Source of the DNA: Nocardioides astragali
GTDB taxonomy: Bacteria > Actinomycetota > Actinomycetes > Propionibacteriales > Nocardioidaceae
Assembly (NCBI RefSeq): GCF_024436375.1
Contig: NZ_JAFMZM010000003.1
Location: forward strand, 453,627-517,626
DNA: 64,000 nt
Direction of reading: 5' to 3'
The notes below the pieces were generated by a model that did not search any database, was not told the origin of the DNA, and saw nothing but the letters and a program-made list of their open reading frames with translations. Shown one piece after another: positions 1 through 64,000 of this stretch (the first letter of the stretch is position 1; each line of letters opens with the position of its first letter). The translations under genes were made by a program, and so were the position numbers.

Positions 1-816
1 GTGCTGGTCACCGGGGCCAGCTCCGGCCTGGGCATCGCGACCGTCGAGGGGCTTGCCGACCTGGGCGCGACCGTCCACATGCTCGTGCGCGACGAGGCCA
101 AGGGCACCCTGGTCGCCGAGCGGATCAGGGCGACGCGGCCCCGGGCCGGGCTGAGGCTGTGGCGAAGCGATGTGGCGGACCTCGACGACGTACGCCGTTT
201 CGCAGCGAGCCTCGCCGCCGAGGTGCCCGACCTCCACGCCGTCGTGCACAACGCCGGTGCGATGCCGCCCGAGCGCACCGAGTCGCCGCAGGGCTTCGAG
301 CTCAGCATGGCGGTCCACCTGCTCGGTCCCGTGGTGATGACCGAGGCCTTGCGTGGTCCACTGGCCGGTGGCCGGGTGGTGCTCGTCAGCAGCGGCGGGA
401 TGTACGCCCAGCCGCTGCGCGCGGACGACCCGGCCTACCGCACGGGCGACTACTCGCCCACCACGTCCTACGCCCGCTCGAAGCGCTGGCAGGTGGAGAT
501 GGCCCCGCTCCTCGCCGAGCGCTGGTCGGTCGACGCGATCACGGTGGCGACGATGCACCCGGGCTGGGCGGACACGCCGGGCGTACAGGACTCCCTGCCA
601 CGCTTCCGCGCCCTCACGCGACCCGTGCTGCGCGACGACGCGCAGGGAGCCGACACCAGCATCTGGCTCGCCGCGGTGGAGCCCGCTCCCGCCACCGGCC
701 GGTTCTGGCACGACCGGGTCGAGCGCCCCACCCACCTGCGGCGACGAACCCGGCCGAGCGACGAGACCCGTGCGGCCGCTTGGGCATGGCTGCGCGAGGC
801 GGCAGGACTCGTCTGA
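1..816 (+). CDS. SDR-family NAD(P)-dependent oxidoreductase, 5' end cut by window
   Basis: A short-chain dehydrogenase/reductase, expected to use NAD(P)H on an unknown carbonyl or alcohol substrate in the cytoplasm. The first visible residues are the cofactor glycine motif LVTGASSGLG, so a short N-terminal piece lies outside the window and the GTG at base 1 is not the true start. Later come the VHNAG strand-4 motif (about residue 83), the catalytic Ser in LVSSGG (about 129) and the YARSK catalytic pair (about 157-161). Overall it resembles the DHRS12-like branch, which is a weak impression. It ends just before a palindromic repeat and is probably not co-transcribed with furA. Confidence 0.85.
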   Translation: MLVTGASSGLGIATVEGLADLGATVHMLVRDEAKGTLVAERIRATRPRAGLRLWRSDVADLDDVRRFAASLAAEVPDLHAVVHNAGAMPPERTESPQGFELSMAVHLLGPVVMTEALRGPLAGGRVVLVSSGGMYAQPLRADDPAYRTGDYSPTTSYARSKRWQVEMAPLLAERWSVDAITVATMHPGWADTPGVQDSLPRFRALTRPVLRDDAQGADTSIWLAAVEPAPATGRFWHDRVERPTHLRRRTRPSDETRAAAWAWLREAAGLV

Positions 817-829
817 CGTACCCAGCCCC

Positions 830-3711
<2,882 letters not shown>

Positions 3712-3728
3712 GCGCCGCTCGCACCCCG

Positions 3729-3761
3729 GCAGCCTGGACCCCGCCTCGGGGTCCGGGCTGC
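3729..3761 (+). terminator. Hairpin terminator after katG
   Basis: A 15-base stem with one internal mismatch: GCAGCC(T)GGACCCCG pairs with CGGGGTCC(G)GGCTGC around a CCT loop, starting 18 bp after the katG stop. There is no strong T-tract, as is usual for actinobacterial terminators. Confidence 0.75.
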
Positions 3762-3786
3762 TGCGTTCTCGCACTAGCGTGGATGC

Positions 3787-4404
3787 ATGACGGACCTCCT
3801 GGACCCCAAGACAGCGCTCCGGCACTACCTGCAGGACGCCCGCGAGGCACTGCTGTGGAAGCTGGAAGGCCTCGGCGAGCGCGACCTCCGGCTGCCGCGT
3901 ACGCCGACCGGCACCAACCTGCTCGGCATCGTCCGCCACGTCGCCAACGTCGAGATCGGCTACTTCGGGTCCACCTTCGGGCGGGAGTGGCCCGACCCGG
4001 GGGCGGCCGTGCTCGTCGACGACGACGACTACGACACCGACCCGCAGGCCGACTGGTGGGTCCCGGCCGAGGTCTCGGCGGCCGAGGTCGTGAAGTTCTA
4101 CCGGGACGTGTGGGCCTTCAGCGATGCCACGATCGCCGACCTGCCGCTCGACGCTCGCGGTGCGGTGCCGTGGTGGTCGGAGGAGCGACGTGAGGTGTCC
4201 CTGCAGCGGATCATCGTGCACGTCATCTCCGACACGACGCGGCACGCCGGCCACGCCGACATCCTGCGCGAGGAGATCGACGGAGCCGCGGGCATGAAGG
4301 TCGCGGCCACCAACCTGCCCGAGGTGGACTGGCCGGCGTACGTCATCCGGCTGACCCGCGTGGCAGAGGAGTTCCCGGCGGACGGGCCAGCGCTCCGAAA
4401 GTAG
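3787..4404 (+). CDS. DinB-fold (DUF664) protein
   Basis: A 205-residue four-helix-bundle protein of the DinB/YfiT superfamily, DUF664 branch; many relatives are mycothiol- or bacillithiol-dependent metal-binding transferases. Visible markers are NLLGIVRHVANVE near residue 45 and RHAGHADILREEIDG near 155, whose histidines sit where the metal triad is expected. The substrate is unknown. It stands alone after the katG terminator. A second DUF664 protein at 8681-9271 shares the HxGHADxLREExDG motif. Confidence 0.85.
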   Translation: MTDLLDPKTALRHYLQDAREALLWKLEGLGERDLRLPRTPTGTNLLGIVRHVANVEIGYFGSTFGREWPDPGAAVLVDDDDYDTDPQADWWVPAEVSAAEVVKFYRDVWAFSDATIADLPLDARGAVPWWSEERREVSLQRIIVHVISDTTRHAGHADILREEIDGAAGMKVAATNLPEVDWPAYVIRLTRVAEEFPADGPALRK

Positions 4405-4441
4405 GAAGCGCGCTGTCGGTCGCCCCGCCTAGGGTTTCGGT

Positions 4442-5860
4442 GTGCCCATGGACGAGCTGGACCCGATCCCGGCGGACCCCGCAGCCCCGCAGGTCGAGGC
4501 GCACCTCCCACCCGGGGTGAGCCGCGGCCTCGAGACGCTCCGGGCCTTCCGTGCGGTCCTCGGCAACACCCTCGTCGCCAACGTCACCTCGAGCTACCTC
4601 TGGTTCGCGCTGACCTTCTGGGCCTACCTCGAGACCCGCTCGGTGATGGCCACGGCGATCATCGGCGGGGGCTACATGCTCTTCACCGCGGTGTGCGGCA
4701 CGTTCTTCGGCACGCTGGTCGACCACCACCGCAAGAAGCACGTGATGGTCACGTCCTCGACCATCACCCTCCTCACCTACGCGACGGCCGGGGGACTCTG
4801 GCTGCTGCTCGGCGAGGAACGGCTGGCGCAGTGGGAGAGTGCCTGGTTCTGGCTGTTCGCCGCCGTGATCCTCGCCGGCGGAGTGGTCGAGAGCCTGCGC
4901 AACATCGCGCTCTCCACGACCGTCACCCTGCTCGTCCCGGAGGACGGCCGCGACAAGGCCAACGGCCTGGTCGGCACGGTGCAGGGCATCGCGTTCATGA
5001 TCACCAGCGTCTTCAGCGGCCTCAGCATCGGACTGATCGGCATGGGCTGGACCCTCGCCGTCGCGATCGCGCTCACCGGTGTGTCCCTGCTCCACCTCAT
5101 GCCGATCACGATCCCCGAGCTCGACCCCGAGCCGGAGGAAGGCGTCTCCCGCTACGACGTCCGCGGCGCCATCACCGCGATCCGTGCGGTGCCGGGGCTG
5201 GTCGCGCTGATCCTGTTCTCGACCTTCAACAACCTCGTGAGCGGCGTCTACATCGCCCTGATGGACCCCTACGGCCTGACCCTGTTCAGCGTGGAGGCGT
5301 GGGGCATCGTCCTGGGCGTCACCGGGCTCGGCTTCGTCGTCGGCGGGGGGCTCGTGGCCAAGTTCGGCCTCGGTGCCAACCCGGTCCGCACCCTGCTGAT
5401 GGTCAACCTCGGCATCGCGCTGCTGGGAATGACGTTCACCCTGCGCGAGTGGGCCTGGCTCTACGTCGTCGGCATCTTCGTCTTCATGTGCATCATCCCC
5501 GCCGCCGAGGCGGCGGAGCAGACGATCCTGCAGAGGGTCGTCCCGTTCCGCACCCAGGGCCGGGTGTTCGGGTTCGCGCAGAGCGTCGAGCTCGCCGCGA
5601 GCCCGATCTCCGCCTTCCTCATCGGCCCGATCGCGGAGTTCTGGCTGATCCCCTACATGGAGTCGGAGGAGGGTCGATCCACCTGGGGCTGGCTGGTGGG
5701 CAGCGGGGAGGCGCGCGGCATCGCGCTGGTGTTCCTCGGCGCCGGCGCGATCATGCTCGTGACCGTCCTGATCGCGCTTGCCTCGGCTCCCTACCGCCGG
5801 CTCTCGCAGGCCTACGCCGACGCCCCGCCGCAGCAGCTCGAAGCCACGCCGGCCGAGTGA
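4442..5860 (+). CDS. MFS transporter
   Basis: A 472-residue major facilitator superfamily protein with about 12 hydrophobic segments, probably a proton-driven exporter in the membrane. The loop between TM2 and TM3 carries GTLVDHHRKKHVM, matching the MFS signature GxxxDRxGRR, and an acidic cytoplasmic loop (about residues 222-232) splits the halves. GTG 4442 lies 7 bases after AGGG; ATG 4448, two codons later, is an alternative. The substrate cannot be told. The hydrolase gene downstream converges on it with a 10-bp gap. Confidence 0.88.
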   Translation: MPMDELDPIPADPAAPQVEAHLPPGVSRGLETLRAFRAVLGNTLVANVTSSYLWFALTFWAYLETRSVMATAIIGGGYMLFTAVCGTFFGTLVDHHRKKHVMVTSSTITLLTYATAGGLWLLLGEERLAQWESAWFWLFAAVILAGGVVESLRNIALSTTVTLLVPEDGRDKANGLVGTVQGIAFMITSVFSGLSIGLIGMGWTLAVAIALTGVSLLHLMPITIPELDPEPEEGVSRYDVRGAITAIRAVPGLVALILFSTFNNLVSGVYIALMDPYGLTLFSVEAWGIVLGVTGLGFVVGGGLVAKFGLGANPVRTLLMVNLGIALLGMTFTLREWAWLYVVGIFVFMCIIPAAEAAEQTILQRVVPFRTQGRVFGFAQSVELAASPISAFLIGPIAEFWLIPYMESEEGRSTWGWLVGSGEARGIALVFLGAGAIMLVTVLIALASAPYRRLSQAYADAPPQQLEATPAE

Positions 5861-5870
5861 TCCCGCGGCG

Positions 5871-7013
5871 TCAGGCGGGCATCTCGGCGCGGAGGAACTG
5901 CACCGTGCGGTTCATCGCCGCGACGAAGGCGGGCCCGAACGCGTGCCCGTCGTCGTACCACTCCAGCGTGGAGTCGACGCCCGCCCTCGTCAGCGCGCGC
6001 TGGGTCTCGCGGGCCCACCGGGGCGGGCAGGTGTCGTCGAACCGGCCGTGCACCATCAGCACCGGATCGGTCACCTGGTCGAAGCTCGGGCGCGGGGAGA
6101 CTCCGCGCCAGAACCTGGGGTCCTCGTCGGGCAGGCCGTGCCGACCGCGGAACCCCGCGCGCAGCTGGGCCGTCGGCGCGTCCGGCCGTTGGAAGTGGTC
6201 GAAGTTCTCGCCCTCGAGGCTCGACACCGACGCCCAGGCCACCCCCGCCGCGACCAGCCCGGGCTCGGCGGCGAGGGCCTTGAGCACGACGCCGCCACCC
6301 ATCGACCGGCCGAAGATCGCGATCCGCTCGGGGTCGACCCGCACGTCGCGCGAGCGGCGCAACGCATGGACCGCGGCGACCACGTCGGCGGCGTACCCGA
6401 GCCGCACCGCCGTCTCGATCCGCGGGTCGTCGGTGGACTCGGCGTGGTTGCGGTAGTCGACGTGCAGCGCGACGTAGCCGCGCTGGGCGAGGAACCCGCG
6501 CTCACGGGTCATGCCCTGGCCGCGGACGTAGACGGCAGGGTCGATGTAGCCGTGGGCGAGCACCACGGCCGGGGAGGGCCCGCGCCCGGTCGGCACGTTG
6601 AGGACCCCGCTGATCCGCAGCGGCGCCGTCCCCTTGCCCGCGGTCGTGGAGGCGAAGGTGACGTCGTACGACGTGTAGGCAGCGGTGCGCTCGCGGACCG
6701 CGCCGAGCCGCAGGTCGCCGCCGGTGAGGTCGGCCTCGGCCAGGGCGGCCATCGAGATCGGGTCGGGCGGATCCTCGGCCGGCTGCTCGGCGGGCTCCTC
6801 GCTGGAGTCCTCAGCTGGTTCGTCGGAAGGTTCCTCGGCAGGCTCCTCGACGCCGTCGTCGCTCGGCGTCTCCGACGCGGCGGGCGAGTCCGGCGAGCTG
6901 GGGGAGTCCGCGGACCCGGGTGAGGTCGGTGCCGCGTCCGGGCCCGGTGAGCACCCGGCGAGCAGGGTCGCGACGGCGAGGGCGACGGCGGCTCGGCGCC
7001 AGGGGGCGTCCAT
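5871..7013 (-). CDS. Lipoprotein alpha/beta hydrolase (S9-like)
   Basis: A 380-residue secreted lipoprotein. The N-terminus is a lipoprotein signal with lipobox LLAGC (Cys21), followed by a Ser/Pro/Asp/Glu-rich linker to about residue 95 that probably spans the cell wall. The catalytic part is a prolyl-oligopeptidase/acyl-esterase-like alpha/beta hydrolase: nucleophile in GRSMGGG, acid in HGRFDDT and histidine in DDGHAFG. Start at ATG 7013 places the basic n-region directly before the hydrophobic stretch. The substrate is unknown. It is divergent from the sigma gene at 7127. Confidence 0.88.
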   Translation of the reverse strand: MDAPWRRAAVALAVATLLAGCSPGPDAAPTSPGSADSPSSPDSPAASETPSDDGVEEPAEEPSDEPAEDSSEEPAEQPAEDPPDPISMAALAEADLTGGDLRLGAVRERTAAYTSYDVTFASTTAGKGTAPLRISGVLNVPTGRGPSPAVVLAHGYIDPAVYVRGQGMTRERGFLAQRGYVALHVDYRNHAESTDDPRIETAVRLGYAADVVAAVHALRRSRDVRVDPERIAIFGRSMGGGVVLKALAAEPGLVAAGVAWASVSSLEGENFDHFQRPDAPTAQLRAGFRGRHGLPDEDPRFWRGVSPRPSFDQVTDPVLMVHGRFDDTCPPRWARETQRALTRAGVDSTLEWYDDGHAFGPAFVAAMNRTVQFLRAEMPA

Positions 7014-7062
7014 GCCGTCCAGTGTGCGGCACCGGCCCAACGGGGATCCGGGCCCGGCTCGC

Positions 7063-7089
7063 GGTCACATCCGGGCCCGCCCGTACGTC
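7063..7089 (+). promoter_or_regulatory. ECF41-type promoter of sigJ
   Basis: GGTCACA, 16 bases, then CGTC. ECF41 sigma factors are known to recognise a TGTCACA (-35) and CGTC (-10) pair and to activate their own genes. The same layout with the same 16-base spacing recurs at 7981-8007. Confidence 0.7.
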
Positions 7090-7126
7090 GGAAGGTTGGA
7101 ACATTGGAGCAGGAGAGGGTGGACCC

Positions 7127-7972
7127 ATGGAGCAGACGGAGATCTTCGAGGCCGAGCGGCCGCGGTTGGTCGGCATCGCGACCCGCGTGCTGGCCGACCA
7201 CGCCGAGGCCGAGGACGTCGTCCAGCAGGCGTGGTTGCGGCTCGACCGCGCGGTGACGCGGGACGAGACCGAGATCGAGAACCTGCCGGCCTGGCTCACC
7301 ACGGTGACGACACGGCTGTGCCTGGACCGCCTGCGGGCGCGTACGCCGGTGCCGGTCGATGAGGTCGACGTCGCCGAGACCTCGCCCGACCCCGCCGACG
7401 ACGTCGCGCTCGCGGACACGGTCGGCATCGCCCTGCAGGCGGTCATCGACCGGTTGTCGCCGCGCGAGCGCGTGGCGTTCGTGCTGCACGACAGCTTCGG
7501 TTTCGAGTTCGGCACGATCGCGGCCGTCCTGGAGACCACGCCCACTGCGGCCCGCAAGCTCGCCTCGCGCGCCCGGTCCAAGGTCGCTCAGCCGGCACCG
7601 GAGGACGCCCTCGCGGACTGGGAGGTGGTGGACGCGTTCATGGCGGCCGCCCGCGGCGGTGACTTCGAGCGACTGCTCCAGCTGCTCGCACCCGACGCGG
7701 TCGTCGGCGCCGACGAGGCCGCGATCCTCGCCGGCACGCCGGCCTCGATCGAGGGCCGCGACGAGGTAGCCGCCTTCTTCAACGGCAGCGCCCAGTCCGC
7801 ACTCGCCGTCTTCGTCGGCGACCGGCCGGCCTCTGCCTGGTTCCTGCGCGGCGAGGCGAAGGTCGTCTTCGACTTCGAGGTCGACCACGGGCAGGTGCGG
7901 GGCATCACGTTCCGCGCCGAGCCCGACGTCCTCGCCCAGGTCGTACGCCGATCCGGCCCGACACAGAAGTGA
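7127..7972 (+). CDS. sigJ: ECF41 sigma factor (SigJ family)
   Basis: A 281-residue RNA polymerase sigma factor with sigma-2 (about residues 8-75, EDVVQQAWLRLDRA) and sigma-4 (about 105-160, LSPRERVAFVLHDSFGFEF) regions, plus a fused C-terminal SnoaL-like domain (about 165-275). In the ECF41 group this extension replaces a separate anti-sigma factor and tunes activity; the usual NPDKL motif near the end appears here as AEPDVL. ATG 7127 follows AGGAGAG. The upstream ECF41-type promoter suggests autoregulation, and the next gene has an identical promoter layout, making it the best target candidate. Confidence 0.9.
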   Translation: MEQTEIFEAERPRLVGIATRVLADHAEAEDVVQQAWLRLDRAVTRDETEIENLPAWLTTVTTRLCLDRLRARTPVPVDEVDVAETSPDPADDVALADTVGIALQAVIDRLSPRERVAFVLHDSFGFEFGTIAAVLETTPTAARKLASRARSKVAQPAPEDALADWEVVDAFMAAARGGDFERLLQLLAPDAVVGADEAAILAGTPASIEGRDEVAAFFNGSAQSALAVFVGDRPASAWFLRGEAKVVFDFEVDHGQVRGITFRAEPDVLAQVVRRSGPTQK

Positions 7973-7980
7973 CGCACCGC

Positions 7981-8007
7981 GGTCACACCTGCGGCATCCC
8001 GATCGTC
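7981..8007 (+). promoter_or_regulatory. Second ECF41-type promoter
   Basis: GGTCACA, 16 bases, CGTC, beginning 8 bp after the sigJ stop and 43 bp before the next start codon. It has the same spacing as the site upstream of sigJ, so the two form a predicted SigJ regulon within this window. Confidence 0.7.
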
Positions 8008-8049
8008 GAACCAGTGAAGACCACAACAGCCCACAGAAGGAGCCACACC

Positions 8050-8286
8050 ATGAAGACCATGACCTGCCGCCAGCTCGGCGGCCCCTGCGAGCTCGAGCAC
8101 TGCGGCGAGAGCGCCGACGACGTCATCAACGCGCAGGACAAGCACCTGAAGGCCGCCGAGAAGGCAGGCGACTCGACGCACCAGGAGGCGCGCAACGAGA
8201 TGAAGAGCCGGTGGCGCCACCCCAAGAAGTCGCTCGGGTGGTATCGCGACATGAAGCAGGCCTTCGCCGACCTGCCGGAGAGCTGA
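8050..8286 (+). CDS. Small DUF1059-like protein, likely SigJ target
   Basis: A 78-residue soluble protein opening with MTCRQLGGPCELEH, which resembles the start of DUF1059 proteins, followed by a charged helical region and a WRHPKKSLGWYRDMKQAF tail. Two cysteines (about residues 6 and 13) and a nearby HC pair could bind a metal, but this is inferred. AGAAGGAG precedes the ATG at 8050. It sits behind its own ECF41-type promoter immediately after sigJ, suggesting a sigma-factor-dependent stress role. Function unknown. Confidence 0.75.
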   Translation: MKTMTCRQLGGPCELEHCGESADDVINAQDKHLKAAEKAGDSTHQEARNEMKSRWRHPKKSLGWYRDMKQAFADLPES

Positions 8287-8289
8287 GGG

Positions 8290-8607
8290 TCAGCGAGCGG
8301 CACGCCGGTCGGCCAGCAGCCAGGCGGCCCCCGCTGATGCGGCGGTGACCCCGAGCACCGATGGCCAGGTGCCGACCCGCTTGGCGAGCGGGTGCGACAG
8401 GCCCATGGCGGCCCAGTAGCCCGCGCTCAGCCCCGCGACCAGCGGCGCGCCGCCCACGGCGTACCACTGACGTGCGGCCACCACGTTGGCGCCGAGCATC
8501 GCGGCGCCGCCCAGGGGACGTACGCCGGTCCGCTGGGCGAGGGCGAAGCCGCCGACGAGGCCGCCGGCGAGCAGGGGAGCGGTGGGGACGCGGGTGAGGT
8601 CGGGCAC
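8290..8607 (-). CDS. Small membrane protein
   Basis: 105 residues, Ala/Gly/Leu-rich, with three probable membrane helices (about residues 10-25, 33-70 and 80-98) and a basic tail ending DRRAAR. I recognise no family. It converges on the DUF1059-like gene with a 3-bp gap and is divergent from the DUF664 gene at 8681. Confidence 0.6.
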   Translation of the reverse strand: MPDLTRVPTAPLLAGGLVGGFALAQRTGVRPLGGAAMLGANVVAARQWYAVGGAPLVAGLSAGYWAAMGLSHPLAKRVGTWPSVLGVTAASAGAAWLLADRRAAR

Positions 8608-8680
8608 GGCTCGAGCCTAGCCAGCGAGGCCGAGGACAAGCGGCAGCGGATCGTCCGCAAGCGGGTCTAGCGTCCCTCGT

Positions 8681-9271
8681 ATGAGCACGGACGAGAGCAC
8701 CGACACGAGCACCGACGACATCTGGGTCCCGCCGCCGTGGGAGCCGCCACTGGCGGGGACCGAGGTCGAGCACCTGCTCGGTGCGCTCGGCCGGCTGCGC
8801 GCAACCTTCCGGTGGAAGGCCGATGGGCTCGACGAGGCCGGCCTGTCCCAGCGGCTGGGTCCTTCGGCGCTGACCCTCGGCGGCCTCCTGCTGCACCTGG
8901 CGATCTGCGAGGACTTCATCTTCACCACCAAGCTGCGTGGCGAGGGGTTCGGCGAGCCGTGGCGCTCGATGGGCTGGGACGGCGACGACGAGTGGGAGTT
9001 CACCGTCGGCGGCCTGAGCCCGGCGGAGCGGTACGCCGCCTATGACGCCGCCGTCGCGCGTGCCGACGTACGGATCGCCGCGGCCCTCGCCGAGGGCGGG
9101 CTGGACCTGGTCGCGCACGTCGACGACGGCAACGGCAACCACGCCACCCTGCGGCGACTGATCTTCGACCTCGTCGAGGAGTACGGGCGGCACACCGGCC
9201 ACGCCGATCTCCTCCGGGAGGCGGTCGACGGTCGCGTCGGCGAGGATCCGCCGGCGGACTGGCCCGCCTGA
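8681..9271 (+). CDS. DinB-fold (DUF664) protein
   Basis: A 196-residue DUF664/DinB-superfamily protein, a distant paralogue of 3787-4404. An acidic Ser/Thr/Asp N-terminus leads into a helical bundle with LTLGGLLLHLAICED (about residue 67) and EYGRHTGHADLLREAVDG (about 170), where the metal-binding histidines are expected. Possibly a thiol-dependent transferase; substrate unknown. It is monocistronic or followed by the small gene at 9337. Confidence 0.85.
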   Translation: MSTDESTDTSTDDIWVPPPWEPPLAGTEVEHLLGALGRLRATFRWKADGLDEAGLSQRLGPSALTLGGLLLHLAICEDFIFTTKLRGEGFGEPWRSMGWDGDDEWEFTVGGLSPAERYAAYDAAVARADVRIAAALAEGGLDLVAHVDDGNGNHATLRRLIFDLVEEYGRHTGHADLLREAVDGRVGEDPPADWPA

Positions 9272-9336
9272 CCGCGAGTGCGCCACCCTGCCAGCGACAG
9301 CCCGGTCACGTTCGACAAGCCGAGGGAGAGGTGAGG

Positions 9337-9558
9337 ATGCCCGCACCCGAGGGTTTCGACTACGACGTCCGTGGCGCCGAGGTCGTGATCACCCACCACG
9401 GGCGCCGAGCCACCGTGCTGCGCGGGGCAGCGGCCGCCCGCTTCCTCGACGACGTGGAGCAGGGCGACGCGCAGGAGCTGATGGCACGGGTCACCGGCAA
9501 CTACCGCCGCGGCAACGAACGGACCGCGAAGAACCACCCGCGCAACACGGGTCGCTGA
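9337..9558 (+). CDS. Hypothetical 73-residue protein
   Basis: A short, soluble, strongly basic-tailed protein (ends RRGNERTAKNHPRNTGR) with an N-terminal beta-like segment FDYDVRGAEVVITHHGRRATVLRG. ATG 9337 lies 7 bases after GGAGAG; the in-frame GTG at 9331 is less likely. No family recognised. The basic tail could bind nucleic acid, which is speculation. Confidence 0.6.
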   Translation: MPAPEGFDYDVRGAEVVITHHGRRATVLRGAAAARFLDDVEQGDAQELMARVTGNYRRGNERTAKNHPRNTGR

Positions 9559-9574
9559 CACGTGGGGGCAGCCG

Positions 9575-9784
9575 CTACTTCGACGGCTCCGGGGCGTCGA
9601 CGTCGGCGCACTTCACCTTGGGGTTGACGCCGGTGTAGTTGAGGGGGCCGGCGACGATGTTGAGCGCGATGTCGCTGACCTCGGAGCAGTTGGTCCTCGT
9701 GTCGTCGAAATAGCCGCGCTGGAAGGCGGCGAACGCACCGATCACCAGCCAGATCACCAGCAGGATGCCGATCAGTCGTCCCAT
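9575..9784 (-). CDS. Small single-helix membrane protein
   Basis: 69 residues: MGRLIGILLVIWLVIGAF forms one N-terminal membrane helix, followed by an outside segment with two cysteines and a Pro/Glu tail. The start at 9784 is preceded by GAGGAGCTCCCC, a strong ribosome site, so the longer reading back to 9829 is unlikely. Function unknown; it converges on the 73-residue gene. Confidence 0.65.
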   Translation of the reverse strand: MGRLIGILLVIWLVIGAFAAFQRGYFDDTRTNCSEVSDIALNIVAGPLNYTGVNPKVKCADVDAPEPSK

Positions 9785-9891
9785 GGGGAGCTCCTCGTGT
9801 CGTCGGCCGGGTGGCCGGGTTTCGATCATGCTCCGGACGCGCCCGCGCCTACCACCTACGGAGGGGTACCCACCCCTTAGGGTGATCAGCC

Positions 9892-10269
9892 ATGACCGCC
9901 TTCACGGTGGGGTTCACGGTGCTGGCCGCCCTGCTCCACGTCTACATCTGGGTCCTCGAGTCCTTCCGGTGGAACGAGCCGGCGACGCGCCGGACGTTCG
10001 GGGTCTCGGAGGAGGACGCCCGGGTGCTCGCCCCGATGGCCTACAACCAGGGCTTCTACAACCTCTTCCTCGCGGTCATCACCTTCGTCGGGCTCGCCCT
10101 GCTCAAGAGTGAGCACGGGGTCGGGTCGGCGCTCGCGCTGGCCGGCACCGGGTCGATGCTCGCGGCGGCGCTCGTCCTCGTCGCCCACGACCGCTCGATG
10201 GTGCGGGCTGCCCTCATCCAGGGCACGCTCCCGGCGCTCGCGGTGCTGTTCCTGCTGCTCGAGCTCTGA
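9892..10269 (+). CDS. DUF1304 integral membrane protein
   Basis: A 125-residue protein of the DUF1304 family with four membrane helices. Family marks are LLHVYIWVLESFRW in helix 1, the loop with FGVSEEDARVLAPMAYNQGFYNLFLA, and a C-terminal helix ending LLLEL. The biochemical role of DUF1304 is not known. It ends 17 bp before the convergent flavoprotein gene. Confidence 0.85.
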   Translation: MTAFTVGFTVLAALLHVYIWVLESFRWNEPATRRTFGVSEEDARVLAPMAYNQGFYNLFLAVITFVGLALLKSEHGVGSALALAGTGSMLAAALVLVAHDRSMVRAALIQGTLPALAVLFLLLEL

Positions 10270-10286
10270 GGCTGCCGCGCGGGCGG

Positions 10287-11966
10287 TCAGGCCGGTTGGC
10301 CCTCGAGCCACGTGTGCACGAGCGAGACCACTGACGCGCCCTCGCCGGTCGCGGAGGCGACCCGTTTCATCGACCCCGAGCGGATGTCACCGGTGGCGAA
10401 GATGCCCGGGAGCGTCGTGGCGAGGTCGGTGGGGGGGAGGTCGTCGATCCACCGTTCGCGGGGGATGTCACGACCGGTGAGGACGAACCCGTTGTCGTCC
10501 AGCAGCACCGACTCGGGCAGCCAGCCACACTCGGGCGCGGCACCGAGGAGGAGGAACAGGCCGCGCGCCTCGACCCGCTCGTGGGCTCCGCTGACCACGT
10601 CCTCCATGTCCAGCCACGCCAGGTGGCCGACGTCGTCCGGGCCGCCGTCGACGACCCTCGTGGACCCGCGCACCGTGATCCGTGGGTTCCACTCGATCTC
10701 GTTGATGAGGTACGACGACATGGTGGCGGTCAGGTCCGGGCGGCGGACGACGATGGTGACGTGGCTGGCGAAGCGGGCGGCGTGGACGGCGGCCTGCCCG
10801 GCGGAGTTGCCGCCGCCGACGATGACGACGTGGTCGCCTGCAAGCTCACGCGCGGCCGCCATCGCGGCGCCGTAGTAGACACCGCGGCCGACCAGCTCCT
10901 CCAGCGACTCGACGCCGAGACGGCGGTAGACGACGCCGGTGGCGATGAGCACCGAGCGCGCGTGGACGTCGCCACCGTCGGTGTGCACCACGTGGTGTCC
11001 GGGCTGTCCGTCACCGCCCGCCGGGGTCAGGCCGGTGGCCGGCCACCCGGTGAAGAACCGGGTCCCGAAGCGCAGGGCCTGTCCGCGCGCCCGCTGCGCC
11101 AGGCGCATGCCGGAGATGCCGCGGGGGAAGCCGAGGTAGTTGCGGATCATCGAGCTGGTGCCGGCCTGACCGCCGATCGCCTCGGCCTCGAGGCAGACGG
11201 TCGAGAGCCCCTCGCTGGAGGCGTACACGCTCGCCGCCAGCCCGGCGGGGCCGGCGCCGACGACGACGAGGTCCACCACACCGTCGACCTCGATGTCGTC
11301 GGGTCGCCCGTAGAGCTGGTTGGCGAGCGCCCGCACGCTGGGGCAGTGCCCGCACCAGCCGACCAGCGAGGACACGACCGGCCAGCGGCCCTCGTCCTCG
11401 GGGCAGGCCGCCATCACCTCGCGACCGACCTCGCTCTCGGGGTGGTGCACGCCGGCGGGCATGCCGATGCGGCCGAGGTAGTCGAGCAGCTCGCGGGTCA
11501 GCGCGTCCTTCTCGGGCGTGATGATGCGGACGTTCTCGACCACGGGTGCCGCGACGGTGGCGTTCCACTCGTTGAGCAGCTCGCCGACGGCGCCGTGGAA
11601 CTCCTCGTCGCGCGGGCCCTGCGGCATCAGCAGCAGCGCGTCGACCTTGCCGGCCGCGACCGCGTGGCGGAAGGTCTGGTTGTCCTCACGGAAGCGACTG
11701 ATGTGGGACACGACGAGCCGCCGCGCGGTGGGCACCGCCTTCCGGGTGCCGCCGATCAGGGCGTACAGCTTGTCCTGGTCGTGGTCGGTGTCGATCACGA
11801 AGAGCGCGACCTGGTGGCCCGACCCGAGCCGCTCCTTGGCCCTGGCCTTCGCGGTGACCTCGTCGCTGACGACGCAGACGTCGTACTCGCGCTCGTAGCG
11901 AGCGAAGGCCTCGGCCAGCACGTCGGCGTGGTGGGCGGAGGCGATGACGATCGCGGGCGCTCCCAT
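10287..11966 (-). CDS. Thioredoxin-reductase-like flavoprotein with N-terminal receiver-like domain
   Basis: A 559-residue protein of the 'fused response regulator/thioredoxin-disulfide reductase' type. Residues 1-145 form a degenerate receiver-like domain with no clear phospho-acceptor. Residues about 146-225 are an intermediate domain containing W-C205-G-H-C208. The FAD-binding reductase follows (GAGPAG at 237-242, EAEAIGGQAG, VIVGGGNSAGQ for NADPH, GDIRSGSMKRVASATGEGA near the end). The usual thioredoxin-reductase CxxC in the NADPH domain is absent; the site reads YYGAAMAAA. Start ATG 11966 gives the conserved N-terminus; the in-frame extension to 12059 runs through a palindromic repeat. 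Confidence 0.85.
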   Translation of the reverse strand: MGAPAIVIASAHHADVLAEAFARYEREYDVCVVSDEVTAKARAKERLGSGHQVALFVIDTDHDQDKLYALIGGTRKAVPTARRLVVSHISRFREDNQTFRHAVAAGKVDALLLMPQGPRDEEFHGAVGELLNEWNATVAAPVVENVRIITPEKDALTRELLDYLGRIGMPAGVHHPESEVGREVMAACPEDEGRWPVVSSLVGWCGHCPSVRALANQLYGRPDDIEVDGVVDLVVVGAGPAGLAASVYASSEGLSTVCLEAEAIGGQAGTSSMIRNYLGFPRGISGMRLAQRARGQALRFGTRFFTGWPATGLTPAGGDGQPGHHVVHTDGGDVHARSVLIATGVVYRRLGVESLEELVGRGVYYGAAMAAARELAGDHVVIVGGGNSAGQAAVHAARFASHVTIVVRRPDLTATMSSYLINEIEWNPRITVRGSTRVVDGGPDDVGHLAWLDMEDVVSGAHERVEARGLFLLLGAAPECGWLPESVLLDDNGFVLTGRDIPRERWIDDLPPTDLATTLPGIFATGDIRSGSMKRVASATGEGASVVSLVHTWLEGQPA

Positions 11967-12031
11967 AGCGACGGATCGTAGCCGTCGATGTCTGAGGACG
12001 TGGTGAACGGAAAACGGGCGCTCCGGCGAGG

Positions 12032-12095
12032 GGTATCTAGGGACGTTCTGGTGGGTCAAACGCGTCCCGGACCTACCAGAACGTCCCTAGATACC
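12032..12095. repeat. 64-bp palindromic element, copy 2
   Basis: 26-base arms, 12032-12057 and 12070-12095, are perfectly complementary except one G:T position, around a 12-base loop. The arm begins GGTATCTAGGGACG and continues TTCTGGTGGGTC. Copy 1 at 830-893 has the same length and outer arms. It sits between the antiporter stop and the flavoprotein start, both on the minus strand. Confidence 0.9.
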
Positions 12096-12111
12096 GGGGC
12101 TCGGCTCGACA

Positions 12112-13956
12112 TCAGCCGGTGAGGTTGTGCACGAAGCACCAGCGCCACGACTCGTCAGGCTGGGCGGACTCCATGACCGGGTGGAGGGTCTCGTGGAAGT
12201 GCGCGCTCGCGTGCTTGCCGATGGAGGAGTCGCAGCACCCGACGTGGCCGCACTCCAGGCACTGGCGCAGCGACACCCAGCGCGTGCCGTCGGCCAGGCA
12301 CGTCGCGCACGCGGGGTCGGCCACCGTCTCGACGGCGGGGAACGCCTCGAGGTCGTCGCACTGGCGTCCGCCCGTGAGGGCCAGGGAGCCGATGCGGATG
12401 CGCTCGGGAGCCTCGGAGCCGGCGTCGAGCATCGACTCCTCGATGTCGAGCATCCCGAGCACCTGGCTGACGACCTCGGAGGGGATCTTGCCCTTGCTGC
12501 GGACCAGGAGCACCTTGGCGCGCTCGGCGTCGATCATCTCCTGCCGGATCCGTGCGTAGAGCTGCGACGGCGTCTCCTCGTCCTCAGCCGTGGCGAGCTG
12601 CTCCCAGGCCGCGAACGAGCGCTGGTCGAGGCGTGACCGGATCTGGTCGGAGACCCCGTGGTGGTCGTCGTACTCCAGCTCGTCGAGGCGGGCAAGGCCC
12701 GCGTCGGCGGCCTGCTGGAGGAGGGCTGCCCGGGCCAGTGCGTCCTCGGCCGGGTCGGGAGCGGGTACGCCGAGGAGGCGGGTCAGCAGCGGCAGGCTCA
12801 GGCCTTGGAGCAGGAGTGTCCCGGCCACCACGGTGAAGGCGGCGAGCAGGAGGACCTCACGGTGCGGGGCGTCCTCGGGGATGACGAACGCGGCGGCCAG
12901 GGTGACGACGCCCCGCATGCCGGCCCAGCCGATGAGGAAGGTCCAGGAGGCCGGCAACGGGTCCTCGCCGAGGCGGCGGAAGAGCCAGGTGGCGTAGACC
13001 CAGGCCAGGCGCACCGCGATGACGGTGGCGAGAGTCGCTCCGCAGACGAGCGCGATGCGAGCGGTGGAGAGCGTCGAGTCGGCGACGCCGGCCAGGATCC
13101 AGTCGAGCTGGAGGCCGATGAGCAGGAAGACGGTGTTCTCCAGGACGAACGCCACGGTGCGCCACGTGATGCGCTCGGTGATCCGCGACTGCGCGGTCTG
13201 GATGATCGGCGCCTTGTGGCCCAGCAGCAGGCCGGCGACCACGACCGAGATCACCCCCGAGGCGTGCACCTCCTCGGCGGCCACGAACGCCGCGAACGGG
13301 GTGAGGAAGGAGATCGCGGTGTCCATCAGCGGGTCGGTGACCTGCTTGCGGAGCCAGGCCACCAGCAGGAAGACCCCGATGCCGATGAGCAGGCCACCGC
13401 CCGCGGCACGGATGAAGTCGACGCCGATCTCGGTCACGGCCACGCCGGCGGACAGGGCGGCGATCGCGGTGCGAAGCGCGACGAGCGCGGTGGCGTCATT
13501 GAGCAGCGACTCGCCCTCGAGGATCGTCACCACCCGGCGCGGCAGCCCGATCCTGCGGGCCACCGCGGTGGCGGCGACCGCGTCGGGCGGGGCGACCACC
13601 GCGCCGATGGCGATGGCGGCCGCCCAGCCGATCCCGGGCACCAGCCACTGCACCACCGCGCCGACCGTCAGCGAGGTGATCACCACCAGCACGACCGACA
13701 GCCGCAGGATCGAGCCGCGGTTGGCGTTGAAGTCGACCAGTGAGGTCTGGATCGCGGCGGCGTAGAGCAGCGGCGGCAGCAACCCCAGCAGGACCACCTC
13801 CGACTCGAGGTGGATGGTCGGCACGGCCGGGACGTACGACGCCGCGGCGCCGACGACGATGAGCAGGAGCGGCGCCGGGACGTGCAGGCGGTCGCTGACG
13901 GCGGTCGCGGCCAGCACCACGGCGGCCATCGACACGAGCAGCAGGGCGAGTTCCAC
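12112..13956 (-). CDS. CPA1 Na+/H+ antiporter with C-terminal UBP-type zinc finger
   Basis: 614 residues. Residues 1-395 form about 12 membrane helices of the CPA1 (NhaP/NHE) family, with the ion-site motif APPDAVAATAV and EGESLLNDATALV. Residues 400-525 are a cytoplasmic helical region. The last 85 residues are a UBP-type (ubiquitin-protease) zinc finger: CATC, CLECGHVGCC, KHASAHFHETLHPV and a final WRWC. Such a tail is known on actinobacterial antiporters, but its ligand is unknown since ubiquitin is absent. Probably exchanges Na+ or K+ for H+. Confidence 0.9.
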   Translation of the reverse strand: MELALLLVSMAAVVLAATAVSDRLHVPAPLLLIVVGAAASYVPAVPTIHLESEVVLLGLLPPLLYAAAIQTSLVDFNANRGSILRLSVVLVVITSLTVGAVVQWLVPGIGWAAAIAIGAVVAPPDAVAATAVARRIGLPRRVVTILEGESLLNDATALVALRTAIAALSAGVAVTEIGVDFIRAAGGGLLIGIGVFLLVAWLRKQVTDPLMDTAISFLTPFAAFVAAEEVHASGVISVVVAGLLLGHKAPIIQTAQSRITERITWRTVAFVLENTVFLLIGLQLDWILAGVADSTLSTARIALVCGATLATVIAVRLAWVYATWLFRRLGEDPLPASWTFLIGWAGMRGVVTLAAAFVIPEDAPHREVLLLAAFTVVAGTLLLQGLSLPLLTRLLGVPAPDPAEDALARAALLQQAADAGLARLDELEYDDHHGVSDQIRSRLDQRSFAAWEQLATAEDEETPSQLYARIRQEMIDAERAKVLLVRSKGKIPSEVVSQVLGMLDIEESMLDAGSEAPERIRIGSLALTGGRQCDDLEAFPAVETVADPACATCLADGTRWVSLRQCLECGHVGCCDSSIGKHASAHFHETLHPVMESAQPDESWRWCFVHNLTG

Positions 13957-13977
13957 GCAGGGAGTCTCCCAGAAGCC

Positions 13978-14529
13978 TCAGCGCACGACGTCGTAGCGCT
14001 GCAGCGTGATCCCGTTGGAGTAGGCCGCGTGCTCGACCAGCCTCAGCCGGGTCTTCTCGCCCTCGCCGAACAGGCGCTTGCCGCTGCCGAGCATGACCGG
14101 GAAGACCAGCAGGTGGTAGCGGTCGACCAGGCCCGCGGCGGCCAGGCCCTGCGCCAGGGTGGCGCTGCCGTGGACGTGGATCTCGCCGCCCTCGGTCTGC
14201 TTGAGCTCGGCCACCTCGTCGAGGGAGCGCAGCACGGAGGTGTTGTTCCACTCAGGGTCCTGCAGGGTCGAGGAGACGACGTACTTCGGCATCGCGTTGT
14301 AGGTGGCGAACTCCTCCATCGAGGGCCACACCGGCGCGAACTCGTCGTAGGACTGACGGCCGAACAGGAGCGCGGTGGCGTCCTCGGTCTCACGGCCCTT
14401 GATCTCATAGGCCGCCTCGTCGAACTCGACGTCCTTGAAGGTCCAGCCGGCGTGCGGGTGGTCCCCGCCGCCAGGGGAGTCGACGATGCCGTCGAGGGTG
14501 ATGAACTCGGTGACGATGATGGGTCGCAT
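13978..14529 (-). CDS. Dihydrofolate-reductase/RibD C-terminal family protein
   Basis: A 183-residue protein of the RibD C-terminal/DHFR-like family, probably an NADPH-dependent reductase of unknown substrate. Visible markers are TEFITLDGIVDSP at the N-terminus, LLFGRQSYDEFAPVWP near residue 70 and LVFPVMLGSGKRLF near 145. It is the last gene of an ArsR-SRPBCC-reductase operon starting at 15436. Confidence 0.88.
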   Translation of the reverse strand: MRPIIVTEFITLDGIVDSPGGGDHPHAGWTFKDVEFDEAAYEIKGRETEDATALLFGRQSYDEFAPVWPSMEEFATYNAMPKYVVSSTLQDPEWNNTSVLRSLDEVAELKQTEGGEIHVHGSATLAQGLAAAGLVDRYHLLVFPVMLGSGKRLFGEGEKTRLRLVEHAAYSNGITLQRYDVVR

Positions 14530-14581
14530 GGTCAGGCCTCTCTGCCGGGTGGGGTGGGTCGGGGTCGGGTGGGGGGTCGCG

Positions 14582-15070
14582 TCAGGACGCGAGCAGGTCG
14601 TCGATCTGGTTGATGGCGGCCGAGGCGCCCTCGACGACGCCCATCGCGAGCACCTGCTGCAGGGCCTCGGCGGAGGCGTACGTCGCGACGAAGGTCGCGT
14701 GGGTGGCGCCGCCGGCGTCGGCGAAGGAGTAGACCTGCGCGGACTCGGGCATCTCGGGGTTGGGGGTGAAGGACTCGTCGAGGGCGAAGCCGTCGTTGAA
14801 CGTGAAGCGCTGCGGGGCCTGGACGTCGGTGACGTCCCAGTAGGCGTAGTACTTCTCGTCGTCCGGGCTGGTCAGGTAGTAGTTCATCCGGCCGCCGGGG
14901 GCCAGCTCGTGGTCGACGAAGGTGGCGGGGAAGCCGGGGGGACCCCACACGCGCTCGAGCTGGCGTGGGTCGGCGTACACCTCCCACACGCGCTCGACCG
15001 GCGCGGCGAAGTCGGCGGTGATGGTCAGGGTGAGGGAGTCGAGGTCGTGCTGGACGTCGGTGACAGGCAT
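14582..15070 (-). CDS. SRPBCC (AHSA1-like) domain protein
   Basis: 162 residues forming one START/Bet v1-like helix-grip fold of the AHSA1 type: FAAPVERVWEVYADPRQLERVWGPPG near the N-terminus, GGRMNYYL in the middle and a long C-terminal helix GVVEGASAAINQIDDLL. These proteins bind hydrophobic ligands; no catalytic residues are evident. It starts 3 bp after the ArsR stop, so the two are co-translated. ArsR/AHSA1 pairs are common in actinobacteria. Confidence 0.88.
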   Translation of the reverse strand: MPVTDVQHDLDSLTLTITADFAAPVERVWEVYADPRQLERVWGPPGFPATFVDHELAPGGRMNYYLTSPDDEKYYAYWDVTDVQAPQRFTFNDGFALDESFTPNPEMPESAQVYSFADAGGATHATFVATYASAEALQQVLAMGVVEGASAAINQIDDLLAS

Positions 15071-15073
15071 GGC

Positions 15074-15436
15074 TCAATCCGTTTCGTGGGTGGGGTCGGT
15101 GTGTCGGGTGGGTTCGGTGGCGAAGAGCTCGTCCATGCGGGAGATCCGGCCGCGCCACAGGGCCTCGAGCTCGGTGAGCATCGCGCCCACCGAACGCACG
15201 GCCTCCACGTCTCCGCTGGCCAGGGCCTCACGTCCCTGCCGACGCTTGGTCAGCAGGCCCGCTCGCTCCAGCACGGCGACGTGCTTCTGGACGGCGGCGA
15301 AGCTCATGTCGTAGCTCTGCGCCAGGGACGAGACCGAGTGCTCTCCGGCCAGCACGCGCCGCAGGATGTCGCGACGGGTGCGGTCGGCGAGCGCGTGGAA
15401 CCAGGCATCGGCCCGGTCCTCGTCGATCTCGCTCAT
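15074..15436 (-). CDS. ArsR-family repressor
   Basis: A 120-residue winged-helix regulator of the ArsR/SmtB superfamily, autorepressor-like subgroup that accompanies SRPBCC proteins: WFHALADRTRRDILRRVLAGEHSVSSLAQ, then recognition helix FAAVQKHVAVLERAGLL. No metal-binding cysteines are seen, so the inducer is probably not a metal. I prefer ATG 15436 because a TTGACA/TACGTT promoter would start transcription exactly there (leaderless); ATG 15442 is the alternative. It heads a three-gene operon with the SRPBCC and DHFR-like proteins. Confidence 0.88.
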   Translation of the reverse strand: MSEIDEDRADAWFHALADRTRRDILRRVLAGEHSVSSLAQSYDMSFAAVQKHVAVLERAGLLTKRRQGREALASGDVEAVRSVGAMLTELEALWRGRISRMDELFATEPTRHTDPTHETD

Positions 15437-15442
15437 GGGCAT

Positions 15443-15473
15443 AACGTACAACCAAATGGTTGTACGTTGTCAA
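15443..15473 (-). promoter_or_regulatory. 26-bp palindromic operator inside the arsR promoter
   Basis: Perfect inverted repeat, AACGTACAACCA at 15443-15454 and its complement at 15457-15468, with an AA centre. Read on the minus strand, TTGACA (15473-15468) and TACGTT (15448-15443) flank it with a 19-base spacer, so the palindrome fills the spacer and -10. This is the expected position for ArsR repression. Confidence 0.8.
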
Positions 15474-15646
15474 GTGCCTGAGCGAGATCGCAGGGACTGA
15501 CCCCAACAGGTGCCCCGGGCGCATGAGATCGACGCCGTGGGGGAACAGTGCATCGATCAGGGTGCGAGGTCCGTGGCCCGGAGTAGCATCGCCGGGCGCG
15601 GTGCGGAGCTCGTGCCGGCCAACTTGAGAGAAGTGGGGCACCACCC

Positions 15647-16585
15647 GTGCACAGACTCGTGGAAGGCCTCCGCCTCGGGGACCGCTACGTGTTGCAGCAG
15701 CGCATCGCCTCCGGTGGCATGTCCGACGTCTGGCGCGGTCTCGACGACGTCCTCCAGCGCGAGGTCGCGGTCAAGGTGATGCGAGCCGATCCGGACAACG
15801 AGGAGATCTTCGCCCAGCGCTTCCGCGACGAGGCACTGCACTCCGCGGCGCTGATGCACTCCAACATCACCACGGTCTTCGACTACGGCGAGGACGACCA
15901 CCTCAGCTTCCTGATCATGGAGCTGGTCCCCGGGCTCCCCCTCTCGGCGATCATCCGCGAGCAGGGTGCGATGGAGCCGGAGTCGGTGCGCTCGATCATC
16001 GGCCAGTCCGCGCTCGCCCTCGGTGTCGCGCACGAGGCGCGCGTCGTGCACCGTGACGTCAAGCCCGCCAACATCCTGCTGCGGCCCGACGGAGTGGTGA
16101 AGCTGACCGACTTCGGCATCGCCCGTGCACTCGACGCGATCGGCCACACCCGCACGGGAGAGATGCTCGGCACCCCCAACTACATCAGTCCCGAGCAGGC
16201 CCTGGGCGAGCAGGCCACCGGCGCCAGCGACCTCTACTCCCTCGGCGTCGTGGCCCTCGAGATGCTCAACGGTGAACGCCCCTTCGACCGCGGCACCCCC
16301 ATCGCGACCGCGATGTCCCACGTCAACGAGGCGCCACCGCCCCTGAAGGGCGACGTGCCCACCGAGCTCCGGGTCGTGGTCGAGGCGCTGCTGGAGAAGC
16401 AGCCCGGCGATCGTCCCGCCAACGCCCGCACCGTCGCGAAGATGCTCGGCATCGCCGAGAACGAGCTCTCCGGTCTGGCCGAGGGGCTGGCCACCGCGGT
16501 CAACGGCGAGTACGTCGAGGACACCCGCACGCCTGTGACGGAGCTCCCGACGATGGCCAGCAGCGCCGACGAGCTCCTCGACTAG
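15647..16585 (+). CDS. Soluble Ser/Thr protein kinase (Hanks type)
   Basis: 312 residues: a complete Hanks-type kinase domain (about 12-270) with IASGGMSDVW glycine loop, Lys43 in AVKVM, catalytic Asp137 in HRDVKPAN, Asp155 in DFG and GTPNYISPEQ activation loop. The 40-residue tail has no membrane helix or PASTA repeats, so unlike PknB this kinase is cytoplasmic. The GTG start at 15647 is the only one giving the full N-lobe. Its stop TAG lies in CTAG, shared with the convergent hydrolase's stop. Substrates unknown. Confidence 0.92.
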   Translation: MHRLVEGLRLGDRYVLQQRIASGGMSDVWRGLDDVLQREVAVKVMRADPDNEEIFAQRFRDEALHSAALMHSNITTVFDYGEDDHLSFLIMELVPGLPLSAIIREQGAMEPESVRSIIGQSALALGVAHEARVVHRDVKPANILLRPDGVVKLTDFGIARALDAIGHTRTGEMLGTPNYISPEQALGEQATGASDLYSLGVVALEMLNGERPFDRGTPIATAMSHVNEAPPPLKGDVPTELRVVVEALLEKQPGDRPANARTVAKMLGIAENELSGLAEGLATAVNGEYVEDTRTPVTELPTMASSADELLD

Positions 16586-17277
16586 CTCGAGGCCGGACGC
16601 CTGGTCGCCTCGTCCAGCAGGGCCGCCAGCGCGGCCGGCTGGGTGAACATCGGCCAGTGGCCGGAGTCGAGGTCGACCAGCTCGAGCGCAGTGGCGGCGG
16701 ACAGCTCGGGGACATCACCGGACTCGATCCACTCCTGCGCCTGGGCCGGGCTGAACTCCGGGCAGATCAGCGTCAACGGCACCCCGTGGCGGCGCTCGTC
16801 GGTCCAGCGCACGATGCCCTTGGTGACGCCGACCGGGACCGGATGCGTCCCGGCCGCCACCTCGGCCTTGAGCTCGGGTGACATGTCGTCTGAGTCCGGG
16901 CCGGCGAAGGGCTCCCAGCCCGGGAACGGGACGCTGTCGCCGTCGGGCTCGAAGAAGTCGGCGTAGGCACTCTCGCCCGTGGCCGGGAAGCCGCCGATCA
17001 GTGCGACTCCCGTGACGGCGTCGGGTCGGCGGTCCGCGGCCACCCACGCGAGCGTGGACGCGGCGGAGTGACCGACGACGAGCGGGGCGCCCTCGGCGGC
17101 GTCGACCGCGGCCAGCACCGCCGCCGCCTGGTCGTCGTACGTCGCCGACGTGGCGCCGTCGCCCTGGCCGGGCAGCGTGACCGGGATGCCGCGGTGGCCG
17201 AGCTTCTCCAGCTCGGGCAGCACGTCGTCCCAGGCCGATCCGTCGAGCCAGAGTCCGGCGATCAGCACGATGTCCAT
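16582..17277 (-). CDS. Alpha/beta hydrolase
   Basis: A 231-residue compact alpha/beta hydrolase. Nucleophile Ser lies in VGHSAAS (about residue 70), the oxyanion region in IAGLWLDGSAW at the N-terminus, and the catalytic His in DSGHWPM near the C-terminus. Substrate unknown; an esterase or thioesterase-like role is plausible. It is divergent from the WYL regulator, which may control it through the palindrome at 17344-17362. Confidence 0.87.
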   Translation of the reverse strand: MDIVLIAGLWLDGSAWDDVLPELEKLGHRGIPVTLPGQGDGATSATYDDQAAAVLAAVDAAEGAPLVVGHSAASTLAWVAADRRPDAVTGVALIGGFPATGESAYADFFEPDGDSVPFPGWEPFAGPDSDDMSPELKAEVAAGTHPVPVGVTKGIVRWTDERRHGVPLTLICPEFSPAQAQEWIESGDVPELSAATALELVDLDSGHWPMFTQPAALAALLDEATRRPASS

Positions 17278-17343
17278 GAGTTCTCCTTGGTGATCCGCGT
17301 GGGTGGCGAGGCGTCGGCCTCGAAACCGAGACTATGGGCCATT

Positions 17344-17362
17344 CCGGACGCTCTACGTCCGG
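17344..17362. promoter_or_regulatory. Inverted repeat between hydrolase and WYL genes
   Basis: CCGGACG-CTCTA-CGTCCGG, 7-bp arms, in the 106-bp divergent gap, 22 bp before the WYL start. Position suggests an operator for that regulator. Confidence 0.5.
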
Positions 17363-17383
17363 TAGGAGTGGCAGCATCGCTCC

Positions 17384-18358
17384 ATGAGCGAGATCAGCCC
17401 GACCGCGCGGGCGCTGCGGGCGCTGGACATCCTCCAGGGCCGCCCGGGCATCACGGCCGCCGAGCTGGCGCAGCGCCTCGGCGTCACCGAGCGGGCCGCG
17501 CGGCGCTACGTCGCGATCCTGCGTGAGGCCGACATCCCGGTGGAGTCGACCCGCGGTCCCTACGGCGGCTACCGGCTCGGCCGGGGGCTGCGGCTCCCGC
17601 CCTTGGTGTTCTCCGCGACCGAGGCCCTCGGTCTGGTGATGGCCGCGCTCGACTCCCAGCACGCGGTCGCCGATCCCGACGACCCAGTCGGCTCCGCACT
17701 CGGCAAGATCCTGCGCGTGCTGCCGACCAACGTGGCGCGGCAGGCGGTGATGCTGCGCGAGACCGCGCGCAAGGTGCCCGAGCGCACGCCGTCGAAGCCC
17801 GATCCGACGGTGACCAGCGACCTCGTCGCGGCGGTGGCTGCGCAGCGCCAGGTGCGGCTCGGCTACCGCACCGCGGCCGGCAACGCCCGGACGTTCGAGG
17901 TCGACCCGTGGTCGGTCGTGGTGCGCTACGGGCGGTGGTACCTGCTGTGCCTGTCCCACCACGCCGAGGCGCTGCGCACCTTCCGTGTCGACCGGATCAG
18001 CGAGGTCACCGTTCTCGAGGGCACCTTCGACGTGCCTGCCGACCTCGACCCGGCCGCGGCCCTGGAGGTCAACCTCGGCAAGGGGTGGGAGTACGACACG
18101 CACGTGGTGTTCGACGCGCCCTTGGGCGAGGTGGGGCCGTGGATCCGTCCGGTGCTGGGTGAGCTCCGCGAGCGTCCCGACGGCCGCTGCGAGCTGGTCG
18201 GCAGCACCAGCAACGCGCAGGCGTACGCCGGTGAGTGGCTGGCCGGGATCCCGTTCCCCTTCACCGTCGTCGGCGGCGACGAGCTGAGGGCCGCGGTGGC
18301 CGAGGTGGGCGAGCGGTTGAGCCGTGCCGTCACGCAGGACGCGCGTCCGGGCGGCTGA
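17384..18358 (+). CDS. HTH/WYL-domain transcriptional regulator (YafY-like)
   Basis: 324 residues. The N-terminal winged helix (about 5-65: ITAAELAQRLGVTERAARRYV) is followed by the YRLGRGLRLPPLVFSATEA linker typical of the YafY family. The WYL domain lies at about 145-225 (VVVRYGRWYLLCLSHHAEALRTFRVDRI) with a WCX-type C-terminal region. WYL domains bind ligands or nucleic acid; the effector is unknown here. It is divergent from the alpha/beta hydrolase and its 3' end overlaps the convergent papain-like gene by 29 bp. Confidence 0.9.
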   Translation: MSEISPTARALRALDILQGRPGITAAELAQRLGVTERAARRYVAILREADIPVESTRGPYGGYRLGRGLRLPPLVFSATEALGLVMAALDSQHAVADPDDPVGSALGKILRVLPTNVARQAVMLRETARKVPERTPSKPDPTVTSDLVAAVAAQRQVRLGYRTAAGNARTFEVDPWSVVVRYGRWYLLCLSHHAEALRTFRVDRISEVTVLEGTFDVPADLDPAAALEVNLGKGWEYDTHVVFDAPLGEVGPWIRPVLGELRERPDGRCELVGSTSNAQAYAGEWLAGIPFPFTVVGGDELRAAVAEVGERLSRAVTQDARPGG

Positions 18359-18980
18359 CCGCGACCTCCGTGCCGAGGGTCCACCCGTCGGAGATGGGGA
18401 GGTAGTCGCCGCTCCAGAACTTGCCCGGGTCGTACCAGGTGGCGCGGCGGTCGTCACGCAGGATGCCCATCTCGATGTAGCACGTCGCCACGATCTCGGC
18501 GCAGAAGGCGGCCTCGGGGGTGACGCGCTGGCCGCGCTTGCGACGCGGGACGTAGGCGTCCCTGCCGCGCAGCCACCGGGCGCCGAGCTTGGTGAGGCTG
18601 GGGAACGAGACCCCGTCGAGGCGCGCGACCGTGCGCAGCATGCCGTCCTCCTCGTCGCGACCGATGACGGGGTGCAGCTGGCGCACCCAGGCGTCCTGCT
18701 CGTACTCGGTCTGCCACCGCGACACGGCCCCGCGCAGGTCATGGAGCTGGACGCCGCGGTGGTGGCCGCCGGTCCACATGTCGACCTGCTTCTTGCCGAG
18801 CTCGGCATGGAAGATCAGCGGCGGGAGGTCGTCGACCACGACCGCCATCCCGACATGGTTGACCGGCGAGTTGGTGACCGCGCGGATCGCCCGGTCGGGT
18901 GCGCGCCGCCCGCGGAACAGCCAGATGTCGCCGCTGCGGGTCAGGTCGACCGCCTGGTCGAGGGTCAGGGCCGATGCCAT
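18330..18980 (-). CDS. YiiX/YebB-like permuted papain-fold protein
   Basis: 216 residues resembling the circularly permuted NlpC/P60 (YiiX/YebB, DUF830-like) cysteine hydrolases: GDIWLFRG opens the fold, His42 lies in NHVGMAV and Cys160 in FCAEIVATCY, the order expected for permuted members. No signal peptide is evident, so the target is probably intracellular, perhaps a lipid or peptide amide bond. It overlaps the WYL gene end by 29 bp and is divergent from the small gene at 19030. Confidence 0.78.
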   Translation of the reverse strand: MASALTLDQAVDLTRSGDIWLFRGRRAPDRAIRAVTNSPVNHVGMAVVVDDLPPLIFHAELGKKQVDMWTGGHHRGVQLHDLRGAVSRWQTEYEQDAWVRQLHPVIGRDEEDGMLRTVARLDGVSFPSLTKLGARWLRGRDAYVPRRKRGQRVTPEAAFCAEIVATCYIEMGILRDDRRATWYDPGKFWSGDYLPISDGWTLGTEVAVSRPDARPA

Positions 18981-19029
18981 GCGCGGCAGTCTGCACCACC
19001 CTCGTCGGATCGAGGGCTACGCTCCCCGC

Positions 19030-19212
19030 ATGCGCGTGTGGAAGCTCCTCGGCCTGGCCGGGATCCTGGCCGGCGTGGCCACCGGTGCGGCCGTCGCGAG
19101 GGACGAGCGCGTACGCCGTCACTACGACGCCGGCGAGATCCGCGAGCGCCTCCACGCCCGGCACGACGAGGCCGTGGCGCGGGAGGCCCTGGCGCGGGAC
19201 GAGAAGCGTTGA
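19030..19212 (+). CDS. Small membrane-anchored protein
   Basis: 60 residues: one N-terminal hydrophobic helix (KLLGLAGILAGVATGAAVA) then a highly charged helical tail ending REALARDEKR. No clear ribosome site precedes ATG 19030. Its TGA overlaps the start region of the phosphotransferase gene, indicating translational coupling. Function unknown. Confidence 0.6.
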   Translation: MRVWKLLGLAGILAGVATGAAVARDERVRRHYDAGEIRERLHARHDEAVAREALARDEKR

Positions 19213-19214
19213 GG

Positions 19215-20081
19215 GTGAGCACGAGCGAGGCGCTGGCGACGTTCTGGGGGATGGAGTCCGCGTGCGTGACGCCGCTCGGCGGTGGCATGAACTCCGAGAC
19301 CTGGCTGGTGGAGCACGAAGGCTCGACCTACGTCGCCAAGGCGGTCTCCTCTGATGCGGTTGCCGACCTGGTGGCCGGCGCCGAGGTCGCGACGGCCCTG
19401 GCCGAGGCAGGCTTCGTCACCGGGCGTCCCGTCCCCACACGCGCAGGAAGCGTCGTGGAGCGGGAGGCCGGTCTGGCACTGCTGGAGCACGTGCCGGGCC
19501 GCGAGCTGGACGGTGAGTCCGACGAGGAGCAGCGATGGATCGCTGACACGTTGGCGCGGGTGCACGCGTCGAGCGACCCGGCGCGTGGCCCGAGTGCCGC
19601 CACCTTCGCGAGGGACTGGCTGTCACCCGAGATGCCCGGTGTGGCTGAGCACGCCTGGCTCGTCGACGCGATCCGGGCCGTTCGTGAGGAGACCGACGCA
19701 CTCACACTCACCTGGTCGGTGCTTCACACCGATCCGGTCCCGGATGCGTTCATCCACGATGACCTGACGGGCGTGACCGGGCTGATCGACTGGGCGGGTG
19801 CCCGGCGTGGTCCGGTGCTCTACGACGTGGCGTCCGCGGTGATGTACCTCGGCGGGCGCGAGCACGCGACGACGTTCCTGGAGACGTACCTGTCACGGGG
19901 TTCGCTCGGTGAGGACGAGAGGCAGCATCTCGACGCGTTCGGCCGGTTCCGCGAGGCGGTCCAGGGGGTCTACTTCGCCGGGCGGCTGGCCATCGGCGAC
20001 CTCACCGGCGGCGTCGACCACGCCGAGAACGTCAAGGGTCTGAGTGACGCGAGGCGGCGGCTGAGCGCGCTCGGACCCTGA
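19215..20081 (+). CDS. Aminoglycoside-phosphotransferase-family kinase
   Basis: 288 residues of the APH/choline-kinase fold. The nucleotide loop region is LGGGMNSETWLVEHEG with Lys in YVAKAV. The catalytic loop reads HTDPVPDAFIHDD, in place of the usual HxDxxxxN, followed by the metal-binding GLIDWAGA. Substrate unknown; resistance should not be assumed. GTG 19215 is chosen; TTG 19209 is possible and would overlap the upstream stop. Confidence 0.8.
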   Translation: MSTSEALATFWGMESACVTPLGGGMNSETWLVEHEGSTYVAKAVSSDAVADLVAGAEVATALAEAGFVTGRPVPTRAGSVVEREAGLALLEHVPGRELDGESDEEQRWIADTLARVHASSDPARGPSAATFARDWLSPEMPGVAEHAWLVDAIRAVREETDALTLTWSVLHTDPVPDAFIHDDLTGVTGLIDWAGARRGPVLYDVASAVMYLGGREHATTFLETYLSRGSLGEDERQHLDAFGRFREAVQGVYFAGRLAIGDLTGGVDHAENVKGLSDARRRLSALGP

Positions 20082-20086
20082 CGTTT

Positions 20087-20104
20087 CCCTGACAGATGTC
20101 AGGG
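20087..20104. promoter_or_regulatory. 18-bp palindrome upstream of the ABC exporter
   Basis: CCCTGACA-GA-TGTCAGGG, perfect 8-bp arms, 6 bp after the phosphotransferase stop and 58 bp before the ABC gene. It could be a repressor operator or a short terminator; there is no T-tract. Confidence 0.55.
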
Positions 20105-20162
20105 TGCTCTGCGGGAGGTATCCCATGGCTCCGCCCTTCCGAGCCCTGCCACACTGCAAAGC

Positions 20163-20942
20163 ATGACTGAGCAATCCACGGGGGAAGCGACGCAGCGCGT
20201 CGCCGCACGGGCACAGGACCTGACGAAGTTCTACGGCAAGGGCGAGGCCGAGGTGCGCGCCCTCGACGGCGTGACCGTCGACCTGATGACAGGTGAGTTC
20301 ACCGCGATCATGGGGCCGTCCGGCTCCGGCAAGTCGACGCTGATGCACTGCTTGGCGGCACTCGACACGCCCACGGCCGGCGAGGCGGTCGTGGACGGCA
20401 CCTCGCTCAGCCGGCTCAAGGACAAGGACCTCACGACGCTGCGCCGCGAGAAGGTCGGCTTCGTCTTCCAGTCGTTCAACCTCGTGCCCACCCTGAGTGC
20501 CGAGGAGAACATCCTGCTGCCGCTGAGCCTCGCCGGTCGCAAGCCCGACCGCGAGTGGTTCGACCAGGTGGTCGACGCCGTCGGCCTGCGCCCGCGGCTC
20601 GGCCACCGTCCGGCGCAGATGTCCGGCGGTCAGCAGCAGCGGGTGGCGTGCGCCCGCGCCCTGGTGAGCAAGCCCTCGATCGTGTTCGCCGACGAGCCCA
20701 CCGGCAACCTCGACTCCACGAGCAGTGCCGAGGTGCTGAGCTTCCTGCGCCGCAGCGTCGACGAGTTCGGGCAGACCGTGGTGATGGTCACCCACGACCC
20801 GGTCGCGGCGTCGTACACCGACCGCATCCTCTTCCTCGCCGACGGCAAGATCGTCGACGAGCTGCGCGAGCCCGACCGCGACGCGATCCTCGACAAGATG
20901 GCGTCGCTCCAGGACGCGGCGATCGCGAAGGTGGCGGGCTGA
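20163..20942 (+). CDS. ABC transporter ATP-binding protein (MacB/LolD type)
   Basis: 259 residues with Walker A GPSGSGKST (about residue 52), Q-loop FVFQSFNLVPTLSAEEN, signature MSGGQQQRVA, Walker B IVFADEPTGNLD and switch His in MVTHD. The NLVPTLSA... and DEPTGNLDS motifs are those of the MacB/LolD/FtsE-like subclass that powers FtsX-type permeases. It is followed after one base by its permease. Probably drives efflux or envelope transactions rather than uptake. Confidence 0.95.
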   Translation: MTEQSTGEATQRVAARAQDLTKFYGKGEAEVRALDGVTVDLMTGEFTAIMGPSGSGKSTLMHCLAALDTPTAGEAVVDGTSLSRLKDKDLTTLRREKVGFVFQSFNLVPTLSAEENILLPLSLAGRKPDREWFDQVVDAVGLRPRLGHRPAQMSGGQQQRVACARALVSKPSIVFADEPTGNLDSTSSAEVLSFLRRSVDEFGQTVVMVTHDPVAASYTDRILFLADGKIVDELREPDRDAILDKMASLQDAAIAKVAG

Positions 20943-20943
20943 C

Positions 20944-23496
20944 GTGCTCCGCCTGACCTGGCGCAACCTGCTGGCCCGCAAGGTGCGCCTGATGATGAGC
21001 ACGCTCGCGATCGTCCTGGGCATCGGCTTCCTGTCGGGCGTGATGACCTTCAGCACCGGCCTCAACGCCACGTTCGACAACATCGTCGAGGGCTCGACCT
21101 CCGACGCCATGGTGCGACCCGAGGGCGACCTCCAGGCCGCCAACGCCGGCGTGAGCACGACACAGTTCGTGACGCCGGCGGACGTGGACAATCTCGCGGC
21201 GCTGCCCGAGGTCGAGGCGGCCGTCGGGTCGGTCGACGGCATCGGCTCCTTCCTGCTCGGCAAGGACGACAAGCTGGTCGGCGGGCAGGGCGCACCGACC
21301 CTCGCCTTCAACTACGCGCCCGTCGACAACATGCAGGGCGACGAGATCCTCGTGCTCACTGAGGGGCGCTGGCCCGAGAAGCCCGGCGAGGTCACGCTGG
21401 ACACGTCGTCCGCCGAGCGCGGCGCCTACGAGGTCGGCGACACGGTCACCATGATCGTGCCCACCGCTGAGCCCAAGCGGGACTTCACCCTCGTGGGCAC
21501 CGCCGACTTCAACGGCGGCGGCACCGCCGGAGCCACCCTTGTCCTCCTCGACACCGAGGAGGCCCAGGAGATCTTCCTCGACGGTGAGGACGCGTTCACG
21601 AGCGTGGCCCTGACCGGAGCCGAGGGCGTCTCCCAGACCGAGCTCGCCGACGCGGCCCGGGCGGTCGCGCCCGCCGGCTTCACCGCGGTGACCGGCGACA
21701 AGGTGGTGAAGGAGACCCAGGACCAGATCGGTCAGTTCCTCGACGTCATCTCGATCTTCCTCACCACCTTCGCGGTGATCGCGATCGTGGTCGGCGCGTT
21801 CATCATCTTCAACACCTTCTCGATCCTGGTCTCCCAACGCGTGCGGGAGTCCGCCCTGCTGCGTGCCCTCGGGGCCAGCAAGAAGCAGGTGACGCGGTCG
21901 GTGCTGGTCGAGGCGTTCCTGATGGCGCTGGTCGGCTCGACGCTCGGCCTGCTCCTCGGCCTCGGCCTCTCGCGGCTACTGGCTGGACTGTTCCGCTCGT
22001 TCGGTCTCGACATCGCCGGAGACGTGCTCACGCTCACCCCGTTCACGATCGTCGCGGGCTACGTCGTCGGCGTCGTCGTCACGATGGTGGCCGCGTTCGT
22101 CCCGGCCCGTCGGGCGGCGAAGGTCGCGCCCGTCGCTGCCATGCGCGACGACCTCGAGGTGCAGGAGAAGAGCATGGGTCTGCGCCTCGTGCTCGGCGGG
22201 GTCGCCATGGTGATCGGCACTGCGCTCGCGGTCCTCGGCCTGATGGGCGCTCCTGGCACCGACGCCATCTGGATCGGGGCGGGAGCGGTGATCTGGGTGA
22301 TCACCACGGCGGTGCTCGCCCCGGTCGTCGGGCACCCGGTGCTCGTCGCGTGCCGGGCTGTCTTCGGACGCCTCTTCGGCACTCCCGGCCTGCTGGCCGG
22401 CGAGAACGCGCTGCGCAACCCGCGGCGTACGGGCGCCACCGCCTCGGCACTGATGATCGGCCTCGCCGTCGTCTCGGCCGTGGGAGTCCTGGCCTCGTCG
22501 CTCAGCGCGACAAACGACAAGGTCGTCGACGACGAGTTCAAGAGCGACTTCCTCGTCCAGATGCCGACCTTCCAAGGCTTCCCGGCGCAGTTCGGCGACC
22601 AGATGGAGGCCGTGGACGGCGTCGCCCTGGTCTCGCGCCAGCAGGGCACGCCGGTGACGGTCGAGGTCGACGGCAAGCCCGACCAGACCTTCCTCTCGGG
22701 CGTCGACCAGGGCTTCCTGGACATCTACGACCTGGCCATGATCGACGGCAACGACCAGATGTCCGGGCACCAGGCGATCCTCAACGAGGGACGTGCCGAC
22801 GACCTCGGAGCCCGTCCTGGAGACACCATCGACGTGGCGTTCCCCGGAGGCGAGACCATCGCGCTCGAGGTCGTCGGGGTGTCGGAGGAGACTCCCACCA
22901 CCAGCGGCATCACGGTCCCCCTGTCGGTCCTGCGTGACGCCGGGGTCAAGCGCAGCGACTCCAGCCTCAGCATCATGGTCGAGGACGGGGCCGACCGAGG
23001 TGCGGTGAAGCAGGACCTGGAGGACGTCGTCAAGGACCTGCCGATCCTGGCGGTGCAGGACAAGGAGGAGTTCAAGGAGCTCATCAGCGGGCAGGTCAAC
23101 CAGCTGCTGTACGTCATCTACGGCCTGCTCGCCCTCGCCGTCGTGATCGCGGTGATCGGCATCGTCAACACGCTGGGCCTCAGCGTCCTGGAGCGGACCC
23201 GCGAGATCGGGCTGCTGCGTGCCGTCGGGCTCTCGCGGCGCAAGCTCCGGTGGATGATCACCCTCGAGTCCGTGGCGATCGCCCTGCTCGGCGCGGTGCT
23301 CGGCATGGTGGTGGGGCTCGTCATCGGCGTGGTGCTGCGCGAGTCCCTCAAGGACGACCTCACCGAGCTGGCGCTCCCGTTGAACGGACTCGGCGTGTTC
23401 TTCGTCGTCGCGGTGATCTTCGGGGTGCTGGCCGCCATCGTGCCGGCGATCCGGGCGTCGCGGATGAAGGTGCTCGACGCCATCGCCACGGAGTGA
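20944..23496 (+). CDS. FtsX/MacB-type ABC transporter permease
   Basis: 850 residues with two FtsX-like units. TM1 near residue 15-38, a large extracytoplasmic MacB periplasmic-core domain (about 45-255), three helices (about 260-385), a central linker with further helices (about 405-520), a second external domain (about 525-715) and three C-terminal helices. Repeated family motifs are RVRESALLRALGASKKQV and RTREIGLLRAVGLSRRKL. GTG 20944 lies 1 bp after the ATPase stop. This domain duplication is typical of Gram-positive antibiotic or lipid exporters; the cargo is unknown. Confidence 0.93.
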   Translation: MLRLTWRNLLARKVRLMMSTLAIVLGIGFLSGVMTFSTGLNATFDNIVEGSTSDAMVRPEGDLQAANAGVSTTQFVTPADVDNLAALPEVEAAVGSVDGIGSFLLGKDDKLVGGQGAPTLAFNYAPVDNMQGDEILVLTEGRWPEKPGEVTLDTSSAERGAYEVGDTVTMIVPTAEPKRDFTLVGTADFNGGGTAGATLVLLDTEEAQEIFLDGEDAFTSVALTGAEGVSQTELADAARAVAPAGFTAVTGDKVVKETQDQIGQFLDVISIFLTTFAVIAIVVGAFIIFNTFSILVSQRVRESALLRALGASKKQVTRSVLVEAFLMALVGSTLGLLLGLGLSRLLAGLFRSFGLDIAGDVLTLTPFTIVAGYVVGVVVTMVAAFVPARRAAKVAPVAAMRDDLEVQEKSMGLRLVLGGVAMVIGTALAVLGLMGAPGTDAIWIGAGAVIWVITTAVLAPVVGHPVLVACRAVFGRLFGTPGLLAGENALRNPRRTGATASALMIGLAVVSAVGVLASSLSATNDKVVDDEFKSDFLVQMPTFQGFPAQFGDQMEAVDGVALVSRQQGTPVTVEVDGKPDQTFLSGVDQGFLDIYDLAMIDGNDQMSGHQAILNEGRADDLGARPGDTIDVAFPGGETIALEVVGVSEETPTTSGITVPLSVLRDAGVKRSDSSLSIMVEDGADRGAVKQDLEDVVKDLPILAVQDKEEFKELISGQVNQLLYVIYGLLALAVVIAVIGIVNTLGLSVLERTREIGLLRAVGLSRRKLRWMITLESVAIALLGAVLGMVVGLVIGVVLRESLKDDLTELALPLNGLGVFFVVAVIFGVLAAIVPAIRASRMKVLDAIATE

Positions 23497-23513
23497 CGGG
23501 GGGCCGCCCGGGG

Positions 23514-24557
23514 TCAGTAGCCACCCTCGGGCGGCACCATCTCGCCGCGCACCCCGAGCAGCCGCACCGGGCGCGCGTCGTCGAGGGCGAGGTAGAGGGC
23601 GTACGCCGTCTGCGTGATGGTCTCGACGTCGTAGGTCGGCTCGGTCAGCTTGCGGACCTTCGTGAAGGTGAAGAACGGAGCGAAGCGCACCTTGAGGTGC
23701 ACGCGTTGCACGGCGCGGCCCTCGGCCCGGACGTCGTCCACCACCCGCCCGGCGAGCTCGGCCAGCGCGGCGCGCACCTCGTCGGGCGCGGCGAGGTCGG
23801 CCTGGTAGGTCGTCTCGCGTCCGTGCGCTCGCGCCACCCACGGGGTGTCGTCCGGTCGCGAGCGCCCGCCGCCTCGCCCGAGCCGACCGAGGTGGCTTCC
23901 GCTCGACGGGCCGAACGCCGCCACCAGCGCCTCCTCGTCGGCGCCGGCGAGCTCCGCGACCGTGCGGATGCCGATGGCCTCCAGCCGGGCCCCGATCCTG
24001 GGGCCGACGCCCCACAGCGCAGTCGTGGACCGCTCGCCCATCACCTCCATCCAGTTGTCGCGGGTGAGGGTGAACGTGCCCTGCGGCTTGCCGAAGTCGG
24101 TGGCGATCTTGGCGCGTACCAACGTGTCGCCGATGCCGACCGAGCAGTGCAGGCCGGTCGCAGCGAGCACCGCGGCCTGGATCGCCCGGGCCGTGGCCAG
24201 CGGGTCGTCGGTCTCGACACCGACGAACGCCTCGTCCCAGCCGAGCACCTCCACGACGGCGCCCGGGGTCGCGCGCAGAGTCGCCATCACCCGAGCGGAC
24301 GCCTCCTCGTAGACCGGGAAGTCGACGGGCAGGAACACCGCGTCGGGGCACCGTCTCTTGGCGAGCTTGAGCGCCAGCCCCGAACGTACGCCGTGCTTGC
24401 GGGCCTCGTAGGACGCGGTCGACACGACCGCCCGCTCGGTCGGGTCGCCGCGGCCACCGACCACGACGGGCCGCCCGACCAGCTCGGGACGGCGCAGCAG
24501 CTCGACGGCGACGAGGAACTGGTCCATGTCGACGTGGAGCACCCAGTGCTGGCTCAC
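23514..24557 (-). CDS. dinB: Y-family DNA polymerase IV, DinB2-like, leucine at steric gate
   Basis: A 347-residue translesion DNA polymerase. HVDMDQFLVAVE contains catalytic Asp10, and D108-E109 in GWDEAF complete the metal site. By alignment to E. coli DinB (Phe13), the sugar steric gate is Leu15, matching Leu14 of Mycobacterium smegmatis DinB2, which incorporates ribonucleotides freely. Helix-hairpin-helix GVGPRIGARLEAIGIRTVAELAG follows, then the little-finger domain. No C-terminal beta-clamp motif is obvious. GTG start at 24557. It is transcribed away from three unusual hairpins. Confidence 0.92.
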   Translation of the reverse strand: MSQHWVLHVDMDQFLVAVELLRRPELVGRPVVVGGRGDPTERAVVSTASYEARKHGVRSGLALKLAKRRCPDAVFLPVDFPVYEEASARVMATLRATPGAVVEVLGWDEAFVGVETDDPLATARAIQAAVLAATGLHCSVGIGDTLVRAKIATDFGKPQGTFTLTRDNWMEVMGERSTTALWGVGPRIGARLEAIGIRTVAELAGADEEALVAAFGPSSGSHLGRLGRGGGRSRPDDTPWVARAHGRETTYQADLAAPDEVRAALAELAGRVVDDVRAEGRAVQRVHLKVRFAPFFTFTKVRKLTEPTYDVETITQTAYALYLALDDARPVRLLGVRGEMVPPEGGY

Positions 24558-24614
24558 GCCTGCCTCATGTCTGCCTCACGGGGTCATTGTGGCGGAGCGG
24601 TCCGACAGCGAGGG

Positions 24615-24726
24615 GCGCACGAAAGATTGCGTGCACCGGGCAGCGCCGGCCCTGGGTCGTGCACGAAAGATTGCGTGCACCGGACGTCCCAGACCGTGCG
24701 CCGTGCACGAAAGGTTCCGTGCACGG
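24615..24726. repeat. Three hairpins at exact 44-bp spacing
   Basis: Copies at 24615-24636, 24659-24680 and 24701-24726. The core is GTGCACG-AAAGATTG-CGTGCAC. Copy 1 has one arm change (GCGCACG). Copy 3 has loop AAAGGTTC and arms lengthened to nine bases each (CCGTGCACG/CGTGCACGG). Core starts 24615, 24659 and 24703 are 44 bp apart. The spacers are unrelated to each other. The array sits between dinB and a divergent small gene. Confidence 0.9.
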
Positions 24727-24746
24727 CGGCGGCGTACGGTCGAGAC

Positions 24747-24980
24747 ATGACCAGCGACCAACCCGATCCCGACCCCTACGCCGAGCACCCGGAGGAGTCG
24801 ATCTTCCCCGGCGCGGGGAGACGGGTCACCGACGAGGAGCGGGAGGCGGCCCTCCGCGCGGGGCTGATGGGCGCGACCGTGGGAGACACGGCGGATGCCG
24901 AGGAGGATGCCGGGGAGGATGCCGAAGGGTTTGCCCAAGAGGGTGCCGAGCCGGTCGGTGGTGGCGATCAGGCCGACTGA
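24747..24980 (+). CDS. Hypothetical acidic protein
   Basis: 77 residues, strongly acidic, with an ordered-looking core EESIFPGAGRRVTDEEREAA and a low-complexity tail built on repeated Ala/Glu/Asp-Gly. No clear ribosome site precedes ATG 24747. It is divergent from dinB across the hairpin array. No family recognised; it could be spurious. Confidence 0.45.
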   Translation: MTSDQPDPDPYAEHPEESIFPGAGRRVTDEEREAALRAGLMGATVGDTADAEEDAGEDAEGFAQEGAEPVGGGDQAD

Positions 24981-25086
24981 CGGGCGAGATCGTGGAAGAC
25001 CCGGGTCACCCCGTGACTCGGGAGCACCACGATCTGCAGGGCACCGGGCTGGCTCAGGTATGCCGGCGCGCCGCCACGGGGGTCGG

Positions 25087-26034
25087 TCAGCTGGCGATGT
25101 GCACGACGGCGTCACCGGAGTTGACCAGCGGTGCCTCGGTGCGCCCGATGACGATGCCGTCGCGGTTGGCGTAGACCGCCCGCAGGGTCTTGCCGAAGGA
25201 GTCGAAGAGGGTGCCGAGCCGCTCGCCGTCGCTGACCTTCTGGCCGAGCGCGGCGTCGAGGTGCAGGATCCCGGTCCGACGGGCGCGCACCCACCCGCTC
25301 GAGCGGCACTCCAGGCTCGGCTCGACCGGCGGCTCGTCGACGGGCTCGGTCATGCCGAGCGAGGCCAGCACGCGTCGTACGCCGATCACGCCCGCGTCGA
25401 CGGCGTAGGAGTCGAACCGCAGGTTCTCGCCGCCCTCGTAGAGCAGCACCTTCGCGCCCTGCTCGCGGGCGGCGTGGCGCAACGACCCGTCGCGGATCTT
25501 GGCGTGCAGCATGACGGGGGCACCGAAGGCCTGGGCCAGCTCGCGGGTGCGCGGGTCGTCGAGGTCGGCGCGGACCTGCGGCAGGTTGCTGCGCCGGTCG
25601 GAGCCGGTGTGGAGGTCGATGCCGACCTCGCAGCCGGCCACGATCTCGCGCATGAAGAGGAACGCGATCCGGCCGGCGAGCGAGCCGCGGGCGGAGCCCG
25701 GGAACGAGCGGTTGAGGTCGCGTCGGTCGGGGAGGTAGCGGTCGCCGGTCATGAAGCCGAGGACGTTGACGATCGGGACCGCGACGAGCGTGCCGCGGAA
25801 GGTCTTGGGGTCGAGCGCTGCCATCACCTGGCGCACGATCTCGACGCCGGCGACCTCGTCGCCGTGGATCGCGGCATCGATCCAGACGCTGGGTCCGGCC
25901 TCGCGCCCGTGGACGACCCGCACCGGCAGCGTCACGTCGGCGCCGGTCACCAGCCGGGTGATCGGCAGCTCGAGCGCCCGCGCCGTCCCGGCGCGGATCC
26001 GGACGCCGCCGATGGCGAAGGACTCGCGCGGCAT
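25087..26034 (-). CDS. Succinylglutamate desuccinylase/aspartoacylase-family protein
   Basis: A 315-residue zinc carboxypeptidase-like protein of the AstE/AspA family, expected to cleave an N-acyl or amide bond next to a carboxylate. The zinc ligands are His and Glu in AAIHGDEVAG (about residue 57) and His in GIDLHTG (about 142). A C-terminal beta-barrel-like region (about 225-315) ends with NSGDAVVHIAS. The start ATG 26034 overlaps the stop of the retropepsin-like gene (TGATG), so they are co-translated. Its neighbours suggest a partner of an ATP-grasp amino-acid ligase. Confidence 0.85.
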   Translation of the reverse strand: MPRESFAIGGVRIRAGTARALELPITRLVTGADVTLPVRVVHGREAGPSVWIDAAIHGDEVAGVEIVRQVMAALDPKTFRGTLVAVPIVNVLGFMTGDRYLPDRRDLNRSFPGSARGSLAGRIAFLFMREIVAGCEVGIDLHTGSDRRSNLPQVRADLDDPRTRELAQAFGAPVMLHAKIRDGSLRHAAREQGAKVLLYEGGENLRFDSYAVDAGVIGVRRVLASLGMTEPVDEPPVEPSLECRSSGWVRARRTGILHLDAALGQKVSDGERLGTLFDSFGKTLRAVYANRDGIVIGRTEAPLVNSGDAVVHIAS

Positions 26035-26531
26035 CACTTGCCCCAGTTCTTGCGGCGGACCGCCCGGCGCGGCCTGCCGCCGGCGTAGGAGCGCGCGGCG
26101 TCGACGAGGAAGCCGCGCTCGAGGGCCTCGCGGCCGATCAGCATCCGGAAGCCCATCTCGTCGCGGTTGCTCAGTGTCATCACGGTGGTGATGGTGCGAC
26201 CGGCGAGGGTGACCTCCATGGCGACGGCGTACCTCTGCTCGACCTGGCCGTTGCTGCTGCGCACCTCGCGGCGATCGAGAACCGGCAGGCTCAGCTCGGC
26301 CACGTCTTCGTCGGAGCGCTGCCACGGGTGGATCGAGAACCGCACCCACTCCTGCCCGTCCACGTCGTAGGCCTCGAGGTCGAAGGCGTGGATCGCCGAC
26401 GATCGGGCGCCGGTGTCGATCTTGGCCTTCAGCCAGTCGACGCCCGCCTGGGGGAGGGCCACCCACTCGCGCCACCCCACTACGGTGGCGGGGGAGTCAG
26501 CGTCGGACTCGGGCGCTGGGGGCGTGGACAC
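26034..26531 (-). CDS. Retropepsin-like 'ATP-dependent zinc protease' family protein (RimB-like)
   Basis: 165 residues of PF05618 (named Zn_protease but with an aspartic-protease fold). The active-site motif is KIDTGARSSAIHA (Asp about residue 38), then HPWQ..., VRSSNGQVEQRYAV, and NRDEMGFRMLIGREALERGFLVD, which is the typical family end. In Pseudomonas the homologue RimB works with RimK. GTG start at 26531; divergent from the RimK-like gene with 42 bp between. Confidence 0.85.
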   Translation of the reverse strand: MSTPPAPESDADSPATVVGWREWVALPQAGVDWLKAKIDTGARSSAIHAFDLEAYDVDGQEWVRFSIHPWQRSDEDVAELSLPVLDRREVRSSNGQVEQRYAVAMEVTLAGRTITTVMTLSNRDEMGFRMLIGREALERGFLVDAARSYAGGRPRRAVRRKNWGK

Positions 26532-26573
26532 CGCGCCATCTTCTCAGGTGGCCGCGTGCTTGTATGTCTGCCC

Positions 26574-27764
26574 ATGAAGCTCGCCATCCTCTCCCGCGCG
26601 CCGCGCTCCTACAGCACGCAACGCCTGCGCACCGCCGCCGTCGACCGCGGTCACGACGTCAAGGTGCTCAACACGCTGCGCTTCGGGATCGACCTCACGG
26701 GGGAGGAGCCCGACCTGCTGTTCCGCGGCAAGCAGCTGTCGACGTACGACGCGGTGCTGCCGCGCATCGGCAACTCGATCACCTACTTCGGCACCGCGGT
26801 CGTGCGCCAGTTCGAGCAGATGGACGTCTACACGCCCAACACCTCCTACGGCATCGCCAACAGCCGCGACAAGCTGCGCGCGACGCAGATCCTGTCGCGC
26901 CACAAGATCCCGATGCCGGCCACGACCTTCGTGCAGGACCGCGCGGACGTGATCCCCGCGATCGAGCGGGTCGGTGGGGCACCGGTCGTCATCAAGCTGC
27001 TGGAGGGCACCCAGGGCATCGGCGTGATCCTGGCGCCCACCATCAAGGTCGCCGAGGCCATCATCGAGACGCTGCAGAGCACCCGGCAGAACGTGCTGAT
27101 CCAGAGCTTCGTCAAGGAGAGCAAGGGCCGCGACATCCGCGCCCTGGTCGTGGGTGACCGCGTGGTGGCGGCGATGCGCCGGGTCGCCCAGGGCGACGAG
27201 TTCCGCTCCAACGTGCACCGCGGCGGCAGCGTCGAGCCCGTCGATCTCGACGAGGACTTCGAGCGCGTGGCCGTGCGCTCCGCGCAGATCATGGGCCTGC
27301 GCGTGGCCGGTGTCGACATGCTGGAGGGACGCAACGGTCCGCAGGTGATGGAGGTCAACTCCTCGCCCGGCCTGGAGGGCATCGAGGCGGCGACCAAGCT
27401 CGACGTCGCGGGCGCGATCATCGACTTCATCGACAACCAGGTCGCCTTCCCCGACATCGACGTACGCCAGCGGCTCACCGTCTCCACCGGCTACGGCGTG
27501 GCCGAGATCGTCGTGCACGCAGGCTCCGACATGGTGGGCAAGAAGCTGGGCGAGTCCGGCCTCGACGAGCGCGACATCACCGTGCTGACCCTGCACCGGG
27601 GCACCCAGGTGATCCCCAACCCGCGCATCAAGACCGTGCTCGAGGGCGAGGACCGGCTGCTGTGCTTCGGCAAGCTCGAGGAGATGCGGTCGATGATCCC
27701 CGACCGCAAGCAGCGTCGCGTCAAGCGGCTGATGAAGAAGCACCTGCCGCCGGCGTCTGCGTGA
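26574..27764 (+). CDS. rimK: RimK-family ATP-grasp ligase with C-terminal TrkA-C domain
   Basis: 396 residues. Residues 1-300 are a RimK-type alpha-L-glutamate ligase: pre-ATP-grasp domain starting MKLAILSRAPRSYSTQRL, then ATP-grasp motifs KLLEGTQGIGV and metal-binding QVMEVNSSPGLEGIE. RimK proteins add glutamates to a protein C-terminus (S6 in E. coli) or to small molecules. Residues about 320-390 form a TrkA-C (RCK_C) domain, usually a ligand sensor on potassium channels, so activity here may be nucleotide- or ion-gated. The tail is very basic (KQRRVKRLMKKH). Confidence 0.92.
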   Translation: MKLAILSRAPRSYSTQRLRTAAVDRGHDVKVLNTLRFGIDLTGEEPDLLFRGKQLSTYDAVLPRIGNSITYFGTAVVRQFEQMDVYTPNTSYGIANSRDKLRATQILSRHKIPMPATTFVQDRADVIPAIERVGGAPVVIKLLEGTQGIGVILAPTIKVAEAIIETLQSTRQNVLIQSFVKESKGRDIRALVVGDRVVAAMRRVAQGDEFRSNVHRGGSVEPVDLDEDFERVAVRSAQIMGLRVAGVDMLEGRNGPQVMEVNSSPGLEGIEAATKLDVAGAIIDFIDNQVAFPDIDVRQRLTVSTGYGVAEIVVHAGSDMVGKKLGESGLDERDITVLTLHRGTQVIPNPRIKTVLEGEDRLLCFGKLEEMRSMIPDRKQRRVKRLMKKHLPPASA

Positions 27765-27783
27765 GCCGACGGGGTGCCTCTGC

Positions 27784-28203
27784 TCAGGGGTGGAGCGTGC
27801 CCTCCACGGCCCCGGCGGGATACGTGGCGTTGTGGACGTTGAGGTAGTACCTGCCCGGTCGCGCAGCGATGGCGCGGATGAGCGCCCGCGGGGCGCGCAC
27901 GCACCTGGCGCCGCCGGTCACCGAGCCCGTCAGGTCCACGACGACCTGATCGTCCGAGCGGCGATGGATGTGGGCCGCGGACGGCTTCTGGATCCCAGAC
28001 CACGAGATCGTCGCGCAGACGCGACGGACCGCCGGGCGCAGGCGCACGGTGGCCTTGCCGCTGCCGTCCGCGTCGCCGCTCGGGACGAGATGGGCCTGCA
28101 GGACCGTGGCCCGGCTCGTGGCCGGGACGGCGCTCGCGGTCGTGGCCGGCAGGAGCAGCAGGGCGGCGCCGACGGCGGCCGCGGCGCGAGTGGCAAGGGT
28201 CAT
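27784..28203 (-). CDS. Secreted CHRD-domain protein
   Basis: 139 residues: a Sec signal peptide (about 1-25, ending ASA) then a single CHRD domain, a beta-sandwich first seen in chordin, with ATVLQAHLVPSGDADGSGKATVRL, AHIHRR and YYLNVHNATYPAGAVEGTLHP. The repeated histidines could bind metal. Function in bacteria is unknown. It converges on rimK with a 19-bp gap. Confidence 0.85.
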   Translation of the reverse strand: MTLATRAAAAVGAALLLLPATTASAVPATSRATVLQAHLVPSGDADGSGKATVRLRPAVRRVCATISWSGIQKPSAAHIHRRSDDQVVVDLTGSVTGGARCVRAPRALIRAIAARPGRYYLNVHNATYPAGAVEGTLHP

Positions 28204-28299
28204 GCACAGATGATGGGTGGCACGACCCCCCAAAGGGAAGAGTGACGGTCGGCGGGGCTGGTCCGGTCGTGTGCGGAGCGTCGGGGACAATCTGGCCCC

Positions 28300-28659
28300 A
28301 TGGAAGGCCCGCTGCCACTCGCCCTGGTCGTCGCCTCGCTCGCGTTCGCGGCGGTGGTGCTCGTCTACGTCGCGCTGGGGCGTACGCCCGACTGGGGGCT
28401 GCTGGGCTTCGCCGGCGTGATCGAGGTGGGTGCCCTCGTCCTGCTGGTGGTCGCCGCGACCCAGGTCGGCGGTGTCGACCTGCACGGTGGTGCGGCCGTC
28501 ACGTTGTTCGGCTACCTGCTGGCAGCGCTGGTCGTCCTGCCGCTCGGCTTCGCGTGGTCGCTGGCCGAGCGCAGCCGCGGCGCCACGGCGGTGCTCGCCG
28601 TCGTCGCGCTGACCGAGGCGTTCCTGGTCGTCCGCGCCCTCCAGATCTGGCCGTCGTGA
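28300..28659 (+). CDS. Four-helix membrane protein
   Basis: 119 residues with four hydrophobic helices (about 7-26, 34-53, 64-83, 92-112) and short loops. No family recognised. TGA overlaps the next ATG (TGATG), so it forms a two-gene unit with another membrane protein. Confidence 0.7.
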   Translation: MEGPLPLALVVASLAFAAVVLVYVALGRTPDWGLLGFAGVIEVGALVLLVVAATQVGGVDLHGGAAVTLFGYLLAALVVLPLGFAWSLAERSRGATAVLAVVALTEAFLVVRALQIWPS

Positions 28660-29078
28660 TGACGGACCCGGCTCCGGCGTCCACCCGCAGCGGCGCCGGC
28701 CGCACCCTCGTGGCGGTGTACGGCGTCTTCGCGCTCGCTGCGAGCGCCCGTTCCCTCGTACAGCTGCTGACCAGGGCCGACGAGGCACCCGTGGCCTACG
28801 GACTTTCGGCCCTGGCCGGTCTCGTCTACATCGCCGCCACCCTCGGCCTGGCCGAGATCGGCCCCGACCCGCGGCGGCTGGCGTGGGGCGCCGTCACCTT
28901 CGAGCTGGTCGGGGTCCTCACGGTCGGCACGCTCACGGTGCTGGACCCGGGGCTCTTCCCCGACCAGACCGTGTGGTCGTCGTACGGCGCGGGCTACGGC
29001 TGGCTCCCGCTGGTGCTGCCGTTCGCGGGGATCGCCTGGCTGCTGCACACCCGGCGCACCCACGGACTTCGCACCTGA
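28659..29078 (+). CDS. Four-helix membrane protein
   Basis: 139 residues with four probable helices (about 18-40, 48-66, 73-95, 112-130); conserved-looking GRTLVAVYGVFALAASARSLVQL at the start and a basic C-terminus. Annotated relatives in actinobacteria are simply 'integral membrane protein'. It is translationally coupled to the gene before it, so the two may form one complex. Confidence 0.75.
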   Translation: MTDPAPASTRSGAGRTLVAVYGVFALAASARSLVQLLTRADEAPVAYGLSALAGLVYIAATLGLAEIGPDPRRLAWGAVTFELVGVLTVGTLTVLDPGLFPDQTVWSSYGAGYGWLPLVLPFAGIAWLLHTRRTHGLRT

Positions 29079-29105
29079 CCGCGCACCTCGACCAGCGATG
29101 CCGGC

Positions 29106-29813
29106 TCAGCTGATCGCCGGGAACTCCTTCATCGCGTGGTCGGCGATCTTCTTCATCATGAAGGCGTCGATGCCGCCGCCCACCAACCCCCCGGCGACGG
29201 GGATGCCGCGGCCGAGGCGGGACAGCAGCTTCTCGCTCACCCCGCGCATCAACCGGAACCCGACGGCCTTGTTGACGACCATCAGTGCCGCGGGCGGCAT
29301 CCCCCGGAGGGCGTACGACGTCAGCCGGCTGCCGGTCGTCGCCATCCCGGCCTTCTTGAGGACCTCCTCGGAGTCCGAGCCGACGAGGGTCAGCAGGACC
29401 GCGGTGCGCACGCGCGGCTCGTCGACGTCGTAGCCGCGGAGGGTCGCGATCCCGCCGACCATCCGCACCGCCTGGATGTAGAACTCGGCCACGTTGAGCG
29501 GCAGCGAGACCGGCATCGTGATGAAGCCGCCCAGGCCGGTGACGAAGCCGCCGATACCACCCTTGACGGTGCTGGCGCGCGCCAGCCGGGCGACCGCCTG
29601 CTCGCGGTCACCGTCGACGTCGAGCAACGCCTCCTCGGCGAGCTCCCGCGCGGAGCTGAGCGGCCCCCGCCCGTCGAGTCCCGTGTCGACCAGCATCGCC
29701 ACCAGCCGGTCGACCGGTCCGGGGTCGGCCTGCGGGTCGTCAGCGGCGTCGAGCGCGGCCTTGGCGGTGCGCGCCTCGGAGCTGCCGGAGGTGAAGAGGT
29801 CCTTGAGTCCCAT
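29106..29813 (-). CDS. EcsC-family protein
   Basis: 235 residues of the EcsC family, whose Bacillus namesake accompanies an ABC transporter and whose function is unclear. Family features are the AEEALLDVDGDREQAVARLARA region, the glycine-rich GGFVTGLGGFITMPVSLPLNVAEFYIQAVRMV amphipathic stretch and ALRGMPPAALMVVNKAVGFRL. A final GGGIDAFMMKKIADHAMKEFP helix closes it. Start ATG 29813 (MGLKDLF). It converges on the membrane protein pair and is divergent from the CitA-like kinase. Confidence 0.85.
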   Translation of the reverse strand: MGLKDLFTSGSSEARTAKAALDAADDPQADPGPVDRLVAMLVDTGLDGRGPLSSARELAEEALLDVDGDREQAVARLARASTVKGGIGGFVTGLGGFITMPVSLPLNVAEFYIQAVRMVGGIATLRGYDVDEPRVRTAVLLTLVGSDSEEVLKKAGMATTGSRLTSYALRGMPPAALMVVNKAVGFRLMRGVSEKLLSRLGRGIPVAGGLVGGGIDAFMMKKIADHAMKEFPAIS

Positions 29814-29839
29814 GGGGCACACCCTACGAACGCACACTA

Positions 29840-29854
29840 TGAACACAATGGTGA
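29840..29854 (+). promoter_or_regulatory. Candidate response-regulator site, kinase promoter
   Basis: TGAACACAATGGTGA, 76 bp before the sensor kinase start. Two closely similar sequences occur in the tctC promoter at 35632-35654 in the same relative orientation. Confidence 0.45.
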
Positions 29855-29929
29855 GACACACGTCACACCCGAGTAGCCTCACCGCACCGGGGGCCGCTCC
29901 TCGATGCCCGTTCCCCACCGGAGGCCCTG

Positions 29930-31519
29930 ATGCCCCAGCGTGCCCGCCATGAGCGGTCCGTCGCGCGCCAGGTGCTCGGCCTGCAGGTGATCGCCGTTCT
30001 CGTCCTGGTCGTCACGGCGCTCCTCCTCGCGACGTACGACGCGCGCTCCGACATCCGCTCGGGCGCACGCGACGAGGCGGTCTCGGTGGCTCGAGCGGTC
30101 GCCCGGTCCCCGGTCCTCCACGAGGCGATGGCGACCGGCGACCCGTCCGCTCTCCTCCAGCCCTACGCCGAGGCGGTGCGGGTGGACACCGGCGTCGACT
30201 TCGTCGTGATCATGGCCACCGACCGCACCCGCTGGTCGCACCCCAACGAGGACCTGCTCGGCGAGAAGTTCATCGGCAACCTCGGCCGTGCGTCGGTGGG
30301 CGAGGTCTTCACCGAGGAGTACGCCGGCACGCTCGGGCCGTCGATCCGCGCGATCGTGCCGGTGTTCGGCACTTCGGAAGAGGCGCCCGTCGTGGCCCTG
30401 GTCTCGGTGGGGATCACCCTCACCCAGCTCGACGACCTGCTGCTGGACGAGTTCGCGGACATCGTGGTGGCGGCGCTCTCCGTGCTGGTGGTGGGGGTGC
30501 TGGGCGCCTGGCTGATCAGCCACCGCCTGCGCCGGCAGACCCACGGCCTGGGCGAGCGCGAGATCACCCGGATGTACGAGTACTACAACGCGGTCCTGCA
30601 CGCCGTCCGCGAGGGACTGCTGCTGATCGACCTCGAGGGCCGGGTCCAGCTCGTCAACGACGAGGCCCGACGGCTGCTGCGGCTCCCCGACGACGCGGTC
30701 GGGCGCTCGCTCGGCGACCTCGGCCTGCCGCCGGCGCTGGTCGAGGCGGCGGCAGGCGAGCGGGGGGCGGACGAGGTCTACGTCACCGGCGACCACGTGC
30801 TGGTCGCCAGCTCGAGCGCGGCGTACTGGGAGGGTCGCGAGGTGGGTGCGGTGGTCACGCTGCGCGACCACACGGAGCTGCAGGGCCTGACCGGCGAGCT
30901 CGACATCGTGCGGGGCCTGACCGAGTCGCTGCGCGCCCAGACGCACGAGGCCGCCAACCGGCTGCACACCGTGGTCTCCCTCATCGAGATGGGCCGGCCC
31001 GACGATGCCGTCGACTTCGTGACCGACGAGCTCCGGGTCGCCCAGATGCTGGCCGACCGGCTGGTCGGTGCAGCCGGTGATCCCGTGGTGGCCGCCCTGC
31101 TCCTCGGCAAGTCGTCCGAGGCGGCCGAGCGTGGCATCTCCCTCACCGTGAGCGGCGAGCTGCCCGCGGAGTTCGACGTCGGATCCTCCCGCGACCTGGT
31201 GACCGTGCTGGGCAACCTGGTCGACAACGCGCTCGACGCGGTGGCCGGCGGCACCGACCGGCGGGTGGTGGTGCACCTCGAGGGCTCGGCCACCCACGCG
31301 CGGCTGGTCGTCGGCGACAGCGGTCCCGGCCTCAGCCCGGAGGAGGCCGCCCACGCACTGGAGCGCGGCTGGACCACCAAGGCCGACGCGGGGGACGGCC
31401 GCGGGGTCGGCCTGGCGCTCGTGTCCCAGGTGGCCCGTCGCCTCGGCGGTGGCGTCACCATCGGCCGCTCCTCGCTCGGCGGTGCCGAGCTGGTCGTCAC
31501 GATCGGTGAGCAGCCGTGA
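29930..31519 (+). CDS. Sensor histidine kinase, CitA/DcuS type
   Basis: 529 residues. TM1 about 15-35, an extracytoplasmic PDC/sCache domain (about 40-170), TM2 about 176-196, a cytoplasmic PAS (about 213-310), then the SpoOB-like dimerisation helix with phospho-acceptor His339 in RAQTHEAANRLH, and HATPase_c with N-box NLVDNALDA and GRGVGLALV. Family members sense citrate or C4-dicarboxylates outside the cell. GGAGG precedes ATG 29930. It overlaps the regulator gene by GTGA and probably controls tctCBA. Confidence 0.92.
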   Translation: MPQRARHERSVARQVLGLQVIAVLVLVVTALLLATYDARSDIRSGARDEAVSVARAVARSPVLHEAMATGDPSALLQPYAEAVRVDTGVDFVVIMATDRTRWSHPNEDLLGEKFIGNLGRASVGEVFTEEYAGTLGPSIRAIVPVFGTSEEAPVVALVSVGITLTQLDDLLLDEFADIVVAALSVLVVGVLGAWLISHRLRRQTHGLGEREITRMYEYYNAVLHAVREGLLLIDLEGRVQLVNDEARRLLRLPDDAVGRSLGDLGLPPALVEAAAGERGADEVYVTGDHVLVASSSAAYWEGREVGAVVTLRDHTELQGLTGELDIVRGLTESLRAQTHEAANRLHTVVSLIEMGRPDDAVDFVTDELRVAQMLADRLVGAAGDPVVAALLLGKSSEAAERGISLTVSGELPAEFDVGSSRDLVTVLGNLVDNALDAVAGGTDRRVVVHLEGSATHARLVVGDSGPGLSPEEAAHALERGWTTKADAGDGRGVGLALVSQVARRLGGGVTIGRSSLGGAELVVTIGEQP

Positions 31520-32223
31520 ACGACACCACCAAGGGCAACAGCGACGTCCGGGTCCTCGTCGTCGAGGACGAGCCGCTCGTCGCCGAGGCGCACGCCGAGT
31601 ACACCCGCCGGGTCCCGGGCTTCGAGGTGGTCGGCGTCGCCCACTCCGCCTCCGAGGCGTCCCGCATGCTCGGCGACCGCGACGTCGACCTCGTCCTGCT
31701 CGACATGTACCTCCCCGACGGCCACGGTCTCGGGCTGCTGCGCAACCTCCGCGCCGCCGGCGACCTGTGCGACGTGATCGCGGTGACGTCGGCGCGCGAT
31801 GCCGACATGGTGCGCCGCGCCGTGGCGCACGGGGTGGCGCTCTACCTCATCAAGCCGTTCACGTTCCCGATGTTCCGCGCCAAGCTCGAGCAGTACGCCG
31901 ACTACCGCCGTCAGCTCGTCGACGCACCCGAGCAGGTGCTGCAGGACGAGGTCGACCGGATGCTCGGCTCGCTGCGGGTCGCGACGTCCGACGGGGCGCT
32001 GCCCAAGGGGCTGACCGCCGACCGGCTCAAGGAGGCGATGGACCACCTCCGCCGCCCGCCCGGCGTGCTGTCGGCGCGGGAGCTCGCCGAGCGGCTGGAC
32101 AGCTCGCGGGTCACCGCCCGCCGCTACCTCGAGCACCTCGCCGACATCGGTGTCGTCACCCGCGCGCTGCGCTACGGCGGCAGCGGAAGGCCGGAGGTGG
32201 AGTACCGCTGGCACTCGCGCTGA
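31516..32223 (+). CDS. Response regulator, CitB/DcuR type
   Basis: 235 residues: receiver domain with acidic pocket VVEDEP, phospho-acceptor Asp63 in LLDMYLPDG, Thr in VTSARD and Lys in LIKPFTF. The C-terminal DNA-binding helix-turn-helix (about 175-225) contains LSARELAERLDSSRVTARRYLEHL. This is the CitB/DpiA architecture that pairs with CitA/DcuS kinases. It starts with GTG inside the kinase stop. Expected target: the convergent tctCBA operon, whose promoter carries related sequence motifs. Confidence 0.92.
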   Translation: MNDTTKGNSDVRVLVVEDEPLVAEAHAEYTRRVPGFEVVGVAHSASEASRMLGDRDVDLVLLDMYLPDGHGLGLLRNLRAAGDLCDVIAVTSARDADMVRRAVAHGVALYLIKPFTFPMFRAKLEQYADYRRQLVDAPEQVLQDEVDRMLGSLRVATSDGALPKGLTADRLKEAMDHLRRPPGVLSARELAERLDSSRVTARRYLEHLADIGVVTRALRYGGSGRPEVEYRWHSR

Positions 32224-32550
32224 ATGGCGCTCGCTTCGCTCGCGCATGCTCGGCGCCCTCGAGGACGTCGTCTTCCCTCCTCGACTCGCTCGCTGCGCTC
32301 GCATCGCTCGTCAGTCCAGACGGCGTCGGGCGCCGAGCCCCACGACGACCTGACCTCGGGGCTCGCCACGCTCGCTGGGTCAAGGAAGGCCTCCAGCATG
32401 TGGAGCCCTGACCGCGCGCTCGCCGCCCCGACGTTGTCTGGACTGACGAGCGAGCAAGCGTGACGAGCGCAGCGAGACAGCGCCGTCGAGCGAGGAGGGA
32501 AGACAACGTCCTCAGGGGCGACGAGCACGGGCGAGCGGAGCGAGCCCCAT
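32224..32550. repeat. 327-bp imperfect palindrome between convergent operons
   Basis: The left half pairs with the right half over about 100 bases per arm. The best blocks are 32261-32283 with 32491-32513 (22 of 23 bases) and CGCTCGTCAGTCCAGAC 32305-32321 with its perfect complement at 32436-32452. The outer ends (ATGGCGCTCGC... and ...GCGAGCCCCAT) also pair. Smaller GAGCGNAGCGAGC palindromes are nested in the arms. It begins at the regulator stop and ends 4 bp before the tctA stop, so it may terminate both operons. Confidence 0.85.
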
Positions 32551-32554
32551 AGAC

Positions 32555-34054
32555 CTAGTCGTCCTCGCCCTGGAACACGACCTCGCGCTTCTGTCGTACG
32601 GACGGGAGCAGCGCGATCACCACGATGACCAGGGCGAGCGCGAGCAGCGACGCCGAGATCGGCCGGGTGACGAACACCGACAAGTCGCCCCGCGAGATGA
32701 TCATCGCCCGCCTGAGGTTCTCCTCCAGCAACGGGCCGAGGACGAAGCCCAGCAGCAGCGGAGCGGCCTCGCACCCCCAGCGGATGAGGAAGTACCCCAG
32801 CAGGCCGGCCGCCGCGATCGCGAAGATGTCCCAGGGATTCAGGCTCAGGGAGTAGCAGCCGATCGAGGCGAAGGCGATGATCGCCGGGAACAGCACGCTG
32901 TAGGGCACGCTCAGCATCCGCACCCAGATCCCGATCAGCGGCAGGTTGAGCATCACCAGCAGCAGGTTGCCGATCCAGAACGACGCGATGAGACCCCAGA
33001 AGAGCTCTGGCTCGTCGTTGATCACGTTGGGACCCGGAGTGATGCCCTGGATGATGAAGGCGCCCACCAGCAGGGCCATCACCGGGTGGGCCGGCAGTCC
33101 CAGGGTGAGGAGCGGGATGAAGGACGTCTGTGCGGCCGCGTTGTTGGCCGACTCCGGCGCCGCCACCCCCTCGATCGCACCCTTGCCGAACTCCTGCGGA
33201 GTCTTGGAGATCCGCTTCTCCAGCGAGTACGACGCGAAGCTCGCCAGCACGTGGCCGCCGCCGGGCAGCACGCCGAGCAGGGACCCGAGGGTCGTCCCGC
33301 GCAGGACGGGCATCCGGATGCGCCGGAAGTCGTCCCGTGTGAGCCACAGGCCCTGCACCTTCTTGGTGACCAGCGTCGCGTTGTGCCGCGACTCGAGGTT
33401 GCGGATGATCTCCGCCAGGCCGAAGAGCCCCACGGCGAGTGACACGAAGTCCAGTCCGCCGTAGAGCTCGCGCACGCCGAACGTGAAGCGCGGCACGGCC
33501 GTGAACTGGTCCTGCCCGATCGTGCCCAGCAGCAGGCCCAGCACGATCATCGCGAGCGCCTTGAGGGCCGACCCGCTGGCGAGCGCGATCGAGGCGAGAA
33601 GCCCAAGGACCACGATGGAGAAGTAGTCCGCCGACCCGAACTTCAGGGCGACCTGGGCCAGCGGTGGCGCGAAGAGCGCCACCACCACGGTGGCCACGGT
33701 CCCGGCGAAGAACGAGCCGAGCGCGGCCGTGGCCAGCGCGGGACCGGCTCGTCCCTGCTTGGCCATCTCGTGGCCGTCGAGGGCCGTCACCACCGAGGAC
33801 GACTCTCCTGGCAGGTTGATCAGGATCGCGGTCGTCGACCCGCCGTACTGCGCGCCGTAGTAGATGCCGGCCAGCATGATGAGCGAGGCCACCGGGTCGA
33901 AGGAGAAGGTGATCGGCAGCAGCAGCGCCACCGTGGCGGTCGGCCCGATGCCCGGCAGCACGCCGACCATGGTGCCGAGCGTGACACCGAGCAGGCAGAT
34001 GAGGATGTTGCTCGGCTGCAGTGCCGTCTCCAGCCCCAGGAGGATGCCGTCCAC
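32555..34054 (-). CDS. tctA: Tripartite tricarboxylate transporter, large membrane subunit TctA
   Basis: 499 residues with about 12 helices; family marks are GVLPGIGPTATVALLLPITF near the N-terminus, GIYYGAQYGGSTTAILINLPGE, and GAIEGVAAPESANNAAAQTSFIPLLTLG. It is the channel-forming subunit that imports a tricarboxylate or other carboxylate using the sodium or proton gradient. GTG 34054, preceded by GGGAGG, starts 1 bp after the tctB stop; the longer reading overlapping tctB is unlikely. Confidence 0.95.
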   Translation of the reverse strand: MDGILLGLETALQPSNILICLLGVTLGTMVGVLPGIGPTATVALLLPITFSFDPVASLIMLAGIYYGAQYGGSTTAILINLPGESSSVVTALDGHEMAKQGRAGPALATAALGSFFAGTVATVVVALFAPPLAQVALKFGSADYFSIVVLGLLASIALASGSALKALAMIVLGLLLGTIGQDQFTAVPRFTFGVRELYGGLDFVSLAVGLFGLAEIIRNLESRHNATLVTKKVQGLWLTRDDFRRIRMPVLRGTTLGSLLGVLPGGGHVLASFASYSLEKRISKTPQEFGKGAIEGVAAPESANNAAAQTSFIPLLTLGLPAHPVMALLVGAFIIQGITPGPNVINDEPELFWGLIASFWIGNLLLVMLNLPLIGIWVRMLSVPYSVLFPAIIAFASIGCYSLSLNPWDIFAIAAAGLLGYFLIRWGCEAAPLLLGFVLGPLLEENLRRAMIISRGDLSVFVTRPISASLLALALVIVVIALLPSVRQKREVVFQGEDD

Positions 34055-34055
34055 G

Positions 34056-34580
34056 TCAGCCTCCCAGCCATTCGCCCAGGACGGGCAGCCGCAGCTGGAG
34101 CAGCGCGACAAACACGACCAGGCAGAGTGCCGTGAGCCCGATCGCGATGAACAGCGCCTGCGTCGGCTTGGTCTCGCGGCCGGCCAGGGCGGAGACGAAG
34201 GTCGTCACCAGCAGGGCGGGGCCGAGCCCCAGGCCGCGAACCGTGAACCCGAAGAACATGACCGCGCCGAGCAGCAGGCCCATGCGTCGCCACGGGATCG
34301 GTCCGCGATCGGCGTTGGCGACCGTGGGGTCGACGCCGCGGAACGACGCGACCACGATCACCAGGCCGAGCACGGTGAGGATGCTGCCGAGGGCGATCGG
34401 GACGTAGCCCGAGCCCATCCGCAGCGCCGTCCCGACGTCGTACCTCGAGCCGCCGATGGCGAAGGCCAGCCCGAGGACGACGAAGGTGCCGCCGGCCATC
34501 AGGTCGGGGAGGGAGGGCCCGGGCCGTCCTCCGCCGAGGCGCCCGGGCGAGTCCCCGGGCGCCGCAGGGTAGGTGCTCAT
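34056..34580 (-). CDS. tctB: Tripartite tricarboxylate transporter, small membrane subunit TctB
   Basis: 174 residues with four membrane helices after a Pro/Gly-rich N-terminus: LMAGGTFVVLGLAFAIGGSRYDVGTALRMGSGYVPIALG is the characteristic TctB opening. It partners TctA. Its ATG overlaps the tctC stop (ATGA), so translation is coupled. Confidence 0.92.
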   Translation of the reverse strand: MSTYPAAPGDSPGRLGGGRPGPSLPDLMAGGTFVVLGLAFAIGGSRYDVGTALRMGSGYVPIALGSILTVLGLVIVVASFRGVDPTVANADRGPIPWRRMGLLLGAVMFFGFTVRGLGLGPALLVTTFVSALAGRETKPTQALFIAIGLTALCLVVFVALLQLRLPVLGEWLGG

Positions 34581-35569
34581 CCGCCCGTGACCCCCGACTC
34601 CTCGATGATCGGGGTCCAGAGGTCGATCTGCTCCTCCAGCTTGGCCGTGTGGGCCTCCGGCGTGACCTGGTCCTCAGCCACCGGAGTGGTGCCGAGGTCG
34701 GCGAACTTGTCGATGACGTTCTGGTCGGCCAGCGCGACCTTGAGGGCGTCGGTGAGCTTCTGGACGATCTCGTCCGGTGTGTCGGCGGGGACGTAGAGCC
34801 CGTGCCACACGCCGACCTCGACGTCGGGCAGGCCGGCCTCGGCCGTGGTGGGCAGGTCGGGAAGCGCGTCGATCCGCTCGGGGGTGGTGACCGCGTAGCC
34901 CTTGATCTTCTCGGCCTGGAGCTGCGTGACGGTGTTGGTGGTCTGGTCGCACATGAAGTCGACCTGGCCGCCGGCGAGGTCGGTGAGGGCCGGGCCGGTC
35001 CCGTCGTAGGGCACCTCGGTGAGGTCGACCCCGGTGGCCTGCTCGATGAGCAGGCCGCACAGCTGGGACGCGGCGCCCACACCGGCGTTGGCGAGGGTCA
35101 CCGTGTCGGCGTTCTCCTCGACGTACGCGATCAGCTCCTCGAGCGTCTCGGGCTCGAAGTCCGGGCGGGCGACGATCGTCATCGGGACGTCGGTGACGAG
35201 GCCGACGGTCTTGAAGTCCTCCAGCGGGTCGTAGGCCAGGTCGGGGTAGAGGCCGGGCGCCGTCGACATGCCGATGTGGTGGACGAGCACCTGGTAGCCG
35301 TCGCCATCCTCGTCGGCCACCTGGCCGGCGGCGATGGTGCCGCCGGCACCTTCGACGTTCTGCACGACGACCTGCTGGCCGAGCTCCTTGGACATCGGCT
35401 CGGCGATCAGGCGGGTGACGGTGTCCGTAGGTCCGCCGGCGGCGAAGGGCACCACGAAGGTGATCTCCGACTCGGGGTAGGCGGCGGGGTCTGCGTCGCC
35501 GCCACCGCACGCGGCGAGGGACAACATGGTGAGGCAGGCGAGTGAGGCGAGGGGGATCTGCCGACGCAT
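34577..35569 (-). CDS. tctC: Tripartite tricarboxylate transporter, substrate-binding lipoprotein TctC
   Basis: 330 residues: lipoprotein signal with lipobox LAAC (Cys21), then a type II periplasmic-binding-fold protein of the TctC/Bug family (ITFVVPFAAGGPTDTVTRLIAEPMSKELGQQVVVQN). In this family a loop coordinates carboxylate ligands through water. It captures the carboxylate outside the cell for TctAB. AAGGAG lies just upstream of ATG 35569. First gene of the operon. Confidence 0.95.
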   Translation of the reverse strand: MRRQIPLASLACLTMLSLAACGGGDADPAAYPESEITFVVPFAAGGPTDTVTRLIAEPMSKELGQQVVVQNVEGAGGTIAAGQVADEDGDGYQVLVHHIGMSTAPGLYPDLAYDPLEDFKTVGLVTDVPMTIVARPDFEPETLEELIAYVEENADTVTLANAGVGAASQLCGLLIEQATGVDLTEVPYDGTGPALTDLAGGQVDFMCDQTTNTVTQLQAEKIKGYAVTTPERIDALPDLPTTAEAGLPDVEVGVWHGLYVPADTPDEIVQKLTDALKVALADQNVIDKFADLGTTPVAEDQVTPEAHTAKLEEQIDLWTPIIEESGVTGG

Positions 35570-35631
35570 GGCGGGCTCCTTCAAGGGGGTGGTGTGTCGC
35601 CCGTCACACTGCTGGCAACGGCCCTCGGGGT

Positions 35632-35654
35632 CACCGTTGTGCACCTTGTGTTCA
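35632..35654 (-). promoter_or_regulatory. Candidate response-regulator sites, tctC promoter
   Basis: On the minus strand, TGAACACAAGGTG (35654-35642) overlaps GTGCACAACGGTGA (35645-35632), 62-85 bp before tctC. Both resemble TGAACACAATGGTGA at 29840-29854 in front of the sensor kinase. Confidence 0.45.
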
Positions 35655-35703
35655 CGGCTCCGCGGTCGCGCCCGGTCCCGGCACCCCAGCCGGGTAGTCC
35701 CCA

Positions 35704-36534
35704 TCAGATGGGTTGCGGGAGCACCCTCGGGGCAACCCGATCGCTGGGGACTGCCGGGGCGGGGCGGGCCCACTGGTCCCGGCTGATCAGCACCTCGCGG
35801 AGCACGTCGGGCCGGTCGGTGATGATCCCGTCGACCCCCGCGTCGAGGAGGGAGCGCATGGTGGCCGGGTCGTCGACGGTCCAGACGACCACCCGGATGC
35901 CGAGCTCGTGCGCCCGCGCGATGACGCGCTCGGAGTGGATCGGCAGCCGGCCCAGGCGCAGCGGCACGTGGGCGAAGGCACCCCTCGCCACGCTCGCCGA
36001 ACGCAGGCCGACGGGCCGTACGCCCCCGCGCGAGCACGCGATCAACGTCGTCAGCGAACGCCAGCCGAGAGCCGTCGTGACGCCCGGAGCCTCGTCCTGC
36101 AGGCGGCGCAGCCAACGGCTCCAGGCGCCCGCGACGCAGATGCGCTGGGCCCAGCTCGGGTTGGCGCGCAGCAACCGCGCCATCGGGGCGATCGACGCCT
36201 CGTCCTTGAGGTCGATGGCGAACCTCGTCGCGGGGAAGCTCGCCATCGCCTCGGCCAGGGTCGGGATCTGGTCGGTGCCTTCCACGCGGAGCCGCCGGAG
36301 CTCGGCCAGGTCCAGGTCGGCGACCCGTCCGGGGTGGCCGGTCACCCGGCGCAGCGTCGCGTCGTGGAAGCAGACGACGTGCCCGTCACGTGTGGTGTGC
36401 ACGTCGGTCTCGACGTGGGTCAGGCCGAGGGAGGTGGCCCTCCCGAAGGCGGCCAGGGTGTTCTCGGGCGCGAGCCCCATCCCACCGCGGTGAGCGATGG
36501 CGAGTGGTCCGAAGTGGTCGCCGTAGCTGGTCAC
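35704..36534 (-). CDS. Glycerophosphodiester phosphodiesterase family protein
   Basis: 276 residues of the GDPD TIM-barrel family, which hydrolyses glycerophosphodiesters to glycerol-3-phosphate and an alcohol. Catalytic motifs are IAHRGG (His about 15), LAPENTLAAF, ETDVHTTRDGHVVCFHD (Glu, Asp and second His) and the late VVVWTVDDPATMRSLLDAGVDGIITDRPD. No signal peptide is seen, so it is probably cytoplasmic. It lies downstream of the TPR gene's hairpin. Confidence 0.93.
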   Translation of the reverse strand: MTSYGDHFGPLAIAHRGGMGLAPENTLAAFGRATSLGLTHVETDVHTTRDGHVVCFHDATLRRVTGHPGRVADLDLAELRRLRVEGTDQIPTLAEAMASFPATRFAIDLKDEASIAPMARLLRANPSWAQRICVAGAWSRWLRRLQDEAPGVTTALGWRSLTTLIACSRGGVRPVGLRSASVARGAFAHVPLRLGRLPIHSERVIARAHELGIRVVVWTVDDPATMRSLLDAGVDGIITDRPDVLREVLISRDQWARPAPAVPSDRVAPRVLPQPI

Positions 36535-36648
36535 GACCTCAGCATGGGTCGGTCCTGACGGGGTTGTCGCGCCCGGACGGGGTGCTGCGGCGAGTGTTCA
36601 CCGAGGCTTCGCACTGGGACACCCTGGTGGACGCTGGGGCACCGGCAT

Positions 36649-36688
36649 GGCGCCACTCGAGCGGACATATGGCCGCTCGAGTGGCGCC
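36649..36688 (-). terminator. Perfect 16-bp hairpin after the TPR gene
   Basis: GGCGCCACTCGAGCGG at 36649-36664 and its exact complement at 36673-36688, 8-base loop, 9 bp past the TPR stop. There is no T-tract, but the stem is strong enough to end transcription. Confidence 0.7.
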
Positions 36689-36697
36689 GCGGCGCGG

Positions 36698-37084
36698 TCA
36701 CGTGCGGTAGCCGCCGAGCAGCTCGGCGAGGCGCAGGTGCGGCTGGGCCTCCTCGCGGCGGCCCTTGCGCTGAAGGGCGCGGCCGACCAGGAGATGGGCG
36801 TAAGGCTCGTTGGGGTCGTGCTCGAGCAGCTCGGTGGCGACCCGGATGGTGCCGTCGAGCTGCGCGGAGTGGAAGAGCGACCGCGCCAGCAGCAGGCGTA
36901 CGTCGGTCAGCTCGTGCCCCACGTCGGCGGAGTCGTTGATCAGCTCGGTCAGCAGCACGGCCGCCTCGCGGTAGGCCCGCTCCTCGAAGAGGGACTGGGC
37001 TCGCACCCAGCGATCGTGGGCGGTGTCGTCGAGCATGCCCGCGTGTCCGCGCAGCAGGTCCTCGAAGGGGGTGAAGTCGGTCAT
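36698..37084 (-). CDS. Tetratricopeptide-repeat protein
   Basis: 128 residues, soluble, with two to three TPR-like helical hairpins (about 25-60, 62-95 and 96-122). It opens with MTDFTPFEDLLRGHAG, which closely resembles the C-terminus of the FMN reductase at 38390-39052 (DVTPFGDLLRGHSG). ATG 37084 follows GAGAGGAGCGACG, so longer upstream starts are not needed. Divergent from the monooxygenase gene. A scaffolding role with that enzyme pair is possible, by inference only. Confidence 0.8.
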   Translation of the reverse strand: MTDFTPFEDLLRGHAGMLDDTAHDRWVRAQSLFEERAYREAAVLLTELINDSADVGHELTDVRLLLARSLFHSAQLDGTIRVATELLEHDPNEPYAHLLVGRALQRKGRREEAQPHLRLAELLGGYRT

Positions 37085-37241
37085 CGTCGCTCCTCTCGCG
37101 AAGCCGTCCAGGGGACGTCGGTCATCCGAGCGTGCGCCTGGACGTGGGCCCAACGTCGTACGCCCACCGGCGATTCCACGGAATACTTCGGGTCGCAGCC
37201 TCGTTGGAGATGATACAAACTTGAACTAGATGGAGGGCATC

Positions 37242-38393
37242 ATGCAGTTCGGCATCTTCAGCGTCGGCGACGTCACCCCGGACCCGACCACCGGTCTCAC
37301 GCTCTCCGAGGGCGAGCGGATCGCGCTGATGACGCGGGTCGCGCTCAAGGCCGAGGAGGTCGGGCTCGACGTCTTCGCGACCGGCGAGCACCACAACCCG
37401 CCGTTCGTGGTGTCGGCCCCGACGACGCACCTCGCCTACATCGCCGCGAAGACCGAGCGGCTGCTGCTCTCGACCAGCACCACGCTGATCACCACCACCG
37501 ACCCGGTGAGGATCGCCGAGGACTACGCCTTCCTCCAGCACCTCTCCGGCGGCCGCGTCGACCTGATGATGGGACGCGGCAACACCGGTCCGGTCTACCC
37601 GTGGTTCGGCAAGGACATCCGCGACGGCATCAAGCTGGCGGTGGAGAACTACCACCTCCTCCGCAAGCTCTGGCGCGAGCCGCAGGTCAACTGGCAGGGC
37701 CAGTTCCGTACGCCCCTGCAGGGCTTCACCTCCACGCCCGCGCCGCTCGACGGCACGCCGCCCTTCGTGTGGCACGGCTCGATCCGCAGCACCGAGATCG
37801 CGGAGCAGGCCGCCTACTACGGCGACGGCTTCTTCCACAACCACATCTTCTGGAACAAGGAGCACACCGAGGCGATGGTGAAGCTCTACCGACGCCGCTT
37901 CGAGCACTACGGCCACGGCGCCGCCGACCAGGCCTACGTCGGCCTGGGCGGGCAGGTCTTCATGGCCTCGACCGAGGCCGAGGCCAAGCGGGTCTACCGC
38001 CCCTACTTCGACAACGCCCCGGTCTACGGTCACGGCCCGTCTCTCGAGGACTACACCAAGATGACGCCACTGACCGTCGGCACTCCCGAGCAGGTCATCG
38101 AGCGCACCCTGGGCTTCGCCGACTACGTCGGTGACTACCAGCGCCAGCTCTTCCTCGCCGACCACGCCGGCCTGCCGGAGTCACTGGTGATGGAGCAGCT
38201 GGAGATGCTCGGCACCGAGGTCGTGCCCGTGCTGCGCAAGGAGTTCGAGCGCCGCCGTCCCGCGCACGTGCCGTCCGACCCGCCCACGCACGCCTCGCTC
38301 GTGGCCGCCGGCCCCGACTCCCCGCACCACCTCGTCGAGCCCGCCCGGGCGCTGGCCGAGGCCGCCGCATCGTCGGTCGAGGAGGGCGCATGA
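37242..38393 (+). CDS. LLM-class flavin-dependent oxidoreductase (CE1758 family)
   Basis: 383 residues, luciferase-like monooxygenase fold that uses reduced flavin supplied by a partner and oxygen. Characteristic stretches are MQFGIFSVGDVTPDPTTG at the start, GEHHNPPFVVSAPTTHLAYIAA near residue 50 and DLMMGRGNTGPVYPWFG near 110. ATG 37242 follows GGAGG; the in-frame ATG at 37230 lacks a site. It overlaps the FMN reductase gene (ATGA), the known CE1758/CE1759 pair. Substrate unknown. Confidence 0.92.
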   Translation: MQFGIFSVGDVTPDPTTGLTLSEGERIALMTRVALKAEEVGLDVFATGEHHNPPFVVSAPTTHLAYIAAKTERLLLSTSTTLITTTDPVRIAEDYAFLQHLSGGRVDLMMGRGNTGPVYPWFGKDIRDGIKLAVENYHLLRKLWREPQVNWQGQFRTPLQGFTSTPAPLDGTPPFVWHGSIRSTEIAEQAAYYGDGFFHNHIFWNKEHTEAMVKLYRRRFEHYGHGAADQAYVGLGGQVFMASTEAEAKRVYRPYFDNAPVYGHGPSLEDYTKMTPLTVGTPEQVIERTLGFADYVGDYQRQLFLADHAGLPESLVMEQLEMLGTEVVPVLRKEFERRRPAHVPSDPPTHASLVAAGPDSPHHLVEPARALAEAAASSVEEGA

Positions 38394-39052
38394 GCCGTCG
38401 TGTCGTCGTCGTCACCGCGGGACTCACCGTCCCGTCGTCGACCCGCCTGCTCGCCGACCAGCTCGCCGAGGCGACGACCGCGCAGGTGACGGCGCGCGGG
38501 GAGTCGGTGGACGTGGAGTTCGTCGAGCTGCGGGAGGTGGCCGGCGAGCTGGCCACGTTCATGGTCACCGGCGGCATCCCGACGCCGCGCCTGACCGAGC
38601 TCCGCGAGCGCGTCTCGGGGGCCGACGGACTGATCGCCGTCACCCCGGTCTTCAACGCGAGCTTCAGCGGCCTGTTCAAGATGTTCTTCGACGCCCTCGA
38701 CCCCGACGCGTTGACCGGTACGCCGGTGCTGATCGCCGCGACCGCCGGCAGCGCCCGGCACTCGCTGGTCCTCGACCACGCGATGCGGCCGCTCTTCGCC
38801 TACCTCCGCGCGGTCGTCGTACCCACTGGGGTGTTCGCGGCGACCGAGGACTTCGGCAGCCACGGCCTGTCGGACCGGATCACCCGGGCCGCCTCCGAGC
38901 TCGCCGCGGCGGTGCTGAGCCAGGGGGACTACGGCGTCGGCGGGTTCGCCCCCGACCTCGCCGCCCGGCCGCGCCGCAGCTCCGGCACCCAGGTCGAGGC
39001 CGACGTCACGCCCTTCGGCGACCTGCTGCGGGGCCACTCCGGCTCGGACTGA
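38390..39052 (+). CDS. LLM-partnered FMN reductase (CE1759 family)
   Basis: A 220-residue flavodoxin-like NAD(P)H:FMN reductase: TAGLTVPSSTRLLADQLAE binds phosphate, ADGLIAVTPVFNASFSGLFKMFFDAL lies over the flavin, and TPVLIAATAGSARHSLVLDHAMRPLFAYLRA is typical of the family. It supplies reduced FMN to the monooxygenase it overlaps. The last residues, DVTPFGDLLRGHSG, recur at the N-terminus of the divergent TPR protein. Confidence 0.92.
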   Translation: MSRRVVVVTAGLTVPSSTRLLADQLAEATTAQVTARGESVDVEFVELREVAGELATFMVTGGIPTPRLTELRERVSGADGLIAVTPVFNASFSGLFKMFFDALDPDALTGTPVLIAATAGSARHSLVLDHAMRPLFAYLRAVVVPTGVFAATEDFGSHGLSDRITRAASELAAAVLSQGDYGVGGFAPDLAARPRRSSGTQVEADVTPFGDLLRGHSGSD

Positions 39053-39074
39053 CCCATCCGGATCAAAAGCCCGC

Positions 39075-39629
39075 TCACTTGACACTGCCGCCGAAGGAAT
39101 CGACGGTCAGGTCGTCGATCAGCCACTCACCGTTGCGGTTCTCGAGCGTCGCAGTGCCCTCCCAATGTGACTCCTGCGGCGCGCCCGCATCGAGCTGCAG
39201 CTCTCGGCCGCGCACGGGGTAGCTCGAGCCCGTGCTGGCGAAGGCGAAGTCGATCCGGATCCTGTCACCGGACCATCGCCGGTCGGACAGCTCGACGCGT
39301 ACGTCGGAGTCGGTGATGCCGGTCGGATGACCGTCCATGCCGTCCTCGTACGCCACAGTGGGGTGGACGTCGCGCGAGGTGAGGTAGACCGCCTGCCTGT
39401 CGATCTGGACGCCGATGGGGTCTTCTGCCCGACCCTTCACGGCGAAGAAGGCCCGGACGGTTGCCACAGCCGCCTGCATGGCGTCCGCGTCAGCCGAGCT
39501 CGGAGACGCGGCAATCGGGGTCGGCGCGGCGTCTCTCGAGGATGACGGTGCCTCGCACGCGGTGCTACTCAGCGCCAACATCAGCACCGCGCACACTGCC
39601 AAGCTCAGGCGGTATCCCCCCTTGTCCAC
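39075..39629 (-). CDS. Hypothetical lipoprotein
   Basis: 184 residues: lipoprotein signal with lipobox SSTAC (about Cys25), a Ser/Ala/Pro linker, then a globular part with WEGTATLENRNGEWLIDDLTVDSFGG at the end, which recalls SnoaL/NTF2-like or Mce-associated secreted folds. No family assigned. GTG start at 39629. It converges on the FMN reductase gene. Confidence 0.7.
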   Translation of the reverse strand: MDKGGYRLSLAVCAVLMLALSSTACEAPSSSRDAAPTPIAASPSSADADAMQAAVATVRAFFAVKGRAEDPIGVQIDRQAVYLTSRDVHPTVAYEDGMDGHPTGITDSDVRVELSDRRWSGDRIRIDFAFASTGSSYPVRGRELQLDAGAPQESHWEGTATLENRNGEWLIDDLTVDSFGGSVK

Positions 39630-39819
39630 GGGCTGATGCTAGGGAAGCCGGCGCGTGAGGGCTGGGGAACTCGGCATTCAGCTCTCAGTCATGCCGTCGC
39701 GCCTGGTGCGAAGGCGCCGACCCGCGGGGGCGCTGCACCACCCAGCCCATCGGGTGTGCCCGGACCCGTCGGACGGTGGTTGCCTCGATGGTCCGTCACC
39801 GAACCCGAGGAGGACCGCC

Positions 39820-40176
39820 ATGGGCGACACCGTGTGGAGCTACCGCGACAGCGAGTGGGCGCAGGACCGCGACCTGGTCGGCTACGACGTCGAGGTCGAG
39901 GGCGGCTCGATCGGCAAGATCGACAAGGCCAGCACCGAGGCATCCAGCCAGTGGCTGGTGGTCGACACCGGCTTCTGGATCTTCGGCAAGAAGCGCGTGA
40001 TCCCCGCTGGCGTCGTCGTCGGCATCGACCACGAGGATCGCAGGGTCATCCTCAGCATGAGCAAGAACCAGATCCAGGCCGCGCCGGACTACGACGACTC
40101 CGAGTGGGCCAACGAGGACACCCGGACCAGGCACGCCGACTACTACCGGCCGTACGCCCCGCAGGACCGGGACTGA
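39820..40176 (+). CDS. PRC-barrel domain protein
   Basis: 118 residues with one PRC-barrel (about 20-80: LVGYDVEVEGGSIGKIDKAS, WLVVDTGFWIFGKKRVIPAGVV) and an acidic/aromatic tail. PRC-barrels mediate protein or RNA contacts and occur in envelope and stress proteins of actinobacteria. GAGGAGG precedes ATG 39820. A 37-residue membrane peptide follows after 1 bp. Confidence 0.88.
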   Translation: MGDTVWSYRDSEWAQDRDLVGYDVEVEGGSIGKIDKASTEASSQWLVVDTGFWIFGKKRVIPAGVVVGIDHEDRRVILSMSKNQIQAAPDYDDSEWANEDTRTRHADYYRPYAPQDRD

Positions 40177-40177
40177 C

Positions 40178-40291
40178 GTGTCGCCCGTACGCATCCGGCC
40201 TCTCGGCGGTGGCCTCGGCTGCCTGATGATGATCCTGGTGTCAGTCGTCCTCTCCGTGCTGCTGACCGTGGTCCTTAACCTCGGTCGCTGA
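40178..40291 (+). CDS. 37-residue single-helix membrane protein
   Basis: GTG start 1 bp after the PRC-barrel stop; the sequence begins VSPVRIRPLGGGLGCLMM and continues as a single hydrophobic helix ending NLGR. The basic N-terminus and Gly-rich turn before the helix are typical of small actinobacterial membrane proteins carrying the RPLGGGLGCL motif. Probably co-translated with the PRC-barrel protein. Confidence 0.6.
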   Translation: MSPVRIRPLGGGLGCLMMILVSVVLSVLLTVVLNLGR

Positions 40292-40358
40292 ACCCTTCCC
40301 GGCGCCCCCCGCGCTGGCTAACGTGGAACGGACCTGCCGAGCCCGTGAGGAGCACCCG

Positions 40359-40784
40359 ATGGCCGTCCTGCTCAACCCCTACCTCAACTTCCCCGACGCC
40401 AAGGCGCGCGAGGCGATGGAGTTCTACCAGTCGGTCATGGGGGGTGAGCTCAACGTGATGACCTTCGGCGACATGGGCACCGAGGGCCCCATGGCCACCC
40501 AGGTCATGCACGGGCAGCTCGAGACGCCCGGCGGCATCACGCTCATGGGGGCCGACGCCCCGCCGGAGATGGTGCAGGTCACCTTCGGTGACAACGTCTC
40601 GATCAGCCTCTCCGGCGGTCCCGAGGACGGCGACCAGCTGCGGGGCTGGTTCGCGGCGCTGTCCGAGGGCGGTCAGGTCCGGCAGCCGCTGGAGCCCGCC
40701 CCCTGGGGCGATGAGTTCGGCATGTTCGTCGACCGCTTCGGGATCAACTGGCTGGTCAACATCGCGGGCGAGTCTCAGGCCTGA
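40359..40784 (+). CDS. VOC-family protein (PhnB/glyoxalase-like)
   Basis: 141 residues of the PhnB-like branch of the vicinal-oxygen-chelate fold: LLNPYLNFPDAKAREAMEFYQSVMGGEL at the start and PWGDEFGMFVDRFGINWLVNI at the end. Metal-ligand residues of true glyoxalases are not all present, so enzymatic activity is uncertain. ATG 40359 follows GTGAGGAGC. Confidence 0.9.
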   Translation: MAVLLNPYLNFPDAKAREAMEFYQSVMGGELNVMTFGDMGTEGPMATQVMHGQLETPGGITLMGADAPPEMVQVTFGDNVSISLSGGPEDGDQLRGWFAALSEGGQVRQPLEPAPWGDEFGMFVDRFGINWLVNIAGESQA

Positions 40785-40939
40785 GGGCGTAGGCGTTGGG
40801 GTCGCGCGCCCTCAGCTCGTGAGTCATACCGCCCAGATTGACGCGCCCCCTACCGGCAACCCTCCACGGTCGGAGTCAGAGAGATCGCGCAACGCCCAGT
40901 GCCTGGCTGCCGTCAGGTCCTTGTTTGGGCGGTGTAGTG

Positions 40940-41791
40940 CTACGCGGAGTCAGTGGCTCGCCACGGCGCGTCGCGGTCCTCGAGGGTTTCCAGCATCAGC
41001 TGGCACCACGTCTGGGAGGCGCCTGCGGCGAGGCGCGCGTGGCGTGGCCGGACCCAAGTGGGGACGCTCTCGCGGCCGTGGCCGGTGCCGACCTGATTGC
41101 GAAGCTCGGTGATGCCCTGCGTCAGGCTGGTCAGCGACTGGAGGATGCGGCGAAGGGCCTTGCCTTCCTCGGCTGTTCCTTCGACACCAGACGCATTCAA
41201 TCTCAGCGCCTCCTGCGCGCGGGCGACGAGCTGCGGGACGTCGTCGGACTTCGTGTAGGCGATTTTCCGGCTTCGGAGCACGAGTTTGGCGGTCGACTCA
41301 ACGAGCTCCTTCGCGACACTGACGGCCAACCGCGGGTCGCTCTCGATGCTGTCGTTGAGGCGGCGAAGGTGGTCGCGAATGGCAGAGGCGTCCGGGAGCG
41401 AGGACAGCAACTCGGTGGCGAACTGAACCTGCGCGGACCCGACAATCTGGGTCTGCTCGTCCAGCGTGAACCCGTCCCGACGAAGCTGGTCGATGAACCG
41501 CTCGGTGAACTCCACAGCCAACGGCTCTGTCTCAGAACGGTGGGTCATCTCGAACAGGACGTGATTAACGACCTCGACTAGTTTCGCGATGTCGGCGGGG
41601 TGGTCGAGGTTCAACGTGGAGATGTACTGGATCGCGAGCCCGCGTCGCTGGCCGCTGACCTCGCTGGCGGCTGAAGCGTCGCCGAGTTCGACGTCGGCGT
41701 CGTCGAAGAGGTCTGTGATGGTCGCAAGCGTCCACGAGCCGGCGAACTCGTCGCCGAGTATCCGCAAGGTTCGCTTGGAGAACCGGGCCAT
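40940..41791 (-). CDS. Abortive-infection family protein (Abi_C domain)
   Basis: 283 residues. The C-terminal half matches the Abi_C pattern (PF14355): DPRLAVSVAKELVESTAKLVL (about 160), LGxL-like ILQSLTSLTQGITELRNQVGTGHGR (about 225) and RHARLAAGASQTWCQLMLETL at the end. The N-terminal half is a helical region of unknown type. Such proteins are linked to phage-triggered growth arrest, but the mechanism of this subtype is unknown. ATG 41791 follows GGAGG. Base composition looks less extreme than its neighbours, and a gene-free stretch lies upstream, suggesting acquired DNA. Confidence 0.75.
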   Translation of the reverse strand: MARFSKRTLRILGDEFAGSWTLATITDLFDDADVELGDASAASEVSGQRRGLAIQYISTLNLDHPADIAKLVEVVNHVLFEMTHRSETEPLAVEFTERFIDQLRRDGFTLDEQTQIVGSAQVQFATELLSSLPDASAIRDHLRRLNDSIESDPRLAVSVAKELVESTAKLVLRSRKIAYTKSDDVPQLVARAQEALRLNASGVEGTAEEGKALRRILQSLTSLTQGITELRNQVGTGHGRESVPTWVRPRHARLAAGASQTWCQLMLETLEDRDAPWRATDSA

Positions 41792-42384
41792 GTCGGTGCG
41801 CCTCCTTCTGGTCGACACACCTTAGTTCGGCTCGGCGAGACCGACGTCGCCCTTTGCCCTATGCGCTGGGGAGGGGTCCGCTGCACGAACTGGTGTCAGC
41901 TTGACCTAGCCCATATCGCCGCCAATGACTGTCAAGCCGTGAACGTGGTTGGCACTTCGCGTCCCGGCGTGGCCGCGCTGGCCCGGTGCCCGGTAGGACC
42001 AGGCCCCTCTCCCCCTGCATTCGCCCACACCGCGCGGAGCGGCTGTAGGCCAACATGGGCAGTGTGCAGTTCAGCTCGAACGTGGGGCTAGGTCTCGCCT
42101 GCGAAAGTTCAACAGGGAGGGTGCACTGCACAGCGGTTACAGATACAGAGCGGCAGCCGGTCCAGGCAGGACCTGTCCCCTGGATCGTGCAGCAGGTCGC
42201 CTGGAGCTCAGAGTGTCACCCACAGTCCAGTCACCGCGTCGGTTGGAGGGCCATCAATGATCTGGGTCGAAGCGGAGGAACCTTGACGCACCAGGCGCTG
42301 ACATGAACGGTAGATTCCCCCGGACGAAGTTCCGCGGGTACCTCGCCGAACAGGCGCTAGCGTAGGCACTGTCAGGAGCACCAT
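41792..42384. other. 593-bp stretch without a recognisable gene
   Basis: Lies between the Abi_C gene and the DUF4395 gene. I find no convincing coding frame, tRNA, terminal repeat or transposase fragment. Short dyads such as GTGCACTGCAC (near 42120) are present. It may hold promoters for both flanking genes plus decayed or non-coding DNA. Confidence 0.5.
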
Positions 42385-42852
42385 ATGGGCACCACCGGAG
42401 TCACCTCGTGTCCACTCCGCGGTCAGGTCGACCCGCGCGCCCTCCGATTCGGCGCCGCAGCAACGGCAGGCGTGCTCGCGATCGTGTTGCTCACCGTTGG
42501 TGTCGCCCGTCCGCTGGCTCTCGGCCTGCTCGCCTCCCAGGTTGCCGTGTTTGGGTTCACCGCGTTCGTGAGCGTGCACTGGTCCGTGTGGGCGCAGATC
42601 TTTGCCCGCTTCGTCTGGCCGCGGATCGGAGCAGCAACTGAGTTGGAGGATGCTCGCCCGGCCCGCTTCGCGCAGTTCATCGGGTTCGTGCTGACCGCTC
42701 TGGCGTTGCTGGGCTTCGTGATCGGCGTCGATCGCATTGGCTATGGCTTCGTCGCCGTCGCGGTCGCCGGGGCTGCCACGAACGCAACGACAGGGCTGTG
42801 TTTGGGTTGCAAGGTCTACCTGCTGCTGCGTTCGATCGACATGCCACCGTGA
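42385..42852 (+). CDS. DUF4395 membrane protein
   Basis: 155 residues: three to four helices (about 23-42, 45-65, 94-113, 118-140) and the family end motif TTGLCLGCKVYLLL with a CxxC. DUF4395 proteins often accompany thioredoxin or sulfurtransferase genes; none is here. AGGAG lies upstream of ATG 42385. Its TGA overlaps the GTG of the LuxR regulator, an unusual partner. Confidence 0.85.
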   Translation: MGTTGVTSCPLRGQVDPRALRFGAAATAGVLAIVLLTVGVARPLALGLLASQVAVFGFTAFVSVHWSVWAQIFARFVWPRIGAATELEDARPARFAQFIGFVLTALALLGFVIGVDRIGYGFVAVAVAGAATNATTGLCLGCKVYLLLRSIDMPP

Positions 42853-44456
42853 GCGCCGCGAGCTCTCTGGCCGCCGGGCAGGCGGCCCTTGCGCGCGCCG
42901 CGTGGGCTGACGCGCGCGTGTGCTTCGAAGCAGCGGCAGCAGCCGAGGACTCGCCGGCGGCGTGGGAAGGCATCAGCCGAGCCGCCTGGTGGGAGGGCGA
43001 CTCGGAGGTGACGCTGTCCGCGCGGGTGCGCGCCTACCATGGCTATCGCCGGATTGAGGATGCCCGTGGTGCCGCTCGGATGGCGATGTGGGTTGCCTCG
43101 GACCATCTCGACTTCCGCGGTGACGACGCCGTGTGTGCGGTCTGGCTCCGTCGAGCACACGCGCTGCTCGACGGACACCCTCCCTGCGCCGAACTCGGGT
43201 TCGTCCTCCTGCTGGAGGCCGACGTCGCGCTGCTCGCAGACAACGATCCGCGGACGGCCGAACGGATCGCCAGAGCCGCACTCGAGCTGGCCAGGGCGTG
43301 CGACGAGATCGATGTCGAGGTGGTCGCGCTTGCCATCCTCGGCGGTGCGCTGATCGCGTCCGGCGCGATCGGGGAGGGGCTGCAGCGACTCGACGAGTCC
43401 GCTGCCCTCGCTGTCTCGGAGGAGTTCGGTGACACCGCGGCACCCGGATGGGCGCTGTGCCACACCGTCTCTGGTTGCGCCGATGCCGGCGATTTCGGTC
43501 GCGCCGATCAGTGGAGCCGGGCCCTCCACAGCTGGTCCGCCACGTGGCGGGCGCGCCACTTCTTCGGCATCTGCCGGACGTCGTACGGCGGGGTCCTCAC
43601 GACGAGAGGTGAGTGGCCACTGGCTGAGGAGGAGCTCGCGACCGCGCTGACGGACCTCTCGTCGACCCGGCCGGGGCTCGCCGCTCCCACCACGGTGCGT
43701 CTCGCCGAGCTTCGCGCACGCCAGGGACGGTCACGGGAGGCGCGATCTCTCTTCGAGTCGGCCCTGCCGTTTCACCACGCGGTGATCGGACTCGGCGCGC
43801 TCGACCTCCAGGCGGGTGACCCCAGGACCGCGATCGAGGCGGCCGAGCGCATTCTGCGGCGTCTCGACGATGCCAGCGTGCTCGACCGTCTGCCCGCACT
43901 CGAGCTGCTGGCGCGGGCGCACGCCGCTGCTGGCGACTCGGAGCAGGCACACGCGGCACTCGACCAGCTCGAGGCGCCCGGTCTTGCGACGCCGTACCTC
44001 CGCGGGCGGGTGCGCCTGGTCCGGGGCGAGGTGCTCGTCGGCGCGGGGGAGCTCGAGGGCGCGCGCGAGGCTGCGGAGGACGCCGTGGACCTGTTCAGCG
44101 GATGTTCGGCTCCCTACGAGACGGCCCGGGCGCGGCTGGTGCTGGCGAGTGCACTGGAGGCAGCCGGGAGACCCGAACGCGCGGCGGCGGAGACGAAGGC
44201 GGCTCAGCAGGCACTCGAGCTGCTCGGTGCGCGCGTCGACGCTCGAGGTGGCGACAGCAACTCCGGGACGCTGAGTCCGCGCGAGGTCGACATCCTGCGT
44301 CTGGTCGCCCAGGGGTCCAGCGACGCACAGATCGCTGACAGGCTCTTCCTGAGCCCCCACACGGTGCACCGCCACGTCGCGAACCTCCGACGAAAGCTCG
44401 GCGCGTCCTCGCGGGCCGCCGCGGTGGCGAACGCCACGAAGCTGCGCCTCCTCTGA
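42849..44456 (+). CDS. LuxR-family regulator with TPR-like sensor region
   Basis: 535 residues. About 460 residues of TPR/MalT-like helical repeats (for example RARVCFEAAAAAEDSP, GEGLQRLDESAALA, REARSLFESAL) lead to a C-terminal LuxR helix-turn-helix: LSPREVDILRLVAQGSSDAQIADRLFLSPHTVHRHV. There is no N-terminal ATPase, unlike full LAL regulators. GTG 42849 overlaps the DUF4395 stop; the longer in-frame start inside DUF4395 is unlikely. Likely controls nearby genes such as the flavin oxidase downstream. Confidence 0.88.
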   Translation: MSAASSLAAGQAALARAAWADARVCFEAAAAAEDSPAAWEGISRAAWWEGDSEVTLSARVRAYHGYRRIEDARGAARMAMWVASDHLDFRGDDAVCAVWLRRAHALLDGHPPCAELGFVLLLEADVALLADNDPRTAERIARAALELARACDEIDVEVVALAILGGALIASGAIGEGLQRLDESAALAVSEEFGDTAAPGWALCHTVSGCADAGDFGRADQWSRALHSWSATWRARHFFGICRTSYGGVLTTRGEWPLAEEELATALTDLSSTRPGLAAPTTVRLAELRARQGRSREARSLFESALPFHHAVIGLGALDLQAGDPRTAIEAAERILRRLDDASVLDRLPALELLARAHAAAGDSEQAHAALDQLEAPGLATPYLRGRVRLVRGEVLVGAGELEGAREAAEDAVDLFSGCSAPYETARARLVLASALEAAGRPERAAAETKAAQQALELLGARVDARGGDSNSGTLSPREVDILRLVAQGSSDAQIADRLFLSPHTVHRHVANLRRKLGASSRAAAVANATKLRLL

Positions 44457-44464
44457 ACCCATGG

Positions 44465-44500
44465 CCGGAACGGGCCATTCGCTTCAGATGGCCGTTCCGG
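44465..44500. promoter_or_regulatory. Inverted repeat between luxR-type and oxidase genes
   Basis: CCGGAACGGGCCAT (44465-44478) pairs with ATGGCCGTTCCGG (44488-44500) with one bulged G. It could terminate the regulator transcript or serve as its operator for the oxidase gene 40 bp downstream. Confidence 0.5.
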
Positions 44501-44539
44501 GCGACGCGCTCGCTGCCCAGTGCGCACCAGACTCCCACC

Positions 44540-45943
44540 ATGACTCACACATCACTCATCACCGGGGTCGATGAGCTCCGCTTCCGTCTCAGCGGCGGCC
44601 TGTACGAGCCAGGCGACGCCCAGTACGAGGACACCTGCACCCTGTTCAACACCATGGTCGAGCGCCGACCGCGCTTCGTGGCCAGGTGCGTCGCGCTCGA
44701 CGACGTGGTCGCCGTGATCGCCTTCGCCCGCGAGCGCCACCTACCGGTTGCGGTTCGCGCCGGCGGACACTCGGTCGCGGGGCTCTCCCTGTGCGACGAC
44801 GGCGTCGTGCTCGACATGCGCGGCATGACCGAGATCGACGTCGACCTTGACACACGGACGGTACGGATCGGCGGCGGCTGCATCTGGGCCGACGTCGACC
44901 GTGCCACCCAGGCCCACGGACTGGCCACCACCGGAGGCCGGGTGTCCACCACGGGCGTGGCCGGACTGACTCTCGGAGGTGGCTCGGGCTGGCTGGAGCG
45001 CAAGCACGGGCTGGCCTGCGACAACCTCCTCGCCGCCGAGCTGGTCACCAGCGACGGCGAGATCGTGCGCGCCTCCGAGGACGAGAATCCGGACCTCCTG
45101 TGGGCCCTTCGGGGCGGGGGCGGCAGCTTCGGCGTGGTGACGGCGATGGAGATGAAGCTGCACCCGGTGGGTCCTGAGGTCCACGGCGGCGTGGCTCTCT
45201 TCGCGATCGACCGCGCACCGGAGGTGCTGCGGACCTTCCGCGACGTGATGAACGGCGCGCCGGACGAGCTGTCGCTGGCGTGCGCCTTCATCACCGCTCC
45301 CGACGAGGATGACATCCCGCGACACCTGCGCGGCAAGCCGGCCATCGCGATCCTCGGCATGTCGTGCGGCAGCCTGACCGACGGTCACGACATGCTCGCA
45401 CCGGTACGAGAGCTGGGCCCGGATGCCGACTTCTTCCAACCCACGCCGTACGCCGACTTCCAGTGCTCGGTGGATGACCCCCCGGGCTACCGCAACTACT
45501 GGACCGCCGAGAGCGTGGTCGACCTGCCCGACGAGGCAATCGACGCCCTCGTGGCGCGGGCAACGGAGCTGCCGGCCGGACCGTCGCAGCTGTTCATCGT
45601 GGCCTGGGGCGGCGCGGTACGGCGCTACGGCGCCGAGCACTCACCGCTGACCGGGCGGGAGGCCGGCTTCATCGTCCACCCCCTGCTGCTCTGGGAAGAT
45701 CCGGCCGACGACCAGCGCTGCATCCGCCTCGGACGTGCCTTCCGCCAGGACATGCGCCCATTCTCAGCAGGAGCCACCTACCCGAACTTCATCGGCGAGG
45801 AAGGTGTCGACCGCATGAGGGCGGCTTTCGGTGCGAACACCGAGCGCCTCACCGGGGTCAAGGCCGAGTACGACCCGGATGGCGTCTTCAGGACCCACCA
45901 GGCGATCCGCGAGATCGCCGCGGGCGAGAGGACTGCCACGTGA
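44540..45943 (+). CDS. FAD-linked oxidase (berberine-bridge-like)
   Basis: 467 residues: FAD-binding PCMH domain (about 45-215) with VRAGGHSVAG, where His77 is the usual 8-alpha covalent flavin attachment, and the C-terminal BBE segment near YPNFIGEEG. The second covalent anchor (Cys in the GxCxxVG motif) is replaced: the site reads GRVSTTGVAG, so linkage is probably single. Such enzymes oxidise alcohols or sugars, reducing oxygen to peroxide. It overlaps the GNAT gene by GTGA. Confidence 0.88.
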   Translation: MTHTSLITGVDELRFRLSGGLYEPGDAQYEDTCTLFNTMVERRPRFVARCVALDDVVAVIAFARERHLPVAVRAGGHSVAGLSLCDDGVVLDMRGMTEIDVDLDTRTVRIGGGCIWADVDRATQAHGLATTGGRVSTTGVAGLTLGGGSGWLERKHGLACDNLLAAELVTSDGEIVRASEDENPDLLWALRGGGGSFGVVTAMEMKLHPVGPEVHGGVALFAIDRAPEVLRTFRDVMNGAPDELSLACAFITAPDEDDIPRHLRGKPAIAILGMSCGSLTDGHDMLAPVRELGPDADFFQPTPYADFQCSVDDPPGYRNYWTAESVVDLPDEAIDALVARATELPAGPSQLFIVAWGGAVRRYGAEHSPLTGREAGFIVHPLLLWEDPADDQRCIRLGRAFRQDMRPFSAGATYPNFIGEEGVDRMRAAFGANTERLTGVKAEYDPDGVFRTHQAIREIAAGERTAT

Positions 45944-46572
45944 CGACAAATGCCACACGCGACCTCGCACGAACCCCAATACGCAAGGGCCGCACCGAGG
46001 AGACACGGCAGCTCGCCGGTGTGCTCGGGCGAGCCTTCGAGAACGACCCCCTCTCGACGTTCGTCCTTCCCGACCGGTCCACGCGGCGTCGAGGCCTCGA
46101 GGCGTTGTATCGACTCGTCTTCGTGCCTGATGCCTTGCGCGACGGCGAGTGCTACACGACGACCGACCACGGGTGCGTTGCCCTGTGGAAGCCGGCCGAC
46201 CAGCCACGCCCAAGCCTGCTCGAGACTCTCCGGCTGACTTCAAAGATCGCGCGGGTCCTCGGCCGTCAGACTCCTCGAGCGCTGCGGGTGCTCACCTACA
46301 TGGAGGCCCAGATCCCGCGAGAGCCGCACGCCCACCTGATGCTCCTCGGCACAGACCCGAGATGCCAGGGACAGGGACTCGGCAGTCTCGTGCTGCGCGA
46401 AACGCTCGCACCACTGGATCGTGAGCGCGTCCCCGCCTACCTCGAGGCCAGCACTCCTCGCAGTCGAGCGCTCTACCTGCGTCACGGCTTCGTCGTCATG
46501 AACGAGATACGCCTCCCGGGCGGCGGACCACCACTGTGGCGCATGTGGCGCGACCCGCAGGACCCCCAGTGA
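45940..46572 (+). CDS. GNAT-family acetyltransferase
   Basis: 210 residues with the acetyl-CoA loop RCQGQGLGSLVLRETL (about 148-163) and EASTPRSRALYLRHGFVVMNEI. The N-terminal half (AGVLGRAFENDPLSTFVLPD) is characteristic of the subgroup found next to oxidases and tailoring enzymes. It starts with GTG inside the oxidase stop. Substrate unknown; the pair may modify one small molecule. Confidence 0.87.
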   Translation: MTTNATRDLARTPIRKGRTEETRQLAGVLGRAFENDPLSTFVLPDRSTRRRGLEALYRLVFVPDALRDGECYTTTDHGCVALWKPADQPRPSLLETLRLTSKIARVLGRQTPRALRVLTYMEAQIPREPHAHLMLLGTDPRCQGQGLGSLVLRETLAPLDRERVPAYLEASTPRSRALYLRHGFVVMNEIRLPGGGPPLWRMWRDPQDPQ

Positions 46573-46660
46573 CTGCGGACTCACGAGCGAGGACCTCCCA
46601 GAAACCAAGCCCCCCCACACCCCCGACGACACGTCCCCGACAACGACACCTGGAGAACTC

Positions 46661-46996
46661 ATGGACCTGAACCGCACTCGCACCCGGACGACCCGCATCG
46701 CGGTCGGCGCCGCCTTCCTCGCCGCAGCCACCGCTGCCGCCGGGGCCACACCTGCCTCCGCCGACCCGGCCTACGGAACGAGCCACCAGCTGCGCGTGCT
46801 GTGCGGCGCCGCCGGTGGCGACTTCCACGCCGCCCGCTTCGGTTACTGGAGGTGTCAGGACGCACGACTCGACGGGATGGGCACGTTCTGGGCAGCTCGA
46901 TCGCTCTGTGAACGAGCCGCGGGGCGCACGTACCTCGAGGCCACGAGCATCCCCGAAGTGGGCCGAGGCACGTGGGTCTGCGCCCCTAACTATTGA
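46661..46996 (+). CDS. Small secreted protein
   Basis: 111 residues: Sec signal peptide (about 1-34, ending PASA) and a mature part with four cysteines (in VLCGAAG, WRCQDA, LCERAA, WVCAPNY) that could form two disulfides. GGAG precedes the ATG. No family recognised. Confidence 0.75.
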   Translation: MDLNRTRTRTTRIAVGAAFLAAATAAAGATPASADPAYGTSHQLRVLCGAAGGDFHAARFGYWRCQDARLDGMGTFWAARSLCERAAGRTYLEATSIPEVGRGTWVCAPNY

Positions 46997-47317
46997 TCCG
47001 CTCCCAGAGGGTGGAGGGCTACGAGCACCCCGGTGAAGAGACTGCACACACAGTCGGACGAGCGTCGTCCCGCTGTGACGCGGCGATCCACCGCACGTCT
47101 CTGCCCCATCAAGGGGAATCCTTGCTGTCGCCCGGCTGGGTAGGAATGCGTGCGTGCCCGTCGAGTTTCGCCCTCAGGTGAGACACGCTCCGCCTATGGG
47201 TGCGAGCTCGGCGGGCGCGCCCAATCGCGCAGGCATGTTCTTTACCTCGCTCAGTGCGTCGTACCACCGCCTTCCGGACGGCACGATTTGTGCACGCAGT
47301 CGCGACGACGGGTTGTC
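46997..47317. other. 321-bp stretch without a confident gene
   Basis: Between the secreted protein and the convergent hydrolase. A frame from GTG 47154 to 47411 is open but overlaps the hydrolase end, lacks a ribosome site and resembles nothing known. No RNA gene seen. Confidence 0.45.
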
Positions 47318-48151
47318 CTACGTGGTGGACTTCCGCTCTGAACGCTGCCACAGACTGCGGAGCGAGGCAGCGAGCGCCGGCGCGTCGGCGCGGTGGGGTG
47401 GGTCGAAGTGATGGCGGCGGGGAAAAACCTCGAGCCAGAAGTCGTCGAAGACGCGGGCCAGACGCTCCGCTTCCTCGCGGAACTGGTCAGGGTTGCTGAG
47501 CGCCCCCAGGGCGAAGTACACGGGACGGTGGAAGCGGCGCAGCGCGTCCCGATCGAGGTCGTAGGTGTGGAACGCGTTGACCATCGCGCGAATGCCTCCC
47601 GGGCGTTGGGCCATCCATGGAGGCGGAGGGCCTTCCGGCCGGGCTGGCGGATCTACTCCTTGGCGCAGTTGCATGCGCACGAAGGCGGGCAGTGCCTCCT
47701 CGGGCGGCAGGGCCGCTACTCGCCGGTACTCGGGCCACAATGCCTTGTGAGCCTCGCTGGCGTCGGCCCAGTTTCCGGCCCATGCGGGCTCGAGCAGGGC
47801 GAGACTTGTGAGGTACCCGCCATGAGCGGCGGCGAAGGCCAGCGCAACGGACGCACCGCCGGAGTACCCGACCAGGTGGAACTGGTCCCAGCCTCGCGCC
47901 TTCGCAGAGGCCAGGACCCCGGCTACCTCTACGTCGAGGGAGTAGCCGGGAGGGGGAGTGCTGGTCGCGTACACCTCCAAGTCCTTTGCCACTGCGTCCA
48001 CGTCGGCATCGAGGTCTGCCAGCAGATCGCCGAAGGCGCCGGCGGCGGGCATCACGATCCCCGGCAAGAGAATGACCCGCCACGCGTCCACACCATCAGG
48101 TTCCGCCAGGCCAGGCGCGTACACAACCCCGTTGGACGGTAGTACGGGCAC
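47318..48151 (-). CDS. Alpha/beta hydrolase
   Basis: 277 residues from GTG 48151: nucleophile Ser in LVGYSGGAS, acid region near YFALGALSNPDQF and histidines in PRRHHFDPPHR near the end. Core opening is WRVILLPGIVMPAAGAFGDLL. An in-frame TTG at 48190 would add 13 residues and cannot be excluded. Substrate unknown. Confidence 0.82.
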   Translation of the reverse strand: MPVLPSNGVVYAPGLAEPDGVDAWRVILLPGIVMPAAGAFGDLLADLDADVDAVAKDLEVYATSTPPPGYSLDVEVAGVLASAKARGWDQFHLVGYSGGASVALAFAAAHGGYLTSLALLEPAWAGNWADASEAHKALWPEYRRVAALPPEEALPAFVRMQLRQGVDPPARPEGPPPPWMAQRPGGIRAMVNAFHTYDLDRDALRRFHRPVYFALGALSNPDQFREEAERLARVFDDFWLEVFPRRHHFDPPHRADAPALAASLRSLWQRSERKSTT

Positions 48152-48217
48152 CTGATCGCGCTCGTTCGAAGCGGCGTCTAACCGCCGCAAATGCCGCGCG
48201 CAGCGGACCGCGTGCGA

Positions 48218-48679
48218 CTAGGAGCCTTGCTCGTCCTGGAATCGCTCGCCTGCGGCCACCGGACGGCTGCTTCCCCTCTTGAGCGCACCTGTGAGGACTG
48301 ACAGGAAGGGGGCGAGAACTCCGCAGGCGAACACTGTGGCCGCCCCCTGGACCGAGGTCCACAGGGAGACCATCCACGCGATGACCGCGTAGCCAACCAG
48401 CCAGCCCGGAGCCGTGACGACCGCAAGGACGACCCAAAGTGGTCTGACCCGCCGTGGTCGGGACGCAAGCGGAATGGCGATCGCGAGGACGCAGAGACCT
48501 GCAGCCCACAACCACCAGGCCGCGCGCCAGCGTGCCGGGTCCTCGAGCGTTCCACAAAGGCTGATTTCACACGCACCGCCGTCCTGCAACAGCTCTGGTT
48601 GAGGCGGGGCCCAGAGGCTCGAGACGCTCATTGCGATGACGCCCGCGCCGACCAGGGTCCAGGCGAGCGAACGGCGCAT
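48218..48679 (-). CDS. Hypothetical membrane protein
   Basis: 153 residues with three to four helices (about 5-24, 53-72, 80-108, 112-132) and an external loop holding two cysteines (CEISLCGTL). The C-terminus is polar. No family recognised. Start ATG 48679. Confidence 0.65.
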   Translation of the reverse strand: MRRSLAWTLVGAGVIAMSVSSLWAPPQPELLQDGGACEISLCGTLEDPARWRAAWWLWAAGLCVLAIAIPLASRPRRVRPLWVVLAVVTAPGWLVGYAVIAWMVSLWTSVQGAATVFACGVLAPFLSVLTGALKRGSSRPVAAGERFQDEQGS

Positions 48680-48732
48680 GCTCGGAGTCTGCCCGAACCA
48701 GGCCAACAACTGGTCTCCCCGCGGCGAACCGA

Positions 48733-49281
48733 TCAGTGAGCGGTCATGGAGCGTCTGCCGCGGTGCCGGCGGACCGCGGCGCGGTTGGCGCAGCGGACCG
48801 AGCAGTAGCGCTGTCGCCCGTTGCGGGTGACGTCTACGACCACTGCAGCGCATGGGTCTCCCTTCGTCTCCCCCGCCGCGCACCGGCTCAGGCGATGTAT
48901 GCCCCGAGTGGTCAGGTGCAACGCGGTGCCCACGCTGATCACCGCTCGCAGCACGTCCGGAAGCGAATCGTTGGCGTCGTCGCGATAGTGAAGGTGCCAT
49001 CCTTCCCGCCCGTGGTCGGTCAGCCGCGGATACGCGGTCGCTTGCGCCAGCAGGTCGTTGAGCAACCGCGCCCGTTCACCCGGCTCCGGCGCGTCCACGA
49101 CGCGAAGCCACTCGTCGACGACCCGGCGCGTGCGCCAGTAGTCATCTGGCGACTCAGCGAAGTCCATCGTCATGCCGAACTCCCGGGTCCGGGCTTCGAT
49201 GCCCGCCCGGTCGTCAGGCCAGTCGTCCGCGAGCGAGGCAGCCATGAGCACGGCGTACTCACCGTAAGGGTTGAGATGCAC
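48733..49281 (-). CDS. CGNR zinc-finger / ABATE-domain regulator
   Basis: 182 residues. The N-terminal ABATE-like helical region is followed by a C-terminal CGNR zinc finger: RCAAG..GDPCAAVVVDVTRNGRQRYCSVRCANRAAVRRHRGRR, with four cysteines and the basic tail expected for DNA binding; the CGNR tetrapeptide itself reads CANR. Probably a ligand-responsive transcription factor. Divergent from the small gene at 49308. Confidence 0.85.
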   Translation of the reverse strand: MHLNPYGEYAVLMAASLADDWPDDRAGIEARTREFGMTMDFAESPDDYWRTRRVVDEWLRVVDAPEPGERARLLNDLLAQATAYPRLTDHGREGWHLHYRDDANDSLPDVLRAVISVGTALHLTTRGIHRLSRCAAGETKGDPCAAVVVDVTRNGRQRYCSVRCANRAAVRRHRGRRSMTAH

Positions 49282-49307
49282 AAGACCATTACACCAGAGT
49301 CGTGACC

Positions 49308-49502
49308 ATGACCGACATCGCAGCTGAGCTGTCCCGGCGCGCGGACGCCATCCACGAGCACGGCTGGCTCACCGAGTCCAGCCATCAGACGTCGGAGGGC
49401 CGAGTCCTCTACGTACGCTGCGCCCGTTGCGGCGTGCGACGCGTCGACCTGCAGCCTCACCCGCTCTCACCCCCGCGGTCGATGAGCCGTGACCTGGGGT
49501 GA
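49308..49502 (+). CDS. Hypothetical 64-residue protein with CxxC
   Basis: Short soluble protein: amphipathic N-terminal helix (IAAELSRRADAIHEHGWL), then a CARCGVRRVD knuckle and a Pro-rich end. ATG 49308 preferred over GTG 49302. It is divergent from the CGNR regulator with 26 bp between starts. No family recognised; existence moderately supported. Confidence 0.5.
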   Translation: MTDIAAELSRRADAIHEHGWLTESSHQTSEGRVLYVRCARCGVRRVDLQPHPLSPPRSMSRDLG

Positions 49503-49546
49503 AGGTTCACCGTCGCCGAGTCGCGGACGTTTCGACGGGCGCTGGA

Positions 49547-50869
49547 TCATCCCGGTCGCCGGGCCCACATCTGGGTCGGGGTCCACTGGTGGCTGTCGTA
49601 GTTCGGCACCGGGTCGATCGCGTCCGTCAGCACCGTCACGTTGCTCGGGTCGTCGGCCGAGACGGCGATCACTCCGCCGGGCAGCGTCTCGTCATCCTCG
49701 GTCCAGGCCGCGTACAGCAGCGTCGTCCCCTCAGGCGACCACGAGACCGTGAACGGGTACCAGAGCTGCCCGTCGGCCTCTGGCGCCTCGATGACGGTCT
49801 CGGACTTGTCGGCGACGTCCACGAGGACGACCTCATGTCTCTCTCCGCCGCCGGCGAGGCGTTGGTAGGCGATGCGGTCCCCGGTGGGCGACCACACGAG
49901 CCCGATCCCGTGGAGGTTCCCGCCCGCCTCGGCGAAAAGCAACCGCTCGTTGGCGCCGTCGCCGTCGACGAGCCAGAGGTCCGGGGGGTCGGTCTCGCCG
50001 CCCGTGTACGCCAGGGTCGCGCCGTCCGGCGACCACGTGATGTGTGCGGCCTCGACAGAGCCGAGATGGCGGAGCTCACCAGTGGCCACCGAGTAGACGC
50101 TGACCGGCGTCGACAGCGTGCGTGCCGCGCGGGAGGGCCCCATGTCGCCCGCGATCGCGAGCTCGTCGGTGCCGGGGCGCCACTCGAGATCGCTCGGCCG
50201 CAGGTCTGGCAGACGCCGAATCGTGCCGGTCTGCGTGTCGACCACCCATACCTCGCCGTCTCCTGCGAGGGCGACCCACCGACCGTCCGGTGCCCAGATT
50301 CCGCACGGATGGACGTCGTGACCCGTGATCACGTCGAAGCCGTCGAGCGCGATCACGGTCGGGGTCCCGGTTGTGCCGCTCTGGTCGACCGGGACGATCA
50401 CGAGCTCGGCGTCGATGGGCGAGGTGTCCGACGTAGGGCTCACTCGGCCGAACAGCAGCCTCGTGCCATCCGGCGACCACGCCGGGCACGCCTCGGTGGT
50501 CGCAGCCGATCCCGCGACCTCGAGCCGGCGGGCGTCCTCGCCTGGCCGGAGGAGGTAGATCTCGCCCCCGCCCTGCCACGTGTCGACCGCTACCCACCCG
50601 TTGGTGTCCGACCCGAGCGTCCTCGTGCTGGGGAGCCTTGGGGCGGCGGGCTGTGCCGGCTCTGTACGCGTGCCTCCCGTCGTCAGCGCGGCCCCAGCTG
50701 CAACCAGCGCGACCGCAGCGGTCGTCGCGAGAACAGCGGCTGCGCGGTTGCGGCGTGCCCGCTTGCGGCCGGCGGCCACGTACGACGGCACGTCGAACGT
50801 CAGCGCACCCGGATGGTCGTCGACGGCGGCGTGCAGCCGAGCGGTCCAGATCTCCTCGGGGGTGCTCAT
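49547..50869 (-). CDS. Membrane-anchored PD40/TolB-like beta-propeller protein, probable anti-sigma partner
   Basis: 440 residues: cytoplasmic N-terminus (1-43), one membrane helix (about 44-64), then an extracytoplasmic WD40-like propeller with repeated WSPDGTRLLF, WAPDGRWVAL, WSPDGATLAYTG, WSPTGDRIAY and WSPEGTTLLYA blades. The gene's ATG overlaps the sigma-factor stop (ATGA). The topology fits an anti-sigma or stress sensor, although no zinc anti-sigma motif is present. Its function may be lost if the sigma gene is truly broken. Confidence 0.85.
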   Translation of the reverse strand: MSTPEEIWTARLHAAVDDHPGALTFDVPSYVAAGRKRARRNRAAAVLATTAAVALVAAGAALTTGGTRTEPAQPAAPRLPSTRTLGSDTNGWVAVDTWQGGGEIYLLRPGEDARRLEVAGSAATTEACPAWSPDGTRLLFGRVSPTSDTSPIDAELVIVPVDQSGTTGTPTVIALDGFDVITGHDVHPCGIWAPDGRWVALAGDGEVWVVDTQTGTIRRLPDLRPSDLEWRPGTDELAIAGDMGPSRAARTLSTPVSVYSVATGELRHLGSVEAAHITWSPDGATLAYTGGETDPPDLWLVDGDGANERLLFAEAGGNLHGIGLVWSPTGDRIAYQRLAGGGERHEVVLVDVADKSETVIEAPEADGQLWYPFTVSWSPEGTTLLYAAWTEDDETLPGGVIAVSADDPSNVTVLTDAIDPVPNYDSHQWTPTQMWARRPG

Positions 50870-51370
50870 GCCCGATCCTCGCTTCGGTAGTGGGAGGCCA
50901 GGGCTTCCTCGAGCTTGTGCAGCCCGATCGCGCACTGACTCTTGACGCTGCCCTCGCTGATCCCCAGGTCCCCCGCGGTCTCGGCCACCGACAGGCCCCA
51001 GTAGTGGCGCAGCACGACAACCCGGCGCTGCCCCGCCGGGAGGGCTTTCAGCGCCCGGATCAACGCCCGGTGGTCGACGTCCGGCATCTCCGTGACGGGC
51101 TCGTGCCCCTCCAGCGGCTCGGACTCCCGCCGCCACGGGCGACGGAGCTCGTCGATGTGTGAATTGACGATGACCCGGCGTGTGTAGCCGTCCAGCCGGT
51201 CCCCGCGCACCAGCCGTGGCCACGCGACGTAGAGCTTGAGCAGCGCGTTCTGCACCAGGTCGTCGGCCTGGGCCACGTTGCCGCACAACAGGTAGGCAGT
51301 GCGCCACAGCGCAGGTCGAGACCCCCGCGACGTACTCCGCGAACTCCTCGTCCTGCCTGGCCGCACCCAT
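50866..51370 (-). pseudogene. SigE-family ECF sigma factor, frameshifted
   Basis: An ECF sigma gene in two frames. ATG 51370, behind a perfect GGAGG, opens MGAARQDEEFAEYVAG. The rest (ALWRTAYLLCGNVAQADDLVQNALLKLYVAWPRL sigma-2; LPAGQRRVVVLRHYWGLSVAETAGDLGISEGSVKSQ sigma-4) lies one frame away. Removing one C from the run at 51322-51326 restores a single protein of about 167 residues. It may be a true mutation, an assembly error or regulated slippage. Without repair, the sigma-2 N-terminus is lost. The downstream propeller gene is translationally coupled. Confidence 0.8.
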
Positions 51371-51478
51371 GGCAACCTCCGTCTGCTTCTTATAGTCCAA
51401 CGGAACGGACACAGGATCGGTTGGATCGGGCTGTCCGCTGGACCAGCCCAGCACCAGAAGCGCCCCTAGGATCGCGGA

Positions 51479-51985
51479 GTGACGCTTCGGCTCGACACCG
51501 CTCGGTTGGTGCTGCGTCCCGTCGAGGAGGACGACCTCGACGTCCTGCTCGCGATCCGCAACGCGCCAGCCGTCGTGGCGACGACGAGTACGGGTGCACC
51601 ACTCCCGCGCGAGCGGATGGCCGGCCAGCTCGCTCGCCGGTGCGCGAGCTGGCGCGAGCACGCGTACGGCTCCTGGCTGGTGCTGCTCGACGGTGAGCCC
51701 GTCGCCTTCGTCGAGGTGGCTCCGATCGGCGAGGGAAGCGGCGTCGACCCGGACGCGATCGAGATCGGCGTCGTCGTCCACCCCGACCACTGGGGCAAGG
51801 GCTTCGCGCTCGAGGCAGGCTTGGCTGCCGCCCGCGACCTCTTCGAGCGCAAGGAGCTCGACCGGGTCTACGCAGGGGTCGACCCCAGCAACGTGAAGTC
51901 CCTGCGGGCGCTCGCGAAGACGCCCGGCGTACGCCAGCTGGACGACGAGCTCTTCGAGCTCACGCCCGAGGCGCTCCTCGGCTGA
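51479..51985 (+). CDS. GNAT-family acetyltransferase (RimJ-like)
   Basis: 168 residues: TLRLDTARLVLRPVEEDDLDVLLAI start typical of RimJ/RimL N-acetyltransferases and acetyl-CoA loop HPDHWGKGFALEAGLAAARDLF. The usual end (VxxxNxxSxRVLEKxGF) is altered to VDPSNVKSLRALAKTPGV. GTG start at 51479. Divergent from the sigma gene. Substrate unknown. Confidence 0.87.
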   Translation: MTLRLDTARLVLRPVEEDDLDVLLAIRNAPAVVATTSTGAPLPRERMAGQLARRCASWREHAYGSWLVLLDGEPVAFVEVAPIGEGSGVDPDAIEIGVVVHPDHWGKGFALEAGLAAARDLFERKELDRVYAGVDPSNVKSLRALAKTPGVRQLDDELFELTPEALLG

Positions 51986-52043
51986 CCTCGAGCGGGCGGT
52001 CCCTCTCGCTTGCGACGCCGGAGGACCGGGGCGAGCATGAGGA

Positions 52044-52877
52044 ATGACCGGGCGGAATCGCGGAGGGCTCTGGCGTGGCCTCCTCGTGGTGCTGCTGCTC
52101 CTGGGGACGGTGGTTGCGATGTCGTGGGCGCTGCAGCGTCAGCTGATCTACTTCCCCGACCGCACGCCGGTGCCCGGGGCGGGAGAGGTCATCGCCGGCG
52201 CCCGGGACGTCACCCTGCACACGGCCGACGGGCTGGAGCTGCGCGCGTGGTTCGTCCCGCCGGCGGGCCCGACGGATGAGGGGGTGGCCGTGCTGGTGGC
52301 GCCGGGTAACGGTGGCAACCGGGCCGGCAGGGCCGGCTTCGCCGAGGAGCTGAGCCGCCGCGGCCTCGCCGTGCTGCTGATGGACTACCGCGGCTATGGC
52401 GGCAACCCCGGCGAGCCCAGCGAGGACGGCCTCGCCGCCGACGCCGACGCCGCTGTGGAGGCGCTGGAGGAGCTGGGCTTCCCAGCGGAGCGGACGCTCT
52501 ACTTCGGCGAGTCGCTGGGCTCAGGGGTGGTTGCGGCTCTCCAGGCCCGGCACCCACCGGCGGGGATCGTGCTGCGCTCGCCGTTCACCGACCTCGCCGA
52601 CGTCGGAGCACACCACTATCCGTGGCTTCCCGTACGCGTGCTGCTCCGCGACCGGTTCCCTGTCGTCGAGCACCTGACCACCAGCGACGTGCCGGTGACG
52701 ATCATCTACGGCGACCGTGACTCCGTGGTGCCCACAGTGCTCAGCGCCCGCGTCGCCGACCAGGCTCCCTCGCTCGCCGAGAGGGTGGTGCTCGCGGGTG
52801 CCGACCACAACGACCCCGTCATGTTCGGGTCGCGCGTGGCCGACGCGGTTGCGCGGCTGGCGCACCGCGTGGAGTGA
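52044..52877 (+). CDS. Membrane-anchored alpha/beta hydrolase (Bem46/ABHD13-like)
   Basis: 277 residues: one N-terminal helix (about 9-29), then an alpha/beta hydrolase with LVAPGNGGNRAGRAGFAEEL oxyanion region, YRGYGGNPG, nucleophile in YFGESLGSGVV, acid in YGDRDSVVP and His in ADHNDP. This matches the Bem46/YfhR group, which faces the outside or membrane surface. Natural substrate unknown. Confidence 0.9.
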   Translation: MTGRNRGGLWRGLLVVLLLLGTVVAMSWALQRQLIYFPDRTPVPGAGEVIAGARDVTLHTADGLELRAWFVPPAGPTDEGVAVLVAPGNGGNRAGRAGFAEELSRRGLAVLLMDYRGYGGNPGEPSEDGLAADADAAVEALEELGFPAERTLYFGESLGSGVVAALQARHPPAGIVLRSPFTDLADVGAHHYPWLPVRVLLRDRFPVVEHLTTSDVPVTIIYGDRDSVVPTVLSARVADQAPSLAERVVLAGADHNDPVMFGSRVADAVARLAHRVE

Positions 52878-52886
52878 TGAAGCGGC

Positions 52887-53783
52887 TCACCGCGTCAGGT
52901 CGCGCAGCATGTCCGCCCAGTGCTCGAGGTAGGCACTGCCGTGCCCCTTGCCTTCGCGCAGCGTCAGCCGGGCGTGGGGGATCTGCTGCTGCCACCAATC
53001 GGCGTAGACGTGCGAGACGAACGCGTCGCGCTCGCCGAACCACAGGAACGTCGGCTGCCTGATGGAGCTGAGGTCGACGTCCCAGGGACGGCCGACCGTC
53101 AGGTTGTCGAGGGCCATCCCGTCGTACGTCAGCAACGCCTCGCGCAGGTCCTGGGCGAAGCGGCGACGCATCCCGGGCGTCATGTAGGACAGGTCCTCGT
53201 CGGGCTCCCCGTCCTCGCCCGCGGCGAGGGCGTCGAAGGCAGACATCAGATCCTCGTCGGACTCCCGGCTCAGCATGTCGTCGAACCACGTCGCGGCGAG
53301 CCGGCGGTAGGCGTGGAGCGCCTCCTCGGTCTCGCCCCGGGCGTACGTGGCGACGATCTCCCGCTCGGCCGCCAGCCCAGCGTCGTCGGCCGGCTCGAGC
53401 TCGTTCCACGGCCCGATCCCGACGGCGATCCCCAGAGCCGTGATTCGGTCGCCGCCGACGGCCGCGGTCGCCGCCGCGGCAGGCGCACCACCGGACACGC
53501 CCAGGACGGCGAGCTGGTCGATGCCGAGTGCAGTGACGACCTCGATCGCGTCCTGACCTCGCTCGGCCAGGCTGGGGTTCGCGGGAGCGGAACGGCCGAA
53601 GCCCGGACGGCTCACGGAGACGAGTCGTACACCGCACTCGTGCGCAGCCTCTTCGGCGTGGGCGGCGGCGAGTCGAGAGCCCGGCAGCCCGTGCTGGAGG
53701 AGCACGGGGAAGCCATGGGCGTCGCCGCCCTGCGCCGTGTCGACGCGACGGCCGTCGCGCAGCGTCAGGTGGTCGAGCTGCAT
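52887..53783 (-). CDS. Alpha/beta hydrolase
   Basis: 298 residues: QHGLPGSRLAA oxyanion motif, SVSRPGFGRS, nucleophile Ser in LGVSGGAPA, acid near GERDAFVSHVYADWW and His in GKGHGSAYLEHW. A long alpha-helical cap (about 130-220) is rich in acidic residues. Start ATG 53783 gives MQLDHLTLRDGRR, typical for the family. Converges on the preceding hydrolase. Confidence 0.88.
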   Translation of the reverse strand: MQLDHLTLRDGRRVDTAQGGDAHGFPVLLQHGLPGSRLAAAHAEEAAHECGVRLVSVSRPGFGRSAPANPSLAERGQDAIEVVTALGIDQLAVLGVSGGAPAAAATAAVGGDRITALGIAVGIGPWNELEPADDAGLAAEREIVATYARGETEEALHAYRRLAATWFDDMLSRESDEDLMSAFDALAAGEDGEPDEDLSYMTPGMRRRFAQDLREALLTYDGMALDNLTVGRPWDVDLSSIRQPTFLWFGERDAFVSHVYADWWQQQIPHARLTLREGKGHGSAYLEHWADMLRDLTR

Positions 53784-53865
53784 GCCCACGAGGCTAGGTC
53801 CGACGAGGTGGACCTGTCGCGGGACGCGTACTGCTGCGAAGCATCGACCTGTCATGCTCCCGTCC

Positions 53866-54318
53866 ATGGTGGACCACCTCGACGAAGCCGGTGGCAGGCG
53901 CCGCGAGCCCGGGATCGACTACCTCACTGCGGTGTCGGTGGCCACCGCCGCCGGCGGAGCGTCCTTCGTGCTGTTCCCGGACCTCGTGTACGACGTCTTC
54001 GGCTGGATGCTCTACGGCGCGGACTTCGCGGCCTCGTTCGGCGACGAGGAGGCGGCCTACATCCGACTGGCGCACACCGTCATGGGGGCCTTGATGGCCG
54101 GATGGTTCGCGTTCACCGCCTGGTTCGTTCGCGGCGTCCTCCCGCGCCGCGTCCCCGGCGCCTGGAACGCACTTGTGCTGGCATTCCTCCTCTGGTTCCT
54201 CCTGGACACCAGCTACTCAGTGCTCTCTGGCTTCTGGCAGAACGCGGTGCTCAACCTGTGCTTCCTGGTGGCCTTCGCCCCTGGTTTCTGGCTCACGCGC
54301 TCGCTGCGACTGGTGTAG
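53866..54318 (+). CDS. Four-helix membrane protein
   Basis: 150 residues with helices about 20-38, 65-88, 98-118 and 122-145; the second external loop is acidic. ATG 53866 (MVDHLDEAGG) or ATG 53854 are both possible; neither has a strong ribosome site. No family recognised. Overlaps the convergent membrane gene by 26 bp. Confidence 0.7.
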   Translation: MVDHLDEAGGRRREPGIDYLTAVSVATAAGGASFVLFPDLVYDVFGWMLYGADFAASFGDEEAAYIRLAHTVMGALMAGWFAFTAWFVRGVLPRRVPGAWNALVLAFLLWFLLDTSYSVLSGFWQNAVLNLCFLVAFAPGFWLTRSLRLV

Positions 54319-54733
54319 CGGTCGCTCCCGCCTGCTGCCTCAGGCGGTACGAGCCGGCTGAAGCCATGGCGGCGCCGATGGCGAGGCCCAGCGCGACGTT
54401 GGCGCGGTGAGTGGGCGGGGGGCGTCGCCCCCACGTGGCCGGCTCGGACAGGATGCCGACGACCACGCCGATCCCGATGGCCGCCGTGGTCCGGGCCGCC
54501 CACGCGGACGCGGGGTCCCCTCGCGCCGCCGCCCACATCGCGATCGCCGGCATCGGCCAGGGCGCCGCGACGGCCGAGCCCAGGCCGAGCGCTAGGTGGG
54601 TGCGGACCGGGCCCGGGACACGTACGCCGAACGGCTCCCCAGGGAGATCCGGTCGGGTGGCCGCCACGGCCGTGGTCCAGACGGTCGAGGTCAGGAACAA
54701 GGCGGCTGGACCCATCAGCAGCGGATCTGCCAT
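54293..54733 (-). CDS. Hypothetical membrane protein
   Basis: 146 residues with three to four helices (about 3-22, 45-70, 77-96, 110-128), Ala/Gly-rich, ending in an Ala/Thr/Pro tail. Start ATG 54733 (MADPLLMGPAALFL). Function unknown. Confidence 0.65.
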   Translation of the reverse strand: MADPLLMGPAALFLTSTVWTTAVAATRPDLPGEPFGVRVPGPVRTHLALGLGSAVAAPWPMPAIAMWAAARGDPASAWAARTTAAIGIGVVVGILSEPATWGRRPPPTHRANVALGLAIGAAMASAGSYRLRQQAGATATPVAASA

Positions 54734-54867
54734 CACGCACCTCCGGATGCGGCTCCGCGGTGCCGGAACCTGCGGCACTCCATGCTCTCCCCGCGCCAGA
54801 CCAGCGGCAAGACTCGCCGGCGCCCGTAGGGGCTCGACCAGAGGACGCGGTTGCCTAGTCTGAGCAG

Positions 54868-55260
54868 ATGGCGGTCGACCGGAGCCGAAGGGCCAGGGCC
54901 GCGCGGCGACGGAAGCGGCGGATGCTCAGCGTCGAGCACGACCTCAGCGACACCGAGTGGGCGGCCCTCCAGGCGGCGTGGGGCGGCTGCGCCTACTGCG
55001 GCGCGACCGGCGGGCCGTTGCAGAAAGACTGCGTACTGGCCCTCTCACGCGGGGGTCGCTACACGCTCGACAACATCGCCCCAGCGTGCGGCTCCTGCAA
55101 CGCCAGCAAGTGCAACCAGGAGGTCACGAGCTGGCTGCGGCGCAAGCGCCTGGACGAGCGCGCCTTCCTGGTGCGACACAGTGAGATCGGGAGCGCGCTG
55201 AAGCTGCGGTTCTCCGCGGCACCCGCCGCGACCACCGATCAGGAGACCGAACCCGTCTGA
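54868..55260 (+). CDS. HNH-like endonuclease domain protein
   Basis: 130 residues: very basic N-terminus, CAYC zinc knuckle (about residue 41), LSRGGRYTLDNIAPACGSCNASK HNH core and a helical tail. The position that normally holds the first catalytic His (DH) reads KDC, so nuclease activity is doubtful or uses Cys. Its 3' end overlaps the convergent dehydrogenase gene by 22 bp. Confidence 0.82.
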   Translation: MAVDRSRRARAARRRKRRMLSVEHDLSDTEWAALQAAWGGCAYCGATGGPLQKDCVLALSRGGRYTLDNIAPACGSCNASKCNQEVTSWLRRKRLDERAFLVRHSEIGSALKLRFSAAPAATTDQETEPV

Positions 55261-56216
55261 CCCGAGGGGGTCACCACGACCTTGCCGAGTGCACGTCCTT
55301 CACCGACGTGCGCCAGTGCGGCGGGGACCTCGTCGAGGGTGAAGGTGCGCTCGATGGGCATCTGGACCTGTCCGTCGACGCAGAGGGCAGCGAACGGCTC
55401 GAAGTGGGCCGGGCCCTCCTTCACGACGAGCACCCCGATCGACCGACGCGTGAGCCGCCCGACCATCCAGCCGGCCGTCACGACACGCAGCAGGGCAGGC
55501 ACCGACCCGCCGACGCATCGGTACGTGCCCCCGCGTGCCAGTGCGCGCCGGTAGGCGAAGACCGACCGATGTGCGACCAGGTCCAGGACCACGTCGTACG
55601 GCTGGTCCGGCTTGGTGAAGTCGTCGCGCCGGTAGTCGATGACGTGGTCCGCGCCCATCGACTGCATGTGCTGCTGCTTCGCGGCGTTGTCGACACCGGT
55701 GACGTGTGCGCCGCGGCGCTTGGCGAGCTGTATCGCGAACGATCCCGATCCTCCGCCGGCGCCGTTGATCAGCACCCGGTGCCCTGCCTCGACCTTGCTG
55801 GTCCCCTGCCAGGCGATCACCCCGGCCTGCGGGATGGTCGACGCCTCGGCGAACGTGAGGCCGGCCGGCTTGGGGGCCAGGCTGCCCTCAGCAGCGACCA
55901 CGTGCTCCGCGAAGCCACCCATCAGCGCGAGGTTGTCGCCGTACACCTCGTCGCCCGGTCGGAACCGGCTCGTCCCCGGACCCACCTCCTCGACCACGCC
56001 GGCGATGTCCGACCCGAGGATGCGGTGCGCAGGGGAGCGGAGCCCGCCGATCCGGACGTACGCCGGCGAACCGCGCAGGCACTCCCAGTCGCTGAGGTTG
56101 ACCGACGTCGCAGCCACCCTGACCCGCACCTGGCCGACGCCGGGCGACGGGGTCGGGACGTCCTCGACCCGAAGTACGTCGGGCGATCCGTAGCGGTCGT
56201 ACACCACCGCCTTCAT
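55239..56216 (-). CDS. Zinc-independent alcohol dehydrogenase/quinone reductase (MDR family)
   Basis: 325 residues of the medium-chain dehydrogenase/reductase superfamily: MKAVVYDRYGSPDVLRVEDVP start, GSDIAGVVEEVGPG, and NADPH-binding LINGAGGGSGSFAIQLAKRRGAHVTGVD. The zinc ligands of true alcohol dehydrogenases are missing, so a quinone- or enoyl-reductase is likely. Its ATG overlaps the stop of the DUF1801 gene. Confidence 0.92.
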   Translation of the reverse strand: MKAVVYDRYGSPDVLRVEDVPTPSPGVGQVRVRVAATSVNLSDWECLRGSPAYVRIGGLRSPAHRILGSDIAGVVEEVGPGTSRFRPGDEVYGDNLALMGGFAEHVVAAEGSLAPKPAGLTFAEASTIPQAGVIAWQGTSKVEAGHRVLINGAGGGSGSFAIQLAKRRGAHVTGVDNAAKQQHMQSMGADHVIDYRRDDFTKPDQPYDVVLDLVAHRSVFAYRRALARGGTYRCVGGSVPALLRVVTAGWMVGRLTRRSIGVLVVKEGPAHFEPFAALCVDGQVQMPIERTFTLDEVPAALAHVGEGRALGKVVVTPSGQTGSVS

Positions 56217-56602
56217 GGACGGCTGATCCGGCGCCAACCGCCTTGCCTGTTGTGGGCGACGATCTCGCTGAGGAGGTCGATCAGCGCATCCCGGTCGATC
56301 TGGTCGTCCTCGTAGACCTGGATCGCCCGCCCGGTCGCGTTGCCGTGTCCTTGGTTGATGAGGCCGTGGGGGTCGGTGACGGTCGGGTCGTAGAGGAAGA
56401 GGTTGACGTGGTCCTTCGTCGCCAGCAGGGCGCAGACATTGCCCTGGAGCACGAAGTAGGGCTGCACGGTCCGCTTGATCGTCTCCTCGATCTCGGGGTC
56501 CGTGGCCCAGATCGCCTCGCGGAGCTGCTCGCAGATCGATCGTTGCCACGCGGGCAGCTGCGCGAGGTAGGCATCGACTCCAGGATGTGCTCGTCCCGTC
56601 AT
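56213..56602 (-). CDS. DUF1801 (YdhG-like) protein
   Basis: 129 residues: VDAYLAQLPAWQRSICEQLREAIWATDPEIEETIKRTVQPYF, then CALLATKDHVNLFLYD, characteristic of the DUF1801/YdhG family with an iron-chaperone-frataxin-like fold. Function unsettled. Start ATG 56602 (MTGRAHPGVDAYL). Co-translated with the dehydrogenase. Confidence 0.85.
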   Translation of the reverse strand: MTGRAHPGVDAYLAQLPAWQRSICEQLREAIWATDPEIEETIKRTVQPYFVLQGNVCALLATKDHVNLFLYDPTVTDPHGLINQGHGNATGRAIQVYEDDQIDRDALIDLLSEIVAHNRQGGWRRISRP

Positions 56603-56628
56603 CAGTCGAGTGTGACAGGACGGGCTTC

Positions 56629-56811
56629 TCACGGAGGCCCAGCGGGACCCGCCGGTCCGGTGGACCCGCCGGTGGCCGGGCCCTCGCCGGGTCCACCGCT
56701 GCCCCGTCCGGGTCGCTGGGTGGTGCCCGGCTCACCGAGCACCCCGTCGCCCGAGCCGTGCGCCCGTCGCCGCGCCATCCACTCCCGGACCTTCGCCATC
56801 AGTCGGTTCAT
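56629..56811 (-). CDS. Small Gly/Pro-rich protein
   Basis: 60 residues: basic amphipathic helix MNRLMAKVREWMARRRAHG then a Gly/Pro/Thr low-complexity tail. GGGAGCG precedes the ATG at 56811. Lies 98 bp after the haem peroxidase stop, same strand. Function unknown. Confidence 0.55.
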   Translation of the reverse strand: MNRLMAKVREWMARRRAHGSGDGVLGEPGTTQRPGRGSGGPGEGPATGGSTGPAGPAGPP

Positions 56812-56909
56812 GGTCGCTCCCATCTCGATGCCGGGCCTTGTCGCGGCCCGTCGGCCGGCGGCGCCGCCAGCCTCAGATCCGGTACCCACTTCCGTCTCCG
56901 GTAGGCAGG

Positions 56910-58499
56910 TCACGCCGCGCCGGCGAACCTCAACAGGTCGACGAACGTGAACTGGCCGGTGGCGGGTGCGATCGGCGGCATCGGCTTCCAGGCCGGGTCG
57001 AGGTAGAGGTAGGAGCTCGGATCCCGCTGAAGGAGGCCGACGAGCACCTCGGCGACGATCCTGCCGCCCACTGCGCCGAGCCGTTCGGCGTTGTTCGGCG
57101 GCAGCTCGGCCTCCTTGAGGATGTAGTACCAGAGGGGTGCCTCGCCGCCCCATCCCGGATCGTTGCCGACGTCGAGGGTGGAGTTGGTCAGGACTGGCGC
57201 GCGCATCGCGCGGGCGACCTGCTGACCGGACGCGAGCCCTACGTGCTTGCCACGGAGCGAGTTGCGAACGGCGAGATGGATCGTGGGGTCCGGGGGTGGG
57301 ACGACCGAGCCGGGGAGGGTCGCGAGCGGGAGGGAGAGCTTGGTGTCGATCTTGCGCGGCTTCCGCGCCGGGAAGCCCGGGTCCACTGGCAGGATGTTCT
57401 TCCACTCGACGACCAGATCTGCAGGGATCGGGCGCCCACCGTTGAGGTTGAAGGCCCCGTCCGGGCCGAAGACCGGGACGCCCCCACGGTCCAGCGTCGA
57501 CTGGTTGATGACGTAGAAGGGCCGGATGAGGGTGTGCCCGAACCGGTAGGCCGCGACGGCGAACTCGACCGGCATGAACGGGCGGCCATCCTTGTTGGTG
57601 GGGCGGTAGTAGCTGAGCGTGATGACGGGGGGCCTGCCGACCACCTCCTTGTAGACCGTGCCGCTCGGGCCGACGAGCGCGTCTCCGACGAAGCGCGGGA
57701 GGAAGTCGTGGGTCACCGCCCACTGGTAGTGCCACCGGGTCAGCCGGCGCGCGGTCTCGAACACCCACTCGCTACGGATGCCTTGGGCCCGCGCGTGGTC
57801 GACGATCCGGTTGTGGAACCGGGCGATCGCCTGGTGGAGCTGGACGAGGATCAGGTTCTCGTCGTTGCGTGCTTCCGGGATGATCGCGCGACCGTCGGCG
57901 CCGCGTGGCATGTCCGGGACGCCGTGGATGTTGGGCGTGACCAGGAGCTTGTCCCGGTCAGCGGGATCGTAGAACTGCGGCTCGGTGGCCGGCCCGCGCC
58001 CGTACACCGAGTCGAGGTCGTAGCGCGGGGTCCGGAAGTTGGTCGTCGCGTACGGGTCCGCCTGCTGCTGGGTGAGTGGCGTGTTGTCGAAGGTGATGTC
58101 GTGGTCGATGAACTGCCCGATGAACGTGAAGCCTGCGAAGAGCCGGGCGCTGGTGTTGAGGAGGCTGTCGTCGGGGACTGTCTGGTCCTCGACCATCGTC
58201 CGGGCGAGGCCCTCGAGCAGGTCGTCGCGCGGCGCGAACGGTGGGAGCTTCTTGAACATCGTGCCGAACCGGCCCTCGGCCAGTCGGTTCTTGCTGGTGA
58301 GGTACATGCCGCGGAGCTCGGTTCCGTGGACCACCTCGGCGCTTGGTGCGGTGGTTGCTGCGCTGACCGCGGCGCGGGCGACGGTGCGTGCCCGGCCCAC
58401 GATCGCACCGGCTGAAACGCCGGCCACGCTGGCGAGGAAGGCGCGTCGCGCGAGGCGTCCGTGCCCTCCCGACTCGGACGGACGATTGGTCAGGTTCAT
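56910..58499 (-). CDS. Tat-exported animal-type haem peroxidase
   Basis: 529 residues of the peroxidase-cyclooxygenase superfamily (myeloperoxidase-like, not KatG). Signal: RRAFLASVAGVSAGA, a twin-arginine motif, so the protein is folded and haem-loaded before export. Distal site QFIDHDITFD (Gln129, His133, Asp134), RNDENLILVQLHQAIARFHNRI with catalytic Arg/Glu, and proximal His in YRFGHTLIRP. Bacterial members oxidise halides or phenols using peroxide. A lipoprotein gene lies upstream on the same strand and may be co-expressed. Confidence 0.9.
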   Translation of the reverse strand: MNLTNRPSESGGHGRLARRAFLASVAGVSAGAIVGRARTVARAAVSAATTAPSAEVVHGTELRGMYLTSKNRLAEGRFGTMFKKLPPFAPRDDLLEGLARTMVEDQTVPDDSLLNTSARLFAGFTFIGQFIDHDITFDNTPLTQQQADPYATTNFRTPRYDLDSVYGRGPATEPQFYDPADRDKLLVTPNIHGVPDMPRGADGRAIIPEARNDENLILVQLHQAIARFHNRIVDHARAQGIRSEWVFETARRLTRWHYQWAVTHDFLPRFVGDALVGPSGTVYKEVVGRPPVITLSYYRPTNKDGRPFMPVEFAVAAYRFGHTLIRPFYVINQSTLDRGGVPVFGPDGAFNLNGGRPIPADLVVEWKNILPVDPGFPARKPRKIDTKLSLPLATLPGSVVPPPDPTIHLAVRNSLRGKHVGLASGQQVARAMRAPVLTNSTLDVGNDPGWGGEAPLWYYILKEAELPPNNAERLGAVGGRIVAEVLVGLLQRDPSSYLYLDPAWKPMPPIAPATGQFTFVDLLRFAGAA

Positions 58500-58549
58500 G
58501 GGTCTGGCTCCTCTCGCCGGTCCCGCGGACCGGCCGAAGATGGTGACGG

Positions 58550-59158
58550 TCAGTCGACTGTGAGGTTGCCGCTTCGCAACAACCCGGCCCGGGTGTAGAA
58601 CACCGTCGCCGGGTCGAGCTCAGCCGTCACGGCAGTTGCGCTGGACAGCTTGACCGAGAAGAAGTCGCCGCTCGTGGGGGCACCATTGCGGTCGTTGTCC
58701 CTGACGATGACCTCGAAGCGACAGACAGGCGAGTCGCTGTCGCACGCGGGCGCGAACCCCGCAGGGGCGGTCGAAGTGGTTCGGTAGCGTCCCAGGAAGA
58801 TGAGCTCGTTCGCGCCCGGCGGTGGCTCCTGGCCGATGCAGAACATCGACTCGATCAGCGGTGTGACGGTGTCGACCGTGCCGTGGACGGCGAACCCGGA
58901 GCCCAGCGGGTTTGCGCCGTGGTCGGAGTACGAGAGCTGGATGCGCAGCCGACCGGTCGGCGGCTGCAGCTGGACGCTTGCGGACGAGCGCTCACAGCTG
59001 AAGCTGAAGCCGAACGAGGCCGCGCCGGTGAACAGCGGGCCGTCCGGGGGCAGCTGTCCCCCGCCGCGACCGGTGCACGCCGACAGGGTCGCCGCGAGGA
59101 TGCCGACGAGGCCGATCCCCACGGGACGCCGCAGTGATCGAGTTGAGGCAAGAGTCAT
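58550..59158 (-). CDS. Hypothetical lipoprotein upstream of haem peroxidase
   Basis: 202 residues: lipobox LSAC (about Cys28), Gly/Pro linker, then a beta-rich globular part with four cysteines (SCERSS, MFCIGQ, PACDSDSPVCRFEV). GGGAGGG precedes ATG 59158. 50 bp separate it from the peroxidase, suggesting one transcript. No family recognised; could anchor or assist the peroxidase. Confidence 0.75.
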   Translation of the reverse strand: MTLASTRSLRRPVGIGLVGILAATLSACTGRGGGQLPPDGPLFTGAASFGFSFSCERSSASVQLQPPTGRLRIQLSYSDHGANPLGSGFAVHGTVDTVTPLIESMFCIGQEPPPGANELIFLGRYRTTSTAPAGFAPACDSDSPVCRFEVIVRDNDRNGAPTSGDFFSVKLSSATAVTAELDPATVFYTRAGLLRSGNLTVD

Positions 59159-59361
59159 CACGAGTCCCTCCCAAGGGTCAGGTGGCGAGACCGGCGGTCA
59201 TCGGCGACGCCACGCAAGTCCCTTGCCGTACCCGAGTCCTCACGGACCTACGCCACGCGAGGGCTCCACAACTTGGGTAAATCCGAGCCGCACTCGGCCG
59301 ACAGGATCGCGGTGACGGTCATGTGGCAGCGGAGTCGCCGCGGCTGGCCGTGCCGCGGGCC

Positions 59362-61125
59362 TCAGGGCGCCGGCGGCAGGGTGACGGTGACCGTGGTGCC
59401 GGTGCCGAGGTCGGACTCGAGGGCGATCCGGCCGTGGTGCCGCTCGACGATGCGCTGGACGATGCTCAGGCCGAGCCCGGTGCCCGGCGTGGCCAGCGCC
59501 GCCGGGTTGGTGGAGCGGAAGAACTCCTGGAACAGCCGGTCCTGGTCGGTGGACGAGATCCCGATCCCGGTGTCGGCGACGACGAGCTGGACGTCCGTGG
59601 GCGTGCAGGCCAGCGTGACGGCGATCGTCCCCCCGGCGGGGGTGTACTTCACGGCGTTGCTGATGAGGTTGACGCACACCTGGTAGAGCTCGCGCGCCGC
59701 GCCCAGGACGTACGTCGGCGGTGGGGGCACATCCAGCACGACGCAGAGGTTCTTCTGGTCGGAGGTCACGTGCAGCAGGTCGAGCACGTCGTCGACGACT
59801 GCAGCGAGGTCCACGGGCTCGGGCTCGAGCACGGTGTCGGGGTCGGCGACCTGCGCGAGCAGGAGCAGGTCATCGATGATGCTGCTCATCCGCTGGGCCG
59901 CCCGCCCGATCGCCGCGGTCGACTGCGTCATCGGCATGGTCAGGTCGGGCTCGAGATCGATCAGCTCGAGGTGACCGACGATCGAGGCCAACGGGTTCTT
60001 CAGCTCGTGGGAGATCGTCGCGATGAGCCGGCTCTTGTAGCCGGCCAGGTCTCGCAGCTCCTGGAGCAGCTGTCGCTCCCGCTCGAAGGTGCGCGCGTTG
60101 ACCAGGGCACGTCCCAGGTCGTGGCCGATCTCGAGCGCCGCCTGCTGCTCCACTGGGCTCCAGTCGGTCCTGTCCCCGCGTCGTGTCAGGGCCAGGTTGC
60201 CCAGGCACTCGGACCCGGCGCCGATCGGGACGAAGAGCATCGAGGACGCCTCGAGCGTCTTGGCCATGAAGTCATGGAGCCGCTGCACCTGGGCTGGGTC
60301 CTGGAGCATGCCCGCGACCACCGGCACGGATTCGAGGTCGACCACGGTGACCTCCTGCTGGGCCCACAGCAGGTGGGCAGCCTCGCGGCCCGCCACCTTG
60401 AACTCGTCCGGGACGGCGATGTCACCCTCGGTGGCGCCGTAGACCTCGTCGGTGCCCCGGCCGTCGGCGTCGTACGTCTGGAGCCACATGCCGACGGCGT
60501 TGAAGCCGGTGGTGATCGCGGGCTGGCAGATCTCGACGATCCGGCCTATCGACAGCTCCGAGCTCACCTGCCGGACGATCCTGCGAGCAGCGTCCGCCAT
60601 CCGCACCTGCTCGGCGAACTCCGCTCTCTCCAGCGCGGTGAGCACGCTCCGCCGGGTCTGTCGCGCGTAGCGCTGCAGCAGCTCGCGCTGCGCCGGCCCT
60701 GGTCGCCGACGGTCACGGGGAAGGTCCACCGAGAGCAGTCCCCGGAGCCTGTTGTGCTCGTCGTGGATGGGCGCCAGGAGCAGGTCCAGCGGGTGCCAGG
60801 CGTCCGGGTCGTCGGACGCCTCGATGTCCGGGACCCAACCCAGCTCCTCGACCTCGATGCTCATCCGCTCGTGCGGCACGAAGCGGAGGTCGCCCCACTC
60901 CTCAGCAGTCACGAGCTCGCGCTCGATCTCCTCGATCGGCGTGTGATGCCCCAGCAGCTGGTCCCGCGCATCCTGGCTGCCGGCGACTGCGACCATCTCC
61001 AGGGTGTGGTCGTCGCGGGCGATGCTGATGGCCGCGACCTCGAAACCCACGAGGTCGGTCACACCCTCGGCGATGTTCTGCAGCGCCTCCACGAACACAG
61101 CCTCGATGTCGGGCTGGTTCATCAT
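59362..61125 (-). CDS. GAF-domain sensor histidine kinase
   Basis: 587 residues, no membrane helices. Two GAF-like domains (about 10-165 and 185-345), then HisKA with phospho-acceptor in ATISHELKNPLASIVGHLE (about 370) and HATPase_c with NLISNAVKYTPAGG, DTGIGIS, GTGLGLSIV. It senses a cytoplasmic signal, ligand unknown. No response regulator is adjacent (orphan). ATG 61125 chosen, three bases before a second ATG. Confidence 0.92.
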   Translation of the reverse strand: MMNQPDIEAVFVEALQNIAEGVTDLVGFEVAAISIARDDHTLEMVAVAGSQDARDQLLGHHTPIEEIERELVTAEEWGDLRFVPHERMSIEVEELGWVPDIEASDDPDAWHPLDLLLAPIHDEHNRLRGLLSVDLPRDRRRPGPAQRELLQRYARQTRRSVLTALERAEFAEQVRMADAARRIVRQVSSELSIGRIVEICQPAITTGFNAVGMWLQTYDADGRGTDEVYGATEGDIAVPDEFKVAGREAAHLLWAQQEVTVVDLESVPVVAGMLQDPAQVQRLHDFMAKTLEASSMLFVPIGAGSECLGNLALTRRGDRTDWSPVEQQAALEIGHDLGRALVNARTFERERQLLQELRDLAGYKSRLIATISHELKNPLASIVGHLELIDLEPDLTMPMTQSTAAIGRAAQRMSSIIDDLLLLAQVADPDTVLEPEPVDLAAVVDDVLDLLHVTSDQKNLCVVLDVPPPPTYVLGAARELYQVCVNLISNAVKYTPAGGTIAVTLACTPTDVQLVVADTGIGISSTDQDRLFQEFFRSTNPAALATPGTGLGLSIVQRIVERHHGRIALESDLGTGTTVTVTLPPAP

Positions 61126-61303
61126 GTCCCCACTCGTCGAGCAGCACGCACCACACAGGTGCTCATCGGCTAGGGAAGCGTAACCGCAGATCCGTTCGAG
61201 ATCCGGCGATTGGCAACAGTCACGGCTCGGGGCGGCGTCGCGCGGTTGCCCGTTCAACCATGGTTGCGGTCTCGCGGTTGCTGGACTAGAACACGTGGTG
61301 TCA

Positions 61304-61354
61304 ACGAGGCGCCTCGCCAGCCTCTTGCGCAGCAGGCTCCACGAGGCGCCTCGT
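61304..61354. promoter_or_regulatory. Paired 12-bp palindromes
   Basis: CGAGGCGCCTCG at 61305-61316 and again at 61342-61353, 37 bp apart, with AGCCT/AGGCT dyad between. The whole can fold as one large hairpin. It lies 34 bp before the GNAT gene at 61388. Confidence 0.6.
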
Positions 61355-61387
61355 CACCTGTCGAGGCCCATCTGTGATGCTGGCGCC

Positions 61388-61915
61388 GTGAGTGGTCGCC
61401 ACGAGGTCGTCATCCTGCGCTGGCCCGCCGAAGGCTCACTCGTGGATCGGTTCGCGGACTTGTTGACGGCCTACCACCGGCAGACGCAGGCCGAGAAGGG
61501 CGAGGCCGTCGCGGATGTCGACGGCTTGCCCGACCACTACCGCGCAGAGGTCCTGGACCCGCAGTCCGCGTTCGCCGCCGACGTCGTGCTGGTGGCCCTG
61601 AGTGGTGAGACCCCTGTGGGGTGCCTGGTCCTGACGGTCCCCGTCGACGGCTTGGCGGAGATCAAGAGGCTCTGGACGGATCCGGCGTTTCGCAACAGGG
61701 GCGTCGCGGCGGACCTGGTCAGCACCGCGCTGGCGCAGTCCGCGGAGAGGGGCGATGTCGCGGTGCGGCTGTCGGTGTGGAGGTGGCGGACAGGTGCCAT
61801 CGCCCTGTACGAGCGTCTCGGCTTCATCGTCGTCGAGTCGTGGGACGAACGGGATCAGCTGGTGTGCATGGAGGCCAGGCGGAGTCGGTGCTCGGTCTCG
61901 TCCTCGCCGACGTAG
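61388..61915 (+). CDS. GNAT-family acetyltransferase
   Basis: 175 residues: VALSGETPVGCLVLTV, acetyl-CoA loop WTDPAFRNRGVAADLVSTAL and ALYERLGFIVVESW. GTG 61388 gives VSGRHEVVILRWPAEG; longer in-frame starts are less likely. Its last 20 codons overlap the convergent acetyltransferase gene by 61 bp. Substrate unknown. Confidence 0.85.
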   Translation: MSGRHEVVILRWPAEGSLVDRFADLLTAYHRQTQAEKGEAVADVDGLPDHYRAEVLDPQSAFAADVVLVALSGETPVGCLVLTVPVDGLAEIKRLWTDPAFRNRGVAADLVSTALAQSAERGDVAVRLSVWRWRTGAIALYERLGFIVVESWDERDQLVCMEARRSRCSVSSSPT

Positions 61916-62328
61916 GTGAAGCCGCAGCGCTCCCAGAAGGCCCGGGCTCGTGGGTTGTCCTTCTCCACGCCCAGCTCCACCGGCAGGCCGTCGGCCCGCG
62001 CCTGTGCGACGACCGTGTCGACGACGGTCCGCCCGACCCCGCGCGACTGGTGCTCCGGCAGCAGCTGGAGCCCGGCGATCTCGACCAGCCCGTCGCGACG
62101 TACGACGCGGAGCCGGCCGGCGTCGCGGCCGTCGACCTCGACCACCGAGATCGACGAACCCATCCCGTCCCCGTCGACCTGCTCGGAGGTCCAGGCGCCG
62201 AAGCCGCTGCGGAAGTCGGCCTCGTCGAAGTCGTCGGGCAGCCGGCCCTGGTCGAGCGTCGCCTCGATGACGACGTCGGTGAGGAACCGGACGTCGGACT
62301 CGGTCGCGGGGCGGATCGTGACGGGCAC
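61855..62328 (-). CDS. GNAT-family acetyltransferase
   Basis: 157 residues: VTIRPATESDVRFLTDVV start, IAGLQLLPEHQSRGVGRTVVDTVVAQ acetyl-CoA loop and NPRARAFWERCGFTYVGEDE end. A complete single-domain GNAT; substrate unknown. GTG start at 62328. Converges on and overlaps the previous GNAT gene. Confidence 0.88.
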   Translation of the reverse strand: MPVTIRPATESDVRFLTDVVIEATLDQGRLPDDFDEADFRSGFGAWTSEQVDGDGMGSSISVVEVDGRDAGRLRVVRRDGLVEIAGLQLLPEHQSRGVGRTVVDTVVAQARADGLPVELGVEKDNPRARAFWERCGFTYVGEDETEHRLRLASMHTS

Positions 62329-62427
62329 GGGTGCAGGCTAGGCCAGCAGGCAGCCGGAGAGCGTACGCACCGCCAACTCCTCAGATGAGCACCCGTTGTC
62401 GCGACCGAGTGGTTTGATGGCCGCGCC

Positions 62428-63726
62428 ATGACCCGATGGAGCCCCGACCAGGTGACCGAGGCCGCGCCCGACGCGGCCTCGCTGGCCGCCGGGCGCAAGC
62501 TCGCCGTGCCGGGTCCGTGGCGGGAGACGGGCTGCAACGACGTGCTGGTCTGGGGCCAGTGCCAAGGGAGCGGCAAGACGCCCTACCAGGTCAGCGTGGA
62601 CCTCACCGGTCCTGCCTACCGGTGCTCCTGCCCGAGCCGGAAGTTCCCCTGCAAGCACGCGCTCGCCCTGCTGATGCTGTGGTCCGAGGGCGGGCTGGAC
62701 GAGTCGGGGCAGGTCGCGACCTTCGCGGAGGAGTGGGCCAGTCAGCGGGCCGAGCGCGCGGCCGCGCCCGCGCGGGCAGCAGCGGAGGGGCCTGCGGACC
62801 CGGCCGCCCGCGCCAAGCGGGTCGACCAGCGCCTGGCCCGGATGGACGCCGGCGTCGAGGACTTCCGGCTGTGGCTCGCAGACCTCGTCCGCGGAGGCCT
62901 CGCTGCCGCCCGTGCGCAGCCCTACTCCTTCTGGGACAGCGCGGCGGCCCGGCTCGTGGACGCCCAGGTGCCTGCTCTCGCCGAGCGGGTCAGGGAGGCG
63001 GGGTCGCAGGTGCACGCTCGCGAGCACTGGGCGGCGTACCTCCTCGCGGAGGTGGGCCGGTGGTGGACCATCACCTGCGCCTGGCAGGCCCGGGAGCGGC
63101 TCGACGCCGCGGAGACGGCCGAGGTCAGGATCGCCGTCGGCTGGCCGCAGTCGAGCGAGGAGGTCCGGGACGGCGACGTGCGACCGGGTCCGTGGACCGT
63201 GCTCGGCGCCCATCGCTCGGACGACGGCCGCCTGCAGCAGCAACGCACCTGGCTGGCGCACGACGACGGTGAGGTGGTGGCGGTCCTCGACTTCGCAGGC
63301 TACGGCCAGGCCCTCGCCGTACCCCAGCTCAGCGGCGCCCGCCTCGACGTCGAGCTCGCGCGATACCCCGGTCACCCACCCAGGCGCGCGCTGTTCCGCA
63401 ACCCGCCGGCCGGTGCCGAGTCGGTGACCGGTCTCCCGGGGCGTACGTCGCTGGCTGCCGCGCATGGTCAGGCAGCCGCGAGCCTCGGACGGGCGCCCTG
63501 GCGAGACCTCCACCCGGCGCCGCTCGCCGACGTGCGGATCGTGGGCGAGGGGGACCGGTGGCTCGCGCAGGACACCTCCGGCTCCCTGCCGATCGCGGCC
63601 GGCACCTCGGTGTGGACGCTCCTCGCGCTGAGCGGCGGCGAGCCGGTGGACGTGTTCGGCGAGCTCGAGTCCGGTGCCTTCCGCCCGCTGGCCGTGTGGC
63701 TCGACGAAAGAGTCGTGGCGCTGTGA
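62428..63726 (+). CDS. SWIM zinc-finger protein
   Basis: 432 residues. The SWIM finger CSCPSRKFPCKHALALLM (CxCx-n-CxH) lies at about 67-84, followed by a helical, Arg/Ala-rich region and a C-terminal beta-rich domain unique to this family. SWIM fingers bind nucleic acid or protein. Its TGA overlaps the GTG of the DUF5691 gene. In actinobacteria this pair usually continues into a MoxR-type AAA ATPase, DUF5682 and VWA-domain genes, outside this window. Confidence 0.88.
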   Translation: MTRWSPDQVTEAAPDAASLAAGRKLAVPGPWRETGCNDVLVWGQCQGSGKTPYQVSVDLTGPAYRCSCPSRKFPCKHALALLMLWSEGGLDESGQVATFAEEWASQRAERAAAPARAAAEGPADPAARAKRVDQRLARMDAGVEDFRLWLADLVRGGLAAARAQPYSFWDSAAARLVDAQVPALAERVREAGSQVHAREHWAAYLLAEVGRWWTITCAWQARERLDAAETAEVRIAVGWPQSSEEVRDGDVRPGPWTVLGAHRSDDGRLQQQRTWLAHDDGEVVAVLDFAGYGQALAVPQLSGARLDVELARYPGHPPRRALFRNPPAGAESVTGLPGRTSLAAAHGQAAASLGRAPWRDLHPAPLADVRIVGEGDRWLAQDTSGSLPIAAGTSVWTLLALSGGEPVDVFGELESGAFRPLAVWLDERVVAL

Positions 63727-64000
63727 CCGGCGTCGAGCAGTGGCTCCACGACGTCGAGACGTGCGCCCTCGTCGGCAGCTCGCGACGTGAGCCACCCCCA
63801 GTGCCGGCGGTCCTCGGCCTCGACGCGGACGACGCGAGCCAGAGCCCCGAGCACCGGCTCCTGGCCAGCGCTGCCGTCGCCGACGCGCTCTCCCGAGCCG
63901 GAACGCCGGTGCCCTCCACCGATGCCACCATCCACACCGCGCCACCGGAGACGCGAGCCGTCTGCGGCGATGCTGCCGCCCAGCTGCTGCGACTGCTGCT
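63723..64000 (+). CDS. DUF5691 protein, 3' end cut by window
   Basis: First 92 residues only, starting VTGVEQWLHDVETCALVGSSRR and continuing EHRLLASAAVADALSRAG. GTG start coupled to the SWIM gene stop by GTGA. DUF5691 proteins are uncharacterised partners of SWIM and MoxR-VWA operons. Identification is by similarity of the start and by context. Confidence 0.7.
   Translation, partial: MTGVEQWLHDVETCALVGSSRREPPPVPAVLGLDADDASQSPEHRLLASAAVADALSRAGTPVPSTDATIHTAPPETRAVCGDAAAQLLRLL

Follow-up and report, generated by a model that had tools for sequence, protein, structure and literature searches.

An ECF sigma gene in Nocardioides astragali has probably been put out of frame by a genuine, recent and accidental one-base insertion in this lineage, with the extra base more probably present in the cell than produced by a consensus error. 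The gene, assigned to the SigE family (TIGR02983-like) and coupled to a membrane propeller partner, would have gained one base in or beside a G run after codon 15, through a slip at this short run that may have been left uncorrected by the actinobacterial NucS repair. As an event, such a frameshift is commonplace.

On the minus strand of the window (the whole 64-kb stretch of DNA that was analysed), reading from ATG 51370-51368 behind a GGAGG motif gives MGAARQDEEFAEYVA, and the product of this frame opens as MGAARQDEEFAEYVAG and continues with residues without family matches. The body frame, beginning with SRPALWRTAYLLCG, carries Sigma70_r2 and Sigma70_r4_2, with matches of 47.8 bits to PF04542 and 46.1 bits to PF08281, both above cut-off, indicating that sigma region 2 and region 4.2 are present. 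This body is one base out of frame relative to the ATG start, the break falling at the G5 run (Table 1), and it shows no extra stop or shift within its own frame. Its TGA (50868-50866) overlaps the propeller ATG (50869-50867) as ATGA. Both the one-base frameshift between a GGAGG-led start and the sigma body, with its coordinates, and the intact coupling to the propeller gene had been described in the earlier note and were confirmed in the sequence. Two further features had been missed there, namely an in-frame GTG at 51366 and the continuation of the ATG frame, open, into the propeller gene. The body frame also has a second candidate start, TTG 51375, which was rejected owing to its position directly after GGAGG with zero spacing.

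Table 1. Features of the sigma and propeller genes, in positions of the window
Feature	Position	Strand	Basis
Promoter-like block upstream of sigma gene, AACC-N16-CGTT spacing in the window	51396..51425	-	Conservation in orthologues; putative promoter role
GGAGG ribosome-binding site, spaced 5 nt from ATG and 9 nt from GTG	51376..51380	-	Sequence; kept in 4/4 orthologues
Sigma gene, first 15 codons in ATG frame, MGAARQDEEFAEYVA	51326..51370	-	Sequence, alignment, decamer score
G5 run (C5 on +), site of frame break; orthologues one base shorter	51322..51326	-	Sequence, alignment
Sigma body, second frame, SRPALWRTAYLLCG ... RSEDRA, stop TGA	50866..51321	-	Frame, domain matches
GTG opening the body frame; predicted 166-aa product with Arg-rich N-terminus	51364..51366	-	Sequence; putative use as start
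ATGA overlap of sigma stop and propeller start	50866..50869	-	Sequence
Partner gene: short N-terminus, one hydrophobic segment, PD40/TolB-like propeller, 440 aa	49547..50869	-	Frame, domain matches
Open frame running from sigma ATG to the end of the propeller gene, 607 aa	49547..51370	-	Frame reading

The ATG-frame N-terminus of the sigma gene is beyond chance. Its decamer DEEFAEYVAG scored 32.3 bits against a profile derived from alignment A3 after removal of the three closest orthologues (33 of 36 rows retained), and among 926,656 decamers from all six frames of 464 kb (a sample that includes the window) this score was reached once, by DEEFAEYVAG itself. In the body frame, the peptide at this position scored -19.5 with the same profile. 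The conserved N-terminus that had been proposed to lie in the other frame was therefore borne out. In addition, a frame comparison of 59 loci (L009-L066 and L072), corresponding to 56 distinct homologues and three duplicates, with five distant MAG matches (L067-L071) left out, revealed the N-terminus in the body frame in 55 of the 56 (54 by a script rule and L024 by eye). Homologues starting within the second frame, which had been named as evidence that would speak against a frameshift, were thus not what the comparison returned. The exception, L064 from Nocardioides sp. TF02-7, has its own frameshift in mid-gene, elsewhere than that of the window. Alignments A2 and A3 comprised 36 homologue sequences of 55 usable, and within the same genome the N-terminus lay in the body frame in all seven paralogues examined by eye, out of 24 further sigma matches.

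The extra base was located by alignment with three close orthologues, from N. sediminis (L038, 89% identity), N. islandensis (L039, 84%) and Knoellia flava (L040, 78%), each of which is one base shorter at the break and consists of one single open frame starting at ATG. The comparison of the run in relatives that had been proposed was in this way carried out. The suggestion that removal of one C from C5 restores the frame fits the three shorter orthologues, but the alignment cannot tell which base was inserted. With TIGR02983, the three orthologues scored 151.4, 156.7 and 146.7 bits, respectively, all above the cut-off of 141.55, and the body-frame protein of the window scored 141.4 bits, just below it, matching profile positions 13-160 of 162. 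Compared with the SigE family, the window body thus shares regions 2 and 4.2, whereas the N-terminal part is absent from its own frame. PHROGs returned general sigma matches only, and no group for the sigma-propeller pair was found in the available text on ECF classification with WD40 partners (PMC8999054).

Relative to N. sediminis, the sigma body showed a dN of 0.054 and a dS of 0.457. When N. islandensis served as outgroup, the window lineage received 12 synonymous and 8 nonsynonymous substitutions and its sister 17 and 7, and with Knoellia in this role the corresponding counts were 11 and 7 versus 22 and 7. These counts are small, and they indicate constraint during most of the history of the lineage, which says nothing on present function. 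Since the body still looks constrained, decay, if any, would be young. Accordingly, the two features by which a young frameshift pseudogene can be recognized, an indel absent from all three orthologues and an undecayed body, were both observed.

A consensus or assembly error, in which the strain's gene would be intact and the extra base would exist in the record only, is a possible, though on the whole unlikely, explanation. It is consistent with the fact that all other parts of the gene are intact and constrained, and such records do exist in the genus, as L064 of Nocardioides sp. TF02-7 contains two frameshift-like breaks within 6.4 kb (the homologue broken in mid-gene, at 3001-3427, and a second junction at about 890), which suggests an indel-prone assembly. 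Moreover, for an older genome, that of Vibrio fischeri ES114, comparative checks are reported to have uncovered errors at 75 of the 82 loci under suspicion, with frameshifts accounting for most of the inaccurate ones (PMC2330054). The errors described there share with the present case a one-base shift in an otherwise intact gene, revealed by relatives, but the genome studied here bears no sign of a generally indel-rich assembly. Scanning of 464 kb of it (20 stretches plus the window) with a codon-based frame model yielded two raw calls, and on closer inspection neither was convincing as a frameshift. One (L090) was an ordinary four-base overlap, and the other (L074, at 15355) followed a complete ORF, the next ORF having no nearby ATG, GTG or TTG, so that this second gene may be defective. 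Of the simulated indels, the scan recovered 39 of 54 placed deep in genes and 44 of 95 in total, an overall recall below 50%, and the sigma gene itself is not flagged because its break lies too close to the start for the method. Control scans gave no call in 160 kb of G139, none in 120 kb of G025 and one, uninspected, in 120 kb of G001. With zero confirmed cases in 464 kb, 5.17 Mb could still contain dozens of indels, whether real or erroneous. Overall, the assembly is not indel-rich, but a single error is still possible.

For a slip in the cell, the repair genes of the organism are also relevant. A NucS match of 130 bits was found in the genome, and the profile search returned no MutS1 match and a MutL match of just 25.6 bits against a cut-off of 180. 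For mycobacteria, runs of 4-5 are reported to acquire frameshifts at 1e-7 to 1e-6 per CFU, and NucS reportedly leaves these uncorrected (PMC10159617). Owing to the few frameshift calls in 464 kb, the presence of NucS without MutS1 or a full MutL, and these reported mycobacterial rates, a real recent slip is favoured over an error, being taken as roughly twice as likely, a division that is a matter of judgement. Of the three origins listed in the earlier note (a recent change, an assembly error or a slippage switch), the first is hence preferred to the second, and the third is unlikely, the run being ordinary and not kept.

Use of the gene in a new form, with initiation at GTG 51366, a 166-aa sigma factor whose N-terminus is recoded, and ATGA coupling left intact, is improbable. 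The 9-nt distance of this GTG from GGAGG has counterparts: among 52 sampled genes of the same genome with GGAGG near the start (start sites approximate) the spacing was 9 nt in nine, one of them starting with GTG, and 5 nt in 11. The body is constrained, and the AlphaFold2 model of the 166-aa product keeps the first helix (3-28). However, this product would lack F10, a nearly invariant residue, as well as the DEEF..YV segment, the TIGR02983 score falls just under a cut-off that the orthologues exceed, and none of the three orthologues begins other than at ATG. The AlphaFold2 confidence in the first two blocks was 71/82 versus 84/91 in the N. sediminis protein, in a prediction whose shared alignment biases towards helix; with this shared alignment, structure prediction did not separate the altered from the normal N-terminus.

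It is very improbable that the G run acts as a reversible or programmed switch, either through phase variation by replication slippage or through a +1 ribosomal slip at GGG-G. The G5 run would permit a +1 slip of a GGG-reading tRNA, and reversible silencing by frameshift has been described for M. tuberculosis (PMC8339072), but the mycobacterial study reports high slip rates for runs of 7-9, not 4-5 (PMC10159617). Five-base runs are ordinary in the window, which holds 111 G/C runs of at least five bases in 64 kb (92 of 5, 16 of 6 and 3 of 7), and a homopolymer hotspot was likewise rejected on account of this ordinary run length. Unlike the ATG frame here, which is open for 607 codons, +1 frameshift sites of the prfB type have a slow stop codon. 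Neither a long nor a conserved mutable run, as expected of a phase-variable switch, was observed, given that there is only G5, which none of the three orthologues retains; for a programmed +1 frameshift, neither a conserved slip site nor a pausing stop codon (the sole pausing element looked at) was found. The ordinary run length, the lack of conservation and the lack of a pausing stop codon together make a built-in switch unlikely. Also very improbable is a two-way leader, in which ATG would yield a 607-aa sigma-start/propeller fusion and no free sigma, and the GTG four bases on would yield a recoded sigma with intact coupling and a normal propeller; the propeller frame across the sigma body has no stop in the window and 4, 3 and 1 stops in N. 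sediminis, N. islandensis and K. flava, respectively, but this lends such a leader weak support, since synonymous shuffling of the window body also left that frame stop-free in 12.6% of cases.

The surroundings of the gene point to a sparse and apparently mobile two-gene unit. A match at E 1e-50 was found in 3 of 215 genomes of the genus, the own genome counted, as well as in Knoellia flava, and a class-wide search of 394 sampled genomes at E 1e-55 recovered the own genome only, with no further close orthologue. The block common to the window and N. sediminis spans window positions 49541-51429 and that common to N. islandensis 49547-51429, i.e., the two genes and about 60 bases upstream, and the adjoining acetyltransferase gene has its match on a different N. 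sediminis contig. Because the shared block is limited in this way and the neighbour lies elsewhere, the pair looks like a moving unit. The pair and its upstream region are shared with both species, and the neighbours are not beside it there. In the propeller partner, the PD40 propeller is preceded by a short, charged N-terminus and a single hydrophobic segment, an arrangement resembling that of a membrane anti-sigma factor, and the protein gave only a weak match to the CU044_5270 family (13.2 bits versus 100). In the promoter-like block, AACC(G/C)AT and TTCCGTTxGAC are kept in all four aligned orthologues, among which the perfect inverted repeat TCCAAC/GTTGGA occurs in the window only. The pattern CCAACCN{15,17}CGTTGG had one hit in the own genome versus three control hits; it was hit elsewhere in G139 and G026 and missed their own cassettes, and is thus too strict for a regulon test.

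Under the favoured reading of a real recent insertion, initiation at ATG 51370 would give 15 correct residues and then nonsense, reading on in frame, without a stop, to the end of the propeller gene as a 607-aa fusion. Free sigma would arise only via initiation at GTG 51366, with an altered N-terminus, or via rare ribosome slips, so that sigma output would probably be lost or much reduced; given that the body frame has its GTG start, silencing of the gene may be incomplete. The case resembles frameshift-silenced genes of actinobacteria lacking MutS/L, as presented in two reports (PMC8339072 and PMC10159617), in the one-base indel at a G/C run, the high GC, and the presence of NucS without MutS1, and differs from them in a run of five, a single genome and no evidence of reversal. 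For annotation, gene callers may take the 607- or 747-aa frame, or the 166- or 169-aa frame, as the gene and thereby miss the conserved sigma N-terminus that has been cut off. If the insertion is real, it provides one example of how a single slip, in an actinobacterium that lacks MutS/L-type repair, can remove an ECF regulator while the partner gene persists.
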